Shown here in pieces: positions 1 through 59,185 of a stretch of DNA of 59,185 nt; within the stretch, counting starts at the first letter, position 1, and every line of letters starts with the position of its first letter. Under the pieces are notes generated by a model that did not search any database, had not been told where the DNA came from, and worked only from the letters and a program-made list of their open reading frames with translations. Origin of the DNA: Thiomonas sp. X19 (GTDB lineage: Bacteria > Pseudomonadota > Gammaproteobacteria > Burkholderiales > Burkholderiaceae_C); assembly GCF_900089495.1 (NCBI RefSeq), contig NZ_LT605203.1, forward strand, positions 2,500,183-2,559,367, read 5' to 3'. Made by a program: the position numbers and the translations under genes.

Positions 1-1156
1 CGGTGGCGGTATTGGCACGCGGCTTGTCCATGCGGCCCGACAAGCGGCGGTAGAACGCGCCGAGGGCCGAGTCGCTGTGCGACAGGCTCATCGCGGCCAT
101 CTTCAGCGCCTGCCTGACCCGATTGGCGGATCGCCGGGTCTTGGCTGACAGCACCTTGCCGCCGCTGATCTTCGTGCCCGGACACAGCCCCAACCAAGAA
201 CAGAAGTGCTTGACGTTGGCAAAGCGACTCAGGTTGGGGCCGACCTCCGAGAGGATCTTCATCACCGCAGCCAGACCCAGGCCGTTGATGCGCGTGAGAT
301 CGACGCCGGCCCAGTTGGCCAGAATCTGGCGTGCGTCGAACTGCGCGCGCAGCTTGCTGCCTGCACGAGGCGTCTTGCCCAGATCGACCTTGGCCGCGCC
401 AAGCTGGCTCAGCAGTCCTTGCAGCTTGGCGTCGCATTCGCCCAGGTGCCGGGCAATGTCGTCATACATCGCCAGCGCCTGGCGCAGCACGAACAGGTGC
501 TCATCGCGCCAATTGCCCGTCAAGGCCTTGGCAATCTCCGTCTCACTGGCCTTGACACGAGCGTTGCGATACCGGGCCAGCGTCTTGGGGTCGCGCTCGC
601 CAGCGACGATGGCGCGGATGATGGCTTGTCCCGTCAGTCCCATGACATCGGTCAGAACCTCGGTGAGCTGGATGTTCATCTGCACCAGCGCCTTTTGCAT
701 GCGCTGCACCCAACTGGCCTGCTCGGCCAAGAGCACGTCGCGCTGACGGGCCACGGCACGCACCACACAGACCTCATCGGTCGGGCGGAACGCCGCGCGC
801 AAGAACCCCAGGCTCATCAACTTCTGCAACCACTGGCAGTCCTGCACATCGCTCTTGCGCCCAGGCACATACTTCATCTGCCGCGCATCGACCAAAAACA
901 CCGTCAAGCCGCGTTGCTCCAGCACCTCGAACACCGGGATCCAGTACACCCCGGTGGACTCCAGCGCCACGGTGTCGACCCCACACGCGAGCAGCCAGTC
1001 GGCCATGGCGTGCAGATCGTCGGTCATCGCACCGAACTCGCGCACCGGTTCGTCGCAGGCTTGCCGGGGTACCGCCACCCAGTGGCTCGACCCTCCTACG
1101 TCGATACCCGCCGCGTTGGGGAAGACCAGATCATCATCTCGCTTGCGCATCGCCAT
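1..1156 (-). CDS. IS110-family transposase, 3' end beyond window
   Basis: DNA-recombining transposase of the IS110 type (DEDD, RuvC-like). The reading frame is open from an ATG at 1156 to the window edge, about 385 codons without a stop, so the C-terminus is missing only because the window ends. The N-terminal domain shows GIDVGGSSHWVAV with the first acidic residue, then ALESTGVYWIPVFEVL and DVQDCQWLQKL with further acidic residues. The C-terminal Transposase_20 part shows INGLGLAAVMKILSEVG and WLGLCPGTKISGGKVL. A second ATG six bases downstream is an equally possible start. It is unrelated in detail to the IS110-type copy at 44348-45418. Confidence 0.85.
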   Translation of the reverse strand, partial: MAMRKRDDDLVFPNAAGIDVGGSSHWVAVPRQACDEPVREFGAMTDDLHAMADWLLACGVDTVALESTGVYWIPVFEVLEQRGLTVFLVDARQMKYVPGRKSDVQDCQWLQKLMSLGFLRAAFRPTDEVCVVRAVARQRDVLLAEQASWVQRMQKALVQMNIQLTEVLTDVMGLTGQAIIRAIVAGERDPKTLARYRNARVKASETEIAKALTGNWRDEHLFVLRQALAMYDDIARHLGECDAKLQGLLSQLGAAKVDLGKTPRAGSKLRAQFDARQILANWAGVDLTRINGLGLAAVMKILSEVGPNLSRFANVKHFCSWLGLCPGTKISGGKVLSAKTRRSANRVRQALKMAAMSLSHSDSALGAFYRRLSGRMDKPRANTAT

Positions 1157-1540
1157 CGTTTGCTCCAAGATTGTCAACGAACGGCAGCGCCATGGGAGTC
1201 GTCGAATTCGACTCGATCTCTCAAACGGGATGCACATCGCTGTGCTCACCACTGTCGCCGACGATTCCCGGACCATGCTCACGAGCGGGCTCACCTCACG
1301 GCGTCCTACAACGCCGCAGGCTCGCACCAATGACTTGTCGGTCATCTCGGCACTGCCGTTCACCTTGTAGCCCAAAGATCGTTTCTTCGCGAACGCCGGG
1401 CGCCCCCAGGGGCTTGGGATGCTCACGACTTGCTTGCGCCGCTCGTGAAGTTGCTCCAGTGTTTGCTTCCTTGCGTTTTCCTTTTCCATCATCAATGGAT
1501 CAAAAAACTTGCTGAAAGTTCATATTTTATTGGGCCTTAT
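1157..1540. other. Intergenic stretch, no gene seen
   Basis: No reading frame here has a recognisable product or convincing start. It is probably the non-coding end of the IS110 element plus flanking DNA. I could not identify element ends, since IS110 elements lack clear terminal inverted repeats. Confidence 0.4.
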
Positions 1541-1774
1541 CTATAAGCAGTCACCAGGAGGTGTGAGCAAGGCCGTTAAGGCTACCCGGTTGAGGATTCG
1601 TAGATGCCGACGCGCCTCGATCTCAATCAGCACATCCCGATGCAATCGCATCATCAATCGGCTGACCGTCTCTAGCCTCAATCCCAGATAACCTTTTTGG
1701 AGACTCCTGGCTGTCGAAACATCAGTCATGCGAAAAAAATAGCAGTATCTGATGCACATCAAGAAAAATTGCAC
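1541..1774 (-). pseudogene. Crp/Fnr-family regulator, C-terminal DNA-binding remnant
   Basis: The 77-codon frame holds only the winged-helix end of a Crp/Fnr regulator. About residues 28-70 read GYLGLRLETVSRL and then RRHLRILNRVALTAL, matching the recognition helix and wing of Fnr. The E-x-x-S-R pattern (E35, S38, R39) is the one Fnr uses to read TTGAT half-sites. The cNMP-binding-like sensor domain and any N-terminal cysteines are absent, and the first 20 or so residues do not look like Fnr. It lies beside a block whose promoters carry Fnr-type boxes, so it may be the remains of a local regulator. An out-of-frame N-terminal part was not found. Confidence 0.7.
1749..1762 (+). promoter_or_regulatory. 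Fnr-type box, candidate cfa promoter
   Basis: CTGATGCACATCAA matches TTGAT-N4-ATCAA at 9 of 10 positions. On the + strand CAGACTT follows 22 nt after the box, close to the spacing seen at three other boxes here. Transcription would begin near 1797, leaving a leader of about 260 nt before cfa. The site lies inside the decayed Fnr-like frame, which is compatible with that frame being dead. Confidence 0.5.
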
Positions 1775-2055
1775 AACAAGGTTCAGACTTTATGACTTAT
1801 TTCACACTTTTTTTCTTCATCCAAGCGGGTCGAGCCCTGGCTTCAGAACAATTGCAAGCAGCGCGAAAGATCAAGTTGGAGTCCACGTCAGCATGGGATA
1901 CGGCACGTCTCATTGCATGTCATACAGCCGGATTCAGGTCTGTGGAGGCCTTCAGGCCATATCGATTCGCTGACTTCGCGCCCCGGTACAGCCCCAAGGC
2001 CAGATCTGACCGCAATCGTCATGTCATCGACCAGCACATTGAAGAAAGAGGTGTC

Positions 2056-3399
2056 ATGAGCCTGTCCCACCGTCTCCTGTTGCAGCCGGCAGAGCAGCGC
2101 CTGGCCAACCTGCCGCTGCCGTGCTCCGTGCAGCTTCCGGGGGGGCAGCGCATTGGTGCCGCGCAGCCCCGACTGCGCCTGGTGGTGCGCGATATGCGCG
2201 CCCTCATGCACCTGGCGCAAGGCGCCATCGGCCGTCTGGCCGAGGACTATGTCGAAGGCCGTCTCGAGATCGAAGGCCGGCTGCGCGACCTGATGGCCGT
2301 CGCCCCCGCGCTGCTCGGCACCGACCCCACCCGCGAGTCCGCCAGCTTCCTGCCCCGCCTGCTCGGCCGCGTGCAGCGCAGCCTGTGGGAGCGCAGCCAC
2401 CACAGCCGGGCCAAGGACGCCGCCCAGATCCAGCGCCACTACGACGTCTGCGACGATTTCTACGCCCTGTGGCTCGACCCCCGGCGCGTCTACTCCTGCG
2501 CCTACTTCGCCCAGCCCGGCATGAGCCTGGCTGCAGCCCAGGAAGCCAAGCTCGACCACATCTGCAAGAAGCTCCTGCTCAAGCCCGGCGAGCGCTTCAT
2601 CGACATCGGCGCCGGCTGGGGCGGCCTGCTGCTGTGGGCCGCCGAGCACTACGGCGTGCAGGCCACCGGCATCACCCTGTCGAAGAACCAGTACGCCTAC
2701 GTCAACCGCCTGATCGAAGACAAGGGGCTGCAGGGGCGCGTCAAGATGCTGCTGCAGGACTACCGTGACGTCGATGAATCCCAGCCCTACGACAAAGTGG
2801 CCTCGGTGGGCATGTGCGAACACGTCGGCCGGCCCAGCCTGGCGCTGTACTTCGCCAAGATTCGCCGCCTGCTCAAGCCCGGCGGCCTGGTGATGAACCA
2901 CGGCATCACCGCCGGCGGCACCGACAACCCCCAGCTTGCCGGCGGCATGGGCGACTTCATCGAGAAGTACATCTTCCCCGGCGGCCAGCTCGTGCATGTG
3001 AGCGTCATGCTCGACACCCTGGCCCGCGGTGGCCTGGAGCCGCTGGACGCCGAATGCCTGCGCCCCCACTACGCCCAGACCCTGTGGCACTGGCTCGACG
3101 CCCTGGAGGCCCACGAGGCCGAAGCCCGCCAGGCGCTGGGCACGCATGCCGAGAAGATTCTGCGTGCCTACCGGCTGTACCTCGCCGGCTCGGCCATGGG
3201 CTTCGAGCAGGGCTGGATCTCGCTGTTCCAGGTGCTGGGCTCGCATCCCGATGGCGTGGTGGAGACCCGCCAGGAGCCCGCCACCACGCTGCGCGCGGCG
3301 CAAAGTGAATATCCGTTCAATCGTGAGTACATGGTCGGCAATCCCAAAGTGGGAGAACGACCATTGCCGTCAAACGCCGAATGCACCGCCTTTGCATGA
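2056..3399 (+). CDS. cfa: Cyclopropane-fatty-acyl-phospholipid synthase
   Basis: 447-residue SAM-dependent methyltransferase that converts cis-double bonds of membrane phospholipids to cyclopropane rings. The SAM site is seen as FIDIGAGWGGLLLWAAEHYG, followed by GITLSKNQ and later VGMCEHVG, the usual Cfa motifs. I chose the ATG at 2056 because AAAGAGG lies just upstream and Cfa similarity starts soon after; the frame stays open upstream to 1792, but that part has no family resemblance. The gene sits at the head of a stress block and has a candidate Fnr-type box about 300 nt upstream. A ferritin-like gene follows after 10 nt and is probably co-transcribed. Confidence 0.93.
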   Translation: MSLSHRLLLQPAEQRLANLPLPCSVQLPGGQRIGAAQPRLRLVVRDMRALMHLAQGAIGRLAEDYVEGRLEIEGRLRDLMAVAPALLGTDPTRESASFLPRLLGRVQRSLWERSHHSRAKDAAQIQRHYDVCDDFYALWLDPRRVYSCAYFAQPGMSLAAAQEAKLDHICKKLLLKPGERFIDIGAGWGGLLLWAAEHYGVQATGITLSKNQYAYVNRLIEDKGLQGRVKMLLQDYRDVDESQPYDKVASVGMCEHVGRPSLALYFAKIRRLLKPGGLVMNHGITAGGTDNPQLAGGMGDFIEKYIFPGGQLVHVSVMLDTLARGGLEPLDAECLRPHYAQTLWHWLDALEAHEAEARQALGTHAEKILRAYRLYLAGSAMGFEQGWISLFQVLGSHPDGVVETRQEPATTLRAAQSEYPFNREYMVGNPKVGERPLPSNAECTAFA

Positions 3400-3409
3400 G
3401 GTCTGCATC

Positions 3410-4012
3410 ATGCTGAAATCCGATCGACCCAACTCATTCACCGCCCCCAAAGCCGAGGCCAGGCATGGCGTGCAAAATCCCGGGAATTTGCGTTGGTCAC
3501 TCGAGCCCACGCGCGGCCAGGAAATGGTGGCGCGCTGCATCGTGGAAATGGGCACGACCACCTATTACCAGGCGCTCAACACCGTGTGCGGCGAGCCGGT
3601 GCTGCGCGAGCTGACCTGGCATATCCGCAACGACGAGGTGCAGCACTACAAACACTTCTACCACTACTTCCTGCGCTACCAGCGACACGAGAACCTTCAC
3701 CGACCGCAGGTCATCGCAGCCCTGCGGCGCCGGGCAATTGAACTGCGTCACAGGGCTGCCGACATCGCCCTGCGCCACGCGACGACATGGCGCTTCCGGG
3801 GGCGCATATTCCTCCAGTGCCGGTTCCCGGAGGCCATGAAGCGGGTCTTTGCACTCATGGCGACGCAGTATCCAGTCGGGCTGGGCGTGCGCATGGCGCT
3901 CAAACCATTGCAACTCCATGCCCGCGTCCAGCGCTGGGCAGAGCGGCCGCTGGCTGCTCTGGCACGCCGGGCGTTGTTGAACTGGCGAGCCGAGTTTCAG
4001 ACAGAAAATTGA
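3410..4012 (+). CDS. Ferritin-like domain protein of unknown function
   Basis: 200-residue protein, start chosen at the ATG 10 nt after the cfa stop. Residues 35-95 look like a ferritin-like helical bundle half: EMVARCIVEMGTTTYYQAL (E38, E46), then RNDEVQHYKHFYHYF with an E-x-x-H pair (E76, H79), residues of the kind that bind two irons. The C-terminal half (100-200) is rich in arginine and alanine helices and may lie on the membrane. Being directly behind cfa suggests a role in lipid modification or oxidative protection of the membrane, but this is inferred from position only. The second Glu/ExxH pair of a full di-iron site is not clear, so metal binding is uncertain. Confidence 0.6.
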   Translation: MLKSDRPNSFTAPKAEARHGVQNPGNLRWSLEPTRGQEMVARCIVEMGTTTYYQALNTVCGEPVLRELTWHIRNDEVQHYKHFYHYFLRYQRHENLHRPQVIAALRRRAIELRHRAADIALRHATTWRFRGRIFLQCRFPEAMKRVFALMATQYPVGLGVRMALKPLQLHARVQRWAERPLAALARRALLNWRAEFQTEN

Positions 4013-4155
4013 TCAATGGACATACACAACCCATGCTCATTGATTGGCGTGGATGCCCAACCCCCGCCCATGTCTATTCCGAGTCAGCGTCGACCCCTTC
4101 ACGGGCCAGGTGGTCTGCGTTTTTAATTTTCGCGCCCGTATGAAGGAGAAGCATC

Positions 4156-4602
4156 ATGGCTATCGTCCAATGGGATCCTTGGCAGGAAATCGAGGATATG
4201 TTCGACCGCTACACCCGGGCGGTTGGATGGCGGCAAAGGCGGACAAAGGGTGGAGAGCCGGCAACCGCCGTTGATTGGTCGCCGCAGGTTGACATCGCGG
4301 AACCCCCCCAGGAGTTCACCATCAAAGCGGAGATCCCCGAGGTGCACAAGGATGACGTCAAGGTCATGATCAACGATGGCGTTGTCACCATTGAAGGCGA
4401 GCGCAAGCGCGAGAAAGAAGACAACGACAAGACCTTCCACCGTATCGAACGTTTCTACGGCAGCTTTAGTCGCAGCTTCTCGCTACCTGAAAACATTGAT
4501 AGTCAAGCTGCGGTGGCAACCTTCAAGGATGGGGTGTTGACGTTGCAGATTCCGAAGACTGCGCAAACACAAACCAAGAGCATTGAGGTCAAGGTGCAGT
4601 AG
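4156..4602 (+). CDS. Small heat-shock protein, Hsp20 family
   Basis: 148-residue ATP-independent holdase chaperone. The alpha-crystallin domain runs from about residue 43 (WSPQVDIAEPPQEF) through EIPEVHKDDVKVMINDGVV and GERKREKEDNDKTFHRIER to the conserved ATFKDGVLTLQIPK near residue 130. A strong AAGGAG lies 6-7 nt before the ATG. A weak Fnr-like site (TTGATTGGCGTGGA, 4040-4053) lies about 110 nt upstream but only its first half is good. Hsp20 genes of this sort are typical members of low-oxygen and stress blocks in betaproteobacteria. Confidence 0.95.
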   Translation: MAIVQWDPWQEIEDMFDRYTRAVGWRQRRTKGGEPATAVDWSPQVDIAEPPQEFTIKAEIPEVHKDDVKVMINDGVVTIEGERKREKEDNDKTFHRIERFYGSFSRSFSLPENIDSQAAVATFKDGVLTLQIPKTAQTQTKSIEVKVQ

Positions 4603-4753
4603 GTGATGGCATTGGCAGGCCCTGCCCAACATCGCATCAGGCCTGCTGGTGTCGTTTTCTTCTTGAGGATGAGGTTTAAAGTGTGGTGAAGGTGTCCACA
4701 TGCTGCAGCAGCCAGCCAGCCAGCCGGGCGGTAGCGGTTTCATGATCCGGGCC

Positions 4754-4843
4754 TCAGCTTTCCAGCTCGCGCCGCATGCGGTCATAGGTCTCGCGGTCGA
4801 TGTCCCCGCGGGCGTAGCGCTCCTTCAGAATGTCCAGATTCAA
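4754..4843 (-). CDS. SHOCT-domain mini-ORF or remnant
   Basis: A 29-codon frame reading NLDILKERYARGDIDRETYD and ending RRELES. This is the short SHOCT C-terminal domain (LKERYARGEI-type). Its only start is a TTG that overlaps the TGA of the upstream PCMT/esterase gene (TTGA), which would allow coupled translation. It could be a genuine micro-protein, a decayed tail of a longer SHOCT protein, or an unexpressed leftover. The domain match is clear; expression is not. Confidence 0.45.
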   Translation of the reverse strand: MNLDILKERYARGDIDRETYDRMRRELES

Positions 4844-6843
4844 AGCCCGAAGGGATAGGTTTCGGGCAAACCTTCAATCTCCTGCGTCTGCAATGGCGAC
4901 ACGGCGGTGGTCTGGTCGAACCAGATGTATTCGTCGAACTGTTGCGGCAGCACGGCCTGGAAGTAATGGCTTTGCAGTTCAGTCTCGGGGCGGTAGATCA
5001 CGCCGATGGCTCGTTCTAACCTAGGGGTTGCCAGATCACCGAGCGAACCTTGGAGAGTTGGCCTGCGCAAGGGCAGAAAGAACCGCGGCACTTCAGCCAG
5101 ATGGCAGAGATGCTCATAGCTTCGCGGCAAGGATGGACGCACGGACTTGACCTCCATCGGGCCGTCCCATTGCGATGCTGCGGCGACACTTCCGCTGTCC
5201 GTGCCGAATCCGACGCTGTAGGCCTGCTGGCCGAAGGCGTTGCGGCACAGATGCCCGATGTTGAATTCACCCCGCAGGGACATCTCGGTCGCCGAGGAGT
5301 CACCCACATGGGAGTTATGCGCCCAGACAATCGCCTTGCTCTGCGGCCCGTAGTAAGTCAGCAGGGACTGCAAGGTTTCGAACATATAGCTGTCACGCAG
5401 GTTCCAGGAGGTGCGGGAGCCGTAGTACATGGTGCGGTAATAGCGCTCCGCGTTGGCCACGAGGCGCGCGTTCTGGATCGCATCCAGGAAACGCTCGCCG
5501 TCGTGTCGGGCGTAGGCCGCGTGCTTTTGCAATAGCTCCTTGAGCATGGAGACGACCTCGCTCTCGCACGTGCGGTAGTGCTGGGTCAATGCGGCGTGCG
5601 CATAGGTCGATGGGTCGACCTGCCAGGGCGTGAGGCAGCCGTAGCGCTCGCGTGCCACCCGCGCCGTGGGCGGATCGACGCGCTCCAGGTAATCCAGCAC
5701 GGACTGGATGGAGGTGTAGAGGCTGTAGAGATCGAGCCCATGAAACGCCACCCTTTGTCCGGGCTCGAGACCCGCGTTGTGTTCGCGTAGCCAGTCGACG
5801 AAATCGCGCACCTCGTGGTTGCGCCACATCCAAGTGGGAAAGCGGGCAAACGCGGTCCATTCCGAGGGTCGGAATGCGGCATGCCGCACGTAATGGTCCA
5901 CCCTGGCCGCATCGGGCCAGTCGCCCTCGATGGCGACGAAGTCGAAACCCTTGCGGGTGATCAGGGCGCGGGTGATGCGCGCGCGCATGCGGTAGAACTC
6001 CGAACTGCCGTGGGTGGCCTCACCCAGCAGCACGACGCGCGCGTCGCCGATACGCTGCAGCAGGCCGTCGAGGTCCGCGTCGTCGATCGCATCGAACGGC
6101 TCGACCTGGCGTGCGATGGCCCGGGCCAGCTTGGCCTCCTCGGCAGGCGTCTCCATGTGCGCGGCCTGCGGGCGCGGGCGCACGCCGTCGGGGCCCCAAC
6201 CCTCGTCGCCCATCAGTGGGACGAAGCGGACATCGGCGACGTCCTCGCGCTCGAAGCGCAGTTCCGAAATGCGCGTGACCCGGATCAACTCCTGCACGCG
6301 CTGATCGACCCCCACGGGAATCACCAGGCGGCCGCCGATTTTGAGTTGCTCCTTCAGCGACTCGGGAACCCCAGAGCTGCCGGCAGCCACCACGATCGCA
6401 TCAAATGGCGCATGCTCCGGCCAGCCTCGCGTGCCATCGGCATGCAACACATGCACATTGCGAAAGCCGTGATCGGTCAGCAGCGACGCTGCCTTCTCGG
6501 CGAGTTGGCCAATGCGCTCGACGGTGTAGACGTCTGCCGCGATGCGCGACAGCACGGCTGCGGCGTAACCCGAGCCGGTGCCGATTTCCAGCACCTTTTC
6601 CCCACCCTTCAAACCCAGCGCGGCCATCATCAGGGCGACGATATACGGCTGCGAAATGGTCTGCCCCTCCGCGATCGGCAATGGCGCATCTTCATACGCA
6701 AACTCCCGCAGATCTTCCGGCAGAAAGATCTCGCGTGGGATGGTCGACATCGCATCCAGGACCAGGGGATCCAGCACCCCGCGCTGCGCGATGTGATGCT
6801 GCACCATCCAGACGCGCCGTTTGGCGAAATCAGGCTTGTTCAT
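4840..6843 (-). CDS. PCMT / erythromycin-esterase-like fusion protein
   Basis: 667-residue two-domain protein. Residues about 5-220 form a protein-L-isoaspartate O-methyltransferase: SAM motif VLEIGTGSGYAAAVLSRIA (about 84-102), and FDAIVVAAGSSGVP, which repairs isoaspartyl damage in other members. Residues about 235-660 form an erythromycin-esterase-like (EreA/B, DUF-type hydrolase) domain with VVLLGEATHGSSEFYRMR (GEATHG 274-279), AIEGDWPDAARVDHYV and FHGLDLYSLYTSI. The fusion recurs in stress clusters; the esterase part is probably not an antibiotic-resistance enzyme, and its substrate is unknown. It lies last but one in a - strand operon led by the Bax-inhibitor-like gene, 62 nt after the universal stress protein. 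Confidence 0.88.
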   Translation of the reverse strand: MNKPDFAKRRVWMVQHHIAQRGVLDPLVLDAMSTIPREIFLPEDLREFAYEDAPLPIAEGQTISQPYIVALMMAALGLKGGEKVLEIGTGSGYAAAVLSRIAADVYTVERIGQLAEKAASLLTDHGFRNVHVLHADGTRGWPEHAPFDAIVVAAGSSGVPESLKEQLKIGGRLVIPVGVDQRVQELIRVTRISELRFEREDVADVRFVPLMGDEGWGPDGVRPRPQAAHMETPAEEAKLARAIARQVEPFDAIDDADLDGLLQRIGDARVVLLGEATHGSSEFYRMRARITRALITRKGFDFVAIEGDWPDAARVDHYVRHAAFRPSEWTAFARFPTWMWRNHEVRDFVDWLREHNAGLEPGQRVAFHGLDLYSLYTSIQSVLDYLERVDPPTARVARERYGCLTPWQVDPSTYAHAALTQHYRTCESEVVSMLKELLQKHAAYARHDGERFLDAIQNARLVANAERYYRTMYYGSRTSWNLRDSYMFETLQSLLTYYGPQSKAIVWAHNSHVGDSSATEMSLRGEFNIGHLCRNAFGQQAYSVGFGTDSGSVAAASQWDGPMEVKSVRPSLPRSYEHLCHLAEVPRFFLPLRRPTLQGSLGDLATPRLERAIGVIYRPETELQSHYFQAVLPQQFDEYIWFDQTTAVSPLQTQEIEGLPETYPFGL

Positions 6844-6905
6844 GGCCTACTCCACAGCAATACAGCAATGGTGCATCGAATGCGCTGGCTCGCTTCCCGG
6901 CGGGA

Positions 6906-7370
6906 TCATCCGCCCTTCGGCACAGGTCCATGCACGATCAGGACCGGCGCGGCGCACAAGCGGGCTGCGCCCTCGGCCACGCTACCCAGAAACAAACGGC
7001 TCAGGCCACGGTGACCGTGGCTGCCCAGAACCACCAGATCGGCCGCCACCGCCTTGGCCTCGTCGGCCAGCAACTCAGCCACCCGCTTGCCGATGATCTC
7101 CTCTTCCAACAGCGTCGAGGTAGCCGCCAAGCCGGCCTGCTTGGCCGAGGCCACTGCGCGGCTGAGAATGGCTTCGCCTCGATGGCGATAAATGGTCAAC
7201 AAGTCCACCTCGGTCACCTCGTCTGTTTCGGCCCAGAGAATGCCTGCGACGTCGAACACGTGAACGAAATGGAGCTTGGCATGCTGCTCCTGGGCCAGAC
7301 GAATGGCATGTTGCAAAGCCGCTTCGGAGACTGGACTGCCATCGACCGCGACCAAAATTTGCGTGTACAT
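6906..7370 (-). CDS. Universal stress protein, UspA family
   Basis: 154-residue single-domain Usp. It begins MYTQILVAVDGS with the conserved aspartate after strand 1 and ends with the ATP-binding loop GSHGHRGLSRLFLGSVAEG followed by APVLIVHGP, fitting the G-2x-G-9x-G(S/T) pattern of nucleotide-binding Usps. It is closely similar to the second Usp at 14601-15047 in this window, so the two are paralogues in one regulon. Likely cytoplasmic, with a role in survival under energy or oxygen limitation. Confidence 0.93.
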   Translation of the reverse strand: MYTQILVAVDGSPVSEAALQHAIRLAQEQHAKLHFVHVFDVAGILWAETDEVTEVDLLTIYRHRGEAILSRAVASAKQAGLAATSTLLEEEIIGKRVAELLADEAKAVAADLVVLGSHGHRGLSRLFLGSVAEGAARLCAAPVLIVHGPVPKGG

Positions 7371-7432
7371 GGTTTCCTCACGGATTTTTCTGGGTCAAGA
7401 TCCGCATGACCTACGCTACGCACCGTGCCCCA

Positions 7433-7837
7433 TCACCAGCGCAGGTAGACATTCATATCGCCGGTATGTGCCCGGATGCTGCGCAACTCCCCCTTGTAGA
7501 TGCCCACCAGGGTGTAGGAGCCGGCTGGTGCCTTGAGGTAGCACAGTGGGCCATCCGCCACAAAGGATGCGACCGTCTTGTGACCTTTTTTGACTTGGAT
7601 CGGCACGTCTGCGAGATAGGCGCCACGCGGCCCTTCGACCATCCAGAATCCCAAATTGAAGTCATGGGCCTGGCGTTTCAATTGCTGCAAATTGCCCTCG
7701 CCGACACCTCCGCAGCGGTGGGCGATGGCCAGGCTGGGACGCGGCTGGGAGTAGGCGACTCCGCAAACCAAGATGGAGCTCATGCAGACCAAGGCCACCA
7801 GAGGCCGACGAACTTGAAAAGACGTGCTCTTGAACAT
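7433..7837 (-). CDS. Small secreted protein of unknown function
   Basis: 134 residues with an N-terminal signal peptide (positive start, hydrophobic VALVCMSSILVCGVAYS, probable cleavage near residue 30). The mature part reads ADVPIQVKKGHKTVASF and LKAPAGSYTLVGIYKGE, resembling a beta-sandwich of the carboxypeptidase-regulatory or transthyretin type. AGGGGAT lies just upstream of the ATG. It sits inside the stress operon between the YflT-like and Usp genes. I do not know its partner or ligand. Confidence 0.7.
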   Translation of the reverse strand: MFKSTSFQVRRPLVALVCMSSILVCGVAYSQPRPSLAIAHRCGGVGEGNLQQLKRQAHDFNLGFWMVEGPRGAYLADVPIQVKKGHKTVASFVADGPLCYLKAPAGSYTLVGIYKGELRSIRAHTGDMNVYLRW

Positions 7838-7897
7838 TGAAATCCCCTGATCGAACTTGAAGGAAAACGCACTCTCTTGAAGATCCGCTGGCAGCGC

Positions 7898-8464
7898 TTA
7901 TTGGGCAGCCGGATGCGCCTTGGGATGGTGGGTGAACGAGAGATAGCCGGATTGCGCCAGAAGATCTTTGGCCCGATGCATATCCTTCGGATCGCCATGG
8001 ACAAGCAGTAAAAAATGGCGGGCCTTCAACTCGGTTTCGTAGTGCAGTACGGCATCCTTCGGAATGCCCAGCGCACTCAGGGCGCCGAACAGCGCCCCAG
8101 CACCGCCAGCGAAGACCGCGCCCTCCACGCCGCCGACCACTCCGCCCGTCAAGGTTGAAACCAGGGCTGCGGCAAAAGGACCAAGGGCCACAATGGGCCC
8201 GACCGTCGGGACCACGACGAATACAACACCGAGCAACAGGCCAGCCATGCCACCCCAGAAGGCACCAAGTTTTCCAAAGAATTTGGCACGATCCCCGGCG
8301 TTGAAGAACCCGACCACATGCTCTTTTGTTTCGTAGTCGCGCCCCGCGATGGACAGCTTTTTCATGTCGAACCCTGCGTGCTGCAGGGCTTTGACGGCAT
8401 CTTCAGCCTTGATGTGGGAATCATAAACAGCAACGGCGATGTCTTGGGTTGGGGTCATGATCAT
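7898..8464 (-). CDS. YflT/general-stress-17M-like membrane protein
   Basis: 188 residues. The N-terminus (DIAVAVYDSHIKAEDAVKAL, then FDMKKLSIAGRDY) is the heat-induced stress protein YflT domain. A glycine-rich double membrane hairpin follows (about residues 70-140: GAFWGGMAGLLLGVVFVVVP and GGVVGGVEGAVFAGGAGALF), then a hydrophilic tail with HFLLLVHGD. Proteins of this shape are found in bacterial stress clusters; the molecular role is not known. It is preceded by the Bax-inhibitor-like gene with a 54-nt gap. Confidence 0.8.
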   Translation of the reverse strand: MIMTPTQDIAVAVYDSHIKAEDAVKALQHAGFDMKKLSIAGRDYETKEHVVGFFNAGDRAKFFGKLGAFWGGMAGLLLGVVFVVVPTVGPIVALGPFAAALVSTLTGGVVGGVEGAVFAGGAGALFGALSALGIPKDAVLHYETELKARHFLLLVHGDPKDMHRAKDLLAQSGYLSFTHHPKAHPAAQ

Positions 8465-8518
8465 TCCTCAATTCGATGAACGTGAAAGGTGGGCCGTGTC
8501 GCAACAAGTCCCGCGCCA

Positions 8519-9199
8519 TCAGCGGCGCCGGCCTTGCAGAAAAGACAGGATTTGCAACAAGGATAGAAAAATATTGAGCACGTCGAGATAGAGCGAAACC
8601 GTGATGAAAATCGGGTTGGTCTCACCACCGCGCACCAGGCGGCTGGTATCGACCAGGGTGTAGCCACTGAAGATGAACAGCGCCGCACTGGCCACGGTCA
8701 GTTGCAGGGCTGGCATTTGCAAGAAGAAATTGGCGATGCCAGCAAGAATCACGATGATCAAGCCGACGAACAGGAAGCCGCCCATGAAGCTGAAATCCCG
8801 TTTGGAGATCCAGGCATAAAGCGACAGTCCACCAAAAATTGCAGCCGTGCCGATTGCCGACTCGGCCACGATCAAGGGGCCGTTCGACAATTGCAGGGTG
8901 ACCGCCAGCATGGGGCCCAAGGAAAGACCCATGAGGCCAGTGAAGACAAAGACCAGCGGGAGGGCGAGTGGGCCTTGCTTGGCTCCCGTGAACAGAATGG
9001 CGAACAGCACACCGAACGCCAGGATCATCAGAATGAAGGGGTGCTGATACGGGAAGGCCATGCTCATGCCGAACATGGCCGCGACCGCAGTCACCACCAG
9101 CGTTGCCGCCAGGAGAGCATAGGTTTTGCGTACCAGCTCATGGGTGGCGACGGAGGCCATGGAGCCTGGAAACTCGGGCAAATAGGATGGTCGAGGCAT
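8519..9199 (-). CDS. Bax inhibitor-1/YccA-family membrane protein
   Basis: 226 residues, about seven hydrophobic helices and the family's C-terminal signature ALFIFSGYTLVDTSRLVRGG followed by LYLDVLNIFLSLLQILSFLQ. Members act in the inner membrane; E. coli YccA restrains FtsH and eukaryotic homologues leak calcium. It is the first gene of a - strand operon, with an Fnr-type box centred about 103 nt upstream of its ATG. The N-terminus MPRPSYLPEFPGSMA is cytosolic. Confidence 0.9.
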   Translation of the reverse strand: MPRPSYLPEFPGSMASVATHELVRKTYALLAATLVVTAVAAMFGMSMAFPYQHPFILMILAFGVLFAILFTGAKQGPLALPLVFVFTGLMGLSLGPMLAVTLQLSNGPLIVAESAIGTAAIFGGLSLYAWISKRDFSFMGGFLFVGLIIVILAGIANFFLQMPALQLTVASAALFIFSGYTLVDTSRLVRGGETNPIFITVSLYLDVLNIFLSLLQILSFLQGRRR

Positions 9200-9295
9200 G
9201 GTCCAACTCCATCACATGCTGTGGTCTGCGATCCGGCCCATGACAGATACCGGAACACGAGAAAACAAGTTTGTGCGGCTTCACGATGCTTGCCC

Positions 9296-9309
9296 TTGAT
9301 GCACATCAG
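9296..9309 (-). promoter_or_regulatory. Fnr-type box before the BI-1/stress operon
   Basis: Read on the - strand CTGATGTGCATCAA, 9 of 10 matches to TTGAT-N4-ATCAA. CAAACTT lies at bases 23-29 after the box, the place expected for a -10 element when Fnr binds at -41.5. It lies between the exporter permease gene (ends 9411) and the BI-1 start (9199). Confidence 0.72.
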
Positions 9310-9410
9310 ATAACACCCTGGGATTTTGTTGGACTTGTTTGACGATGTAACCCCGCCCACGCTTCCCATGTCGAAGTGACTCCGCGCGTGCCACCGCAGG
9401 GACGCGCCTA

Positions 9411-10544
9411 TCAGGCATCCAGCGAAGAGCGGAAGCGCAGCACACTCACGGTGAGCAGGATCGCCGCCAGCAGGGCCATCGCAGCCAGATCGGGCCACAA
9501 CACCGCAAATCCAACACCCTTGAGGAATACAGCGCGGATGATGACCAGAAAATAGCGCAGCGGGTTGATCAGTGTGAACCACTGCAGGGCCGTGGGCATG
9601 GCCGCGATCGGGAAGGCGAAACCCGAGAGAATGAACAGCGGGTTGACGAAAAAGAAGTTGAGCGCGAAAGCCTGCTGCTGCGTTTTGGAAAAGGTGGACA
9701 GCAGCAACCCGATACCGACCACCGCCAGCAGGAACAGCGTGGCGCCAGCCAGCATCACCAGCGGATCGCCAATAAATGGCACCTTGAACCAGAAGATGCC
9801 AATCGTGCTGACCAAGGCGATGTCGCCCAGTCCGATGAGAAAGAATGGCATGGTCTTGCCCAGGATGAACTCGATTGGCCGGATCGGGCTGACCATGATC
9901 TGTTCCAGCGTGCCGACCTCGCGCTCGCGCACGATGGCGAAGGCCGTCAGGCTCACCACCTGCAGCAGGGTCAAGCTGCCGATCACGCCGGGAATGAAAA
10001 ACCAGCGATCCTCCAGGCCTGGATTGAACCAGGGCTGCGTTTGCAGCATGACGCCGATTTCGGGTCGAGCGAGGCTGGCGTGAGGGGGTAATAGCCTGCT
10101 GGCCTCGTCGCTGGAGAACTGCATGACAATCTGACTGATGTAGCCCAGCGCGATCAGCGCGCTGTTGGAGTTTGTGCCATCGACAATGACCTGCAGCGGT
10201 GCGCCCTTGCCGTTTTGCAGGTCGCGCTGGAAACCGGCGTGGATGACGACGGCCATCAGCGCCACGTTGTGATCGATGGCGCTCTTGACCTGGGCATCGG
10301 TTCTGGCCTCTTCGACCACGTCAAAGCGTCCCGATGCGACGAAGTGGGAGAGCAGGCTGCGGCTGGCCTGGCTCTGGTCGAGGTCGAGCACGACGGTGGC
10401 GACATGGTGCACGGTGAACGTGGCGGCGTAGCCGAACACCAGCATCTGGATGATCATCGGCACGATGAGGCGAAACATCGCCCAGCGATCACGCCGGATT
10501 TGCAAAAACTCCTTCGTCAACATCGCGGACAGGCGTTCGAACAT
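9411..10544 (-). CDS. ABC-2 type exporter permease (YbhR/YhhJ-like)
   Basis: 377 residues. One N-terminal membrane helix (RLIVPMIIQMLVFGYAATFT), a long periplasmic domain (about 45-175), then five to six helices, the layout of ABC2_membrane_3 permeases. The ABC-2 motif region reads REREVGTLEQIMVSPIRPIEFILGK. It is the last gene of the exporter operon; 4 nt separate it from the second permease. It should form a dimeric channel with that paralogue, exporting an unknown drug, lipid or stress compound. Confidence 0.9.
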   Translation of the reverse strand: MFERLSAMLTKEFLQIRRDRWAMFRLIVPMIIQMLVFGYAATFTVHHVATVVLDLDQSQASRSLLSHFVASGRFDVVEEARTDAQVKSAIDHNVALMAVVIHAGFQRDLQNGKGAPLQVIVDGTNSNSALIALGYISQIVMQFSSDEASRLLPPHASLARPEIGVMLQTQPWFNPGLEDRWFFIPGVIGSLTLLQVVSLTAFAIVREREVGTLEQIMVSPIRPIEFILGKTMPFFLIGLGDIALVSTIGIFWFKVPFIGDPLVMLAGATLFLLAVVGIGLLLSTFSKTQQQAFALNFFFVNPLFILSGFAFPIAAMPTALQWFTLINPLRYFLVIIRAVFLKGVGFAVLWPDLAAMALLAAILLTVSVLRFRSSLDA

Positions 10545-10548
10545 GCCT

Positions 10549-11685
10549 TTAGTCCAGCCGCTTGTGGAAGGCGCGCGCTGCGAGCCAGACGATGACCACG
10601 GCGAAAATCACCAGACCCAACAGCGGTTGCCACAGGTCGATGATGCCGCTGCCTTTCAGAAAAATGCCGCGCAGGATGGTGACGTAGTAGCGCGGATAGA
10701 CGATGAGCGTGAGCGCCTGGATCGGGGTCGGCATCTGATCGATCGGGAAGGTATAGCCCGACAGCAGCGTGGTTGGCAACAGGGTCACGAGCAGGGCAAT
10801 CTGACTGGCGCCGAGTTGGCTGCGGACACGTACCGAAATCAGGTAGCCGATGCCGAGGATCACCAGGCTGAATAGCGCGGTCGCGGCAAACAGGGTGAGC
10901 AAGCTGCCGCGAAAGGGCACGCCGAACCAGAACACGGCCAAGCCCAGGCAGACGGCCGCATCCACCATGCCGACGACGAAATAGGGAATGAGCTTGCCCA
11001 GCATGACCTCCAGCGCCATCACCGGGGTGGAGATCAACTGCTCCATGGTGCCGCGTTCCCATTCGCGCGAAACAGTCAGCGAGGTCAGTTGCGCGCCCAC
11101 CAGGGCGAGAATGACGGCCACCACGCCCGGAATGATGAAATTGCGACTGTCGAGCGTTTCGTTGAACCAGGTACTCGACTGCAGCTCAACCTGGCCGAGC
11201 AGCGAAGGCTGCACGCCGTGCGCGGCGGCCCACTGCGTCTGGACCTGCGCATTGACCTGCGCCACCGCGCCCTGGATATAACCCAGTGCAATATTGGTGG
11301 TGTTGACATCGGTGGCATCGAATACCGCTTGCACGTTGGCGGCCCCGGTCGTGGCCAGCGTGCGCGAGAAGTTGACCGGGATGACCACCGCCGCGATGCA
11401 TGCGCCAGTGTTCATCGCATCGCGGATGCCAGCCTGACTGTGCAGCACCTTGCTGATGGAAAACCAGCCGGCGGCGTCGAATGCGCTGACGATGGATCGG
11501 CTGATCTGGCTGTTTTCCTGGTCGTCAATGCACATCGGCACATGCTTGATGTCCAGGCTCACGCCATAGCCGAGCAGGCCCATCTGCATCAACGGCATGA
11601 TCAGCGCGATGGCCAGACTGCGCGGATCGCGCCAGATCTGCAGCGTTTCCTTGTAGGCCATGGCCAGCAGGCGGCGCAGGTTCAT
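10549..11685 (-). CDS. ABC-2 type exporter permease (YbhS-like)
   Basis: 378 residues, same architecture as its neighbour: helix at about 25-45, periplasmic domain with VQAVFDATDVNTTNIALGYI, then the cytoplasmic coupling motif SREWERGTMEQLISTPVMALEVMLGK and several helices ending in a basic tail. Its ATG overlaps the stop of the ATPase gene by 4 nt (ATGA), so translation is probably coupled. It pairs with the downstream permease. Confidence 0.9.
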   Translation of the reverse strand: MNLRRLLAMAYKETLQIWRDPRSLAIALIMPLMQMGLLGYGVSLDIKHVPMCIDDQENSQISRSIVSAFDAAGWFSISKVLHSQAGIRDAMNTGACIAAVVIPVNFSRTLATTGAANVQAVFDATDVNTTNIALGYIQGAVAQVNAQVQTQWAAAHGVQPSLLGQVELQSSTWFNETLDSRNFIIPGVVAVILALVGAQLTSLTVSREWERGTMEQLISTPVMALEVMLGKLIPYFVVGMVDAAVCLGLAVFWFGVPFRGSLLTLFAATALFSLVILGIGYLISVRVRSQLGASQIALLVTLLPTTLLSGYTFPIDQMPTPIQALTLIVYPRYYVTILRGIFLKGSGIIDLWQPLLGLVIFAVVIVWLAARAFHKRLD

Positions 11686-12638
11686 GCCGCGTTCCTTGCG
11701 TCCTGCCCATGCGACACCAGGCGCACGAACACGTCTTCCAGGCTGGGCAGCACCTTGCGCGTCTGTCCCGTCTGGATGCCATGCTGGGCCAGAAACGCCG
11801 GCAGCGTGTCGAGGGCGAGGCCTTCTGACGCCAGCACCACGTGCAGCTTGTCGCCGAAGATGGCCGCTTCGACCACGCCCGGGGCACCCGTCAGCACCTT
11901 GAGGGCTGCGCCCAGCGGGCTGCAGGTGACCTCGAGCAGGTCTCCACCCAGGCCATGTGCGCGCAACTCGCCAGGACTGCCCATGGCCACCAGCTTGCCG
12001 CGGTCGATCAGGGCGATGCGGTTGCAGTATTCAGCCTCGTCCATGTAGTGGGTGGACACCAGGATGGTGACACCACCGCCAGCGAGCTGGTGAATCAGAT
12101 CCCAGAACATGCGCCGCGCCGCGGGTTCCACGCCCGAGGTCGGCTCATCGAGGAACAGGACCGGCGGACGATGCAGGATGGCGCAGCCCAGTGCCAGGCG
12201 CTGCTTCCAGCCACCCGCGAGCGTCGCCACCCGTGCATCGTTTTGACCCTTCAGTCCGGCCATGGACAGAGCGAACGCCATGCGTTCGGGCAGCTCGTGT
12301 CGCGGCACGTGGTAGATGCCACCGAAAAAGCGCAGGTTCTCGCGTACCGTCAGATCGTCGTAGAGCGAGAATTTCTGTGACATGTAACCGATGTGCTCGC
12401 GCACCGCTTGCGACTGACTGCCGACATCAAACCCGGCCACCGTGGCGCCGCCCGCGCTGGGTGTGAGCAGGCCGCAAAACATGCGGATGGCGGTGGACTT
12501 GCCGGCACCGTTCGGTCCAATGAAACCCATCACCTCGCCGCGGGCGATGGACAAGTCAAGATGGTCTACCGCGGTGAACGTGCCGAAACGCTTGGTCAGA
12601 CCATGTGCGGCGACCGCCGCTTGAATGGTGGCATTCAT
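11682..12638 (-). CDS. ABC exporter ATPase, second subunit (YbhF-like half)
   Basis: 318 residues. Walker A FIGPNGAGKSTAIRMF, Q-loop MSQKFSLYDDL, signature LAGGWKQRLALG and Walker B LFLDEPTSGVEP are all present. The signature starts LAGG instead of LSGG, and the D-loop region reads SGVEPAARR, so this is the more divergent of the two ATPases. E. coli YbhF carries both ATPase halves in one chain; here they are separate genes overlapping by 4 nt, so they likely pair as a heterodimer. Confidence 0.92.
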   Translation of the reverse strand: MNATIQAAVAAHGLTKRFGTFTAVDHLDLSIARGEVMGFIGPNGAGKSTAIRMFCGLLTPSAGGATVAGFDVGSQSQAVREHIGYMSQKFSLYDDLTVRENLRFFGGIYHVPRHELPERMAFALSMAGLKGQNDARVATLAGGWKQRLALGCAILHRPPVLFLDEPTSGVEPAARRMFWDLIHQLAGGGVTILVSTHYMDEAEYCNRIALIDRGKLVAMGSPGELRAHGLGGDLLEVTCSPLGAALKVLTGAPGVVEAAIFGDKLHVVLASEGLALDTLPAFLAQHGIQTGQTRKVLPSLEDVFVRLVSHGQDARNAA

Positions 12639-13576
12639 GCTTGCGGCGCCCCCAGCAATGCCACGAAGACATCCTCGATTCCCGGCTCGGTGGGTTCGAT
12701 CTGCGCATCCGGCACGCCTTGCGCCGCCAGCAGCATGCGCAGTTCGGGGATGCGGCGGCCGGTATCGTCCACTCGTACATGGACTCGGTCACCCATCAGC
12801 AGCACGCCCAATACGCCAGGCCGGCCTGCCAAGGCGTCCCGCAGAGCGCGCGGCTGCGCCGCGGTGATGGCCAACAGCGCGCCGGGCATGGAGGCCTTGA
12901 GCCGCGCCGGCGTGTCGCAATGGCGGATTTCACCTTCGTGGAACAGCGCCAGACGCGAACAACGTTCAGCCTCGTCCATGTAGGCGGTCGCCATGAGGAT
13001 GGCCACGCCGCTTTCGCGCATGTTGTAGAGGATGGCCCAGAAGTCGCGCCGCGAAACCGGATCGACGCCCGTGGTGGGCTCGTCGAGCAGCAGCACGCGC
13101 GGCGTGTGGATCAGCGCACAGATCAGGCCGAGTTTCTGCTTCATTCCACCCGAGAGCTGCCCGGCCAGCCTGCGCTCGAACCCCGCCAGGCCGGCAGCGT
13201 GCAACAGTTCCTGGCTGCGCGCCAGGCGCTGCTTGCGCGGCACGCCGAACAGCTCGGCATAGAAAAAAATGTTTTCGGCGATGGTCAGGTCGTCGTACAG
13301 CCCGAAGCGCTGCGGCATATAGCTCAGGTGTAGTTTGGCGGCCTCGGGCTCGGCGGCCACATCGATCCCATCGACCAGGACGCCGCCCGCATCCGGGCGC
13401 AGCACACCGGCGAGCATGCGCATGGTGGTGGTTTTGCCTGCGCCGTCGGGGCCGACCAGGCCGAAGATCTCGCCCGGCTCCACGCTGAATTCAATGCCGC
13501 GAACTGCATGCACCGGACCGAAGCTTTTGCTCAACGCGCGCACCTGCACGGCGAACTCGACCGCGTTCGCGCTCAT
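12635..13576 (-). CDS. ABC exporter ATPase, first subunit (YbhF-like half)
   Basis: 313 residues with canonical motifs: Walker A LVGPDGAGKTTTMRML, Q-loop MPQRFGLYDDL, signature LSGGMKQKLGL, Walker B LLLDEPTTGVDP, and MATAYMDEAERC around the switch region. Its start overlaps the stop of the membrane-fusion gene and its stop overlaps the next ATPase start, each by 4 nt. The tail beyond residue 225 resembles the regulatory extension of drug-export ATPases. Confidence 0.92.
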   Translation of the reverse strand: MSANAVEFAVQVRALSKSFGPVHAVRGIEFSVEPGEIFGLVGPDGAGKTTTMRMLAGVLRPDAGGVLVDGIDVAAEPEAAKLHLSYMPQRFGLYDDLTIAENIFFYAELFGVPRKQRLARSQELLHAAGLAGFERRLAGQLSGGMKQKLGLICALIHTPRVLLLDEPTTGVDPVSRRDFWAILYNMRESGVAILMATAYMDEAERCSRLALFHEGEIRHCDTPARLKASMPGALLAITAAQPRALRDALAGRPGVLGVLLMGDRVHVRVDDTGRRIPELRMLLAAQGVPDAQIEPTEPGIEDVFVALLGAPQA

Positions 13577-14571
13577 TTTCCGGCAGGCAGCAAGATGATC
13601 GAGGCTTCGGCCGGCATGCCCGGCAGCAGTTCGTGGGTTGGGTTGTCGATGTCGATACGAACGCGGTAGACCAGTGTTACCCGCTCGGCGTGGGTTTCCA
13701 CCGTCTTGGGCGTGAACTCAGCCTGCGAGGCGATGAAACCGATACGTCCGTGATAGACATGACCGGGATAGGTGTCGGTGGTCACAGCAGCCGCTTCGCC
13801 CAGGCGCACGCCGCCGAGATCCTGCTCGTTGACGTAGGCGCGCAACCAGACATGGTTCAGATCGTCGAGCGTGAAGATGGCCACGCCGGGTCCGGCCATC
13901 TCGCCCAGTTCGGCCTGCCGCACCGCGAGCACGCCGCTGAACGGCGCCTTGAGCGTGGTGTGCGCCAAAGTGATGCGGTCCAGCGCCACCTTGGCCTGCG
14001 CGGTTTTGAGGTTGGCCTCGGCCAAACTGATGTTGTTCGCCGCGACATTGATCAGGGCTTCGTCGCGCGCCAGCACAGCAGCCGACTGGCCCGCTGCAGT
14101 TACGGCCAAATCGTAGGTCTGGCGCGAAACGGAACCGGATAGGAGTTGCGCCGCGTCGCGCGCCAGGTCGCGCCGCTTTTCGGCCAGGTCCAGCCTGTCG
14201 CTCGTCACCGTGCTTTGGGCGGCAGCCAAGTTGCTGCGGTTGACGGACACCTGTCGGGAAGACGCGTCGAGCGCCGCCTCGTCGATGGCCAGCTGCTGCC
14301 GGTAGACGCTGTCGTCGGCCCGCGCCAGCACTGTGCCTGCCTGGACGAATTTCCCTTCGTCGAAAGGCAGTTCGGTAATCGTCGCCTGCACATTGGTGAA
14401 GCTCAGTACGCTTTGGTGCGCCTCGATATTGCCCGACACGACGATGCGATTCGGCGCCTGCGCCGGACCGAACACGAATTCGCGGGCGGGTGCCCACAGC
14501 CAGAGCAGGAGGCTGAGCACGGCCAGGACCACGACAAGTCCGGTGAATGCCAAGCGGCGACTGGACAGCAT
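13573..14571 (-). CDS. HlyD/YbhG-type membrane fusion protein
   Basis: 332 residues. A single N-terminal membrane anchor (LVVVLAVLSLLLWLWAPA) is followed by a biotinyl-lipoyl-like strand region (VSGNIEAHQSVLSFTNVQAT), a long coiled-coil hairpin (about 90-200) and the second lipoyl half ITLAHTTLKAPFSGVLAVRQ. It joins the inner-membrane ABC pair to an outer-membrane duct, which is not encoded here. First of the five-gene exporter run, 29 nt behind the universal stress protein gene. Confidence 0.92.
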   Translation of the reverse strand: MLSSRRLAFTGLVVVLAVLSLLLWLWAPAREFVFGPAQAPNRIVVSGNIEAHQSVLSFTNVQATITELPFDEGKFVQAGTVLARADDSVYRQQLAIDEAALDASSRQVSVNRSNLAAAQSTVTSDRLDLAEKRRDLARDAAQLLSGSVSRQTYDLAVTAAGQSAAVLARDEALINVAANNISLAEANLKTAQAKVALDRITLAHTTLKAPFSGVLAVRQAELGEMAGPGVAIFTLDDLNHVWLRAYVNEQDLGGVRLGEAAAVTTDTYPGHVYHGRIGFIASQAEFTPKTVETHAERVTLVYRVRIDIDNPTHELLPGMPAEASIILLPAGK

Positions 14572-14600
14572 GATGGCGATTCCGCGATGTTGATTTCGCT

Positions 14601-15047
14601 TCAGTTGCCCGACGAACCCGGCCCATGAACGATCAGCACCGGCGCCCGGGACAAGCGAGCCACCCCTTCGGCCACACTGCCCAGGAAAAAGTGGCTCAAG
14701 CCACGATAGCCATGGCTACCCAACACGACGAGATCGGCCGCTACTTCCTGCGCCCGCTGCGTCAGAACTTCGGCGGGTCTGTTGCCCACCACGCCGGTTT
14801 CCAGCAAGCTGGTCGTTGCCGGCACACTGGCTTGCCGGGCCAGATCCAGGGCGCGATTGAGCAAGATCTGGCCCTGCTCCCGGTAAGTGTCCAAAATATC
14901 GGGCATGGCCCAGGTCATGTCCAGAATATCGATCACATGGGCAATATGGAGCTGCGCACCTTGATCCTTGGCGAGACGAATGGCGTGTCGCAGAGCTACA
15001 TCGGAGACCTGGCTGCTGTCAATGGCGACAAAAATATGGGTGTACAT
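14601..15047 (-). CDS. Universal stress protein, UspA family (second copy)
   Basis: 148 residues from the ATG at 15047 (MYTHIFVAIDSS), which aligns with the start of the other Usp; a longer frame begins at 15113 but its extra 22 residues are not Usp-like. The nucleotide-binding loop is GSHGYRGLSHFFLGSVAEG followed by APVLIVHGP. It leads the exporter operon and has an Fnr-type box centred 88 nt upstream. Confidence 0.93.
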   Translation of the reverse strand: MYTHIFVAIDSSQVSDVALRHAIRLAKDQGAQLHIAHVIDILDMTWAMPDILDTYREQGQILLNRALDLARQASVPATTSLLETGVVGNRPAEVLTQRAQEVAADLVVLGSHGYRGLSHFFLGSVAEGVARLSRAPVLIVHGPGSSGN

Positions 15048-15128
15048 GGCGTTGGGCTTCGGTTTTGCAACGCACGATATGAAACGGTGAATGTGTGTGA
15101 AGTTTGCGCGCACAGGCAGTCATCGCCC

Positions 15129-15142
15129 TTGATCTGCGTCAG
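15129..15142 (-). promoter_or_regulatory. Fnr-type box before usp/exporter operon
   Basis: On the - strand CTGACGCAGATCAA, 8 of 10 matches to the Fnr consensus. It is followed by GGGC and by CAAACTT at bases 23-29, exactly as at the BI-1 promoter. It lies in the 133-nt gap between the metallo-beta-lactamase gene and usp. Confidence 0.7.
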
Positions 15143-15180
15143 GCCCGCTGGTCGCAGCTCCATCCGTTGGCCGCCGAGTG

Positions 15181-16584
15181 TCAGCGCAACAAAATGGGCT
15201 CACCCATGCCCGGGATCTGCCAGGAAAGTTGCCGGGTTTGCAGTTGTTCGCTGAAAACCTTCATGCCGCGGTCTGCGTCGCCGTGCACCAGAAACACCTT
15301 GCGCGGCTTGCCGCAGCGCGCAAGCCAGCCGAGCAACTCGGCCTGCCCGGCATGCGCGGAAAAACCGTTGATGGTGTGGATGCGGGCGCGCACCCGGATG
15401 TCTTCGTCGAACAGGCGCACATGCTTTGCACCGTCGATGATCAGCCGTGCCAGCGTACCCTGCGCGGCATAGCCGACGAAGATCACGCTGGCTGCGGCGT
15501 TCCACAGATTGTGGCGCAGATGGTGGCGCACGCGCCCGCCGGTGGCCATACCGGAGCCGGCCATGATCACGGCGCCGCCGCGGATCTGGTTGATGGCCAT
15601 GGACTCGGACGCATCTCGCGTCATGCGCAGCCCGGGCAGTGCGAAAGGATCGGCATCGCGCAGGCGTTGGATGAAGCTCGCCCGCATGGCTTCGGGGTAG
15701 CGTGAGAAGATTTCGGTGGCGGAAATGGCCATCGGCGAATCCAGAAACACGCCCAGGTGGCACGGCAGCATGCCACGCTCCATGCCTTCAGACAGAGTGT
15801 TGAGGACTTCCTGCGCACGCTCCAGCGCGAAGGTGGGGATGACCACATTACCGCCGCGAACTTGTGTGGCGGAAATGGCGTCGATCAGTTCGAGGGTCGA
15901 CGCGCCCCAGGGCCGGTGGTCGCGGTCGCCATACGTGGTTTCCATCACGACATAGTCGGGCGGGGCGGGCGGGGCTTGCGGGTCGTCCAGCAAGGGGCGG
16001 CCAGGATTGCCGATGTCCCCGGAAAAATACACGGTGCGGGTCGAGCCGCCGTCTTCCAGTTCGAGGAAGATCGAGGCCGAGCCGAGAATGTGCCCGGCAT
16101 TCATGAAGGTGGCATGCACACCCGGGGCTACGCCCATGCGCTGGCCATAGCTTGCCGCGCCGTCGAAAAAATCCATGCTGTGGAATGCGTCAGCCAGGGT
16201 GTAGAGCGGGCTTGGCGCATGCTCTTCCCCGCGGTGCCTGGCGTGGCGCTCGGCGCGGCGAGCGTCCTCTTCCTGCAGCCCGGCTGAGTCGGCCAGCACC
16301 AGGTGGGTCAGTTCGCGCGTGGGCGGAGTGGCGATGATGCGCCCGCGAAAGCCCCGCTTCACCAGCAGCGGGATGCGCCCGCAGTGGTCGAGGTGGGCGT
16401 GGGTGAGCAACAGCACGTCGATTGAGGCCGGGTCGAAGCCGAACTCGGCAGCATTTTCCTCGGCGAGTTCGCGCCCACCCTGGAACAGCCCGCAATCGAC
16501 CAGCACGCTCGCCTGATCGGTTTCGATCAAATGGCAAGACCCGGTCACCTGCTTGGCGGCACCGTGGCAAGACAGGCGAATCAT
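15181..16584 (-). CDS. Beta-CASP metallo-beta-lactamase, RNase-like
   Basis: 467 residues from the ATG at 16584, which overlaps the upstream stop by 4 nt; a longer frame from 16644 lacks similarity. Motif 2 is LTHAHLDHCG, then MNAGHILGSAS, YFSGDIGNPGRPLL and METTYGDRDH; the beta-CASP region has VIPTFALERAQEVL, and the C-terminal NGFSAHAGQAELL and VFLVHGD complete the zinc site. Homologues are RNA-processing nucleases (the MBL-RMMBL family). A ribonuclease beside AMP-degrading enzymes would fit turnover of RNA to feed them. Confidence 0.9.
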   Translation of the reverse strand: MIRLSCHGAAKQVTGSCHLIETDQASVLVDCGLFQGGRELAEENAAEFGFDPASIDVLLLTHAHLDHCGRIPLLVKRGFRGRIIATPPTRELTHLVLADSAGLQEEDARRAERHARHRGEEHAPSPLYTLADAFHSMDFFDGAASYGQRMGVAPGVHATFMNAGHILGSASIFLELEDGGSTRTVYFSGDIGNPGRPLLDDPQAPPAPPDYVVMETTYGDRDHRPWGASTLELIDAISATQVRGGNVVIPTFALERAQEVLNTLSEGMERGMLPCHLGVFLDSPMAISATEIFSRYPEAMRASFIQRLRDADPFALPGLRMTRDASESMAINQIRGGAVIMAGSGMATGGRVRHHLRHNLWNAAASVIFVGYAAQGTLARLIIDGAKHVRLFDEDIRVRARIHTINGFSAHAGQAELLGWLARCGKPRKVFLVHGDADRGMKVFSEQLQTRQLSWQIPGMGEPILLR

Positions 16585-17561
16585 GCTCGCTCTCCCGGGA
16601 TGGTCGAGGATGCGCCCGCTGCAGCGGGCGCAGACTGGCTGCAACCACGTGACGTCATTTCGAGCACACCCTGTGCCAGGTCTTCATCGAGAGGGATGAT
16701 CTCGACTCCCGGGGCATCGATGCCGTCTGCCGTGTCAGCGCACACGACGCGCGCCGCGCCCGCCGCGCGAATGGCGGCCAGCGCGTTGTCGGCGAACAGC
16801 CCATGCACGGCCAAGCAAATCGCGGGCGGCGCGTGCTGTTCGCGCAAGTGATTCAGCGCTGCCACCAGGGTGCGGCCCGAGCTGACGATGTCGTCGATCA
16901 GCACCGGTGTGCGTCCGAGGTGCAGGTGCAGATCGGGGATGGTCGAGCGCACGTCCTCGTCGCCCAACCGGGTTTTGCTCACCACCACAACCGGCGCGCC
17001 GACGCGGGCGGCAACGTCGGCCGCCCATTGCGCACTTTCGCCGTCCGGGCCGACGATCAGAGGCCGGTCCACATGGGCCTGAATCCACGCCGCCATGCGC
17101 GCAGCCGCGTGCAGCGCGCGGCTGCGCAGCGCATAAATCTCCGACAGATCGTGGATGCGGTGCAGGTGTGGATCAACCGTGAGCAGCCAGTCAAAGTGCG
17201 CCGAAAGCAGCCGAGCATACACACGCGCCGACACCGCCTCGCCAGGCATGAAGCGTCTGTCCTGCCGCAGATAGGCGAGATAGGGCGTCACCAACCCCAC
17301 CTGTGTCGCGCCCAGATCGCGCAAGGTGCTGGCGGCCATCAGCAGCGGCACGGTCTTCGAGTCAGGGGCATTGAGAGTGCACACCAGCACCGCTTGGCCG
17401 CCGGGTGCCGGAGCCTGTACCTGGACGAGGTTTTCACCATCGGGAAAGCGGTGGACGTTGCAGGCAGCCACCTGCACCTCGACCCGCCCGCCCAGGGCAC
17501 GGGCGATGGCAGCGGCGCGCGCTTCATTGCCGGGCATGGGGTAGAGCGTGAGCGCTGTCAT
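16581..17561 (-). CDS. Ribose-phosphate pyrophosphokinase-like protein
   Basis: 326 residues. RPPK features: NVHRFPDGENLVQV near the N-terminus, YLAYLRQDRRFMPGEAVSAR (catalytic flexible-loop region), VDPHLHR and the PRPP-binding loop VLIDDIVSSGRTLVAALNHL. It is divergent from housekeeping Prs (for example DPHLHRIHDLSEIYALRSRAL), so it is probably a specialised paralogue, not the essential biosynthetic enzyme. It lies between the AMP-phosphorylase-like and beta-CASP genes. It may make PRPP, or work in reverse or on ribose-1,5-bisphosphate; this cannot be told from sequence. Confidence 0.85.
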   Translation of the reverse strand: MTALTLYPMPGNEARAAAIARALGGRVEVQVAACNVHRFPDGENLVQVQAPAPGGQAVLVCTLNAPDSKTVPLLMAASTLRDLGATQVGLVTPYLAYLRQDRRFMPGEAVSARVYARLLSAHFDWLLTVDPHLHRIHDLSEIYALRSRALHAAARMAAWIQAHVDRPLIVGPDGESAQWAADVAARVGAPVVVVSKTRLGDEDVRSTIPDLHLHLGRTPVLIDDIVSSGRTLVAALNHLREQHAPPAICLAVHGLFADNALAAIRAAGAARVVCADTADGIDAPGVEIIPLDEDLAQGVLEMTSRGCSQSAPAAAGASSTIPGERA

Positions 17562-17564
17562 GGT

Positions 17565-19115
17565 TCAGTTCTCCAGATGGATGATGGCTGGGTGGCTGCG
17601 TACGAATTCCAACGCGTAATCAAGCTCGCCCTGCGACTCGGCATGCAGCACGAACAGCAGCTGGCCACGCTCGGCGCGGGCTCCCAGATGCACATTGAGC
17701 CAAAGCCCGGCGGTCTTCGCGTGCGGTGCGCCAGCGAGTTTGGCCGCGCGAGCCAGCAGCCGATTGTCGATACGCGCCACCCGCCCGATGCGTTCAGCAA
17801 GCACGGGATGCTGAAATGGCGCCACGCCCGGCTCGCGAAACCCGCCCTGCGCCTGGCATATGGCCTGAAACTTGTGCCATGCACGGCCATCAGCAAGAGC
17901 GGCTGCGGCGATGTCATGCGCTGCCTGGCCTTGGGCGAGGCCGCCGAGTTCCACAACTGCGGCGGCGACTTGCAGGGCACGTTGGCGCAGATCGTCTGGC
18001 GCTCCGGGATCGTTGCGCAGCACCGCGATCACGTCGCGCGCCTCCAGCGCCGGGCCGACGCCGCGACCCACGGGCTGGCTGCCATCGGAAATCAGCCCAT
18101 GCAGGGTCAGGCCGATGGCGTGAGCCGTGCGCTGCAATGCCAGCAACAGGGACTGCGCCTCGGCCTGACTGCGCACCTTGGCGGTGGGGCCTGTGGGAAT
18201 GTCGATCACCACATGGGTGGAGCCCGCTGCGGCCTTTTTCGACAGCACGGAGGCAACGAGCTGACCCTCGCTGTCGAGGTCGAGGGTGCGCTCGACGCGG
18301 ATGAGCAGATCGTCGGCCGGGCTCATGTTCATCGCTCCGCCCCAGACCATGCAGCCGCCCTCGGTTTCGACCACGCGGCGCATCGCCTCCAGGCTCAGGT
18401 CGACGCGGGTGAATGTCTCTACCGTGTCCGCTGTGCCCGCCGGCGAGGTGATGGCGCGCGAACTGGTCTTGGGCATGATGAGCCCAAGGCTGGTGGCGAT
18501 GGACACCACGATGGGCGTGGTGCGGTTGCCGGGCAAACCACCGATGCAGTGCTTGTCCACCACCACCGGCTGTGACCAGCTCATGCGGCTCCCGGCATGC
18601 ACCATCGCGCGGGTGAGGCTGGTGACTTCACCCGTGTTCATGCGTCCGTCCGCGCAGGCCACCAGAAAGGCTGCGATTTCCACGTTCGACAAACGCCCAC
18701 CGACCACCTCGCCGATGATGGCGTCAAACTGGTTTTCACTCAGGCGTTGGCCGAAAATCTTGCTGCGCACATGACTCATGCTGTCGCTGGCCCGGGCGAA
18801 GCGAAAGCGCAGCACCTCGTCGCCGGTCGGCAAGAGACGCCGCCACGCGGCTTCCGACAGCCCCACTTCGTCCGGTCCAATCAGGTTGCCTTCCGTGAGG
18901 ATGTTGAGCGTGGCGATGATGGAGCGCTGCGCCCCCAGCACCTCGATGCGCGCATGCGCCTCAAAACCTTCGGCGCGTACCACCGGTGAGTCGGCGCGCA
19001 GCACGACCACCGGTTCGTGATGGGTGTCGATACCCATGCGTTTGGGGCGCAGAGAAAACGCAGCGCCAGGATCTGCCGAGGGCTGGGTTGGCGAGGGAGT
19101 AGCCGGTTCGGTCAT
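17565..19115 (-). CDS. Archaeal-type AMP/thymidine phosphorylase
   Basis: 516 residues from the ATG at 19115, which overlaps the phosphoketolase stop by 4 nt. The extra N-terminal domain of about 85 residues (GIDTHHEPVVVLRADSPVVR) precedes the nucleoside-phosphorylase fold, as in archaeal AMP phosphorylase (TIGR02645-type). Core motifs are VDKHCIGGLPGNRTTPIVVS and PKTSSRAITSPAGTADTVET (phosphate and ribose-phosphate site). Archaeal members split AMP and other NMPs into base and ribose-1,5-bisphosphate. Bacterial homologues are often labelled thymidine phosphorylase; the N-terminal domain argues for the NMP-type activity. Confidence 0.88.
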   Translation of the reverse strand: MTEPATPSPTQPSADPGAAFSLRPKRMGIDTHHEPVVVLRADSPVVRAEGFEAHARIEVLGAQRSIIATLNILTEGNLIGPDEVGLSEAAWRRLLPTGDEVLRFRFARASDSMSHVRSKIFGQRLSENQFDAIIGEVVGGRLSNVEIAAFLVACADGRMNTGEVTSLTRAMVHAGSRMSWSQPVVVDKHCIGGLPGNRTTPIVVSIATSLGLIMPKTSSRAITSPAGTADTVETFTRVDLSLEAMRRVVETEGGCMVWGGAMNMSPADDLLIRVERTLDLDSEGQLVASVLSKKAAAGSTHVVIDIPTGPTAKVRSQAEAQSLLLALQRTAHAIGLTLHGLISDGSQPVGRGVGPALEARDVIAVLRNDPGAPDDLRQRALQVAAAVVELGGLAQGQAAHDIAAAALADGRAWHKFQAICQAQGGFREPGVAPFQHPVLAERIGRVARIDNRLLARAAKLAGAPHAKTAGLWLNVHLGARAERGQLLFVLHAESQGELDYALEFVRSHPAIIHLEN

Positions 19116-21541
19116 GATGGATGCGCTCCTTCCCCGCTTGCAGGGAAGGCCGGTCGAGGAAAACGCCAGTCGCGAACTTCTGGCAGATCTTCGAACCAGG
19201 TGCGAATGTGCAGGGCGTGCGCAGTCAGTTGCGCGCTGCAATGCCTGCGCAGCGCATCGGCCGTGGCGTCATCGCGGCCAGCCAGATCCAGCGCCTGCGC
19301 GGCCAGGTCGAAGCGGCTGATACGGTTGCGCACGACCATGTCGAAGGGTGTGGTGGTCGTGCCTTCCTCGCGGTAACCCTCTGCCTGGAAACGCTGAGGA
19401 TGAGTTCGCCGGTGGACCAACCCGTCGATCACATGCGGGTAGCCGTGGAAGGCGAACAGCACTGGGCGGTCGACGGTGAATAGCGCGTCGAACTCGGCTT
19501 CTGGCAGGCCGTCCAGGTGATCCAGCGGTGACGCCAACGCAAGCAGATTCACCACATTGACCACGCGAAATGCCAAGTCGGGCACGTGGCGGCGCAGCAA
19601 GTCTGCGGCAGCGAGCAACTCGAGCATGGGCACGTCACCGGCCGCTGCCAGCACGACGGCGGGCTCGTCGGCCGCGCCGCCTTCGGCCCAGCGCCAGCGT
19701 CCTGCCCCCGTCGCGCAGTGCGAGATTGCATCGGCCAACTCCAGCCATTGCGGCATGGGCTGCTTGCCGGCGACGATCACGTTCACGCGATCACTGCTGG
19801 CAAAAGCATGCTGCGCGACCGCGAGCAGACAGTTGGCATCAGGCGCCAGATACACCCGCACATGGCGGTGCTTGCGATTGAGCACGTTGTCGATGAACCC
19901 CGGCCCCTGGTGGCTGTAGCCGTTGTGGTCCTGCCGCCATGTGTGCGAGGTCAGCAGGATGTTCAGTGCCGGAAGTGGCCTGCGCCACGGCACTTCGGCA
20001 GCCGCCTTGAGCCACTTCACATGCTGGTTGACCATGCTGTCGACGATTGGGGCGAACGCCTCGTAGCAGGCGAACAGACCATGTCTTCCGGACAGCACAT
20101 AGCCTTCGAGCCAGCCCTCGCAGCAATGCTCGGATAGCACTTCGAGCACGCGGCCGTCGGCGCTCAGGTGGTCGTCGTCTGGGCGGATGGACTGCAGCGT
20201 GCAACGCTGCGTGACCTCAAACACCGCATCCAGCCGGTTCGACACCAGTTCGTCCGGACTGAACACACGCAAATTGGCGCTGCCCGCGTTGGCCCGCAGT
20301 GCATCGCGCAGCCAGGTGCCGAGTGCGCGCGTGCTCTCGGCGTCCTCAGCCCCTGGCGCGGCGACCGGCAGCGCCAGGGCGTCGAGCACGGGCAGTTGCA
20401 GGTCGATCCGCACCCGCCCGCCATCGGCATGTGGGCAGTTGCCAGGCAAAAGCCGTTCGGATGGCAAGCCGGCAAGCAAATCCGGCTGTGGGCGGCCCTG
20501 CGCGTCGAACAGTTCGTCGGGCCGGTAGCTGCGCAGCCAGGCTTCGAGCTGGGCGAGTTGGGTGGCGTCACTGCGCGCACGCGGCAGTGGCACCTGGTGA
20601 GCGCGAAAACTGCCTTCCATTGGCAAGCCGTCCACTTCGCGCGGGCCGGTCCAGCCCTTGGGGGTGCGGAGCACGAGCAGCGGCCAGTCAGGTGTGGTGC
20701 GGCCTGATCGACCACTCGAAGCGAGATCCTCGCGCCAGTCGTGCTGAATGGCGTGGATATGCGCGAAGGCCGCGTCCATCGCCCCGGCGAGCTCGCGGTG
20801 AACGGCTGCGGGGTCGTCGGTCTCCACGATCAGCACGCGCCAGCCCAGGCCGCTGAAATGCCGGTCGATTTGCGTATCGCCCATGCGTCCGAACACCGTG
20901 GGTGCGGCGATTCGGTAACCGTTCAAGTGCAGCACCGGCAGCACTGCGCCATCGCGCACCGGGTTGATGATGTGCAGTGACTTCCATGCGGCGGCAGCCG
21001 GGCCGGTTTCGGCCTCGCCGTCACCCACCACGGCCAGCGCCAGCAGGTCGGGGTTGTCGAACACCGCACCGACTGCATGCAGCAGCCCGTAGCCCAACTC
21101 GCCGCCTTCGTGCAGCGAACCAGGGATATGCGGCCCCACATGGCTGGCTATCCCGCCAGGGACGGAAAATTCGCGGCACAGCCTGTGCAGGCCTAATCCA
21201 TCGCGGGTCAACTCCTGCCGCACTGCGCCGTAACTGCCTTCCAACCATGCATTCGCAAGTACTGCCGGCGCACCGTGCCCTGGCCCAGCCACAAACAGCG
21301 GCTGCATGCCATGCGAACGAACCGCGCGCAGCAGATGAGCGTAGAGCAGATTCAGTCCCGGACTCGTACCCCAGTGACCGAGCAACCGCGGCTTAATGTG
21401 TGAGAACGACAAGGGCTCATGCAACAGCACGTTGTCCAGCAGAAAAATCTGCGCGCAGGCGATGTAGTTGGTTGCCCGCCACCAGCGGTCAAGCCAGGCG
21501 ACTTGGGTTTGCGCAAGTCGGGCTTTGGTTCTGCTTGCCAT
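19112..21541 (-). CDS. xfp: Xylulose-5-phosphate/fructose-6-phosphate phosphoketolase
   Basis: 809 residues, full length. Thiamine-diphosphate enzyme that splits xylulose-5-P (or fructose-6-P) with phosphate to acetyl-phosphate and glyceraldehyde-3-P. Motifs: GPGHGAPAVLANAWLEGSY, VPGGIASHVGPHIPGSLHEG, the ThDP site VVGDGEAETGPAAAAWKS, and FGRMGDTQIDRH; the C-terminal part has HTWRQDHNGYSHQGPGFID. First gene of a four-gene operon with the phosphorylase, PRPP-synthetase-like and beta-CASP genes. An Fnr-type box is centred 85 nt upstream. Acetyl-phosphate could supply ATP through acetate kinase when oxygen is low; that kinase is not in the window. Confidence 0.95.
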   Translation of the reverse strand: MASRTKARLAQTQVAWLDRWWRATNYIACAQIFLLDNVLLHEPLSFSHIKPRLLGHWGTSPGLNLLYAHLLRAVRSHGMQPLFVAGPGHGAPAVLANAWLEGSYGAVRQELTRDGLGLHRLCREFSVPGGIASHVGPHIPGSLHEGGELGYGLLHAVGAVFDNPDLLALAVVGDGEAETGPAAAAWKSLHIINPVRDGAVLPVLHLNGYRIAAPTVFGRMGDTQIDRHFSGLGWRVLIVETDDPAAVHRELAGAMDAAFAHIHAIQHDWREDLASSGRSGRTTPDWPLLVLRTPKGWTGPREVDGLPMEGSFRAHQVPLPRARSDATQLAQLEAWLRSYRPDELFDAQGRPQPDLLAGLPSERLLPGNCPHADGGRVRIDLQLPVLDALALPVAAPGAEDAESTRALGTWLRDALRANAGSANLRVFSPDELVSNRLDAVFEVTQRCTLQSIRPDDDHLSADGRVLEVLSEHCCEGWLEGYVLSGRHGLFACYEAFAPIVDSMVNQHVKWLKAAAEVPWRRPLPALNILLTSHTWRQDHNGYSHQGPGFIDNVLNRKHRHVRVYLAPDANCLLAVAQHAFASSDRVNVIVAGKQPMPQWLELADAISHCATGAGRWRWAEGGAADEPAVVLAAAGDVPMLELLAAADLLRRHVPDLAFRVVNVVNLLALASPLDHLDGLPEAEFDALFTVDRPVLFAFHGYPHVIDGLVHRRTHPQRFQAEGYREEGTTTTPFDMVVRNRISRFDLAAQALDLAGRDDATADALRRHCSAQLTAHALHIRTWFEDLPEVRDWRFPRPAFPASGEGAHPS

Positions 21542-21619
21542 ACCCTTTCTCCCTGCTTGACGTCGTCAGCGAAGCGGCGTACCAAGCTTTTCATTGTCTG
21601 GATCTGGCATGCCGGTCAT

Positions 21620-21633
21620 CTGACGCATATCAA
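21620..21633 (-). promoter_or_regulatory. Fnr-type box before xfp operon
   Basis: On the - strand TTGATATGCGTCAG, 8 of 10 matches to the Fnr consensus. GACAAT lies at bases 22-27 after the box, the expected -10 place. The 244-nt gap 21542-21785 holds no gene. Confidence 0.65.
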
Positions 21634-21785
21634 TAAAGGCGGCGGCGCAGTTTGCCGATGGAGCGCTTTTTTTGATGATCAAGCCTGCCAGTGCTGTGGC
21701 CGACTGTCACCATTCATTGATGCGGCTGCCCACGTTTGGAGGGGGATTTTCAGGCGAGTTTCCGTTTCTCCGGAAGGTGTCCTTG

Positions 21786-22382
21786 TCAAAGCGTGGTCAC
21801 GAACGCCTCTGGAGCCGGTCGAATCCGTGCCGCCTTGGCTGATTTGACCGTGCCGACAACCACGAAGCAAACAGCCTGCTCGTTGCCGCCAAGGCCGAAC
21901 AGTGCCCGCAGCGCTTGGGAATTCATCGCCTGCCCACTCACGAGGCCCGCACCGAAGCCTTGGGCATGCACGGCCAGCAGCATGTTCTGCAGCGCGCTCC
22001 CCAACGACACCAGGCGCTCCGACACGGGAATCTCGGGATGATCATCCTGCGTGCGCGCGATGGCCAGGGCCAGGAACGGCGCGCGCTGCGCCTTGTCGCG
22101 AGCGTCCTGCAATTGCTGCGTCGACGCCGCTGGATCGCGCTCCAGCAAGGCTGCGGCAAACGCCTCTCCAAGACGCGCACGCGCCGCATCCGAAATCTGC
22201 ACGAAGCGCCAAGGCAGAATCAGACCGTGATCTGGCGCCTGGGCCGCGGCATCGAACAACATCCGGATCTGCGGTGATGAGGGGCCTGGCGCCATCAAGC
22301 GCTTCGGGGAGGTTTGTTGGCGCTTGCGAAGCAGTTCGAGCGTCCAATCGATGGTGTCGATTTGATCCATATGGGTGTTCAT
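21786..22382 (-). CDS. Nitroreductase-family flavoprotein (YdjA-like)
   Basis: 198 residues from the ATG at 22382; upstream codons in the same frame belong to a mobA remnant. FMN-dependent NAD(P)H oxidoreductase fold: SSPQIRMLFDAAAQAPDHGL with the early serine, LPWRFVQI, a helix ERLVSLGSALQNMLLAVHAQ and GFGAGLVSGQAMNS, ending with VVVGTVKSAKAARIRP. The single-domain, short form matches the YdjA group. Substrate unknown. It is placed at the edge of the stress block and has no box of its own that I could see. Confidence 0.82.
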   Translation of the reverse strand: MNTHMDQIDTIDWTLELLRKRQQTSPKRLMAPGPSSPQIRMLFDAAAQAPDHGLILPWRFVQISDAARARLGEAFAAALLERDPAASTQQLQDARDKAQRAPFLALAIARTQDDHPEIPVSERLVSLGSALQNMLLAVHAQGFGAGLVSGQAMNSQALRALFGLGGNEQAVCFVVVGTVKSAKAARIRPAPEAFVTTL

Positions 22383-22407
22383 CCAAGGGTTGCTCAAAAT
22401 TCTGGCA

Positions 22408-22644
22408 TCACAAAACCTGTTCAAAATGCCTGCCAAGGGACCATTGAAAGCTGCGGGATCGGCATCGACCACGCAACGGCCGCAAACCTTGATCGAGCCC
22501 TCCCATACGCGATGCGCGCCCACCGGCCAGGATCAAGCCCGTCAAAGCAGAGGCTGGGGTGTGGCGCGCATGCGGCGAGCCCAAACCGGCCGACGGCGTG
22601 GTCAAGGGTCTTGGGCTGGGGAGCCCATCCCGATCGATGTGCAC
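22408..22644 (-). pseudogene. mobA: mobA remnant (molybdenum cofactor guanylyltransferase)
   Basis: About residues 33-60 of this frame read [20 protein letters not shown] and LRPLRGRC, the GTP-binding N-terminus of MobA. A second MobA piece, [18 protein letters not shown], follows in another frame around 22430-22470. The middle of the enzyme is missing, so a deletion and frameshift destroyed the gene. It lies directly behind a truncated moaA and in front of the nitroreductase. Confidence 0.7.
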
Positions 22645-22660
22645 GCTGCTTAGCCGCCGA

Positions 22661-23014
22661 TAACAGGGGCTCGCCGCCCGTCAATCGGATCTTGCGCGCC
22701 CCAAGATCCATGCATGCACGCGCGGCACGGGTGATTTCCTCGAAACTCAACAAATCGCGATGCGCCAGGAATGCATGCTCCTTGCCGAAGACCTCCTTGG
22801 GCATGCAGTAGGTGCAGCGGAAGTTGCAACGGTCGGTGACCGAAATGCGCAGATCCTGCAGGGGACGACCCATCCGATCGGCCAGCAGCCGCGCGGGCTT
22901 CGACGCTTGCTTGGGAACGCTGGGCACGACGCTGGCGTGGCGACAGTCGGCGATGGGAATCGTTCGGCGCGCCACCGGGTGGATGGCCCCGGCTCGGTCG
23001 GTGTTTTCACACAT
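22661..23014 (-). pseudogene. moaA: moaA 5' fragment (GTP 3',8-cyclase)
   Basis: The first 118 residues are MoaA: leader with IPIADCRH, then [20 protein letters not shown] with the radical-SAM cysteines C63, C67 and C70, [19 protein letters not shown] and [12 protein letters not shown]. After this point the frame runs on into unrelated residues; two-thirds of MoaA, including the second 4Fe-4S site and the C-terminal GG, are gone. The gene therefore cannot make active enzyme. Confidence 0.8.
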
Positions 23015-23043
23015 CGCGTCGGTTGGTGTGCCCAGGCCAGGGT

Positions 23044-23319
23044 TTATTCGAGCAATCCGTGTTTGAGTCCTCGGGAGTGATGATCGGTCCAGTGTTCGCC
23101 GCTTTCGGAGCTGTAGTACTGCACGAGATGGGCATGCGTTGTGGTTGGTTGATCGACGACCGTTTTGTACACGGCCACGCCGTACTCGGGGTGCTTGTGC
23201 TGCTCGGCGAGTGCCAAGCGGTTCACCACGTCCAGCGTGCCAACGGCAATCACATAACTGCGTTGCTCGGGCTCACCACGGTGGAAGGCCTGTGCGAAAT
23301 ACACGATTTCGGTTTCCAT
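23044..23319 (-). CDS. Small conserved-looking protein, function unknown
   Basis: 91 residues from the ATG at 23319 ([15 protein letters not shown]), chosen for the AGGGGAG 8-10 nt upstream; the frame opens at 23355. It is soluble, histidine- and tyrosine-rich ([27 protein letters not shown]). I do not recognise the family. It has its own Fnr-type box and CAAACTT element upstream, so it belongs to the same regulon as the stress genes. Confidence 0.6.
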
Positions 23320-23426
23320 GGATGCGTCTCCCCTGCCGATGACATCGGCACTCAAATGCAGGCCACGGTCTGCTCGACATGGCCGCTCTGTGGAATGAAG
23401 TTTGATGCGATTCGGCTTTTGTCATC

Positions 23427-23440
23427 TTGATCCAAGACAA
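23427..23440 (-). promoter_or_regulatory. Fnr-type box before the 91-residue gene
   Basis: On the - strand TTGTCTTGGATCAA, 8 of 10 matches. CAAACTT lies at bases 23-29 after the box, the same sequence and distance as at the BI-1 and usp promoters. Centre is about 114 nt before the start at 23319. Confidence 0.65.
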
Positions 23441-23579
23441 GGCTGACCGGGAGCATCCAGGGCAACTTGCGTAAGGTCGCGCCGCGGGACAAGGCGTTGA
23501 ATTCGACGCCATCGGCGGTTGAAGACGCTGATTTGAACATAAGGAGAATCCCCGATCGGAACCCCGCTGTGAGGCGCGT

Positions 23580-23815
23580 TCAATGGTCTTGGCAGACGGT
23601 GTCGCAAAGATCAGCCACGACGGTGTTGCCAATGCGGTAGGTCGCAACGCGCCCCTCACGGGTGCGATGCACGATGCCGATCTGGCGCAGATGACGCAGA
23701 TGCAGGGACGTGTTGGGCTGCCCCGCCTGCCGCGCGACAAGCGACTGGCCGATGGCTCCGACCTGAGTCGCATCGATCCCTCGGAGAAAGATCGAACGCC
23801 AGACCCCCGCGATTG
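23580..23815 (-). pseudogene. ArsR-type regulator, C-terminal part
   Basis: The - strand frame reads VGAIGQSLVARQAGQPNTSL, HLRHLRQIGIVHRTREGRVA and TYRIGNTVVADLCD, a winged helix of the ArsR/SmtB kind with its recognition helix. Upstream of about 23815 the frame passes into the antisense of a transposase remnant, so the N-terminus has been replaced. The short gap 23441-23579 has no convincing gene; a 62-codon frame at 23352-23540 has no known relatives. Confidence 0.6.
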
Positions 23816-24317
23816 GCCTGCGGATGATCGAGTACCGACTGGAGAGCGTCAGCGATGCCGAGCCGATCGATCGCTTGGCCACCAGCGTGCTGGATCCGCA
23901 ACAAGCCCCGGCGCAGGAACTGGCCGCGCTGGACCGCGAGCGCTGGGAGATCGAGACGGCGCTGGACGAGCTCAAGACCCACTTGCGCGGCGCCAGGATC
24001 GTCTTGCGCAGCAAGACTCCCGACCGGCCGCCGTTCATTCACGCTGTGCGCGTCGTGCGCCGCAAACTCCCCGTCTTCAACGCGATTCCCCCTGTGCAGA
24101 GGCAAGCCTTCCATGAGCGTGTGCTCGACACAATCTTGCAGGAGGGGGTTGCCTGCCATCGCGGCCGACGCAATCTGCGCAGCGTCAAACGAACAATGAG
24201 CAACTGGCCACTGCGACGACGCCACGCCAAACCACCGCGGCCCGTGGTCATCAATCAGGCAATTCCAATCATTAAGCGACAAGTATCGCGCCTAGCAGGA
24301 AGTTTTGAACACGTTCC
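23816..24317 (+). pseudogene. IS4-type transposase remnant
   Basis: Reads RMIEYRLESVSDAEPIDRL, then LAALDRERWEIETALDELKT and HLRGARIVLRSKTPD, the C-terminal YREK-like region of IS4-type DDE transposases; then PFIHAVRVVRRKLPVF after an internal deletion. N-terminal two-thirds are missing. It interrupts an ArsR-type gene on one side and is abutted by IS1182 copy 1 on the other. Confidence 0.7.
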
Positions 24318-25927
24318 CTAGGAGGCTGTCGGACTTGAACCCGAGCGAATCCGATTGATCAGTGCGACGCGTTTTTTTTGACAGCGGCGCGCTGATCGAA
24401 CGCTCTCGATGGTTGGCGAGACACTGTGAGGGCACATGGGGCGGCCTGGGGACTCGGTTTTGGCGTGGTCGGGGCGCACTATTGCCCTCACGCGGCTCGC
24501 AGGACGTGCATGCGCTTGATGTTCCAAGCCATGGTCACCAAGCTCCATTCGCCTTGTGCCTTGGCCAGCCCGCGCATGCTCATCTGGCGCCAACCCATCA
24601 CTTGCTTGATGATGCCGAACACCGGCTCCACTGTCTGCTTGCGCAGGCCGTACAGGGCTCGGCCTGCTTGCGTGCCCAGGCGGTGTGCCATCTGCACGAG
24701 CGGATCCGTCGTCTGGGGCTCGGGCACATCGGGTGCAAAGCGCCCCATCACCGGCGTGTGATGCGACTCCCGCTTGAGCGCCAGCAGCGGCTCGATACCC
24801 GCGTCGTTGCACGCGATCACGTTGGCTTGGCTGAAGAAGCCGTTGTCCGTGATGAGCGTGTGCACCTCGCCCAGCACCGCGGGTAACGCTTGGATCTGCT
24901 GCAGCGTAGGCACAACTTCGCGCTTGTCGTTGGATGCCTGGCTCACATGCTGGGTGATCACCATCATCGTCGCGATGTCCACGCCGGCTTGTGCGTTGTA
25001 GCTTTGCTCGAAGCCCCCACCCGACACGGGCATGATGCGCGACTCTTCATCCGTGAGGTTGACCTGATCGCTGCTCCGGGGGCCGGCCTCTGGCGGCTCA
25101 GGGTCCTTGCCGCGCGGCTTCTTGCCCGCCTCGCGCTGGGCTTGGCGCTTGGCGGTCTTGGCCTCGTACTCCTGCTGCTCGACCTGATGGCGTTCGCTGG
25201 CGCGCTGCTCGATCTTGGCCTTGGCCTGCGCGATTGCGCTCAAGCGATCTGCACGCAGGGCGATCTCCGCCGGCACATCCATGCCGTCGGGTACCGTCGC
25301 GCGGTCGCTGTTCTCTGCCAGCGCCAGCAGCGTTTGTACTTCCTGGCGCAGCTGCGCCTCGATCTTGTTGGCATGAGCCCACGACAAGGCCTTGTGCTTG
25401 CTGGCGTTGGCGTCGATCTTGGTGCCATCCAGCGCGATGTGTCCGAGCTTGAGCAGCTTCATCTCGCGCGCCAGAACCAGCACCTGCACGAACAGTGCCT
25501 CCACCTCCTTCAAGAAGCGGCGGCGGAACGTCGCCAGCGTGTCGTGATCGGGGTGGGTATTGGCCGCAACAAAGCGGAACGCCACCGAGTCGTAGGTCGC
25601 CCGCTCGATCTTGCGGCTGGAGTGCACGCCGTTGGCGTAGCCGTAGATCAGCAGGCCCAGCAGCACCGCCGGATGGTGCGCCGCCGAGCCCCGGCCTGCG
25701 TACTGTCGGGCCAGATCGCCCAGATCAAGCTGCTCGATGACTTCGACCACGAAGCGCGCCAAGTGATCAGTGGGCAGCCATTCGTCCACCGACGGTGGCA
25801 ACAGATATGCGGTGTCTCGGTCAACAGGGACGAAGCGGCTCATCGGCTCGGGCTCTCGGTTGTGCAGCAGCAATTGTCTCGGATAGCGTCTTCATCCGGA
25901 AGACCGCAAAGTCCGACAGTCTCCTAG
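24318..25927 (-). mobile_element. IS1182-family element, copy 1
   Basis: Ends are GAGGCTGTCGGACTT at 24322 and AAGTCCGACAGTCTC ending 25923, inverted repeats with one mismatch, flanked on both sides by CTAG, taken as the duplicated 4-bp target. Holds one transposase gene. An apparently identical copy lies 33,258 bases downstream in the same orientation. Confidence 0.9.
24488..25843 (-). CDS. IS1182-family transposase
   Basis: 451 residues from the ATG at 25843 (MSRFVPVDRDTAYLLPPSV); a TTG start ten codons earlier is possible. DDE enzyme: N-terminal DUF772-like part VDEWLPTDHLARFVVEVIEQ and AVLLGLLIYGYANGVHSSRK, first catalytic Asp in LGHIALDGTKIDANASKH, second in VHTLITDNGFFSQANV, Glu near TVEPVFGIIKQVMGWRQ. 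The insertion between the first and second Asp is charged (AKRQAQREAGKKPRGKDP), typical for the family. Intact. Confidence 0.93.
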   Translation of the reverse strand: MSRFVPVDRDTAYLLPPSVDEWLPTDHLARFVVEVIEQLDLGDLARQYAGRGSAAHHPAVLLGLLIYGYANGVHSSRKIERATYDSVAFRFVAANTHPDHDTLATFRRRFLKEVEALFVQVLVLAREMKLLKLGHIALDGTKIDANASKHKALSWAHANKIEAQLRQEVQTLLALAENSDRATVPDGMDVPAEIALRADRLSAIAQAKAKIEQRASERHQVEQQEYEAKTAKRQAQREAGKKPRGKDPEPPEAGPRSSDQVNLTDEESRIMPVSGGGFEQSYNAQAGVDIATMMVITQHVSQASNDKREVVPTLQQIQALPAVLGEVHTLITDNGFFSQANVIACNDAGIEPLLALKRESHHTPVMGRFAPDVPEPQTTDPLVQMAHRLGTQAGRALYGLRKQTVEPVFGIIKQVMGWRQMSMRGLAKAQGEWSLVTMAWNIKRMHVLRAA

Positions 25928-25936
25928 AATGAATGC

Positions 25937-26377
25937 ATGTCGCGGCCTCCCTTGCCACGCCTGCGCACCCTGATACGCCAGCAGGCCAGCCTCACGACCA
26001 TCGTTCTGATGGCGTGGACTTACGCCTTGCTGCCAACCCTGCAAGCGCTGGCATTCCCCCAGCGCTGGGTGGAAGTCCCCTACTGCGCAGGCCAGCTTGG
26101 GTCTTTCCAGGCCGCACCGAACGCGCAAGCCCAAGCCCAAGCGCCGCACACCGAGACTCCCCACCAGCCGCCGCAACACCTGCTGATCCAGCTCGGCCAC
26201 GACCAGACAGCCCTGCTCGATCAACCGGCCCTGCTGCCTGGCGCGCAGCACATCGCCCCGAGCCCACAAGGCGAATTCCGGTTTGCGCGCCAGCAGGAGC
26301 GGACTCCGCGGGTCGAAACGCGTTTTCTGCGCCCTCCGTCCCACGCGCCACCCTGGGCTCCCACCCTGACGCTGTGA
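25937..26377 (+). CDS. Putative secreted/membrane protein, DUF2946-like
   Basis: 146 residues starting 10 nt after the IS1182 flank, so its native promoter may be lost or replaced. A hydrophobic segment (TTIVLMAWTYALLPTLQALA, about 20-39) is followed by WVEVPYCAGQLGSF, reminiscent of DUF2946 proteins, and by a proline/glutamine/histidine-rich low-complexity tail. Such proteins often accompany metal-related outer-membrane genes, and an outer-membrane protein follows. Identification is tentative. Confidence 0.45.
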   Translation: MSRPPLPRLRTLIRQQASLTTIVLMAWTYALLPTLQALAFPQRWVEVPYCAGQLGSFQAAPNAQAQAQAPHTETPHQPPQHLLIQLGHDQTALLDQPALLPGAQHIAPSPQGEFRFARQQERTPRVETRFLRPPSHAPPWAPTLTL

Positions 26378-26470
26378 CCCGGCGGGTGCGTGCTGTGCCA
26401 CCGCGCCCGCTCCAACTTGTCATCATCAATGCCGCGCCAGGCGTGAGCTTGGCGCGCGCGGGAGCCTTCG

Positions 26471-27472
26471 ATGAACCATTCCATCCGCGAAACAACCCCA
26501 CTGCGCTTTGCCCTCACCAGCCTTGCCGCCACCGCAGCCTTCCTGACCCCCGCCATCGCCGCAGCCTGTGCCTGCGGCTGCGGCGTCTTCAACCCCGGCC
26601 TGCCGGGTCTGCCCAATACGGTCTACAGCACCAAGATCTCGCTGCAATACGACGCCATGAACCAGAACGAGACCCAGCATGGCAGCAACATCGTCTCGGG
26701 GGATCTGAATCCAGACAAGCAGATCAAGACCAATTTCTTCAACCTCGACATCCAGCACATGTTCAACCGCCAGTGGGGAGTCATGGCGATGATCCCCTAC
26801 TGGAACCGGCATTTCGTCACCGACAACAATGGCACGGTGGGCCAGACGGACCAGCGCCAGGGTGTTTCGCAACAGTTGCTCACCTCCAACGCGACCGTGC
26901 TGTCGGACATCCGGGTGATGGGCATGTACACGGGGTTCGAGCCGGACATGTCCAGCGGGGTGATGTTCGGCTTGAAACTGCCCACAGGCTCGTTCAACGC
27001 CGGAAACGACTACCAGGGCAAGCCCATCATGGATCGGGATACCCAGCCTGGCACCGGCACCTCCGATCTGCTGCTGGGCGGCTACAAGATGGGCAATGAG
27101 AACGATTGGGGCTGGTTCGTTCAGGGAATCTGGCGCCATGCGCTCGGCAGCCGGGAGGGCTACAAGCCGGGGGACAGCGTGAACCTTGCCGTGGGCGCGC
27201 ACTATGACGGCATCGAGGCCAGCACCGATCTGGTTCCAACCCTGCAGTTCAACGCCCAGTGGCGCGGCCATGACCAAGGTGGCGGGGATGCGCAGTACGG
27301 CAATAGGGACAGCGGCTACTCCAACCTCTACATCACCCCCGGCGTTCAGGTCAATCTGAACAGCCATTGGCTGTTGAATGCTTCGGTGTATATGCCGCTC
27401 TACCGTCATGCCAACGGCTATCAGCAAGTTGCGCACTGGATGGGTAACGTGGGGGTGACGTATCAGTTCTGA
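26471..27472 (+). CDS. Outer-membrane beta-barrel protein with Cys-rich start
   Basis: 333 residues. Signal peptide about 1-31 (LAATAAFLTPAIAA), then CACGCGVF with cysteines 33, 35 and 37 at the mature N-terminus, then alternating amphipathic strands (KISLQYDAMNQNE, WGVMAMIPYWNRHF, WLLNASVYMPLYRH) and a final VGVTYQF with a C-terminal phenylalanine as in barrel proteins. The cysteine triplet could bind a metal or a heme edge, or be lipidated; no clear lipobox is seen. Function unknown. Confidence 0.7.
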   Translation: MNHSIRETTPLRFALTSLAATAAFLTPAIAAACACGCGVFNPGLPGLPNTVYSTKISLQYDAMNQNETQHGSNIVSGDLNPDKQIKTNFFNLDIQHMFNRQWGVMAMIPYWNRHFVTDNNGTVGQTDQRQGVSQQLLTSNATVLSDIRVMGMYTGFEPDMSSGVMFGLKLPTGSFNAGNDYQGKPIMDRDTQPGTGTSDLLLGGYKMGNENDWGWFVQGIWRHALGSREGYKPGDSVNLAVGAHYDGIEASTDLVPTLQFNAQWRGHDQGGGDAQYGNRDSGYSNLYITPGVQVNLNSHWLLNASVYMPLYRHANGYQQVAHWMGNVGVTYQF

Positions 27473-28133
27473 GGCAAACGACATGGGTGGTTTCAACCGA
27501 TCCGCCAGGGTGCACGTCGGATAGGGCAGCCGAAGCCGTGAAGAACAGTCAGGATGTCTTCGTCGCTGTCATGTCCGCATTGCATGACAGGGGCCGAGCG
27601 TTTCTGGCCAATTCGTGGCGCGCGTGCCAAAATCCATCCACGCCAAGCTCTCTCGTGCCCAAGCCGAGGGCGTGTGCCTCAATGCGCTGGCGTTGGCGGC
27701 GGGCATTCACACCCAGTTCGCGCGGTGGATGCGCGCCCAGCCTGCAAGCCAAACCCTCTCGGGCACGGCTTTGCATCCGTTGTCCAAACAACTGCTGTAT
27801 CCGCATCGCTCCTCGCCAGCGTACAGGCGGGGGGTTTGGGTGCGCACCTGCGGGTCAACCTGGATGGCTCGCCCGCAGGGGCCATCACCCCGGGGCACCG
27901 GGACGCGGCCCGGCAACGCCGGGCCAGCCAGCCTTGAGTCCGCCATGACAAGGCTCGCGGCTCGCAAAAAACACGCGGAAAACCAGATAACGCGTCATAT
28001 CAAAGACGTCCTTGCGGCCGCCTTCGATCTCCACAAGGTTGCTGAAATCCGGAAGTTGACGAACATTTTTGACGTTCCGTGCCTGGAAATCGACACAACA
28101 GGTCAGTCAAGCATGCAGACCCTGAGCGTCATC
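27473..28133. other. Gene-poor stretch with a possible HicB-like scrap
   Basis: On the + strand around 27618-27710 the residues RVPKSIHAKLSRAQAEGVCL and NALALAAGI resemble the ribbon-helix-helix end of HicB antitoxins, but the frame then continues as low-quality arginine/proline-rich sequence and no HicA partner is visible. The rest appears to be non-coding or decayed. Confidence 0.3.
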
Positions 28134-29393
28134 TCAGCCAGAAAGCGCGTGCCCTGTATCTCGCGACGGTGTAAGGCTCAAGTCTGGGGATGACCGAGCT
28201 TGGTTTGCGACCCCGGCAAGCAGCAGGCCCAGCATCACCATGAAAAACCGCCCCTCGTTGACGTCCAGCAGCAGTGAGTTGAACAAACTGCCGATGGCGA
28301 CCGTGGCAATCACTGCCTGCACAGCGTCACGATCCACGCTTGGCAGTTTCAGGCCTTGACGCCACGCGGATGCCCCCATGCCCAGCAGAAGGATCAGCCC
28401 GACAATACCAAGTTGGGCCGTCGTGCCGAGGTATTCATTGTGTGGGTTCACGGCCACCAGGGTGTCGGTTCCGGCCACGAGCTTCTTATAGTCTTGGTGG
28501 AGGCTGCCGGTTCCCGTGCCAAACAGCGGATGTTTCGCGATCAGGGCGAGGGTGTTTTGCCAGAACTGCAGACGCAATCCCATCGAGTTTCCGGTCAACA
28601 TGCCTTCGTGCGGATGCTGGCGCTGGGCGTAGGCATGGACGTTGCTGATGGCCTCATCCAGCCGCCTCTTGGCCACTGGGGATGTGGTGAATGCAACTGC
28701 GGCCAGCAGGGTCGAAGCCAGAGCCCCGATCATCATTCCACGCCACCCGAAGCGCTGCCAAGCCAATAACACAATCAGCGCGAAAAGAATGACATAGCCG
28801 GTTCTTGCACGGTTTGTGTACAGGACATCGAAGGCGATGCAGGCGGAGGTCAAAGTCCATAGCCAGGCCCAGCGCTTGGAAGCAAACGCCTTGCGGGCAA
28901 AAAAATAGGCGGCAAAGGCCATGATCGTGCCGAAGTGGATCGTGCCTTGCACCATGGATTGTTGACAGCGTGTAGGCACCCACCCAAGAAAGCGAGCGTA
29001 GGACAGCGCAGCCGCGAGGACTGCGCCCACGAGAAAGGCTTGGATGGCACGCTGTCGCCAGCGTTCATTGCTCATGGTCATGACCAGCAAGGGCAGCAGC
29101 AAGAGCTTGGCGTACTTGGTCATGAAATTGATGACGCCATGCTGTGTGCCCGCGCTGTAGCTCGCGCCAATGATGAACATCAGCAGCAAGGCCGTCGCCC
29201 ACATCGCCGCTGGCACCGCTTTCCAGCGCTGAAATTGCTCCGTCCATCTGCCGCTCCATGGCCAAGCCAAAAGCAGGAGAACCACGGCGATGGAGCCCCA
29301 GGCCGTGGGCAGTGGCAGGGTGAACACCAGCAACACTGCAGCGAGATCAATCGGGCGCCATGGCCTTGTTGGTTCGGCAAATTGTTGCGACAT
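28134..29393 (-). CDS. O-antigen ligase-family membrane protein
   Basis: 419 residues from the ATG at 29393 (MSQQFAEPTRPWRPIDLAAV); the frame also allows a TTG start at 29408. About ten to twelve membrane helices and a large periplasmic loop with the Wzy_C signature: NSMGLRLQFWQNTLALIAKH, PLFGTGTGSLHQDYKK and AVNPHNEYLGTTAQLGIVGL. The family moves lipid-linked glycans onto lipid A (WaaL), proteins (PglL/PilO) or growing polymers. It sits alone between decayed DNA and a small membrane ORF, so the acceptor is unknown. Confidence 0.88.
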   Translation of the reverse strand: MSQQFAEPTRPWRPIDLAAVLLVFTLPLPTAWGSIAVVLLLLAWPWSGRWTEQFQRWKAVPAAMWATALLLMFIIGASYSAGTQHGVINFMTKYAKLLLLPLLVMTMSNERWRQRAIQAFLVGAVLAAALSYARFLGWVPTRCQQSMVQGTIHFGTIMAFAAYFFARKAFASKRWAWLWTLTSACIAFDVLYTNRARTGYVILFALIVLLAWQRFGWRGMMIGALASTLLAAVAFTTSPVAKRRLDEAISNVHAYAQRQHPHEGMLTGNSMGLRLQFWQNTLALIAKHPLFGTGTGSLHQDYKKLVAGTDTLVAVNPHNEYLGTTAQLGIVGLILLLGMGASAWRQGLKLPSVDRDAVQAVIATVAIGSLFNSLLLDVNEGRFFMVMLGLLLAGVANQARSSPDLSLTPSRDTGHALSG

Positions 29394-29404
29394 GGCGCTT
29401 GGTA

Positions 29405-29813
29405 TCAATGGAAAGTGAAGGTCAGTTTTGTGCCGCTGATGACGTTGTAAGCGGCTGTGTAGTCGGCCTTACATTCGACGCCGTCAGCGTCCAAGTGAGC
29501 AGATTGTTGGCGTTCGGGTCGTCGGCCGATCCTGGTGGGGCTGCGAGATATTTCTGTGCGCCGTTCAGGGCCGGGTCGTAGGGGCCGCCCGCCGAGGGGG
29601 CTGTATTGATGCTCAGAGAGCCGAGTTGAGAAATGGCTCAGTGTCTTCCCCGCCATCACCAGCGCGCACGATTTGATTCCCGATCCACCGCAGTGGCCGA
29701 TGCCCTGAACAACACGGGTGTGGTTTCCGCGGCGTTCAAGACAGTGCTGTTCATCACTGCGCTGAAAACTTGCACCGACCTTCGCATTCGTAACCAGATC
29801 GTTGTCGGCCCCT
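29405..29813 (-). other. Decayed coding-like stretch
   Basis: Between the O-antigen-ligase-like gene and the 42-residue ORF, three - strand frames each show short protein-like pieces (for example ending LTWTLTASNVRPTTQ in one frame and YNVISGTKLTFTFH in another) separated by stops. This is what a frameshifted secreted or pilin-type gene would look like, but no pilin N-terminal helix is seen. Confidence 0.35.
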
Positions 29814-29942
29814 TCACAGCCCGGCCAGTGGAGCATCCCCCAACGCGCTGATGATGTAGGCCAAGCAAAGGCCGACGAATGCAACGGCGATGGCAAAGGC
29901 CATGATCGTCATCATGACTTCCAAGGACGGCCGCAACTTCAT
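29814..29942 (-). CDS. 42-residue single-span membrane protein
   Basis: Short frame MKLRPSLEVMMTIMAFAIAV continuing AFVGLCLAYIISALGD and ending DAPLAGL. One membrane helix, about residues 9-33, inside-positive start. GAGGAG lies at ideal distance before the ATG, which is the main reason to believe it is translated. Family unknown; could be a small accessory subunit of a membrane complex. Confidence 0.5.
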   Translation of the reverse strand: MKLRPSLEVMMTIMAFAIAVAFVGLCLAYIISALGDAPLAGL

Positions 29943-30291
29943 TTCAGTTTCTCCTCACGGGATCGATGGACCGCACAATCTGCTGTCCCCTGCATTCTGG
30001 CCTCTGATTGTTGCTGTAGCGTTGCGCAGCGCCCTGCGTTCGAGAAGGTCGGCGCTGAAGGACCATCGCGCACGCAGCAGCCAGCGCAGGTGTCGCCAGC
30101 AGCACGGCGGAACGCGCGCAACGCATCACCCAGTCCCTTGCGCGTTTGTCCGCTGATGTTAGTCCGCTGACAACGCCCCCCAAGCTCTGCGCACAAGACG
30201 CTTGACACCCCTGCTGCGCCGCAACTACGATTTCGAATGTTGCTTTTTTGGCCGTATCCCGGCTCAACTCACCCCATGGACAGTGGCAGTT
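29943..30291. other. Intergenic stretch, no gene seen
   Basis: No frame on either strand gives a recognisable protein. It should contain the divergent promoters of the 42-residue ORF and the NRAMP unit. Confidence 0.35.
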
Positions 30292-30396
30292 GTCGAATCG
30301 TTGAAGTGAACGCCTGAAGGCATTCGACAGCAGCCCCAGTTCTTCGCTGCCGCCGCCCTCAGGCCGGCGGTGGCTCAGGTCGAGTTCCTCGACCTG
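30292..30396 (+). promoter_or_regulatory. Hairpin-rich leader of the NRAMP operon
   Basis: Three nested or tandem stems: GTCGAAT (30292-30298) with ATTCGAC (30322-30328) enclosing a GCC-TGAA-GGC hairpin (30312-30321); CCGCCG (30350) with CGGCGG (30365-30370); and a perfect 9-bp stem CAGGTCGAG-ttc-CTCGACCTG (30376-30396). No T-run follows, so a simple terminator is unlikely. It lies about 95 nt before the first small ORF. Could be a metal-sensing leader; it does not match the yybP-ykoY or M-box layout as far as I can tell. Confidence 0.4.
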
Positions 30397-30489
30397 GTTC
30401 CTCCCCCTCTTCGTGTCCGTTGCCGTGCGAGCGTCTTGTCAACGCCTGCGCGCAACCTGTTCAGCCGTCTCACACGAACGGAGGATCCC

Positions 30490-30696
30490 ATGTTTGTGCT
30501 CCAAAAACTCCTCGCCCGCCCCGGGCTGTTCCGCAGCGGTGCCGTGCAGCTCGCGCCGGCACGCCCCGCGTCCGTCAACGTGGAGCGCCCGCGCATCACC
30601 ATCAACGCTGTACGCCTGGCGTCCTTGGGCATCGCCCTGGGTCCAATCGGCGAACCCAACACCCGCCGCACCTTGAACCGTGGAGGCCGCCCATGA
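30490..30696 (+). CDS. Small basic ORF coupled to NRAMP gene
   Basis: 68 residues (MFVLQKLLARPGLF, later RPRITINAVRLASLGIALGP), preceded by GGAGG at good distance. Its TGA overlaps the ATG of the transporter (ATGA), a strong sign of real translation. It is arginine/proline-rich with one weakly hydrophobic segment and no known family. It may act as a leader peptide that couples transporter translation to ion status, or as a small accessory protein. Confidence 0.55.
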   Translation: MFVLQKLLARPGLFRSGAVQLAPARPASVNVERPRITINAVRLASLGIALGPIGEPNTRRTLNRGGRP

Positions 30697-32075
30697 ACAC
30701 CGACGTCGCCACCCTCGATGCCCGGCTGTGCCCGGACTGCCCTCCCCTGCCGGAGAACCTGGAGCACCGCCTGCGCGACCGCCTGCACCTGGACGAGTTG
30801 CGCCGTGCCAAGCCGAACTGGCGCACCCGTCTGGCGCTGGGGCTGGCCCTGATCGGCCCCGGCGTGCTGGTCATGCTGGGCGACAACGACGCCGGCGGCG
30901 TGGTCACATATGCCCAGACCGGGGCCACCTATGGCTTGGGGCTGTTCCTGCCCCTGATGATCCTGCTGGGCTTCGTCGCCTATGTGGTGCAGGAGATGAC
31001 GGTGCGCCTGGGGGCCGTCACCCGCCGCGGCCACGCCGAGCTCATCTGGAAGCGCTACGGCGCCTTCTGGGGCTGGTTCTCGCTCATCGACCTGGTGGTG
31101 GCCAATGTGCTGACCCTGATGACCGAGTTCATCGGCATCCGCCTGGGTGGCCAGGCGCTGGGACTGTCGCCCTGGCTGACGGTGCCCGCCTCGCTGGCTT
31201 TCATCACCTATGTGCTGGTGTTCCTGCGCTACTGGACCTGGGAGCGGATTTCGCTCTTCATCGCGGTGTTCAACCTCATCTTCGTGCCACTCGCCCTGTT
31301 CTCGCATCCGAACTGGCATGCGGTGGCGCTGGCCTTCGTCGGTCATGGCTGGATCGTGCCGGGCGGATTTCTGTCGCTGACCTTCCTGATCCTGATCTCG
31401 GCCAATATCGGCACCACCATCGCCCCCTGGCAGTTGTTCTTTCAGCAATCGTGCGTCGTCGACAAGGGGTTGCTGCCGCAGGACATCCGCGCCGGGCGGC
31501 GCGACTTGATGCTGGGGGTGGTGGGCATGGTGTTCGTGGCCATGGCCATCATCATCGTGGCGGCGCAAACCCTCAAGGGCCTGCCCAATGTGCAGAACCT
31601 GGACGCCGATGCCGTGCTGGGCGCCATCCGCAGCAAGCTGGGCGACGGCATGATGGCCTTGTTTGCCTTGGGGCTGATGGAAGCGGGCCTGATCGCCTCC
31701 ATCGTGATCACCGCCAGCAGCGCCTGGGCGATCGGCGAAGCCTTCGAGATCGATCGTTCGATCAACGCGCCGCCGCGCAAGGCCATGGGGTTTTATCTGC
31801 CGGCGATCATCGGCACGGCCCTGGCGGCCGTCGCGGTGATGATTCCGAATCTGTCCCTGGGTTTTCTGAACCTGAGCGTGCAGGTCATCGCCACAGTGTT
31901 CATGCCGGCCGCCATGTTGTTTTTGCTCATGCTGCTCAACGACCGGGAGCTGATGGGCGATCAGGTCAATTCGGCGCGGCGCAATGCGGTGGCAGTGGCC
32001 ATCATGGTCGGGCTGATCGTGTGCAATGTCCTGTATGGCGTTGCCACCTTGTTTCCGCATGCCTTGGGAGGATGA
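30693..32075 (+). CDS. NRAMP-superfamily divalent metal transporter
   Basis: 460 residues, about eleven membrane helices. The first-helix metal motif, DPGN in classical MntH, is GDNDAGGVVTYAQTGATYG here (GDND 63-66), and the sixth-helix MPH motif is replaced in ANIGTTIAPWQLFFQQSCVV. This places it in a divergent NRAMP branch, not the canonical Mn/Fe transporters; substrate could be another divalent ion such as Mg. Basic N-terminus and EMTVRLGAVTRRGHAELI between helices 2 and 3. Overlaps the preceding small ORF by 4 nt and is followed after 3 nt by a small membrane ORF. Confidence 0.85.
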   Translation: MNTDVATLDARLCPDCPPLPENLEHRLRDRLHLDELRRAKPNWRTRLALGLALIGPGVLVMLGDNDAGGVVTYAQTGATYGLGLFLPLMILLGFVAYVVQEMTVRLGAVTRRGHAELIWKRYGAFWGWFSLIDLVVANVLTLMTEFIGIRLGGQALGLSPWLTVPASLAFITYVLVFLRYWTWERISLFIAVFNLIFVPLALFSHPNWHAVALAFVGHGWIVPGGFLSLTFLILISANIGTTIAPWQLFFQQSCVVDKGLLPQDIRAGRRDLMLGVVGMVFVAMAIIIVAAQTLKGLPNVQNLDADAVLGAIRSKLGDGMMALFALGLMEAGLIASIVITASSAWAIGEAFEIDRSINAPPRKAMGFYLPAIIGTALAAVAVMIPNLSLGFLNLSVQVIATVFMPAAMLFLLMLLNDRELMGDQVNSARRNAVAVAIMVGLIVCNVLYGVATLFPHALGG

Positions 32076-32078
32076 GCC

Positions 32079-32276
32079 ATGAAGCAACTGCATGAATTCG
32101 ATCCTGGGGTCATCCGCCGCTTGGTCGAGCGCGAAGGTTGGCAAAAACCCTTGCCCGAGGTGCGTCGCGTGCAACTCACAGGGCGGCAGCAAGCCGTGTT
32201 CTGGGGGCTGCGCCTCTATGTGGTGGTGATGACGGCCGTGGTCGTCTGGGCTTTCCTGCACGGCGCGGCTGGCTGA
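32079..32276 (+). CDS. 65-residue membrane protein behind NRAMP gene
   Basis: MKQLHEFDPGVIRRLVEREG, then QQAVFWGLRLYVVVMTAVVV forming one membrane helix (about 40-60). GGAGG lies 7 nt before the ATG. Likely an accessory or stabilising subunit of the transporter because of the tight spacing. No family recognised. Confidence 0.6.
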   Translation: MKQLHEFDPGVIRRLVEREGWQKPLPEVRRVQLTGRQQAVFWGLRLYVVVMTAVVVWAFLHGAAG

Positions 32277-32430
32277 ACACCCCTCTGGCGTGCATCGCGC
32301 GCCAGTTCTCCCGACTGCATGCAAGGTCCGTGGCGCACAGCGTCACGGCTTAAGGGCGCGCGCCTGACGCACCCGCCCCCATCCTGAACTGGCACGATCC
32401 CGGCTCAGCATCGGAACGCAAGGACGCATC

Positions 32431-32762
32431 ATGTGCAAATTTCATGGCGATGCTTTGTACGCCCTGCCGCTGGCCATCGTGTTGCTGACGGTCTGGCTGC
32501 CCATCGTCCATGCCGACGATGCCGCTTTGAGCACCTCGGGCCGCTTGGATCTGACCAGCATGGCCAATGTCTCGGGCGGTCTGCAAAGCCGCCGCGCTTC
32601 CTCGGCCTTGTTCCAGTGGGGCGGCAGTCTGGGCTACGGGTAGAGCCCTTGGATGGCCAGGAGGCCTGATCGAGTTCAGCGTCGAGGGGTGCGCTCCGAT
32701 GGCAACCTGCCTGCGCGCACCGGCGCCATCCAGATCCCGAGCAGTGAAGGCGGCACCTGGCC
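32431..32762 (+). pseudogene. Carbohydrate-porin-like (OprB) remnant
   Basis: The first frame has a signal peptide (ALPLAIVLLTVWLPIVHA) and STSGRLDLTSMANVSGGLQS, RRASSALFQWGGSLGYG, then a stop; pieces such as GNLPARTGAIQIPSSE follow in another frame. This resembles the mature start of OprB-type porins, whose barrel would need some 350 more residues. The rest is missing; kup remnants follow at once. Confidence 0.5.
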
Positions 32763-33600
32763 TTGGTGGTGTTCGACAACGCCGACAGTCTGGCCAGTGC
32801 CTACGGCTTCGCGGTCAATGTCACGGTGCTGGTGACGACGGCGTTTTGTCGGACGGTTTCGCTGGAGAAGTGGCATTGGAACCCGATCAAGAGCGCCATT
32901 CTGGTGATCGACCTGCTGTTGCTGGCCTCCAACAGCTTGAAGACCCTGCATGGAGGCTGGTTCCCGTTGCTGTTCGGTGCCTGCGTCTACACCGCCCTGT
33001 CGACCTGGAAGCGTGGTCGCACCCTGCTGATCGCCAAGCTCAAGGCCGACACGCCGAATGCGGCTGATTTCGTGGCGAGTCTGCAATACGCAGACATTCA
33101 GCATGTCGAAGGTACGGCGGCGTACTTCGCGCCCGCCACCGATGTGATCCCGGCAGCGTTCCTGCACAACCTCAAGCACAACGAGGTGCTGCATGAGCGG
33201 GTGGCCTTCCCGTGGACCCAGACGCTTGAGGCGCCGCATGTCACAGGGCCCGCACGCGCGGTGCTGAGCGACAAGAGGTATGGCATACACCCTGCACGCC
33301 CAGCGCGGCTTTCAGGATGCCGTGGACATCCAGGGATTGTTTGCGAACTGCGCGCAGTTCTGCGACTTCGAGTTCCAGATGAACGAGACTTCATTCTTTC
33401 TGGCGCCGCAGACCCTTGTGTCGGCACGCCGCAAGGGTCTGCACCCTGGCGGGAGGTCTTGTTCGCCTGGCTCAACCGCAACGCAGGCCGCGTCGGACTA
33501 TTTCAAGATTCCGCCCAACCAGGCGGTCGAGTTGGGCACGCAGATCGAGATCTCGATCTGCGTCGGGAGTCCCTTGCGTCATTTGCCTGGAAACACCTTG
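32763..33600 (+). pseudogene. kup: kup remnant (potassium uptake protein), frameshifted
   Basis: Begins inside Kup: FDNADSLASAYGFAVNVTVL, VTTAFCRTVSLEKWHW, LHGGWFPLLFGACVYTALST and WKRGRTLLIAKLKAD. Near 33275 the frame shifts to FQDAVDIQGLFANCAQFCDF and MNETSFFLAPQTLVS; a further shift gives EVLFAWLNRNA and ends SDYFKIPPNQAVELGTQIEI, the normal Kup tail. The first nine or so helices are absent. At least three frameshifts; clearly dead. Confidence 0.8.
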
Positions 33601-33632
33601 ATGCCCGCGGCTGTGTGCTGACACAATGGCCC

Positions 33633-33920
33633 ATGGCCCGCCTTGCCCGCACCGATCTCACCCGCCTGGCCACCCAGCTCTGCGCCTTGCTGAGCTGCCG
33701 GGCGGCAGAGCTGCGGCTGGCCGCAACCCCGGAAGGCCTGGTTGAGTTGCGCCTGCAGCGTCACGACCAGGCACAGGCCTTGGCGCTTTCCACCCGGATC
33801 GGCACGCCCGAGGAGTTGCAAGCCTGGGCAGCGCAGGCCGGCAAACGCCCACGCCCGCGCCATGTGGTCCGTGCGTCGGCCTCGCCCGCCTCCTCATCCT
33901 CCCCGAAGCGACACCCATGA
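33633..33920 (+). CDS. 95-residue protein coupled to DUF2252 gene
   Basis: MARLARTDLTRLATQLCALL, then LSCRAAELRLAATPEGLVEL, RLQRHDQAQALALST and a basic tail (GKRPRPRHVVRASASPASSS). Its stop overlaps the DUF2252 ATG by 4 nt, which supports the start and reality of this short gene. Soluble, no recognised domain. Confidence 0.5.
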   Translation: MARLARTDLTRLATQLCALLSCRAAELRLAATPEGLVELRLQRHDQAQALALSTRIGTPEELQAWAAQAGKRPRPRHVVRASASPASSSSPKRHP

Positions 33921-35119
33921 TCGACCCCGTTCGTGCCATCCGCAGTTTCAACGCCGGACGCGACCCCGAGCGCCTGGCGCTCAAATACCGCGCCATGCGC
34001 CAGAGCCGCTTCGCCTTCCTGCGCGGAAGCTGTCACCTGTTCCATGACCGCCTGCCGGCAGCCAAGCTGTTCACCAAGGCGCCCACTGCCTGGCTTTGCG
34101 GTGATTTGCACCTGGAGAATTTCGGCAGCTACAAGGGTGACAACCGCCTGGTGTATTTCGATCTGAACGACTTCGACGAAGCCCTGCTGGGCTCGCTCAC
34201 GCTCGATCTGGTGCGCGCCCTCACCAGCATCTTGGTCGGCGCCGATGTCCTGCACGCAGCCCAAGACGAAGCCCTCGATTTGGGTCGCCGCTTCCTGGAT
34301 GCCTACACCCAGGCCATCCTGGATGGCAACGCCCGCTGGGTGGAGCGGGAAACGGCGCATGGGCGGGTGCGGCAGTTGCTCGGGGCGCTGCAAGACCGCG
34401 CCCGACCCGCCTTCCTGGACACCCGCACCGTGCGCAAGGGCAAGCGCAGGCTGCTGCGGGTGGATGGCCAGAAGGCTCTCCCAGCCAGCGATGAGCAGCG
34501 CGAACAGGTGACCGCCTTACTGGCCGAGTTTGCGGCCGCCCAGGCGCATCCGGAGTTCTACACCGTGCTGGATGTGGCCCGGCGTATTGCCGGCACGGGC
34601 AGCCTGGGGGTGGATCGCTATGTCATCCTGGTGCAGGGCAAGGGCTCGCCGGATGCCAACTATCTGCTGGACCTCAAGCAGGCGCTGCCTTCGGCGCTGG
34701 CCGGGCATGTGGCGACGCGCCAACCCAAGTGGGCCTCGCACGCGCACCGTGTGGTGGGTGTGCAGCAGCGCATGCAGGCGGTGTCGATGGCCTTCCTGCG
34801 GCCGCTGAAGTGGAAGCAGGAGTCTTACGTCCTGCGCGGCCTGCAACCTTCGGAAGACCGGGTGGCGTTGGACAGGACACAGCCATCGATGGCCGAACTC
34901 GAGGGCGTGATCAGGACCATGGGGCGACTGACGGCCTGGGCGCAGTTGCGCAGCAGCGGCCGAGGTGGGTCAGCCACCACGGATGAGCTGCAGGACTTTG
35001 CCGCTGGGCGCAAATGGGGCAAGACCCTGATGGCTGCTGCGCAAGATTGTGCGCGGCAGTGCGAGCAGGATTGGAAGGCGTTCGCGGCGGCCTTTGACGC
35101 GGGAGGGTTCAAGGGGTAG
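33917..35119 (+). CDS. DUF2252 protein, kinase-like fold
   Basis: 400 residues. The family pattern is clear: KYRAMRQSRFAFLRGSCHLF (about 23-42), WLCGDLHLENFGSYKGDNRL (GDLHLENFG 62-70, resembling the HxDxxxxN catalytic loop of aminoglycoside kinases) and VYFDLNDFDEALLG (DLNDFDE, metal-binding-like). Later GSLGVDRYVILVQGKG and LDLKQALPSALAG are typical. Members are uncharacterised; phosphotransfer is suggested only by these motifs. Translationally coupled to the 95-residue ORF. Confidence 0.85.
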   Translation: MIDPVRAIRSFNAGRDPERLALKYRAMRQSRFAFLRGSCHLFHDRLPAAKLFTKAPTAWLCGDLHLENFGSYKGDNRLVYFDLNDFDEALLGSLTLDLVRALTSILVGADVLHAAQDEALDLGRRFLDAYTQAILDGNARWVERETAHGRVRQLLGALQDRARPAFLDTRTVRKGKRRLLRVDGQKALPASDEQREQVTALLAEFAAAQAHPEFYTVLDVARRIAGTGSLGVDRYVILVQGKGSPDANYLLDLKQALPSALAGHVATRQPKWASHAHRVVGVQQRMQAVSMAFLRPLKWKQESYVLRGLQPSEDRVALDRTQPSMAELEGVIRTMGRLTAWAQLRSSGRGGSATTDELQDFAAGRKWGKTLMAAAQDCARQCEQDWKAFAAAFDAGGFKG

Positions 35120-35503
35120 CCCAGACGGCAGGGAGTTTTGCATGGCGGCTTGGGGTCGCCGTCCGCTGGATCGCCAAACTTGGCGGCTGATAACGGCCCA
35201 AACCAGCCATTGGGCCTTGCTGCGCTCTATAGATTCGGCCCTTGAATAGTATCGTCCAGGCATGGCCCAGCCGACCCCGATCCTATAGGCGGCGGTCAAT
35301 GTTTTGGAAAATGACGCGCAATGCAGCCCTTATGTTTTCTGCGCAATGATGGGCGCAGGCGGATTCGGTCATTGCCGCTCGTTTGTCGCAGGTCAAGAGA
35401 CCGCGATTGCGCTTGAATTGCAATCGAATTGCTTGCGATTTCTCAAAAACAAAGGCATGTCCCCCGCGCATTATGGCGCGAATGCTCATCGAGGGGACAC
35501 GGA
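35120..35503. other. Intergenic region before the octaheme operon
   Basis: No gene seen. It holds the inverted repeat at 35404-35426 and must contain the promoter of the octaheme cytochrome operon. No good Fnr-type box was found. Confidence 0.4.
35404..35426. promoter_or_regulatory. Inverted repeat, possible operator
   Basis: CGATTGC and GCAATCG, perfect 7-bp arms separated by 9 nt, about 77 nt before the octaheme cytochrome start. A third similar half (TTGCGATT) lies 8 nt further on. Candidate binding site for a regulator of the operon, or a leader hairpin. Confidence 0.35.
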
Positions 35504-37290
35504 TGGAAACGTCCACACAACAAGGCGCACCGGCTTCCAAAGGACACCTCCGACCGCAAGGCCGATGGTTCCTTGCACTGATGGCCTTGCTGGTTGCCAG
35601 CACAGCACAGGCTTTCGGTGCCGAATCCGCGCAGACCTTCATCGACACCCATGCGGCCAGCGCCAGTCAGCCGTCGACCTGGCATGTCGTGCCCAAGGAA
35701 GTGGACAGCCCGGTCGGCCCCAAAACTCCGCAGGATCACAGCAAGTTCAAACAGCTCCAGGGCCCGTTCACAACCCCCGAGCAAGTCACACAGGCCTGCC
35801 TGGGTTGCCACACCCAGGCGGCCAAGCAGGTGATGTCCACCATCCACTGGACCTGGAAGGCGTGGAATCCCAAGACCAAGCAGATGGTGGGCAAGAATGA
35901 GGTGCTCAACACCTTTTGCGTGAGTCCCATCAGCAACGAGCAGTTCTGCACGGTCTGCCATGCTGGCTACGGCAGCGCCAATCCAGACAAGTTCATCCCC
36001 TTCAGTCAGCGCACCGAAGACCATGTGGACTGTCTGGTGTGCCACGATCGGACCAAGACGTATCGCAAGATCCCGTTCATCGGCGGCAATCCTGCGCTGG
36101 CCAAGATCGCGGTGCGGCCCGGTTGCAATGAGGTCTACGGCACCGACAAGCCTTATGTCGAGCCGGAAAACTTGACGGCCATCGCCCAGCATGTCGGCGC
36201 GCCCACGCGTTACACCTGCGGTATCTGCCACTTCTATGGCGGCGGCGGCGACGGCGTGAAGCACGGCGACCTCGACAGTTCGTTGAACGACCCGCCGCGC
36301 GCACTGGACGTGCACATGGATGCGAAGGGGCTGAACTTCTCCTGCCAGGAATGCCACAAGACCAGCGATCACAACATCAGCGGCGAGCATTACGCCATCG
36401 ACGCCGATCCCAAGCACGCCGCTTATATGCGCGGCGACGCGCACAACGGCAACGCCGTGACCTGCCAGTCCTGCCACGGGCAGGCGCCGCACAAGGGCGA
36501 CAACCTGCAGTCCAGCCTGGTGGCATCCACGCTGGACATGCACACGCGTGACATCGCCTGCGAGACCTGCCACATCCCGAAATACGCACGCGGCGGCCTG
36601 CCCACCAAAATGAACTGGAACTACGCCACCGCCGGCAAGCTCGCGCCCAACGGCTCGCCGCTGGTGATCATGGACAAGCGCGGCTGGAACACCTATTGGG
36701 GCGTCAAGGGCAGCTTCGAATGGGCGGAGAACGTGGTGCCCGAGTATCGTTGGTTCAACGGCACCGAGCGCTGGATGCACGTGGGCGACAAAATCCACCC
36801 TGATGCCCAAGGCGTGGTCAAGGTCAACTCCATCGAAGGCAGTCCAACCGATGGTCAGTCCAAGATCTGGCCGTTCAAGATCGCCCGCAACAACCAGCCG
36901 TATGACCCTGCCCATGGCATGCTCGTCGTCTTTCACTCGTTCGGCTTCGACAAAGACTCTTACACCATGAGTTACGACTGGAGCACGTCGATCGCCGCCG
37001 GGATGAAAGCAGCCCATCTACCGTATTCCGGGCATTACAAATTCATCAAGACCGAGATGTACTGGCCCATCGCGCACATGGTGGCGCCCAAGTCGCAGGC
37101 CCTCAGTTGCATGCAGTGCCATGCCGACAACGGCCGGCTGCAGAACATCGACGGTGTGTACATGCCCGGGCGCAGCAAGGACCACCAGCCATGGATCGAG
37201 CGCATTGGCCTGCTGGTGGCAGCGCTGGCCTTCGCTGGCGTGCTGATCCACGGCCTGATTCGCGTCGCGCTGTGGCTGCGCCGCCGCTAA
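35503..37290 (+). CDS. Octaheme c-type cytochrome, tetrathionate-reductase type
   Basis: 595 residues from the ATG at 35503, which has GAGGGG 6 nt upstream. Signal or anchor helix WFLALMALLVASTAQAFG (22-39). Eight CXXCH motifs: CLGCH 99, CTVCH 149, CLVCH 177, CGICH 239, CQECH 281, CQSCH 321, CETCH 353 and CMQCH 536. A C-terminal membrane helix (about 568-590, LLVAALAFAGVLIHGLIRVA) ends in RRR. This is the OTR family, able in Shewanella to reduce tetrathionate, nitrite and hydroxylamine in vitro. With a cytochrome b next door it probably exchanges electrons with the quinone pool from the periplasmic face. Confidence 0.93.
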   Translation: METSTQQGAPASKGHLRPQGRWFLALMALLVASTAQAFGAESAQTFIDTHAASASQPSTWHVVPKEVDSPVGPKTPQDHSKFKQLQGPFTTPEQVTQACLGCHTQAAKQVMSTIHWTWKAWNPKTKQMVGKNEVLNTFCVSPISNEQFCTVCHAGYGSANPDKFIPFSQRTEDHVDCLVCHDRTKTYRKIPFIGGNPALAKIAVRPGCNEVYGTDKPYVEPENLTAIAQHVGAPTRYTCGICHFYGGGGDGVKHGDLDSSLNDPPRALDVHMDAKGLNFSCQECHKTSDHNISGEHYAIDADPKHAAYMRGDAHNGNAVTCQSCHGQAPHKGDNLQSSLVASTLDMHTRDIACETCHIPKYARGGLPTKMNWNYATAGKLAPNGSPLVIMDKRGWNTYWGVKGSFEWAENVVPEYRWFNGTERWMHVGDKIHPDAQGVVKVNSIEGSPTDGQSKIWPFKIARNNQPYDPAHGMLVVFHSFGFDKDSYTMSYDWSTSIAAGMKAAHLPYSGHYKFIKTEMYWPIAHMVAPKSQALSCMQCHADNGRLQNIDGVYMPGRSKDHQPWIERIGLLVAALAFAGVLIHGLIRVALWLRRR

Positions 37291-37310
37291 AGCTCCAAGG
37301 AGACATCGTC

Positions 37311-37952
37311 ATGGCCGAACAACGCATCTACCTGTTCAAACGCTTCGAGCGCTTCTGGCACTGGAGCCAGACGCTTCTCATCATCGCCATGCTCTACACC
37401 GGCTTCGCCATCCACGGCTATCTGGGCGGGCTGGAGTTCAGAACCTCGCTGCTGATCCACGAGTACGCCGCCTGGCTACTGATGATCCTGTGGGTATTCG
37501 CCATTTTCTGGCACTTCACCACCGGGGAATGGAAGCAGTACATCCCCACCTTCCGCAAGATCACACTGGTGGCGCGGCATTACGCCTGGGGCATGTTCCG
37601 CGGCGAGTCCCATCCCTATCACGCGACCCCGCTGCACAAGCACAACCCGCTGCAGCGACTGGCCTATCTCTGGCTCAAGCTGATGATCAATCCGCTGATC
37701 TGGGCCAGCGGCCTGTTGCTGCTGTTCTTCAGCTACGACTGGATCCGCCTGTCGCCGCTGGGCCTGAACCTGACCGAAGTGGCCTGGACGCACACCGTGG
37801 CGGCCTACATGATGCTGCTGTTCTTTATCGCCCATGTCTATCTGGCCACCACCGGCCACACGCCGCTCACCTACATCAAGGCCATGGTCACCGGCTGGGA
37901 AACGAGCGACGACGAACCGCAGGACAAGAGCCCTTCTTCGGCGGGCGCCTGA
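37311..37952 (+). CDS. Cytochrome b (b561/thiosulfate-reductase type)
   Basis: 213 residues from the ATG at 37311 with AAGGAG upstream. Four to five helices with histidines suited to two b hemes: FKRFERFWHWSQTLLIIAML, AIHGYLGG, LIHEYAAWLLMILWVFAIFW followed by HFTTGEWKQYIPT, and WTHTVAAYMMLLFFIAHVYL with ATTGHTPLTYIKAM. This is the membrane quinone-linked partner of periplasmic cytochromes and oxidoreductases. Twenty nucleotides after the octaheme gene, so one operon. Confidence 0.9.
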   Translation: MAEQRIYLFKRFERFWHWSQTLLIIAMLYTGFAIHGYLGGLEFRTSLLIHEYAAWLLMILWVFAIFWHFTTGEWKQYIPTFRKITLVARHYAWGMFRGESHPYHATPLHKHNPLQRLAYLWLKLMINPLIWASGLLLLFFSYDWIRLSPLGLNLTEVAWTHTVAAYMMLLFFIAHVYLATTGHTPLTYIKAMVTGWETSDDEPQDKSPSSAGA

Positions 37953-37980
37953 GACAGAACTTGCAAACGAGGTGATGCAG

Positions 37981-38754
37981 ATGCGCGAAACGCAAAAATC
38001 ATGGACCGCCAGGGCTCGCAAACCGTCCCGCCTGGCAGCCGCGCTGCTGGTCTGCGGCGCTGTGGCGCTGCCGTGGCTCGGCGAACTGGCGGTGTCGGCC
38101 CCGTCGGAAACCAACCAGAACATGCCGGGCCTGGCCGACACGCCCGGCATCAAGCCGTCGCTGCCGGTGATGGACCGCGCCTTAAACGGCGGCACGCTCA
38201 AAACCGAGCAAGGCCTGGCGGTACTGGATTCGGACGTGCTGCTGAAGCTTTACGTCTACGCCTACTCCGGCCAGCCGGTGGATTACAGCGCCGTCCTGAC
38301 CGAGAACACCGAGAACATCGACCCGCCCAAGCCCGTGCAGGCCAGCGCGACGCAAAAGCAGGAGATCGACCGCCTGATCCAGGCCGCCAAGGCGCATCCC
38401 GATGTGCTGATCAAGGTCAGCGACATCGCGCTGGACGCCTACGACAAGGCCGACCAAGCCTATCCGATCGACAACCGGTTGTTCATCAAGGGCGCGGACT
38501 ATTACTTCGACAACTCGCCGTTCCATTATTTTTATGCCAGCCCTGGTTCATTCCGCAAGTTGCACTGCACCAACGCCCAAACCATCGCCACACTCGACTC
38601 GGCGATCGTCAATTACGAACACTTCTCGATGGACATCGTCGGCCATGTGAGCGGCTCTGTCGCCAAGGACAAGGCGCTGTCCATCGACCTGCGCAAGATC
38701 ACGCTCAAGGACACCGTCGGCGGGGTGCTGATCACGCAGGCGAGCGGTTCCTAA
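37981..38754 (+). CDS. Periplasmic protein of octaheme operon, unknown
   Basis: 257 residues; start chosen at 37981 because GAGG lies 8 nt upstream, though ATG 37975 is possible. Signal peptide about 15-42 (LAAALLVCGAVALPWLGELA). The mature protein has NQNMPGLADTPGIKPSLPVM, LKLYVYAYSGQPVDYSAVL and DYYFDNSPFHYFYASPGSFR, and no CXXCH. I do not recognise the family. Being third in the operon, it may be a substrate-binding or assembly partner of the octaheme cytochrome. Confidence 0.65.
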   Translation: MRETQKSWTARARKPSRLAAALLVCGAVALPWLGELAVSAPSETNQNMPGLADTPGIKPSLPVMDRALNGGTLKTEQGLAVLDSDVLLKLYVYAYSGQPVDYSAVLTENTENIDPPKPVQASATQKQEIDRLIQAAKAHPDVLIKVSDIALDAYDKADQAYPIDNRLFIKGADYYFDNSPFHYFYASPGSFRKLHCTNAQTIATLDSAIVNYEHFSMDIVGHVSGSVAKDKALSIDLRKITLKDTVGGVLITQASGS

Positions 38755-39010
38755 CGACAGCCAAAACGCGGTCTTTGCGCAACAGTTCGCGCTCTAAATC
38801 CTTGATCCGCCGGGCAGACGCTCTTGTGGCCTGCGGGCTGGCTCGCATCTCCTCGGGCTCGGCCAGCGCGCGGCGGTGCAACTCGCGCGCCACGTGCTGA
38901 GCTCGGCTCCGGATACACCCCGTGCTCGCGGCACCAGGCGTTCACGCTGGCCTCGTTCATGGGTGCCGTGGTAATCACCGCCTCCAACCGCGCGCTCGCA
39001 GTCCAGCGCC
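38755..39010 (-). pseudogene. IS3-type OrfA remnant
   Basis: The - strand reads NAWCREHGVYP, then LSTWRAS, LAEPEEMRASPQATRAS and ARRIKDLERELLRKDRVLAV in shifting frames. This is the SWCREHGVYPQEL-type OrfA of IS3 elements, without its partner OrfB and with several indels. Confidence 0.65.
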
Positions 39011-39035
39011 ATCCTCGGGCGACCCTGGACTGCGC

Positions 39036-39335
39036 CTCCTCGCGGAGAAAGCCGCCAAGGATGCCGGGCTGCAGGTTCTGTGCCCGATGGCGCAGGCCTG
39101 CCGGGCCGGCTTGCCGGTGCTGGAGGCGCTGGTGGTGCAGATGAGCTTCCGGGGGCTGCCCGTGCTGGCGGACCTGTTGACCGGGGCGCTCTATCTCTAT
39201 GATTCCAGGACCGGCCACTGCCTCTCCAACTCGCGGCTGCATCTGGATATGGCCAAGCGGGTCGAGATGAACCAGGTCAAGGCCCAAGCCTGGCTGCGCC
39301 AGCGTCAGAACGACCTGCAGGCCGCGAAGCGGTAG
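39036..39335 (+). CDS. Orphan ORF fragment, function unknown
   Basis: A frame open from inside the IS remnant to 39335 reads RLLAEKAAKDAGLQVLCPMA, LVVQMSFRGLPVLADLLTGA and LYLYDSRTGHCLSNSRLHLD. It looks protein-like and hydrophilic, with no start of its own near the beginning. Probably the C-terminal part of a gene whose front was lost to the IS3 remnant. Not recognised. Confidence 0.35.
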   Translation, partial: LLAEKAAKDAGLQVLCPMAQACRAGLPVLEALVVQMSFRGLPVLADLLTGALYLYDSRTGHCLSNSRLHLDMAKRVEMNQVKAQAWLRQRQNDLQAAKR

Positions 39336-39630
39336 CCCCCGGTGCCTCAGACCGGTCGGGTGACGCCGCAGTGGGATTCAGCCGCTGGGCTCCAGGTCGT
39401 CCAGCTCCGGGAGGTCATCCCGACCCTCGGCGTCCTCACCCCCGTCCTCGTCGCCTTCTCCTGTTGCTTCGCGCCGCTGACGGGCCCAGAGCTCAAGCAC
39501 AGCTCGCCGATGGCGTGCAGCTCGGCAGCATCCACCGCTGCGCCCATCAGTTCCATGTGGGTGTCGATGGCTGTGTCGAGCAGTGCCCGGCCGTTGTCGG
39601 TCAGCAGCGCGGAGCGGAATACGGCCGGGC
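39336..39630 (-). other. Decayed small ORF region
   Basis: The - strand shows LLTDNGRALLDTAIDTHMEL and MGAAVDAAELHAIGE in one frame, then an acidic tail GDEDGGEDAEGRDDLPELDD in another. This may be one small gene broken by a frameshift; not recognised. Confidence 0.3.
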
Positions 39631-39810
39631 TCAGGCCGCCGCCGGCAGCCCGGCAGCCTGGCTGCACAACCGCTGGCACAGCTCGGCAATCTGGCACAGC
39701 CGGGCGCTGTCGCAGGCACGCAAGCCCTCTTCGAGGATCTCGCGCAAGTCCTGAATGGCTTGCAACAAGGTGGAGTGTTCGTTCGGGGCCAGCATGAGGG
39801 TGGATGGCAT
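39631..39810 (-). CDS. 59-residue hypothetical protein
   Basis: MPSTLMLAPNEHSTLLQAIQ, DLREILEEGLRACDSARLCQ, ending IAELCQRLCSQAAGLPAAA. Helical, cysteine-containing, with GGACCTGT-type weak ribosome site. No family recognised. Confidence 0.4.
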   Translation of the reverse strand: MPSTLMLAPNEHSTLLQAIQDLREILEEGLRACDSARLCQIAELCQRLCSQAAGLPAAA

Positions 39811-40284
39811 GGACAGGTCCTCCATGGGGCGCTGGACGTCCAGCGCAGGCCGCCAGCGTAGCAAGCCGGTGGACGATGCGAAAGAGGTCCCAACCGACAA
39901 GCGCCATCGGCAGGCCACCGGACGACCCGGGCGGCCGCCCCAGGGTGAAGCGCAGGCCTGGCCTGCGGGCCTGGGGCGGCCTGACCTGAGCCCCGGACGG
40001 CCTTGCCGCTGGCGCCCAGGCTGTCGGGCAGCTTACGGGGGCGATGCGGCGCCGGCCTTGACCCGGATCAAGGGGAGGACGCGTCTGCGCCCAGAGGCGT
40101 GTTGTATTCCGGCCTTGCCAGGCAGCACTGGAGCATTCGCGCAATGTTGAAGCGCATGAACCCATCTGGCTACCAACGGCCATCGCTGTGCGATCCGATG
40201 CAGGTAACGGGCAGTGAATCGCTCGATCCACGATCTTGCTGTTCCTGGTGTGCAGCGATAAGCTGAGGACATTTTCCAAAAGGG
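39811..40284. other. Intergenic stretch, no gene seen
   Basis: Very GC-rich sequence with only shadow frames. It must contain the promoter of the H-NS-like gene, close to which the base composition becomes more balanced (about 40180-40280). Confidence 0.35.
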
Positions 40285-40596
40285 ATGCTCCGCATGACAC
40301 CGACCTACGCCGAACTGCAAGCCCAGATTGCCGCGCTCACCGCCCGGGCCGACGCTGCCCGCCGCGCGGAACTGGCCAGCGTGATCGCCGAGATCCAGCA
40401 AAAGATGGCCGACTATGGCATCACCCTGGAAGACCTGGGCGGCAAGCGCGCCAGCTTTCGCAAGGGCCGCACGGTCGCGCCGAAGTACCGCCACCCGACG
40501 ACCGGCCAGACCTGGACGGGACGAGGCAAGCATCCGCGCTGGCTGGCTGCGGAGATCGCCGCGGGCCAGGACATCACCGCGTTCGCCATCGCCTGA
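40285..40596 (+). CDS. H-NS-family nucleoid protein
   Basis: 103 residues. N-terminal coiled coil (ELQAQIAALTARADAARRAE, about 10-45) for oligomerisation, linker, and C-terminal minor-groove-binding domain KYRHPTTGQTWTGRGKHPRW with the TGRGK hook. The family silences AT-rich and foreign DNA. A second ATG three codons in (MTPTYAEL) is possible. Located within an IS-rich island. Confidence 0.9.
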   Translation: MLRMTPTYAELQAQIAALTARADAARRAELASVIAEIQQKMADYGITLEDLGGKRASFRKGRTVAPKYRHPTTGQTWTGRGKHPRWLAAEIAAGQDITAFAIA

Positions 40597-40605
40597 GCGG
40601 CAGCC

Positions 40606-40992
40606 ATGGCTGCCAACCCTGTGCATCCCGCACCCGTGCGCAGCATGCTGCGCGCCAAACTGCACCGCGCCACCCTCACTGGTGCGGATCTGCACTATGA
40701 GGGATCCTGCGGCATCGACCAGACTTTGCTTGAGGCCTGCGACATTCTCCCCGGCGAGCAGATCGAAATCTATAACGTCACCAACGGCGCGCGTCTGAGC
40801 ACCTATGCCATCGCCGAACCAGCCGGAAGCAAACGGATCACCTTGAATGGCTCGGCGGCTCGGCATGCTGCCGTCGGCGATCTGCTGATCATCTGTACCT
40901 ACAGTCCGATGGACGACGCAACTGCACGCGCCTTCAAGCCGCGCATCGCCTTGCTCGATCCCGATAATCAGATTGCCGCAATGAAAGCCTGA
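40606..40992 (+). CDS. panD: Aspartate 1-decarboxylase
   Basis: 128 residues. Pyruvoyl enzyme making beta-alanine for pantothenate and coenzyme A. The self-cleavage site is LHYEGSCGIDQ (Gly33-Ser34), followed by GEQIEIYNVTNGARLSTYAI, GSAARHAAVGDLLIICTY. The N-terminus is 9-10 residues longer than E. coli PanD; a GTG at 40636 would give the usual start. The gene lies 9 nt after the H-NS-like gene and 5 nt before bioY. Confidence 0.95.
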   Translation: MAANPVHPAPVRSMLRAKLHRATLTGADLHYEGSCGIDQTLLEACDILPGEQIEIYNVTNGARLSTYAIAEPAGSKRITLNGSAARHAAVGDLLIICTYSPMDDATARAFKPRIALLDPDNQIAAMKA

Positions 40993-40997
40993 AGACG

Positions 40998-41576
40998 ATG
41001 AATCCCAACGCCGCGCATACGCTTGCTGGCACGACAACGCAACCGTTGTCGCTCCAGAATCGATCGCTTTCCGTCAAGCTGGCCGCTGTCCTCTTGGGCA
41101 CGCTGCTGCTCACGGTGTCTTCGCTGATCACGGTCCCGATGGTTCCCGTGCCGATGACCCTGCAGACGCTGGCGGTGACCTTGGTGGGTGCCCTCTACGG
41201 TTGGCGGCTGGGCAGCGTGACGATCATCGCCTGGTTGGTGGAAGGGGCTCTGGGCTTGCCGGTTCTCGCGGGTGGGGCCTCCGGAATCGCCCATTTCATG
41301 GGGCCAACGGGCGGCTACCTGTTCGCCTTTCCCCTGGCCGGTGCGCTCACCGGCTGGCTGGCCGGGCGGGGCCGGAATGGGTCGCGGCCCTTCCTGGTGT
41401 TTCTGGCGATGCTCGCGGGTAACACCCTATGTCTGCTGCTTGGCGCTGTTTGGCTGGCCGGCATGATCGGGCCGGCCAAGGCCATCACTTTGGGTGTCCT
41501 GCCTTTTGTGTTCGGGGGAGTCCTGAAGTCCATCCTTGGGGCTGCGATCGTCAGGGCCTGGTCGGCCATGCGGTAG
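40998..41576 (+). CDS. bioY: Biotin transporter BioY
   Basis: 192 residues, six helices: the S component of an ECF-type biotin importer. Motifs ITVPMVPVPMTLQTLAVTLV, GALYGWRLGS, GLPVLAGGASGIAHFMGPTG and GYLFAFPLAGALTGWLAGRG are typical. The energising ATPases are not nearby, as is common for bacteria where BioY works alone or with shared modules. The panD-bioY pair links two cofactor precursors, beta-alanine and biotin. Confidence 0.95.
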   Translation: MNPNAAHTLAGTTTQPLSLQNRSLSVKLAAVLLGTLLLTVSSLITVPMVPVPMTLQTLAVTLVGALYGWRLGSVTIIAWLVEGALGLPVLAGGASGIAHFMGPTGGYLFAFPLAGALTGWLAGRGRNGSRPFLVFLAMLAGNTLCLLLGAVWLAGMIGPAKAITLGVLPFVFGGVLKSILGAAIVRAWSAMR

Positions 41577-41814
41577 TCATGCGAGCCGCCGGCCTCTTAG
41601 CCGCGCATGAATGCGTTCTTCCCCGGCACGGCTCAGCGCGTCCAGTGCTTGAGCCCCGCGCGGAAGATCAAGATGCGCGGGCCTGGAACCCGGTCGGAAG
41701 ACCGGCGGAAGGGCCGATCCATCCCCGGGTCGATGCTGCACAAAACACGGTGAGCATGGCGTCGCCATGCGCCGGAGTCCACTTCCCCGCGCACCCCGCG
41801 ATCGAGAGCCCATT

Positions 41815-41997
41815 GTGTTCACTGCGGCCAAGAAGCTACAGACCCCAACCACGCGCTCCTCACGCATCCGCCTGCTCAGGGAGGGGCTGCTGCTTGTCCT
41901 GCCCGCCCTGCTGGTGGTCGTGTGGGGGATATGGGCCGAACGCAATCAATACCAATACCGCCAGATCCAGCGACAATCGCTATGGCCTGAATCGTGA
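41815..41997 (+). CDS. 60-residue single-span membrane protein, tentative
   Basis: From a GTG at 41815: FTAAKKLQTPTTRSSRIRLL, then REGLLLVLPALLVVVWGIWA forming a membrane helix, and NQYQYRQIQRQSLWPES. An ATG 16 codons earlier (41767) is also in frame. No family recognised. The gap 41577-41814 holds nothing else clear. Confidence 0.4.
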   Translation: MFTAAKKLQTPTTRSSRIRLLREGLLLVLPALLVVVWGIWAERNQYQYRQIQRQSLWPES

Positions 41998-42021
41998 ATG
42001 ACTCACCGCTGAGCAAGTTCA

Positions 42022-42612
42022 ATGCCATATCAGCTAGCCCAACTCAATATTGCCGTAGCCAGGGCGCCACTGGACTCCCCTGTGATGGCCGATTTTGTTG
42101 CCAATCGAGAGCGCATCAACGCACTCGCCGCAGCCGCACCGGGTTTTATATGGGCGTATCAACCTGAAGCCGGCGATGCCCATGTGCTGCTGCAGTCGAC
42201 GCATCCCATCTTGTTTCATCTATCCGTATGGCAGGATCCCGATGCACTGAGTCGTTTTGTCTACAGGGGCGAGCATGCCGAATGGATTCGGCGAAGGAAA
42301 GAGTGGTTCACGGGCTTGGCCCAAACCCATGCCGTGCTGTGGTGGGTCGTCCGCAATCATCGTCCGACTGTTGATGAAGCCAAATTCAAATTGGATCTCC
42401 TTCTGAAGAACGGCCCTACGCGAGAGGCATTCGCGTTTAAGCGGGTTTTTTGCCCTTGTGACCTGCCACGGTTCATCGGACCAGTCATTCCTGGACGACG
42501 GCCCCCTGTTTCACAGTTGAACACCCTTGCTGCACGAACTCGTTCGGGGTCCGGTAGCCGAGACTGCTGTGCGGCCGGACCTCGTTGTAATGCCGCCGCC
42601 ATTGCTCGATGA
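42022..42612 (+). CDS. DUF3291 protein, tail replaced by IS3
   Basis: The first 146 residues are a DUF3291 protein: YQLAQLNIAVARAPLDSPVM, DFVANRERINALAAAAPGFI, HLSVWQDPDALSRFVYRGEH and WFTGLAQTHAVLWWVVRNHR. This heme-oxygenase-like or dimeric ferredoxin-like family is uncharacterised. From about 42459 the frame runs into the IS3 element's end, adding some 50 foreign residues (DLPRFIGPVIPGRR onward). The natural end is only a few residues past FAFKRVF, so function may be kept. Confidence 0.75.
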   Translation: MPYQLAQLNIAVARAPLDSPVMADFVANRERINALAAAAPGFIWAYQPEAGDAHVLLQSTHPILFHLSVWQDPDALSRFVYRGEHAEWIRRRKEWFTGLAQTHAVLWWVVRNHRPTVDEAKFKLDLLLKNGPTREAFAFKRVFCPCDLPRFIGPVIPGRRPPVSQLNTLAARTRSGSGSRDCCAAGPRCNAAAIAR

Positions 42613-43233
42613 CGACCTTCGCCTCGGTGCGATTCCTGAACCATTCCAGGCTCAGGCATTCGTCCCGGAATCGGGGCCATTGTCGGAGCGAACGTACCGC
42701 GGTGCGCCGTGCACGCTGACGAGCTGGGACAACACCTCGACCACGCGGCCGGATTTGATGGAGCCGGCCACGTCGATCGTCAGGCTCACCTTGGTGAACT
42801 CGTCGATCACGGTGAAGCACTTGAGCTTCTGCGCCGTTGGCGCACGCGTCGTGCACGAAATCGTAAGCCCAGACCTGGCCTGGCCTGGCCCCTTCGGGGT
42901 GCACGGCCGCGGCCTGCTGCCGGCGACGCGCTTCCTGGGCCGCTTGCGCGGCACCTGCAGATTGCCCTTGGTCCACAGCCGCCACGCCCGACCATGGCCC
43001 ATCTCGAAGCCCTGGCGCTCCATAAACACGTGCACACGACGAGACCCGAAGCGTGGGTACTGCGCCGACAGCACGCTCATCGCGCCCAGCGCCGGAACAT
43101 CCTTCTCGAGCATCTTCGACGTGTAGTTCAAAGCAGACCTCGCCACCGACAGCAGCGCGCAAGCCCTTCGCTGCGACAGGCCACGCCCAATGGCGAACCG
43201 GACCTGCTCGCGACGCGCCTGCGCGCTCACCAT
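42485..43233 (-). pseudogene. IS3 OrfB transposase, multiply frameshifted
   Basis: Starts RREQVRFAIGRGLSQRRACALL, RFGSRRVHVFMERQGF. Around 42895 it slips to QVWAYDFVHDACANG (first Asp) and back to KCFTVIDEFTKVSLTIDVAG. After VRSDNGP (second Asp) part is lost, and it resumes ECLSLEWFRNRTEAKVVIEQ and WRRHYNEVRPHSSLGYRTPN with the catalytic Glu missing. Not functional. Confidence 0.8.
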
Positions 43234-43520
43234 TTTTTTGCGGCGATCTCCTTCATCACGTCGATCTCAAGGTCGCGGTCGGCCACCATCCTCTTCAGCC
43301 GCGCGTTCTCCTGTTCGAGCTCACGCAGCTTTTTCACGTCGGCCGTGTCCATCGACCCGAAATACCGCCGCCAGTTGTAGATCGTCTGCTCGCTGACTCC
43401 GTGCCGCTTGGCCACCTCGCCCACGGGCTCACGGTCGGCCTCCCGCAGGATCGACACCATCTTCTCTTCGCTGAACCGGCTCTTCCTCACCACTCCCTCC
43501 TTGTCGGCGGGAGCCATCAT
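43227..43520 (-). CDS. IS3 OrfA
   Basis: 97 residues: RKSRFSEEKMVSILREADRE, helix-turn-helix VAKRHGVSEQTIYNWRRYFG and leucine-zipper helix VKKLRELEQENARLKRMVAD. Ends EIAAKKW at the slippery A7. Intact, but its partner is not. Confidence 0.88.
   Translation of the reverse strand: MMAPADKEGVVRKSRFSEEKMVSILREADREPVGEVAKRHGVSEQTIYNWRRYFGSMDTADVKKLRELEQENARLKRMVADRDLEIDVMKEIAAKKW
43233..43239 (-). promoter_or_regulatory. Slippery heptamer for -1 frameshift, IS3
   Basis: A AAA AAA at the end of orfA, immediately before the orfB ATG. This is the usual site at which IS3 elements make the OrfAB fusion transposase. Confidence 0.75.
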
Positions 43521-43556
43521 CTCAAGTTTTAAATGGTCCGAAAATCCCGGGGCAGG

Positions 43557-44050
43557 TCACGGGCATGACGAGCACCCGGCGGCATGCCAGTCCAGAACTG
43601 CGGCCAGGTCGACGAAGCCGCGCGCCATCGGGATGTAGGTGATGTCCATCGCCCAGACCTGATTGGCGCGCTCGATCTTCAGCCCCCGCAGCAGGTACGG
43701 GTAGATCGGATGCCGGGGATGCTTGCGGCTCGTGTTGGGCTTCTTGTACAGCGCCTCGATGCCCATGCGGGCCATCAACGTGCCGACGTGCAGCCGGCCG
43801 ACCAGATGTCCTTCGCGCCGCAGCAAGTCGCGCAGCAGGCGGCTGCCGGCGAAGGGATGCTCCAGGTGCAACTCGTCCATGCGGCGCATCAGCGCCAGGT
43901 CGCACTCGTTCACCGGCCGGGGCTAGTAATACGCAGTGCCCCGACTGATGTCGAGCAGTTGGGCCTGACGCTTCACCGGCAGTTTGTGGTCGCGGTCGAT
44001 CATTGACTTGCGCTCAGCAGTCCCGCCTTGGTGAGCGCGCCGCTTAAAAA
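43557..44050 (-). pseudogene. Second IS3 OrfB, nonsense and 3' truncated
   Basis: Reads RKSMIDRDHKLPVKRQAQLL and DISRGTAYY, then TAG (43923-43925), then in the same frame NECDLALMRRMDELHLEHPF, AGSRLLRDLLRREGHLVGRL, GIEALYKKPNTSRKHP and NQVWAMDITYIPMARGF. It stops at VLDWH where the neighbouring IS3 end begins, so the C-terminal half was lost. Confidence 0.78.
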
Positions 44051-44347
44051 ATCTACAGGGACTCCCCCCGCAGTCAAGAGATGTGGATGGTTGACCTTGA
44101 TGGCGATTTTTCTTGCCTCTGCATGAATTCAAGGCGCACCCGAACGAGGAACAGACTGCACATCTACAGACGGCCTTGTTGCACGACCAGCATGCGGACC
44201 CAGATACGAACCGCGCAGCGGGGCTCCATTCGTTCTTCGGCGTCCCCAGACTTGGTGCGCCAGATTTTTTATCGAGCTTGCACGCTGCCGGTCTGACCTG
44301 TTCAATGCATCTTCGAACTCACGTCTTGCAAGGACATCAACTCGGCA
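44051..44347. other. Short gap inside the IS nest, no gene seen
   Basis: No recognisable gene. Probably the end of the truncated IS3 and the non-coding end of the IS110 element. Confidence 0.35.
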
Positions 44348-45418
44348 TCAAGCGGCCAGCGCCCCAGGCGCTCCTGACTTGATGCCGACATGGTGCGCAT
44401 CGAACGCTTTCCCCCGGACGAAGACCGCCCACACGATGCGCGCATTCTTGTTGGCCAGCGCAACCACGGCCTTCTGCCAACCCGATTTTTCGCGCAGCCG
44501 GTGCGCCCACTTCGAGATCGGATCATCACGCCGGTGGGCGGTCATCACGGCTGACCTTGCCCCTTGAATCAGCAAGGTGCGCAAATAGGGCTCACCGCGT
44601 TTGGTGATCGCCCCCAGAGTGGCCTTGCCTCCACTGGAGCGTTGTCGCGGCACCAGCCCCAGCCACGCGCCAAACTGGGCACCGTTCTTGAACTGCTTGA
44701 AATCCCCCACCGTGGCCACCAGGGCCGATGCCGTCACGGGCCCGACGCCGAGGAGCTTCTCGGCCTGACGCACCGGCTCACTTGCTTTCAGATGGGCGGC
44801 AATGCGTTCGTCACACCAGGCCAGATGGGCATCAAGTTCCCGCCACTGCCCCCAAGCCCGCTGCAGCGCCAATCGCGCCAGACCGCCCAGTTCATTGCTG
44901 GCGTCCTCGATGACATCAAGTAAACCCCGGAGCAGCTCTGTGGGATTTTGCGCAAACACGAGACCAAACTCAGCCAGCAGGCCACGAATGCGGTTGATGC
45001 ATGCGGTGCGCTCGGTCTTGAAACCCTCACGCAGGCGGTGGATGCACAGCATGCTTTGTTGCTCGACGCTTTTGACGGGAACGAAATGCATGTGGGGCCG
45101 ACTGGCTGCTTCGCAGATGGCGGCAGCGTCATTGGCGTCGTTCTTTCCGCTCTTGCCCTGCACACGGTAGGGCTCGACCAAATGCGCGGCGATGATGCGC
45201 GCATCCAGACCGAGGGCGATGAGTCGACGCGCCCAGTGATGTGCACCGGAACTGGCTTCCATGGCGACCACGCAGCCTGGCGGTAACTGCGCGCACCACG
45301 CCATGAACTTGTCGCGCGGGAGTGCCAGACTGGTGATGCGGTTTCCAATCGCATCCACTGCGTGAACCTGGATGATGCGCTTTGCCAAATCAACGCCGAC
45401 TCGTGTCATCGTGCTCAT
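44348..45418 (-). CDS. IS110-family transposase
   Basis: 356 residues, intact. DEDD-type N-terminal domain: RVGVDLAKRIIQVHAVD (Asp), VVAMEASSGAHHWARRL (Glu), KSGKNDANDAAAICEAASRP (Asp, Asp). C-terminal half: LLGVGPVTASALVATVGDFK and FGAWLGLVPRQRSSGGKATL, with the conserved serine region. It differs from the window-edge copy (1-1156) across its whole length. Inserted between two IS3 remnants. Confidence 0.92.
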   Translation of the reverse strand: MSTMTRVGVDLAKRIIQVHAVDAIGNRITSLALPRDKFMAWCAQLPPGCVVAMEASSGAHHWARRLIALGLDARIIAAHLVEPYRVQGKSGKNDANDAAAICEAASRPHMHFVPVKSVEQQSMLCIHRLREGFKTERTACINRIRGLLAEFGLVFAQNPTELLRGLLDVIEDASNELGGLARLALQRAWGQWRELDAHLAWCDERIAAHLKASEPVRQAEKLLGVGPVTASALVATVGDFKQFKNGAQFGAWLGLVPRQRSSGGKATLGAITKRGEPYLRTLLIQGARSAVMTAHRRDDPISKWAHRLREKSGWQKAVVALANKNARIVWAVFVRGKAFDAHHVGIKSGAPGALAA

Positions 45419-45441
45419 GGGGATCTTCCTTTCAAGTGGTT

Positions 45442-45768
45442 TCAGAATGACTTCCGCTGGTCAATCCTCGCAGCGAATGCCATGGCCGCATCGTGGGAAG
45501 TCCCTTCGTATTCATTCTCCAGCGTCAGCTGCCCGATCTTGGCGTGCAGCGACTTCATGTCCACGGTCGGTGCCGCACTTGGCGCTGCGCTCGTGCCGAA
45601 CACGTCGTAGGCGCGCTCCAGCAGTTGCCGGCGCCACTCGCTGACCTGGGTGGGATGAACCTCGAACTGCTGCGCGATCTCGGCGATCGTCTTGTCGTCC
45701 TTCATCGCCGCCAAGGCCACTTTGGCCTTGAACGCCGGTGAGTGATTGCGACGGGTCCTCTTGCTCAT
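45442..45768 (-). pseudogene. Third IS3 OrfA, truncated
   Basis: From the ATG at 45768: SKRTRRNHSPAFKAKVALAA, MKDDKTIAEIAQQFEVHPTQ and VDMKSLHAKIGQLTLENE, the IS3 OrfA helix-turn-helix; after LTLENE the frame runs into unrelated residues and orfB is missing. The sequence before it (CGAATTCGCCCGACAGAACA-type leader) is usual for this IS group. Truncation is at the IS110 insertion. Confidence 0.75.
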
Positions 45769-45894
45769 GTCTGCTCCTGTTCTGTCGGGCGAATTCCTCG
45801 CCCTTGGGAGCAGCCTATCCACTTATCCCCGTGTTCAGTTTCGCCGAGCCACCTCTCTACGCAAGCCAACACGACAAAACAAGGTTTGAATTTC

Positions 45895-47103
45895 CTATGC
45901 GCAGCGCCCGTCCTGGAATTCGTTGGACAGGCTGGTGCGCAAGGCCTTGGCGCAATAGAAGGCTTCGAAGCCATTGCGATGGTTGATCTGGGCCAGCCCG
46001 TGGAAGAAGCGGATGACGGTTTCCTTGGTCGGCGGGTCGCAGTCGAGCCGGCTTCCCTCGTCCACGTGCAGCACATTGGCGCTAGAGGCGATGCCGTGCC
46101 CGGCCAGTTCCTCGCACAGCGCTAGCAATTCGTCCACCGGTTCCAGGCCCAGCACGAAATTGGTCCAGGACTTGCCGCGGCCGAACACGGTGGCGGCGTG
46201 CTTGAGCCGATCGATGAAGAAATCACGGCCCAGTGCACTCTTGCCGGGGCAGTACTTGCTGAACCAGGGGTCGTTGCCCACCTCCAGATTGAACACCACG
46301 ATGGCCACGCCGGCCTGCTTGAGCTTGTCCAGCCGACCCAGGTCGTGTGGCGGCGTGATGACGGCGACGATGCCCTCGGTGCTCTTTGGCGCGACCTGGT
46401 CCTTGATGTGAGCGGCGATGTCGCAATAGATGTCGGCTTGGTCGTCGAGCTGGTCGTCCGGCAGGTTGCCCGAGATCAGGATCACGTGCATGTGCTCCGA
46501 ATAACACTCGGCCTGCAGCGCCAGCTCGATCGATTCCGACAGGTTGCCCAGGTAGGATGCTCGCGCCGCTTCCCAGCCCAGGGCGCCGGGCTGCAAGTGC
46601 GCCGCGTGCAAGGCGTCGCTGGGATTTTTCACGGCCACGCTGTTGACGCCGCAAAACCGGCAGACGCTGGAAATGAGGCAGCCCTTCCAGGGAATGATGT
46701 TGAGTTCGTCATAGCCGCAGGCCGAAATGTACTTCTGGGCCGGGTCGCCGCTGGCCAGGCGCTGCGCATAATACTTCGGCTGCTTGACGAAGCTGACCTT
46801 GACGCAGTCGCTGGCGGCCTGTTCGCCGATGCGGCATACCAGCTCGCCCGAAGCCGCCACGTCTACGGTGACGGGTTCACGCTTGCCGTGGGCCGACACG
46901 CAGGAGACCACGGTGCGATAACCGTCCTCGCCCTCCAGGAACAATTCCTGCGGCCGCTCCCGGGCAAAGCCCTTGGGGGCGTTGTAGACGAGGTTCTGGC
47001 CCTTGGCACCCATGCGCGCGGCGCAGTCGATCGCGGCGGGAGTGAATACCACTCCGCGCGTGAGGATCTCGGCCTTCAACTCGGTTTCAGGTGAAAGGAT
47101 CAT
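45895..47103 (-). CDS. Radical-SAM protein with CX5CX2C motif
   Basis: 402 residues from the ATG at 47103, which overlaps the glycosyltransferase stop by 4 nt; a much longer open frame upstream is only antisense overlap. The probable cluster motif is WKGCLISSVCRFCGVNSV (C142, C148, C151), a CX5CX2C variant of the usual CX3CX2C. Later parts fit a TIM barrel: HMHVILISGNLPDD, GIVAVITPPHDLG, GVAIVVFNLEVGNDPWFSKY and VLGLEPVDELLALCEELAGH. Reaction unknown. Last gene of the sugar-type cluster. Confidence 0.75.
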   Translation of the reverse strand: MILSPETELKAEILTRGVVFTPAAIDCAARMGAKGQNLVYNAPKGFARERPQELFLEGEDGYRTVVSCVSAHGKREPVTVDVAASGELVCRIGEQAASDCVKVSFVKQPKYYAQRLASGDPAQKYISACGYDELNIIPWKGCLISSVCRFCGVNSVAVKNPSDALHAAHLQPGALGWEAARASYLGNLSESIELALQAECYSEHMHVILISGNLPDDQLDDQADIYCDIAAHIKDQVAPKSTEGIVAVITPPHDLGRLDKLKQAGVAIVVFNLEVGNDPWFSKYCPGKSALGRDFFIDRLKHAATVFGRGKSWTNFVLGLEPVDELLALCEELAGHGIASSANVLHVDEGSRLDCDPPTKETVIRFFHGLAQINHRNGFEAFYCAKALRTSLSNEFQDGRCA

Positions 47104-48032
47104 GGTTTGACGTAAAAGAAATGGAGCCACCATCCCACATGGAATAGCGGGAACAGGATCGGGTAAGCAAGCGCCGCGCCCAGCGCTTGCGGGCGGCGCC
47201 GGGCGATGGCCAGCGCGAGTGCGCCCAGCCAGCCGGCGCAGGCAAGCGGCGCCTGCGGCGCCAGTGCCGCCAGCGCCACCACGTGGAGGATGGGTAGCAG
47301 GTGATAACAAAAGGCGTGGATCCACAGCAGCCGGCGGTCCTGGCGGGTCAGGGTGGCGCAGGACAAGGACTGGCGAAAGCCCGTGGCCCAGCGCGAGCGC
47401 TGCTTCCACAGCGCCGCGAATGAGTAAAACGGTAACTCGAAGGCCACCACTTCCTGCGCATAGTGATAGCGCAGGCGATGCTTGGCCGCGTGCAGGCCGA
47501 TGGAGAGGTCATCGAGGAATGTATCCGTGCCCGGCAGCCTGCCCTGGAAGCTGGCCGCCTTGAGCAGGAAACACTGGCCGGGAATCGTCACCCCGAGGTG
47601 CAGGCGCCACAGCGCGGGCCGCAGCACGGTGTGGGAAAGCAGCTTGTCCACTTCCACCAGGCGCGAGATGAAACTCGACACCCTGCGCGAATGGATCCGG
47701 CCCCAGCCCAGGTCGAAATCGCCATCCACGGTCTGTGCGACCAGGCGCAGCAGGCTGGGGATGTCGGCGGCGATGTCGTTGTCCAGGCTCAGCAGGTAGC
47801 GATGGCCGGTACCCTGCAATGCATGCAGCAGCTTGCGGTACTTGGTTCCCTGGACATGGGTGACGCGGATGGGGAAGTCAGAGCCCGGCGCAGGCACCGG
47901 CCCCGTCGATTCCACGTACAGCTCCATGACCAGGTCGGGGTAGCGCCGGTGCAACTGGTTGCCGATGTCGATCAGTTCTGGCGTCAACCGTTCCTGGCCG
48001 CGCAGGTAGGTAACGATGGCCAGTTCAGGCAT
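47100..48032 (-). CDS. Family-2 glycosyltransferase with QxxRW motif
   Basis: 310 residues from the ATG at 48032. GT-A fold with LSLDNDIAADIPSLLRL (DxD-like), TFLDDLSIGLHAAKHR (base region) and WKQRSRWATGFRQSL (QxxRW, as in NodC, cellulose and hyaluronan synthases). The C-terminus has two to three membrane helices (FCYHLLPILHVVALAALAPQ and the last 40 residues). It should add sugars from a UDP donor at the inner membrane. Overlaps the carbamoyltransferase end by 8 nt. Confidence 0.82.
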   Translation of the reverse strand: MPELAIVTYLRGQERLTPELIDIGNQLHRRYPDLVMELYVESTGPVPAPGSDFPIRVTHVQGTKYRKLLHALQGTGHRYLLSLDNDIAADIPSLLRLVAQTVDGDFDLGWGRIHSRRVSSFISRLVEVDKLLSHTVLRPALWRLHLGVTIPGQCFLLKAASFQGRLPGTDTFLDDLSIGLHAAKHRLRYHYAQEVVAFELPFYSFAALWKQRSRWATGFRQSLSCATLTRQDRRLLWIHAFCYHLLPILHVVALAALAPQAPLACAGWLGALALAIARRRPQALGAALAYPILFPLFHVGWWLHFFYVKP

Positions 48033-49592
48033 GCACGTCCTCCACCGCGCCGTGCGCATAGAGATGATCCAGGCCGATGGCGGCGGCGCAGGCGCGGGCC
48101 TGGGCGAGCGTTTCCACGATGGGCTCGTCACGACCATTGAAGGAGGTGTTGAGCAGCACCACGTGGCCGGTCAGGCCCTCATAGGCGGCCAGGACCTGGT
48201 GCAACAGGCAGCCATCTTCTTCCACCACCTGCAGCCGGACGGTGCCATCGACGTGGGCTAGCGCCGGATAGCAGGCGCGAGACGTATCGGTCATCCGCGC
48301 TGCCGACAGCATGTTGGGCCCGGCCAGGGCGTCGCCGGTGATCTGGTCCAGATTGGCGCGCAGCACGATGCCACCGAAGGGACGGAAGGATTCGCGGCGC
48401 TTGATCTGGGCGTTGAGCCGGGTCTTCAAGGCCAGGTCGGCCGCCGACGACAGGATGGAGCGGTAGCCCAGCGCGCGCGGGCCGAATTCCGAGCCGCCCT
48501 GGAACACGCCCACGGTGTGGCCGTCGGCCAGCAAGCGGGCAAGCGCCTGTGCAGCCTGCGCCCCTTGCGCCATCGGCGCTGCATAAGAGGCGCCCTGGCT
48601 CACCCGGTATACGATGGGGCGGTAGTCGCCGAAGGTCTCGCGCAGGGCCATCACGGCAGCCCCCACCGAAAGGCCGTCGTCGCCTGCGGCGGGGAAAATG
48701 TTCACCGAGCGCAGCCAGGCGGCGTTGACCAGCAAGCCATTGTTCCTGCAGTTCAGCGCCACGCCGCCGCCCAGCAGCAGATCCCGGCACTGGTGGGCCT
48801 GCGCCAGTTGCTGCGTGCGAAAGGCCAGGTAAGCTTCCAGGCCCTGCTGGATCGCGTCTGCCAGGTCGGCCGCCAGCGGCGTGTCCCAGTCGATATGGTC
48901 GGGACAGGCTTGCAGGAAGGCCAGCCAGTCCGGGTTGACGCCGAACGCCTGATCCCGGCCGAAGCGCAGCGGCGCGGGAATGCCGTGCGTGCGCGTGGCC
49001 AGCGCGGCCAGCGCCATGACCTTGCCGGCCGCATGGGAGGAGCCGAAGATCTTCTTGCTGACTGCGGCGTAGGCATAGCCCAGGCTGTCGATGTGGCTGC
49101 CCCAAGGGTAGCGCTTGTTGTAATAGGGGCGGTAGGTTTTTTCCAGCGCGGTGAGCCTGCCGTCTTCATGGCGGTAGACGGACTCAACCTCGAACAAACC
49201 CGGATTCATCCCGGCCACGCCGTTGTCTTCGGGGCGGCATCCGCGGCCGTCGGCGACTAGCACCAGGGCTGGTCCGGCCGGCGCCATCACACTGGCCGCG
49301 TAGGCGTGCAGCAGATGATGGCGCCGCGTCCTTTCCACGCGGGCAAACCGGCAATAGCGATCCTCGCGCAAGCCGTGGCATCGTGCCAGTCGCTGCACAC
49401 CAGCAGGTCGATGTCGGCCGGCGCCAGCCCGAAATGCGTCAGCAGGTAATCGACGCACTCGACTGGGTCGCCCTGATCGTGCTTCCTGCGGGTCAGCCGC
49501 TCGCGGGCGATGGCGCCGACCACGACATTGTCCACCAGCAGGCAGGCCGAGGCGTCGTGGCCGCTATGCAGGCCGATGATGCGAGTGCTCAT
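48025..49592 (-). pseudogene. Carbamoyltransferase (NodU/CmcH type), one frameshift
   Basis: The start frame has STRIIGLHSGHDASACLLVD and VVGAIARERLTRRKHDQG; near 49325 it breaks in the middle of the metal motif and continues in another frame as HHLLHAYAASVM, ALVLVADGRG, LLLGGGVALNCRNNGLLVNA, VGVFQGGSEFGPRALGYRSI and HVVLLNTSFNGRDEPIVETL. Together about 522 codons, slightly short for the family. The enzymes move a carbamoyl group from carbamoyl-phosphate through carbamoyl-AMP to a hydroxyl of a sugar or antibiotic. A single indel at GGCGCC could be a real mutation or a sequence error. Confidence 0.82.
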
Positions 49593-50249
49593 CCGAAATT
49601 TCGCTCGAATCCGCCAGGCCGAGGTTCAATAACTGGCGAGTGTTTTCAATCACATCGGGGCAATGGAAGGCCTGGATCAACCCGTTCATCGCCTGGCCCA
49701 GGCGCTCGCGGGGAATGACGATCTTTTCCGCTAGGCGGTCCCGGTTGTCGTTCTTGTAGGCGATCAGGTCTTGCAGCGCCGCACGGGCGCAGGGCGCCAG
49801 CGGTAGGATCGTGGCCGGCCGATGTCACCCCGGTATCGGCAAGCTGCGGCGTAGGCCGCATGCCAGGGGTAGCCGCCGTACAGGCCGCAGATCAGCCGGG
49901 GCGTCAGTTCGCGCGTGATGGGCTCGCCCACCGTCCAGCGCTGGCGCAATGCCTCCTGCAGCTGCGGCACGATATGGCCATGGGCGGGATGCACGAAGAC
50001 GAAGGATTTGCCGGCCGCGTGCCGGGTTTCGAACGACTGGAAAGCCGCCAGTCCGAAGCGATGCATGATGATCTGCGGCACCACGCGCCACAGCGGATCG
50101 TCCAAGTCGCCGTCGATGGCGGCCAGGTCGTCCAGCTTTTCGATGGCGCGCAGGCGGCGCGCCAGTTCGGCTGGCGTCGGGACGCCGTCCAGCAGGGTGA
50201 AACAGCCGGACAGCAGATGGGGCAGTTCTTCGGTATCAGTCATGGACAT
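49564..50249 (-). pseudogene. Unrecognised cluster protein, one frameshift
   Basis: N-terminal frame: HLLSGCFTLLDGVPTPAELA, HRFGLAAFQSFETRHAAGKS, FVFVHPAHGHIVPQLQEALR, LICGLYGGYPWHAAYAAACR. Near 49815 it shifts to ILPLAPCARAALQDLIAYKN, DNRDRLAEKIVIPRERLGQA and ends in the carbamoyltransferase start. The layout faintly resembles nucleoside-diphosphate-kinase folds (FVFVHP early, GGYPWHAAYAA as the helix before an active site), but the catalytic NxxH is not seen. Start at 50249 has AAGGTGAG upstream. Confidence 0.55.
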
Positions 50250-51363
50250 CGATGCTCACCTTGTCATCCAGAGCTTGCGCAATGGCCGCTGCATCGTCCA
50301 GGTCACGGGCCGCGAAGCAGATCTCGGCGATCCTGGCGTTAGTGCTGCAGATGTTTTCCGACAGCAAGTCGCCGGCTTGTTTGTGGACCGTCACCTGGTA
50401 CGCGTGCGGCAACCGGCAGGCAAAGTTCGCCAGGCGGCCGGGGCGCCGCGCCAGCACATTCTTCTGCACCGTGAACGGCGCGAAAGACGGCGTGCTCCCG
50501 GCCAGTGCCAGGGCGGCATAGCTGGCAATGCCCGAGAATCGCTTGATCGCGCCCAGGCCGCTGCCGATGCGGCAGGAAAAATCTACCGCGACGGCGCGCC
50601 CGTCGACAACGATGAAGTCGAACTGACCGAAGCTAGTGCAACCGGCGCTGTACAGGGCCGCACACCAGTCGTGGATGGCTGCACACAAGGCAGGGTCCTG
50701 CGGCACGGCGATGTAACTGTCGCACACCGGCCGCCCGCCGATCCAGGCGACGATCTTGCGAAACAGGCGCAGCACGACCGGCCGGCCCTGGTGCACGAAC
50801 ACGTCGGCGCTGTATTCCTCGCCGTCCAGGTAGTCTTCCACCACCACCCGGGCGGCATCCTCGTCGAGCACGGCGCGCATGATTCGGCCGGCGTCGGCTT
50901 GCACCAGCCGGGCGATCGCCATGGGGTCGAAGCGCCCCGCTTCGGCGTGGCGCACGATGCCATAGCCGGAATAGGCCGCATCCAGCCGGGCCAGGTAGCG
51001 ATCGGGATAAGGCGTGGCGACGTCTTCTAGGTAGCGCCGCGGCAAGCTATGCAGGCCGCATGCAGCGAGCCGAGCGGAGAGGTCGTGCTTTGAGCGGCTG
51101 GCGCGCAGCGCGTGCGGTGCAATATTGGCCACGCCGGCCCGGATCGCCCGGCTCACCCAGAATTCATTGAGCGGGATCACGGGCGCGCGGATTTGCGGGA
51201 TGTCCTCGCTGCAGGTCACTAGCGCACGGTGCTGCGTCGGAATGTGCTCCGACATCGCCGCGTTTTCCAGGAGCAGCACTGTCATGCCGGCATGCGTGGC
51301 CACCGCCACGAACTGCGGGATGTCCTCGATCGAGGAGGCGCCCGCCACCACATAGTCGAGCAT
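50236..51363 (-). CDS. ATP-grasp enzyme
   Basis: 375 residues. Central ATP-grasp features: SRSKHDLSARLAACGLHSLP, VVVEDYLDGEEYSADVFVHQ, LRLFRKIVAWIGGRPVCDSY and GQFDFIVVDGRAVAVDFSCR with IGSGLGAIKRFSGI. The family ligates a carboxylate to an amine through an acyl-phosphate. Substrates unknown; in this cluster it may attach an amino acid to a sugar amine. Its first 200 nt overlap the epimerase frame and its end overlaps the next gene by 14 nt. Confidence 0.82.
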   Translation of the reverse strand: MLDYVVAGASSIEDIPQFVAVATHAGMTVLLLENAAMSEHIPTQHRALVTCSEDIPQIRAPVIPLNEFWVSRAIRAGVANIAPHALRASRSKHDLSARLAACGLHSLPRRYLEDVATPYPDRYLARLDAAYSGYGIVRHAEAGRFDPMAIARLVQADAGRIMRAVLDEDAARVVVEDYLDGEEYSADVFVHQGRPVVLRLFRKIVAWIGGRPVCDSYIAVPQDPALCAAIHDWCAALYSAGCTSFGQFDFIVVDGRAVAVDFSCRIGSGLGAIKRFSGIASYAALALAGSTPSFAPFTVQKNVLARRPGRLANFACRLPHAYQVTVHKQAGDLLSENICSTNARIAEICFAARDLDDAAAIAQALDDKVSIDVHD

Positions 51364-52306
51364 GGCTATGCTCCTGCGTTTGCGCGAAGAATGCGGCCGT
51401 CTTCAACAAACCCGCCTCCAGCGGCGTGGTGGTTTGCCAGCCCAGCACGCGGCGGCACTTTTCCAGGTCGGGCTGGCGCTCCCGCGGGTCGTCGACCAAG
51501 GCTGGAGCATAGTGCAAGGTGACCGGTTTTTCCAGCACCAGGCCGACCAGATGCGCCAGTTGGGCGACCGACACTTCGCGGTCCGCCCCCAGGTTCACGG
51601 GCGTGGCACAGTCGCTGGCCATGAGGGCGATCAAGGCCTCGACCATGTCGTCCACGTAACAGAAGCAACGCGTCTGACGGCCGTCACCGTAGATCTCGAT
51701 AGGCGCGCCGTCGAGGATGCGGGTAACGAAATTGCTCACCACGCGGCCGTCATCGCGTTGCATACCGGGCCCGTAGGTATTGAAGATGCGCGCGATGCGC
51801 GTATCCATCTGGTACTGCGTTTGATAGGCCTGGACGAGTGCCTCGGCACATCGCTTGCCTTCGTCATAACAGGCGCGCGGGCCGATGGTGTTGACGTTGC
51901 CCCAGTAGTCTTCGCGCTGGGGTTTCTGTTGGGGGCTGCCATAGACCTCACTGGTCGACGCCAGGAGAAAACGGGCGCAGGTAAGCCGGGCGAGGTCCAG
52001 CAGGTTGCGCGTACCGATGATATTGGTTTCGATGGTCTTGACCGGGGCTTGCTGGTATTGCCGCGGCGAGGCCGGGCAGGCCAGGTTGTAGACCTGCTCG
52101 ACCGGGCCCACCGGGGCGGAATCCAGCGGCTGCGCGATGTCCTGATGGAGAAAGGTGAAGCCCGCGAACGCGCGCAGCCGGTCGACCGCTTGCGCGCTGC
52201 CGGTCTGCAACGAATCGACACACACCACCGCGTGTCCCAGCCCGAGTAATTTTTCGCACAAGGCGGCCCCGATGAACCCCGCCCCGCCGGCAACTAAGAT
52301 GCGCAC
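51164..52306 (-). CDS. UDP-glucuronate decarboxylase-like epimerase
   Basis: Start is a GTG at 52306 (GTGCGCATCTTAGTTGCC). Extended SDR: GGAGFIGAALCEKL, VYNLACPASPRQYQQAPVKT, LLASTSEVYGSPQ, GNVNTIGPRACYDEGKRCAE with YDEGK catalytic Tyr/Lys, and IYGDGRQTRCFCYVDDMV. The pattern GNVNxIGPRxCYDEGKR points to UDP-xylose synthase. Normal proteins end about residue 314, where the ATP-grasp gene starts; here the frame continues 66 codons into it, so a 3' indel probably removed the stop. First gene of the cluster, 25 nt after an IS5 remnant. Confidence 0.85.
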   Translation of the reverse strand: MRILVAGGAGFIGAALCEKLLGLGHAVVCVDSLQTGSAQAVDRLRAFAGFTFLHQDIAQPLDSAPVGPVEQVYNLACPASPRQYQQAPVKTIETNIIGTRNLLDLARLTCARFLLASTSEVYGSPQQKPQREDYWGNVNTIGPRACYDEGKRCAEALVQAYQTQYQMDTRIARIFNTYGPGMQRDDGRVVSNFVTRILDGAPIEIYGDGRQTRCFCYVDDMVEALIALMASDCATPVNLGADREVSVAQLAHLVGLVLEKPVTLHYAPALVDDPRERQPDLEKCRRVLGWQTTTPLEAGLLKTAAFFAQTQEHSHARLCGGGRLLDRGHPAVRGGGHACRHDSAAPGKRGDVGAHSDAAPCASDLQRGHPANPRARDPAQ

Positions 52307-52331
52307 GATCCCGATCCCTGATGATGCTTTG

Positions 52332-52670
52332 TTACGAATGTTGTTGCTGCCCGCACGAGGTGTCCTCGGTGGACAGCCCGATGAACCAGCGGAACAGAAG
52401 GTTGTAGGAGATCTGCTCAACTAGCTGGCGCTCGCTGCGGATGCTGTAGAGCACCTGCAACAGCATCGCACGCATCAGCTTCTCCGGCGCGATGCTCGGG
52501 CGCCCGCCCTTCACGTCAGCCTCGTACATCGCCGAGAACTTCGCGCCCATCTTCGCCAGCGCCTCGTTCATCCACTTGCGGATCGGGCGCAGCGGATGCG
52601 TCTGGGGCACGAACTCCTCCAACTTCACCGTGCTGAACAGCGCCTCGTTGTAGCTGTCGGCTCCTCGCAT
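52332..52670 (-). pseudogene. IS5-type transposase N-terminal fragment
   Basis: RGADSYNEALFSTVKLEEFV, PQTHPLRPIRKWMNEALAKM, FSAMYEADVKGGRPSIAPEK and LLFRWFIGLSTED, then unrelated residues. This is the DUF772 N-terminal part; the DDE domain is gone. It lies just upstream of the sugar cluster, so the cluster's natural promoter and any first genes may have been deleted. Confidence 0.82.
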
Positions 52671-52767
52671 TCCTCGTCTCTCACGGTTGGGCGTTGCCCG
52701 CCATCCTCGCTGATCCCCGTGCAGCGCGCCAGTATTTCAACGGCCTGCTTAAAGCACAGGGTACCTG

Positions 52768-52908
52768 TTCACAACCTCGAAGCGGTACCAGAACTGCATC
52801 AGGCTCAATGTTGGCGAGCGCTGGAGCGCCACTCGCATCGAGGGACTGAAGACCATCGGCCAGGTGGCCTGTGAAATCATGGAGGAAGCGTCACGCAGCG
52901 AAACCTGA
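52768..52908 (+). pseudogene. MocR/GntR-aminotransferase C-terminal remnant
   Basis: A short + frame reads FTTSKRYQNCIRLNVGERWS and ATRIEGLKTIGQVACEIMEE to TGA. This matches the end of MocR-type PLP aminotransferase regulators (FxxxxRYxNCLRLNxGxxW). Everything upstream is missing. Confidence 0.5.
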
Positions 52909-53036
52909 CTGAAATCAAGTCAATGGCCGAGATGCGCGCCATGCGCTGCATCCAACGTGATCTGAATTGAGCAATCACGGTCAGGACATCGTGGCCGTCT
53001 GGCAGGCAACATCACAACCGTCGATCGAGTGATGCC

Positions 53037-53909
53037 ATGAGCCAAGTCAGACCCAACACGAGCGCCTATGTCCAACGATTCAGCAAGGTATTCGAGTACA
53101 TCGACGCGCACCTGGATGATGACCTCTCGGTGGAGAGTCTGAGCCAACTCGCGAACTTCTCGAAGTTTCACTTCCACCGGCAATTCTCGGCCTACACCGG
53201 CATCAGCGTTTTCAAATATGTACAACTCATGCGGTTGCGCCGGGCATCCCTTCGGCTCGCGTTTCACCAAGCCGACAGGATTCTGGACATTGCACTGGAT
53301 GCTCGCTTCGAGAGCCCCGAGGCCTTTGCCCGGGCGTTCAAGCGCACATTCGGTCAGACGCCGTCAGCATTCCGGCGCAAGCCGGAGTGGCATGCTTGGA
53401 GCGCCTGCTTCGTCTTTCCCAATCTCGCAAGGAAGCCCATCATGAATGTGAAGATCGTCGATTTCCCCGAAACCCGCGTTGCGGCCCTTGAACATCGTGG
53501 TCATATCGGTCATCTGAACGAGACGGTGCGCGTCTTCATCGACTGGCGCCAGCAGACGGGTCTGTCTCCGGTTCAAGCCAGCAGAACTTTCGGCATCCCC
53601 TACAGCAACCCGGATACCACGCCACCGGACGAGTTCCGGTTCGACGTCTGCGGTGAGGTCGCGGCCCTGGTGCTGGACAACCCGCAGGGCGTGCGCAACA
53701 AGATCATCCCTGCAGGCCGCTGCGCCGTGGTGCGGCATCTGGGGTCGCCTGACAGGATTGGTGAAACCATCTACCCGTTGTATCGGGATTGGTTGCCCAA
53801 GAGCGGGAAAGAGTTGCGCGACTTCCCGCTGTTCTTCCACTATCTCAGCGTCTACCCCGAAACGCCGGAGCATGCATGGCAGACCGACGTGTACCTGCCG
53901 CTGAAATAG
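53037..53909 (+). CDS. AraC-family regulator with GyrI-like domain
   Basis: 290 residues. N-terminal AraC double helix-turn-helix (about 12-115): VEYIDAHLDDDLSVESLSQL-type start, FSKFHFHRQFSAYTGISVFK, ILDIALDARFESPEAFARAF and KRTFGQTPSAFRR. C-terminal GyrI-like domain (about 133-290): VKIVDFPETRVAALEHRGHI, FGIPYSNPDTTPPDEFRFDV and IIPAGRCAVVRHLGSPDRI. Such regulators (Rob, BmrR-like ligand binding) sense amphipathic toxic molecules. One-component, cytoplasmic. A broken hydrolase gene follows. Confidence 0.92.
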   Translation: MSQVRPNTSAYVQRFSKVFEYIDAHLDDDLSVESLSQLANFSKFHFHRQFSAYTGISVFKYVQLMRLRRASLRLAFHQADRILDIALDARFESPEAFARAFKRTFGQTPSAFRRKPEWHAWSACFVFPNLARKPIMNVKIVDFPETRVAALEHRGHIGHLNETVRVFIDWRQQTGLSPVQASRTFGIPYSNPDTTPPDEFRFDVCGEVAALVLDNPQGVRNKIIPAGRCAVVRHLGSPDRIGETIYPLYRDWLPKSGKELRDFPLFFHYLSVYPETPEHAWQTDVYLPLK

Positions 53910-53947
53910 ATCGCCCCGGCTGCGCCGGTGAAAAACAAGTGTCGATC

Positions 53948-54430
53948 ATGGCGACGTTCAACTTTTCGGTGCTGCGCGACGTTCGTCTGCAAGGCCAATT
54001 CCCTGCATCGGACGTCTTCACCGTGCGCGATGGAAGCGAGTTGGCGCTGCGCTGGTATCCAGCACATGCAATTTGCATCTGATCCTGTTGCATGGCTCGG
54101 GAGGCGAAAGCAGCTACCTGCAGAAGTTCGACGAAACGCTCGCCGAGCGTGGGATCGCCAACGCGTCTATGACAGATTGACGCGGCCGTGCGGCACCGGC
54201 GAGACGTGGCGGCATCGACCATGTTGCCCAACTCGAAGAAAACCTTACCGACCTCGTCGCCGCACTGCGTCGCGAGGCCGGCCCAACTGCCGCATCGCGC
54301 CCGGTTGCCATTCTTCGGGCGGCAGCCTGACGCTGCGATTGCCGGCTGACGCCAAGCGCAAGAGGCCGATGGCCGCCCATTCAACGGTCTGGCATCTGTG
54401 GTTCCAGCCGCTGGTTCGATGCTCCTGGGG
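53948..54430 (+). pseudogene. Alpha/beta-hydrolase, multiply frameshifted
   Basis: Starts ATFNFSVLRDVRLQGQFPAS, FTVRDGSELALRWYPA, then stops; continues in other frames as NLHLILLHGSGGESSYLQKF (HGSGG oxyanion region), DETLAERGIANASMTD, GIDHVAQLEENLTDLVAAL and SSGGSLTLRLPADAK (near the nucleophile elbow). At least three frameshifts. The end overlaps the LysR gene's tail on the other strand. Confidence 0.65.
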
Positions 54431-55391
54431 GCTTTGGCGTTGATTCTTGCAAGCCTTGTCGTCGATCACCCTTGGACATCGCATCCTTCAATGTCTTCTG
54501 TGGCTGCACTGTAGCCGCGGTTCGCGCCGCAGCGTCTGTACGCAACAACTCGACCAGGCGGGTGAGCGCCGGTGCGTGGGTGGTCGAGGGCATGAGCAAC
54601 AGGGTTCGCAGCTTGGCGACACGCGGGGGCACCGTGGCCCAGGAAACCGCGTCCTGCTGCGCGTAAATCTCCAGCACCGAGCGCGGAATCAGGCTGGCCC
54701 CCACACCAGCAGCCGCCGCCGCGAGGATGGCGTGGTAGGAGCCGAATTCCAGCACGCGCGATGGCACCACGCGCAAGGTCTGCATCCACTGCTCGAAACG
54801 CCGGCGATAGGCGCACCCCTGCCCCTGGAAGACCAGCAGAGTCTTGCCGTTGAGCCGTTTCGGATGGTGTGGCAGCGGACAGCCGGCGGCCGCGACCAGG
54901 ATCAGTTCCTCCTGGTACAGGGGCACGGAGGTGAAGCGTGCGTCGTCCACCTCATCGCCGACGATCGCGGCATCGAGCCCACCGGCTTGCAAACGCGCGA
55001 TCAGTTCCCGGGATGGCGCGGTCTGCAATTCCACCACGACCTCGGGATGGCGTCCGTGGAACACGGCCAGCGGGCCGGGCAAGCGGCTGGCGGCCACGCT
55101 TTCCATCGCCCCCAGGCGCAGGCGGCCACAGACGCAATCCAGGCGCACTGCCGTGCGCGCCTCCTCGGCCAGCCCAAGCAGCCGGTCGGCGTATTGCAGC
55201 AGCACATCCCCGGCAGCCGTCAGCCGGAGCGAGCGCCCATCCCGTTCGAACAACTGGACGCCAAGCGACGCCTCCAATTGACGAATCCTGACCGTCACGC
55301 TGGATTGCGCGCGATGCAGTCGCGACGCCGCGCGCACAACGCCACCGGACTCGACAATGGCGCGGAATGTTTCAAGTTCACGCAATTCCAT
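54381..55391 (-). CDS. LysR-family transcriptional regulator
   Basis: 336 residues from the ATG at 55391. Helix-turn-helix: MELRELETFRAIVESGGVVR, AASRLHRAQSSVTVRIRQLE, ASLGVQLFERDGRSLRLTAA. Effector domain: RLRLGAMESVAASRLPGPLA, GLDAAIVGDEVDDARFTSVP, PLYQEELILVAAAGCPLP, GASLIPRSVLE. The normal family end is about residue 295; some 40 extra residues (TLKDAMSKGDRRQGLQESTP) read into decayed DNA. It lies divergent from the MFS gene with a 103-nt gap and probably controls it. Confidence 0.9.
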   Translation of the reverse strand: MELRELETFRAIVESGGVVRAASRLHRAQSSVTVRIRQLEASLGVQLFERDGRSLRLTAAGDVLLQYADRLLGLAEEARTAVRLDCVCGRLRLGAMESVAASRLPGPLAVFHGRHPEVVVELQTAPSRELIARLQAGGLDAAIVGDEVDDARFTSVPLYQEELILVAAAGCPLPHHPKRLNGKTLLVFQGQGCAYRRRFEQWMQTLRVVPSRVLEFGSYHAILAAAAAGVGASLIPRSVLEIYAQQDAVSWATVPPRVAKLRTLLLMPSTTHAPALTRLVELLRTDAAARTAATVQPQKTLKDAMSKGDRRQGLQESTPKPPGASNQRLEPQMPDR

Positions 55392-55494
55392 GATTCGATT
55401 CCATCGAATGAATACCGCTGAATTATTCATTTTACGCAATGGAACATGATGCCTATGATCGTTCTGTCGATGGCCCCTCCGTTCACGTCCAACC

Positions 55495-56715
55495 ATGCGC
55501 AGCCCACTCCGATTTGCCCTCACCGGCATGACCCTGCTCGCCGTCGCGCTCGGCATCGGCCGCTTTCTGCTCACTCCCCTGCTGCCCATCATGCAGGCGG
55601 ACGCCGGGCTGAGTCTGGTGGGCGGGGGCTGGCTGGCGTCGGTGAACAATCTCGGCTATCTGGCCGGTGCCCTGCTGTGCGCCGTGGTGGCCCTGCCGCA
55701 GCGGCAAGCGTTGCGCTGGGGGCTGGTGGCGATAACGTTGTCCACCGCGGGCATGGGCTTGACGCATGGCATGGTGCCGTGGCTGGCTTGGCGCTTGTTG
55801 GCGGGCGTCGCTGCGGCGGTGTTGGTGGTCCACGGCATCGCCTGGAGCATGCATCGCCTGCAGGCCTCGGGCCACCCCCTGCTCGAAGCCTTCGTGTTCA
55901 CCGGCCCGGGTGTTGGCATCGTGGTGAGCGGTGTGGTGGTGGCAGGAATGCAGCCCTTGGGCGTGAGTTCGGCGGCAAGCTGGATCGGCTTCGGCCTGGC
56001 CTGCGTCCTGGCCACGGCGCTGATCTGGCGCACCCTGGACAGCGCCTCCCCAGCGGCAACGGCACACGCCCATGTCGCAACCACGGCAACGCCGACAGGT
56101 CCGGCATGGACGCTCATTGCCGCCTACGGTTTGATCGGATTTGGCTATGTGATCCCCGCCACCTTTCTGCCGGTCATCGCCGGCGAGCGCCTGCACCTTC
56201 CCGCACTGCGCGAGTGGTTCTGGCCGCTCTACGGTGCGGCGACCGTCGTCCTGACCTTGCTGCTGCCGCGCATTCTGCAGCGCATCGACAACCGCCGCGC
56301 GCTGGCCGGAACCTGTGTCTCGATGATCTTGGGCATCACCCTGATTCTGGTCTGGCCGAGCATCATCGGCCTCGCGCTGGCGACCGTGTTGATCGGCAGT
56401 GTGCTCATGCCCATCGTCATGGTGGTCATGCGCGAAGCGCGCCGGCTTGCACCGCACGACCACACCCGCCTGATCGCCGCGCTGACCACCGCGTTCGGCA
56501 GCGGGCAGATCGTCGGGCCGTTGACTGCGGCGTGGCTGGCCGTACGGCTGCACAGCTTCGATGCGCCGCTGCTGCTCGCGGCGCTGACCCTCCTTGCGGC
56601 AACAGGCCTTGCCATGGTGCGGACACAAAGTGCCATACGTCCCGTGGAACAGGGTGTTGGCGAATGGACTCCCGATGCCGCCGATGTAGGGTCTGGGTCT
56701 TGCGATGAACCATGA
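55495..56715 (+). CDS. YbfB/YjiJ-family MFS transporter
   Basis: 406 residues, twelve helices. The family's start pattern is LGIGRFLLTPLLPIMQADAG, with GGGWLASVNNLGYLAGALL, then PLLEAFVFTGPGVGIVVSGV and FGYVIPATFLPVIAGERL. Inner-membrane exporter of unknown small molecules. It overlaps the next gene by 4 nt and is divergent from LysR. Confidence 0.88.
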   Translation: MRSPLRFALTGMTLLAVALGIGRFLLTPLLPIMQADAGLSLVGGGWLASVNNLGYLAGALLCAVVALPQRQALRWGLVAITLSTAGMGLTHGMVPWLAWRLLAGVAAAVLVVHGIAWSMHRLQASGHPLLEAFVFTGPGVGIVVSGVVVAGMQPLGVSSAASWIGFGLACVLATALIWRTLDSASPAATAHAHVATTATPTGPAWTLIAAYGLIGFGYVIPATFLPVIAGERLHLPALREWFWPLYGAATVVLTLLLPRILQRIDNRRALAGTCVSMILGITLILVWPSIIGLALATVLIGSVLMPIVMVVMREARRLAPHDHTRLIAALTTAFGSGQIVGPLTAAWLAVRLHSFDAPLLLAALTLLAATGLAMVRTQSAIRPVEQGVGEWTPDAADVGSGSCDEP

Positions 56716-57596
56716 GGTCCATCATGCCGACGACGAATCCTGCTCTGGCGCGCGCCAACCGCTTCTGCGACGCGAACAATCTTCGGATGCCCATCTTGCT
56801 GGCGCCGATGGCAGGGGCATGCCCGGCTTCACTCTCGATTGCCGTTGCAAATGCGGGAGGGCTTGGAGCGTGCGGCGCGCTGCTCATGCAGCCCGATGCC
56901 ATTCGGGACTGGGCATCGGCGTTCAGAGCGGGCAGCAACGGGGGATTTCAGATCAACCTGTGGATTCCCGACCCGGCGCCGATCCGTGACGGCCCAACCG
57001 AGGAGGCGATGTGTGCCTTTCTCGGCAACTGGGGGCCGCGACCCAGCCGCGAAGATGGCGATGTGCGGATGCCTGATTTCGCGGCGCAGTGCGACGCCAT
57101 TCTGGATATCGGTCCCGCCGTGGTCTCCTCCATCATGGGGATCTACCCATGCGACTTCATCGCGAAAGCGAAGTCGCGCGGCATCCAGTGGTTTGCAACA
57201 GTGACCACAGTCACCGAAGCCCGCCGTGCGGAGCGCGCCGGTGCGGACGCCATCGTCGCTCAAGGCATGGAGGCGGGCGGGAATCGGGGTGCCTTCAACG
57301 CAGCACAAGCCGAGGCCAGCATGGTCGGACTCTTCTCTCTGCTGCCAGCCGTCGTCGATGCGGTGCATGTGCCGGTGATCGCCACAGGTGGCATCGCCGA
57401 TGCGCGCGGTGTTGCGGCAGCGTTGATCCTTGGCGCGTCGGCAGTGCAGATCGGTACGGGTTTCCTGCGTTGCCCTGAAGCCGCGCTTGCGCCGGCATGG
57501 GCGGATGCGATCGGAGGCAGCCTGCCGGAACAGACGCTCGTCACACGCGCCTTCTCCGGTCGCGCGGGGCGCAGCCTAGGAGGCTGTCGGACTTGA
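56712..57596 (+). pseudogene. Nitronate-monooxygenase-like, 3' end lost to IS1182
   Basis: About 288 native residues, then a few codons of IS1182. FMN barrel: NNLRMPILLAPMAGACPASL, VANAGGLGACGALL, GPAVVSSIMGIYPCDFIAKA, GADAIVAQGMEAGGNRGAFN, VPVIATGGIADARGVAAALI and LGASAVQIGTGFLRCPEA. The frame reaches AFSGRAGRSL and crosses the CTAG at 57576. Full-length proteins need about 50-70 more residues. ATGA overlap with the MFS gene suggests one operon. Confidence 0.85.
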
Positions 57597-59185
57597 ACCC
57601 GAGCGAATCCGATTGATCAGTGCGACGCGTTTTTTTTGACAGCGGCGCGCTGATCGAACGCTCTCGATGGTTGGCGAGACACTGTGAGGGCACATGGGGC
57701 GGCCTGGGGACTCGGTTTTGGCGTGGTCGGGGCGCACTATTGCCCTCACGCGGCTCGCAGGACGTGCATGCGCTTGATGTTCCAAGCCATGGTCACCAAG
57801 CTCCATTCGCCTTGTGCCTTGGCCAGCCCGCGCATGCTCATCTGGCGCCAACCCATCACTTGCTTGATGATGCCGAACACCGGCTCCACTGTCTGCTTGC
57901 GCAGGCCGTACAGGGCTCGGCCTGCTTGCGTGCCCAGGCGGTGTGCCATCTGCACGAGCGGATCCGTCGTCTGGGGCTCGGGCACATCGGGTGCAAAGCG
58001 CCCCATCACCGGCGTGTGATGCGACTCCCGCTTGAGCGCCAGCAGCGGCTCGATACCCGCGTCGTTGCACGCGATCACGTTGGCTTGGCTGAAGAAGCCG
58101 TTGTCCGTGATGAGCGTGTGCACCTCGCCCAGCACCGCGGGTAACGCTTGGATCTGCTGCAGCGTAGGCACAACTTCGCGCTTGTCGTTGGATGCCTGGC
58201 TCACATGCTGGGTGATCACCATCATCGTCGCGATGTCCACGCCGGCTTGTGCGTTGTAGCTTTGCTCGAAGCCCCCACCCGACACGGGCATGATGCGCGA
58301 CTCTTCATCCGTGAGGTTGACCTGATCGCTGCTCCGGGGGCCGGCCTCTGGCGGCTCAGGGTCCTTGCCGCGCGGCTTCTTGCCCGCCTCGCGCTGGGCT
58401 TGGCGCTTGGCGGTCTTGGCCTCGTACTCCTGCTGCTCGACCTGATGGCGTTCGCTGGCGCGCTGCTCGATCTTGGCCTTGGCCTGCGCGATTGCGCTCA
58501 AGCGATCTGCACGCAGGGCGATCTCCGCCGGCACATCCATGCCGTCGGGTACCGTCGCGCGGTCGCTGTTCTCTGCCAGCGCCAGCAGCGTTTGTACTTC
58601 CTGGCGCAGCTGCGCCTCGATCTTGTTGGCATGAGCCCACGACAAGGCCTTGTGCTTGCTGGCGTTGGCGTCGATCTTGGTGCCATCCAGCGCGATGTGT
58701 CCGAGCTTGAGCAGCTTCATCTCGCGCGCCAGAACCAGCACCTGCACGAACAGTGCCTCCACCTCCTTCAAGAAGCGGCGGCGGAACGTCGCCAGCGTGT
58801 CGTGATCGGGGTGGGTATTGGCCGCAACAAAGCGGAACGCCACCGAGTCGTAGGTCGCCCGCTCGATCTTGCGGCTGGAGTGCACGCCGTTGGCGTAGCC
58901 GTAGATCAGCAGGCCCAGCAGCACCGCCGGATGGTGCGCCGCCGAGCCCCGGCCTGCGTACTGTCGGGCCAGATCGCCCAGATCAAGCTGCTCGATGACT
59001 TCGACCACGAAGCGCGCCAAGTGATCAGTGGGCAGCCATTCGTCCACCGACGGTGGCAACAGATATGCGGTGTCTCGGTCAACAGGGACGAAGCGGCTCA
59101 TCGGCTCGGGCTCTCGGTTGTGCAGCAGCAATTGTCTCGGATAGCGTCTTCATCCGGAAGACCGCAAAGTCCGACAGTCTCCTAG
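57576..59185 (-). mobile_element. IS1182-family element, copy 2
   Basis: Offset 33,258 from copy 1; reads the same in every frame I compared. CTAG at 57576-57579, inverted repeats, and CTAG ending at the last base of the window. It disrupts the nitronate-monooxygenase-like gene. Confidence 0.9.
57746..59101 (-). CDS. IS1182-family transposase, copy 2
   Basis: Same 451-residue product as at 24488-25843, with all three catalytic regions (LDGTKIDAN, ITDNGFF, TVEPVFGIIK). No difference was seen between the two translations, so one is a recent duplicate of the other or both arrived recently. Confidence 0.93.
   Translation of the reverse strand: MSRFVPVDRDTAYLLPPSVDEWLPTDHLARFVVEVIEQLDLGDLARQYAGRGSAAHHPAVLLGLLIYGYANGVHSSRKIERATYDSVAFRFVAANTHPDHDTLATFRRRFLKEVEALFVQVLVLAREMKLLKLGHIALDGTKIDANASKHKALSWAHANKIEAQLRQEVQTLLALAENSDRATVPDGMDVPAEIALRADRLSAIAQAKAKIEQRASERHQVEQQEYEAKTAKRQAQREAGKKPRGKDPEPPEAGPRSSDQVNLTDEESRIMPVSGGGFEQSYNAQAGVDIATMMVITQHVSQASNDKREVVPTLQQIQALPAVLGEVHTLITDNGFFSQANVIACNDAGIEPLLALKRESHHTPVMGRFAPDVPEPQTTDPLVQMAHRLGTQAGRALYGLRKQTVEPVFGIIKQVMGWRQMSMRGLAKAQGEWSLVTMAWNIKRMHVLRAA

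Follow-up and report, generated by a model that had tools for sequence, protein, structure and literature searches.

NodU-type enzymes decorate glycans such as Nod factors, and prokaryotic viperins pair with nucleotide kinases. Radical SAM proteins of the MSMEG_0568 type belong to nitrilase (Nit1C-type) clusters, and human UXS1 (PDB 4gll) represents the UDP-glucuronate decarboxylases. A CX5CX2C cluster motif is termed unique to HcgA, an enzyme of [Fe]-hydrogenase cofactor synthesis, in a passage of PMC10100467. The locus analyzed here lies in a stretch of 59,185 nucleotides of Thiomonas sp. X19 (contig NZ_LT605203.1), which is called the window. As the first-pass annotation had proposed, the ORF list of the window contains six coding regions with overlapping or touching ends on the - strand at 45895-52306. 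No description of such a cluster was found by keyword searching of the open-licence PMC literature at the level of abstract beginnings. The features are as follows.

44348..45822, - strand: IS110-like and IS3-like ORFs at one cluster edge (ORF list; family names presumed)
45895..47103, - strand: variant radical SAM protein, 402 aa, with CX5CX2C (NF045502)
47100..48032, - strand: GT2 glycosyltransferase, 310 aa, with a hydrophobic C-terminal segment (Pfam Glyco_trans_2_3, 4.7e-11)
48025..49592, - strand: NodU/TobZ-type O-carbamoyltransferase gene, split as 49592-49287 and 49458-48025
49570..50249, - strand: gene of a protein with predicted nucleoside-diphosphate-kinase (NDK) fold, split as 50249-49764 and about 49824-49570
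50236..51363, - strand: ATP-grasp ligase-like gene, frame intact (Pfam ATP-grasp_4, E 7.6e-6)
51164..52306, - strand: UDP-glucuronate decarboxylase (UXS)-like gene (Pfam Epimerase), frame overrunning the usual stop
52332..52670, - strand: transposase-like N-terminal ORF fragment (ORF list), bounding the cluster where gene 7 sits in two relatives

Burkholderia sp. BCC1644 (L001) and a second genome of the same family (L049) carry all six genes, undamaged and with their order conserved. Five of the six recur in Acetobacter suratthaniensis (L002), where the frames are intact, and, damaged, in Zoogloea oleivorans (L003). The first-pass annotation had made its pathway depend on at least four of the families occurring together elsewhere, and each of these four other genomes has five or six, arranged as in the window. 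Intergenic gaps in the intact copy of BCC1644 are -8, -17, -29, -8 and -4 bases. The alignment of the window to BCC1644 extends across 6,510 bp with 93.6% identity, homology stopping at 45859 and 52361, and dN/dS ranges from 0.08 to 0.38 over eight gene pieces. Between L001 and L049, dN/dS is 0.07-0.26 across seven genes including gene 7, with zero stops. Judged from these substitution ratios, the cluster genes of L001 and L049, gene 7 included, are under purifying selection. When contigs were equated between homologue lists by identical longest-contig size, 31 of the 39 NDK-like clusters on contigs of at least 5 kb shared a contig with a glycosyltransferase or radical SAM homologue, and 16 contig sizes were common to all three lists, where chance predicts 0.2-0.4 matches between any two lists. 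An accidental grouping of unrelated genes in a decaying region rich in IS elements would fit the split genes and the IS-like ORFs at both sides of the window cluster, but it is contradicted by the gene order kept in four other genomes at protein identities of about 59-97%; purifying selection and contig sharing also stand against it, and it is considered extremely improbable. The six genes belong together as one real unit.

In the window, the carbamoyltransferase and NDK-like genes are each broken across two frames, and the UXS frame overshoots the stop position of the four relatives by about 64 codons. On the basis of the two split genes and this overrun the Thiomonas copy looks dead or dying, and it is probably non-functional. 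Sequencing error is a possible source of the split genes, but the genome is scored 99.99% complete, which speaks against poor assembly quality. The split carbamoyltransferase, the split 'unrecognised' gene, the UXS overrun and the absence of gene 7 had been missed in the first-pass annotation.

The UXS-like, NodU-type, glycosyltransferase (GT2) and radical SAM families named in that annotation were all confirmed by profile. By family, the first gene encodes a close UDP-glucuronate decarboxylase (UDP-xylose synthase), and it would be expected to have this activity. The best PDB match of its L001 orthologue is human UXS1 (4gll), aligned over the full length at E 3e-96, while the next class follows at 1e-37, and this homology lies far above that to other SDR epimerases. 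Residues E120, Y147xxxK151, R213 and R277, which serve as UXS catalytic residues, are conserved in three copies of the cluster and also when aligned to human UXS1, where YDEGK and QTR are retained. Unlike human UXS1, the cluster homologue lies in a mobile operon. An activated UDP-sugar, as proposed earlier, is consistent with the profiles in the form of an activated pentose. Genes of the UDP-glucose/GDP-mannose dehydrogenase family scored above cut-off in all four host genomes. The tentative ATP-grasp assignment comes from the Pfam ATP-grasp_4 match listed above, whose score falls just under the cut-off (26.1 vs 27 bits). Relatives of this protein weakly match carbamoyl-phosphate-synthase-like and PurD models, and a PDB profile search with their alignment gave nothing convincing (best E 0.32).

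The protein left as unrecognised in the first-pass annotation indeed receives no name from Pfam or NCBIfam, but structural modelling indicates that it has the NDK fold, as 49 of 50 rows of the structure comparison (VIA-align 2) were NDK at 7-14% identity. It differs from NDK by this low identity and by additional N-terminal helices. The Pfam NDK model matched one of 20 members (E 0.019) and did not match the L001 protein at E 1, which places the protein outside that Pfam family. An invariant FHCPD lies ahead of a helix and was paired by hhalign with VHGSD, a form of the NDK active-site His motif xHGSD, over 13 columns at 0.2% probability.

The glycosyltransferase carries DNDI, TFLDD and QRxRWA-type motifs, whose residues are invariant or nearly so in 23 sequences; the window protein has no NCBIfam match. 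The earlier proposal of a membrane glycosyltransferase holds as far as the GT2 family is concerned, but polymerisation is weakly supported in a protein of 310 aa with one clear hydrophobic segment and a distant relation to cellulose synthase (E 9e-4). The radical SAM protein of the window belongs to the superfamily by NF045502 (157.8 bits vs a cut-off of 125) and falls below the cut-off of Pfam Radical_SAM (22.4 vs 29.5 bits). C142, C148 and C151 are invariant in 24 of 24 sequences, giving CX5CX2C in place of the canonical CX3CX2C. It shares the NF045502 domain with MSMEG_0568-type proteins but reaches 56.4 vs 303.7 bits for TIGR04043, outside that family, and the cluster has no nitrilase gene. 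At one further locus (L011) the ORF preceding the radical SAM gene resembles what we take to be a nitrilase. The likeness to HcgA is in the motif, as described in the passage of PMC10100467, and the cluster protein lies in another gene context. A PDB profile search with the radical SAM alignment returned nothing convincing.

Both window pieces of the carbamoyltransferase carry Pfam Carbam_trans_N, and Carbam_trans_C matched at 2e-46, so that the protein has both domains of the NodU/TobZ/GdmN enzymes. Its PDB matches are decarbamoylnovobiocin carbamoyltransferase (1e-40) and TobZ (3e-38). It differs from NodU in that the longer of its two window fragments scored 112.7 bits against the NCBIfam NodU cut-off of 1000, and neither Pfam nor NCBIfam recognised NodA, NodB or NodC among the cluster genes. 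L001 holds an intact carbamoyltransferase of 522 aa and the L049 copy is also intact. The Acetobacter and Zoogloea genomes gave no carbamoyltransferase match, another difference from the known enzymes, while the Zoogloea locus keeps a remnant; the gene is therefore dispensable. A carbamoyl step thus fits the profiles as first proposed, but it is optional and the name carbamoylated pathway applies to some copies only.

IS remnants had been described at both edges. IS-like ORFs do occur on both sides, while the transposase identity of the 52332..52670 fragment, like the IS110 and IS3 names, is our presumption rather than the result of a profile search. A composite transposon was considered and set aside. 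The two IS-like members of the candidate pair, at 24488-25873 and 57746-59131, lie 33 kb from each other and enclose a region much larger than the cluster. Gene 7, of 440 aa, heads both complete copies (L001 and L049) and is absent from the window at the IS-like boundary. Neither the Acetobacter locus nor the Zoogloea locus (L003/L032), whose contig ends inside UXS, showed this gene.

Relatives of the cluster are rare and patchily spread. None of 12 same-genus genomes exceeded the NF045502 cut-off, and the order (1 of 399), class (1 of 369) and phylum (1 of 398) samples yielded the window's own genome. Two of 398 genomes were positive in the family of BCC1644, BCC1644 counted. The BCC1644 copy is carried on a mobile island, and the fourth relative (L049) sits between flagellar-type genes and ankyrin-type ORFs. 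The cluster is most likely a horizontally transferred cassette. Viral and plasmid carriage were considered and set aside. Viral contigs held no relative of the NDK-like protein, radical SAM, glycosyltransferase or gene 7, and a phage search gave one partial match (32% across 30% of the query length). The glycosyltransferase had zero plasmid matches. The radical SAM protein matched 21 plasmid records, though at only 22-26% identity; the annotation of 11 names the MSMEG_0568 family, and two inspected records (Agrobacterium and Rahnella) hold other gene sets. The Acetobacter radical SAM gene had no match in E. coli by distant blastn.

We regard it as an even call that the cluster is a rare, horizontally transferred biosynthetic operon making a small xylose-containing compound or glycolipid. 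The operon comprises five core genes, usually with the carbamoyltransferase, and gene 7 in two copies. UXS would convert host UDP-glucuronate to UDP-xylose, and the ATP-grasp enzyme, given its weak profile match, may link a carboxylate to an amine. The radical SAM enzyme would remodel the acceptor, and the NDK-fold protein may shift phosphate via a conserved His or may have been repurposed. The pentose would then be transferred at the membrane by the GT2, and in some copies the NodU-type enzyme would O-carbamoylate the product. The product is most likely a xylosylated, in some copies carbamoylated, small molecule or glycolipid. The cassette would be self-contained in travel, and the host probably benefits through chemical competition or defence. 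Against this biosynthetic reading, the unit has no recognised gene for export, regulation or self-resistance, and antibiotic clusters seldom lack all of these. The tentative ATP-grasp assignment, the short NDK profile alignment, the failure to find gene 7 at the L002 and L003/L032 loci, its absence from the window and the damage to the window and Zoogloea copies also weigh against it. A cell-surface cassette, in which the GT2 puts UDP-xylose on a lipid or envelope glycan that is decorated with amide and carbamoyl groups and alters receptors for phages or others, seems rather unlikely. The hydrophobic C-terminal segment of the GT2 with its distant cellulose synthase relation, the mobile island of BCC1644 and the action of NodU-type enzymes on glycans favor it, but the unit has no recognisable flippase, polymerase or ligase. 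It does contain a radical SAM enzyme together with an NDK-fold protein, to our knowledge unusual components of glycan cassettes.

On the model of viperins and their nucleotide kinases, the cluster could be a dedicated anti-phage system whose product is a modified nucleotide or glycoside, but this is judged unlikely. Like those systems, the cluster has a radical SAM gene adjoining that of a kinase-fold protein within one operon, near defence genes. PADLOC-type genes lie near three of the four relatives, with matches adjoining the cluster to PDC-M61A (2.5e-198, L001), JukA (3e-56, L002) and MkoA-like (5e-71, L003), and the BCC1644 island bears Dnd/Dpt genes. The flank scan covered these three loci, the flanks of L049 and the window lying outside it. 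Four of 11 near-flank proteins matched PADLOC at E<=1e-20, in a small, hand-chosen rather than random set that left out ParB and recombinase ORFs, and one of the four is a ClpB-like ATPase, maybe of housekeeping type; farther out on the BCC1644 island the count was six of 14. In a control of 80 proteins, 11 models matched one member each, which corresponds to six proteins, should all six HEC-01A models fall on a single one, and to 11 at most. Against an anti-phage role, none of the six cluster proteins matched PADLOC 2.0 at E 0.01, two further Zoogloea proteins had no match, the L049 copy has the different surroundings given above, and mobile islands carry many unrelated cargoes. Gene 7 also had no PADLOC match at E 0.01. 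The cluster differs from viperin systems in that its radical SAM protein is of another family without PADLOC match and sugar and ligase genes are added. It is a long shot that the biosynthetic operon represents a new mobile chemical-defence class, in which the CX5CX2C radical SAM enzyme and the NDK-fold phosphotransferase would build an unusual phosphorylated or nucleotide-like acceptor, to be xylosylated by the membrane GT2 and carbamoylated by a detachable NodU-type enzyme, giving an anti-phage or anti-competitor compound.

The radical SAM family stays paired with a like glycosyltransferase down to about 35% glycosyltransferase identity, and the cluster holds an NDK-fold protein that has no Pfam or NCBIfam name. 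Self-contained orphan operons which move among distant proteobacteria, some of them on islands that carry defence genes, are candidates for unknown chemistry, and with intact copies of this one now identified its product can be sought directly.

The proposal of six minus-strand genes at 45895-52306 was borne out by ORF calls in the window. By Pfam and NCBIfam, the expected SDR epimerase of UDP-xylose synthase (UXS) type, carbamoyltransferase (both domains matched), GT2 glycosyltransferase (GT) and radical SAM protein (a variant member) were recovered, while ATP-grasp was borderline and the third gene, encoding a nucleoside-diphosphate-kinase-like (NDK-like) protein, had no match in either. Window positions 45859-52361 aligned over 6,510 bp with a locus of Burkholderia sp. 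BCC1644 (L001) at 93.6% identity. The first-pass annotation had placed IS remnants at both edges, and IS-like ORFs indeed mark where BCC1644 homology ends on each side. Compared with its relatives, three of the six window genes are altered, and their intact counterparts occur in L001 and G1341, a genome of BCC1644's family. The carbamoyltransferase is split as follows.

49592-49287 and 49458-48025, minus strand: carbamoyltransferase in two frames (ORF calls, Pfam)

The third gene is likewise spread over two frames, corresponding to residues 1-149 and 144-228 of an intact relative, and UXS overruns by ~64 codons the earlier stop point in L001, Acetobacter suratthaniensis (L002), Zoogloea oleivorans (L003) and G1341. 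Values of dN/dS against L001 were 0.08-0.38 (eight gene pieces), so selection was acting on the window genes until recently. The unit has a G+C content of 65% in the window copy; the corresponding figures are 64% for L001, whose flanks stand at 59%, 48% for L002 and 54% for the initial part of L003. Elsewhere in the window, ORFs 24488-25873 and 57746-59131 have equal length (461 aa) and identical composition and printed first 70 residues; they are probably one IS in two copies, 33 kb apart. The region 21786-23014 is possibly a split gene: its ORF, whose N-terminus (15 residues) we take to be MoaA-like, has only 197 aa and the following ORF lies in a different frame.

Scanning of genome contigs with GT as query gave three loci. 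L001 has all six genes and L002 has five, without the carbamoyltransferase. L003 also has five, but there the contig stops within UXS, and GT is broken by an inserted ORF, presumably transposase-like. G1341, found among 398 genomes of BCC1644's family, carries all six intact in conserved order. Other genomes with at least four of the families had been sought, and these four carry five or six. Protein identity was lowest at 59%, for the NDK-like protein between L001 and L002, and highest at 97%, for radical SAM between the window and L001. Spread is patchy: only the window's own genome matched in samples of its order (399 genomes, NDK-like query), phylum (398, GT) and class (369, radical SAM), none of 12 same-genus genomes exceeded the NF045502 cut-off, and BCC1644 itself was the single positive among 65 genomes of its own genus. 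Protein-level homologues were found, by source name, in Burkholderia gladioli, Comamonas testosteroni, Janthinobacterium, Paraburkholderia, Vibrio campbellii, Aliivibrio and Psychrobacter.

In metagenomes, identical longest-contig size across homologue lists was used as fingerprint of a shared contig (chance expectation 0.2-0.4 per list pair). Among NDK-like clusters on contigs of at least 5 kb, 31 of 39 shared this size with GT or radical SAM, and 16 sizes were common to all three lists. GT hits at or below 52% identity (n=25) matched a listed radical SAM in 11 cases and an NDK-like protein in one, hence either the GT-radical SAM pair extends further than the NDK-like protein does, or that protein becomes too divergent to be detected. 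Only 7 of the 78 more distant radical SAMs among the matches listed shared size with GT or NDK-like, so most of this wider family may sit elsewhere. Radical SAM homologues numbered 334 under E 0.001 out of 7,995 scored candidates (best 120 listed). The CX5CX2C motif was invariant in all 24 aligned sequences, as was Cys129. According to PMC10100467, no radical SAM enzyme other than HcgA has this motif; the cluster protein shares it. Lipoyl synthase LipS2 matched weakly in both relatives scanned (E 1e-4 and 1e-3), and the window protein had no LipS2 match at 0.001.

The carbamoyltransferase is an optional part of the cluster. It had no match in the Acetobacter or Zoogloea genomes, and the Zoogloea gap between NDK-like and GT holds 43 residues that resemble the N-terminal part of the enzyme at 40% (E 2e-6, with the search confined to two short stretches); a 22-residue similarity in Acetobacter (E 0.8) is only suggestive. 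From this absence and residual similarity, the gene was probably ancestral and later lost. A seventh gene, a 440-aa ORF immediately upstream of UXS in L001 (3355-4677), occupies the same position in G1341 (78% identity, dN/dS 0.26). No copy turned up in L002, L003 or L032 (another Zoogloea stretch), although in Zoogloea the contig breaks off within UXS, and the gene is therefore not a universal part of the cluster; at its expected window position an IS-like fragment starts. Both copies had no Pfam match at 0.001, and the L001 copy none in NCBIfam at 0.01. Distant relatives (23-26%) occur in nine plasmid records and stand without other cluster genes in all three examined. This family has orphan members on large Pseudomonas and Klebsiella plasmids, with a phospholipase D-family gene a few genes away in both Pseudomonas regions examined.

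The BCC1644 unit is carried on an island that follows gyrB by gene order (surrounding core gene names are presumed), together with PDC-M61A and the following genes.

L033 10306-19729 and L029 1062-14323 (BCC1644 stretches), after gyrB: dptFGH, dndEDCB-like and TnsA/TniB/TniQ-like genes

Such surroundings raise dedicated anti-phage chemistry, which we consider unlikely. PADLOC gave JukA in L002 and a MkoA-like match in L003. At E<=1e-20 it matched 4 of 11 near flank proteins (a hand-chosen set omitting ParB, recombinase, some other ORFs and the G1341 and window flanks; gene 7 was among the seven misses), 6 of 14 farther BCC1644 island proteins and neither of two farther Zoogloea proteins. Among 80 control proteins, drawn from six stretches of 20 kb in the three genomes concerned (83 ORFs called, three stretch-end ORFs dropped), 11 models matched one member each, that is, six proteins if six HEC-01A models share one and at most 11. 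Against a defence role, none of the six cluster proteins matched PADLOC at 0.01, and the G1341 unit adjoins an ankyrin-repeat ORF and genes we take to be flagellar-type. At L003 6248-13911, Zoogloea has in succession genes for a ClpB-like ATPase, a PIN protein, an MkoA-like helicase and a small radical SAM that matches viperin weakly; this run may be a separate defence operon. The 260-aa product of L001 11322-12104, just past the cluster, shows weak proteasome-like similarity (E 0.03). Immediately before UXS and beside the JukA-like gene, L002 1931-3163 encodes a 410-aa coiled-coil-like protein with no Pfam match at 0.001, its end PIN/NYN nuclease-like by eye only.

UDP-glucose/GDP-mannose dehydrogenase-family genes scored above cut-off in all four hosts, so UDP-xylose would be supplied; a ligation step, phosphate transfer, radical remodelling and transfer of the pentose at the membrane are the other predicted steps. 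No exporter or regulator was recognised within the unit. Chances are about even that the cluster makes a small molecule or glycolipid; a change of surface glycan is a tentative possibility, and these two readings and the anti-phage one overlap. As far as our searches show, this combination of known enzyme families is undescribed; it is a real, rare, orphan biosynthetic cassette, of which the window holds a decayed copy.
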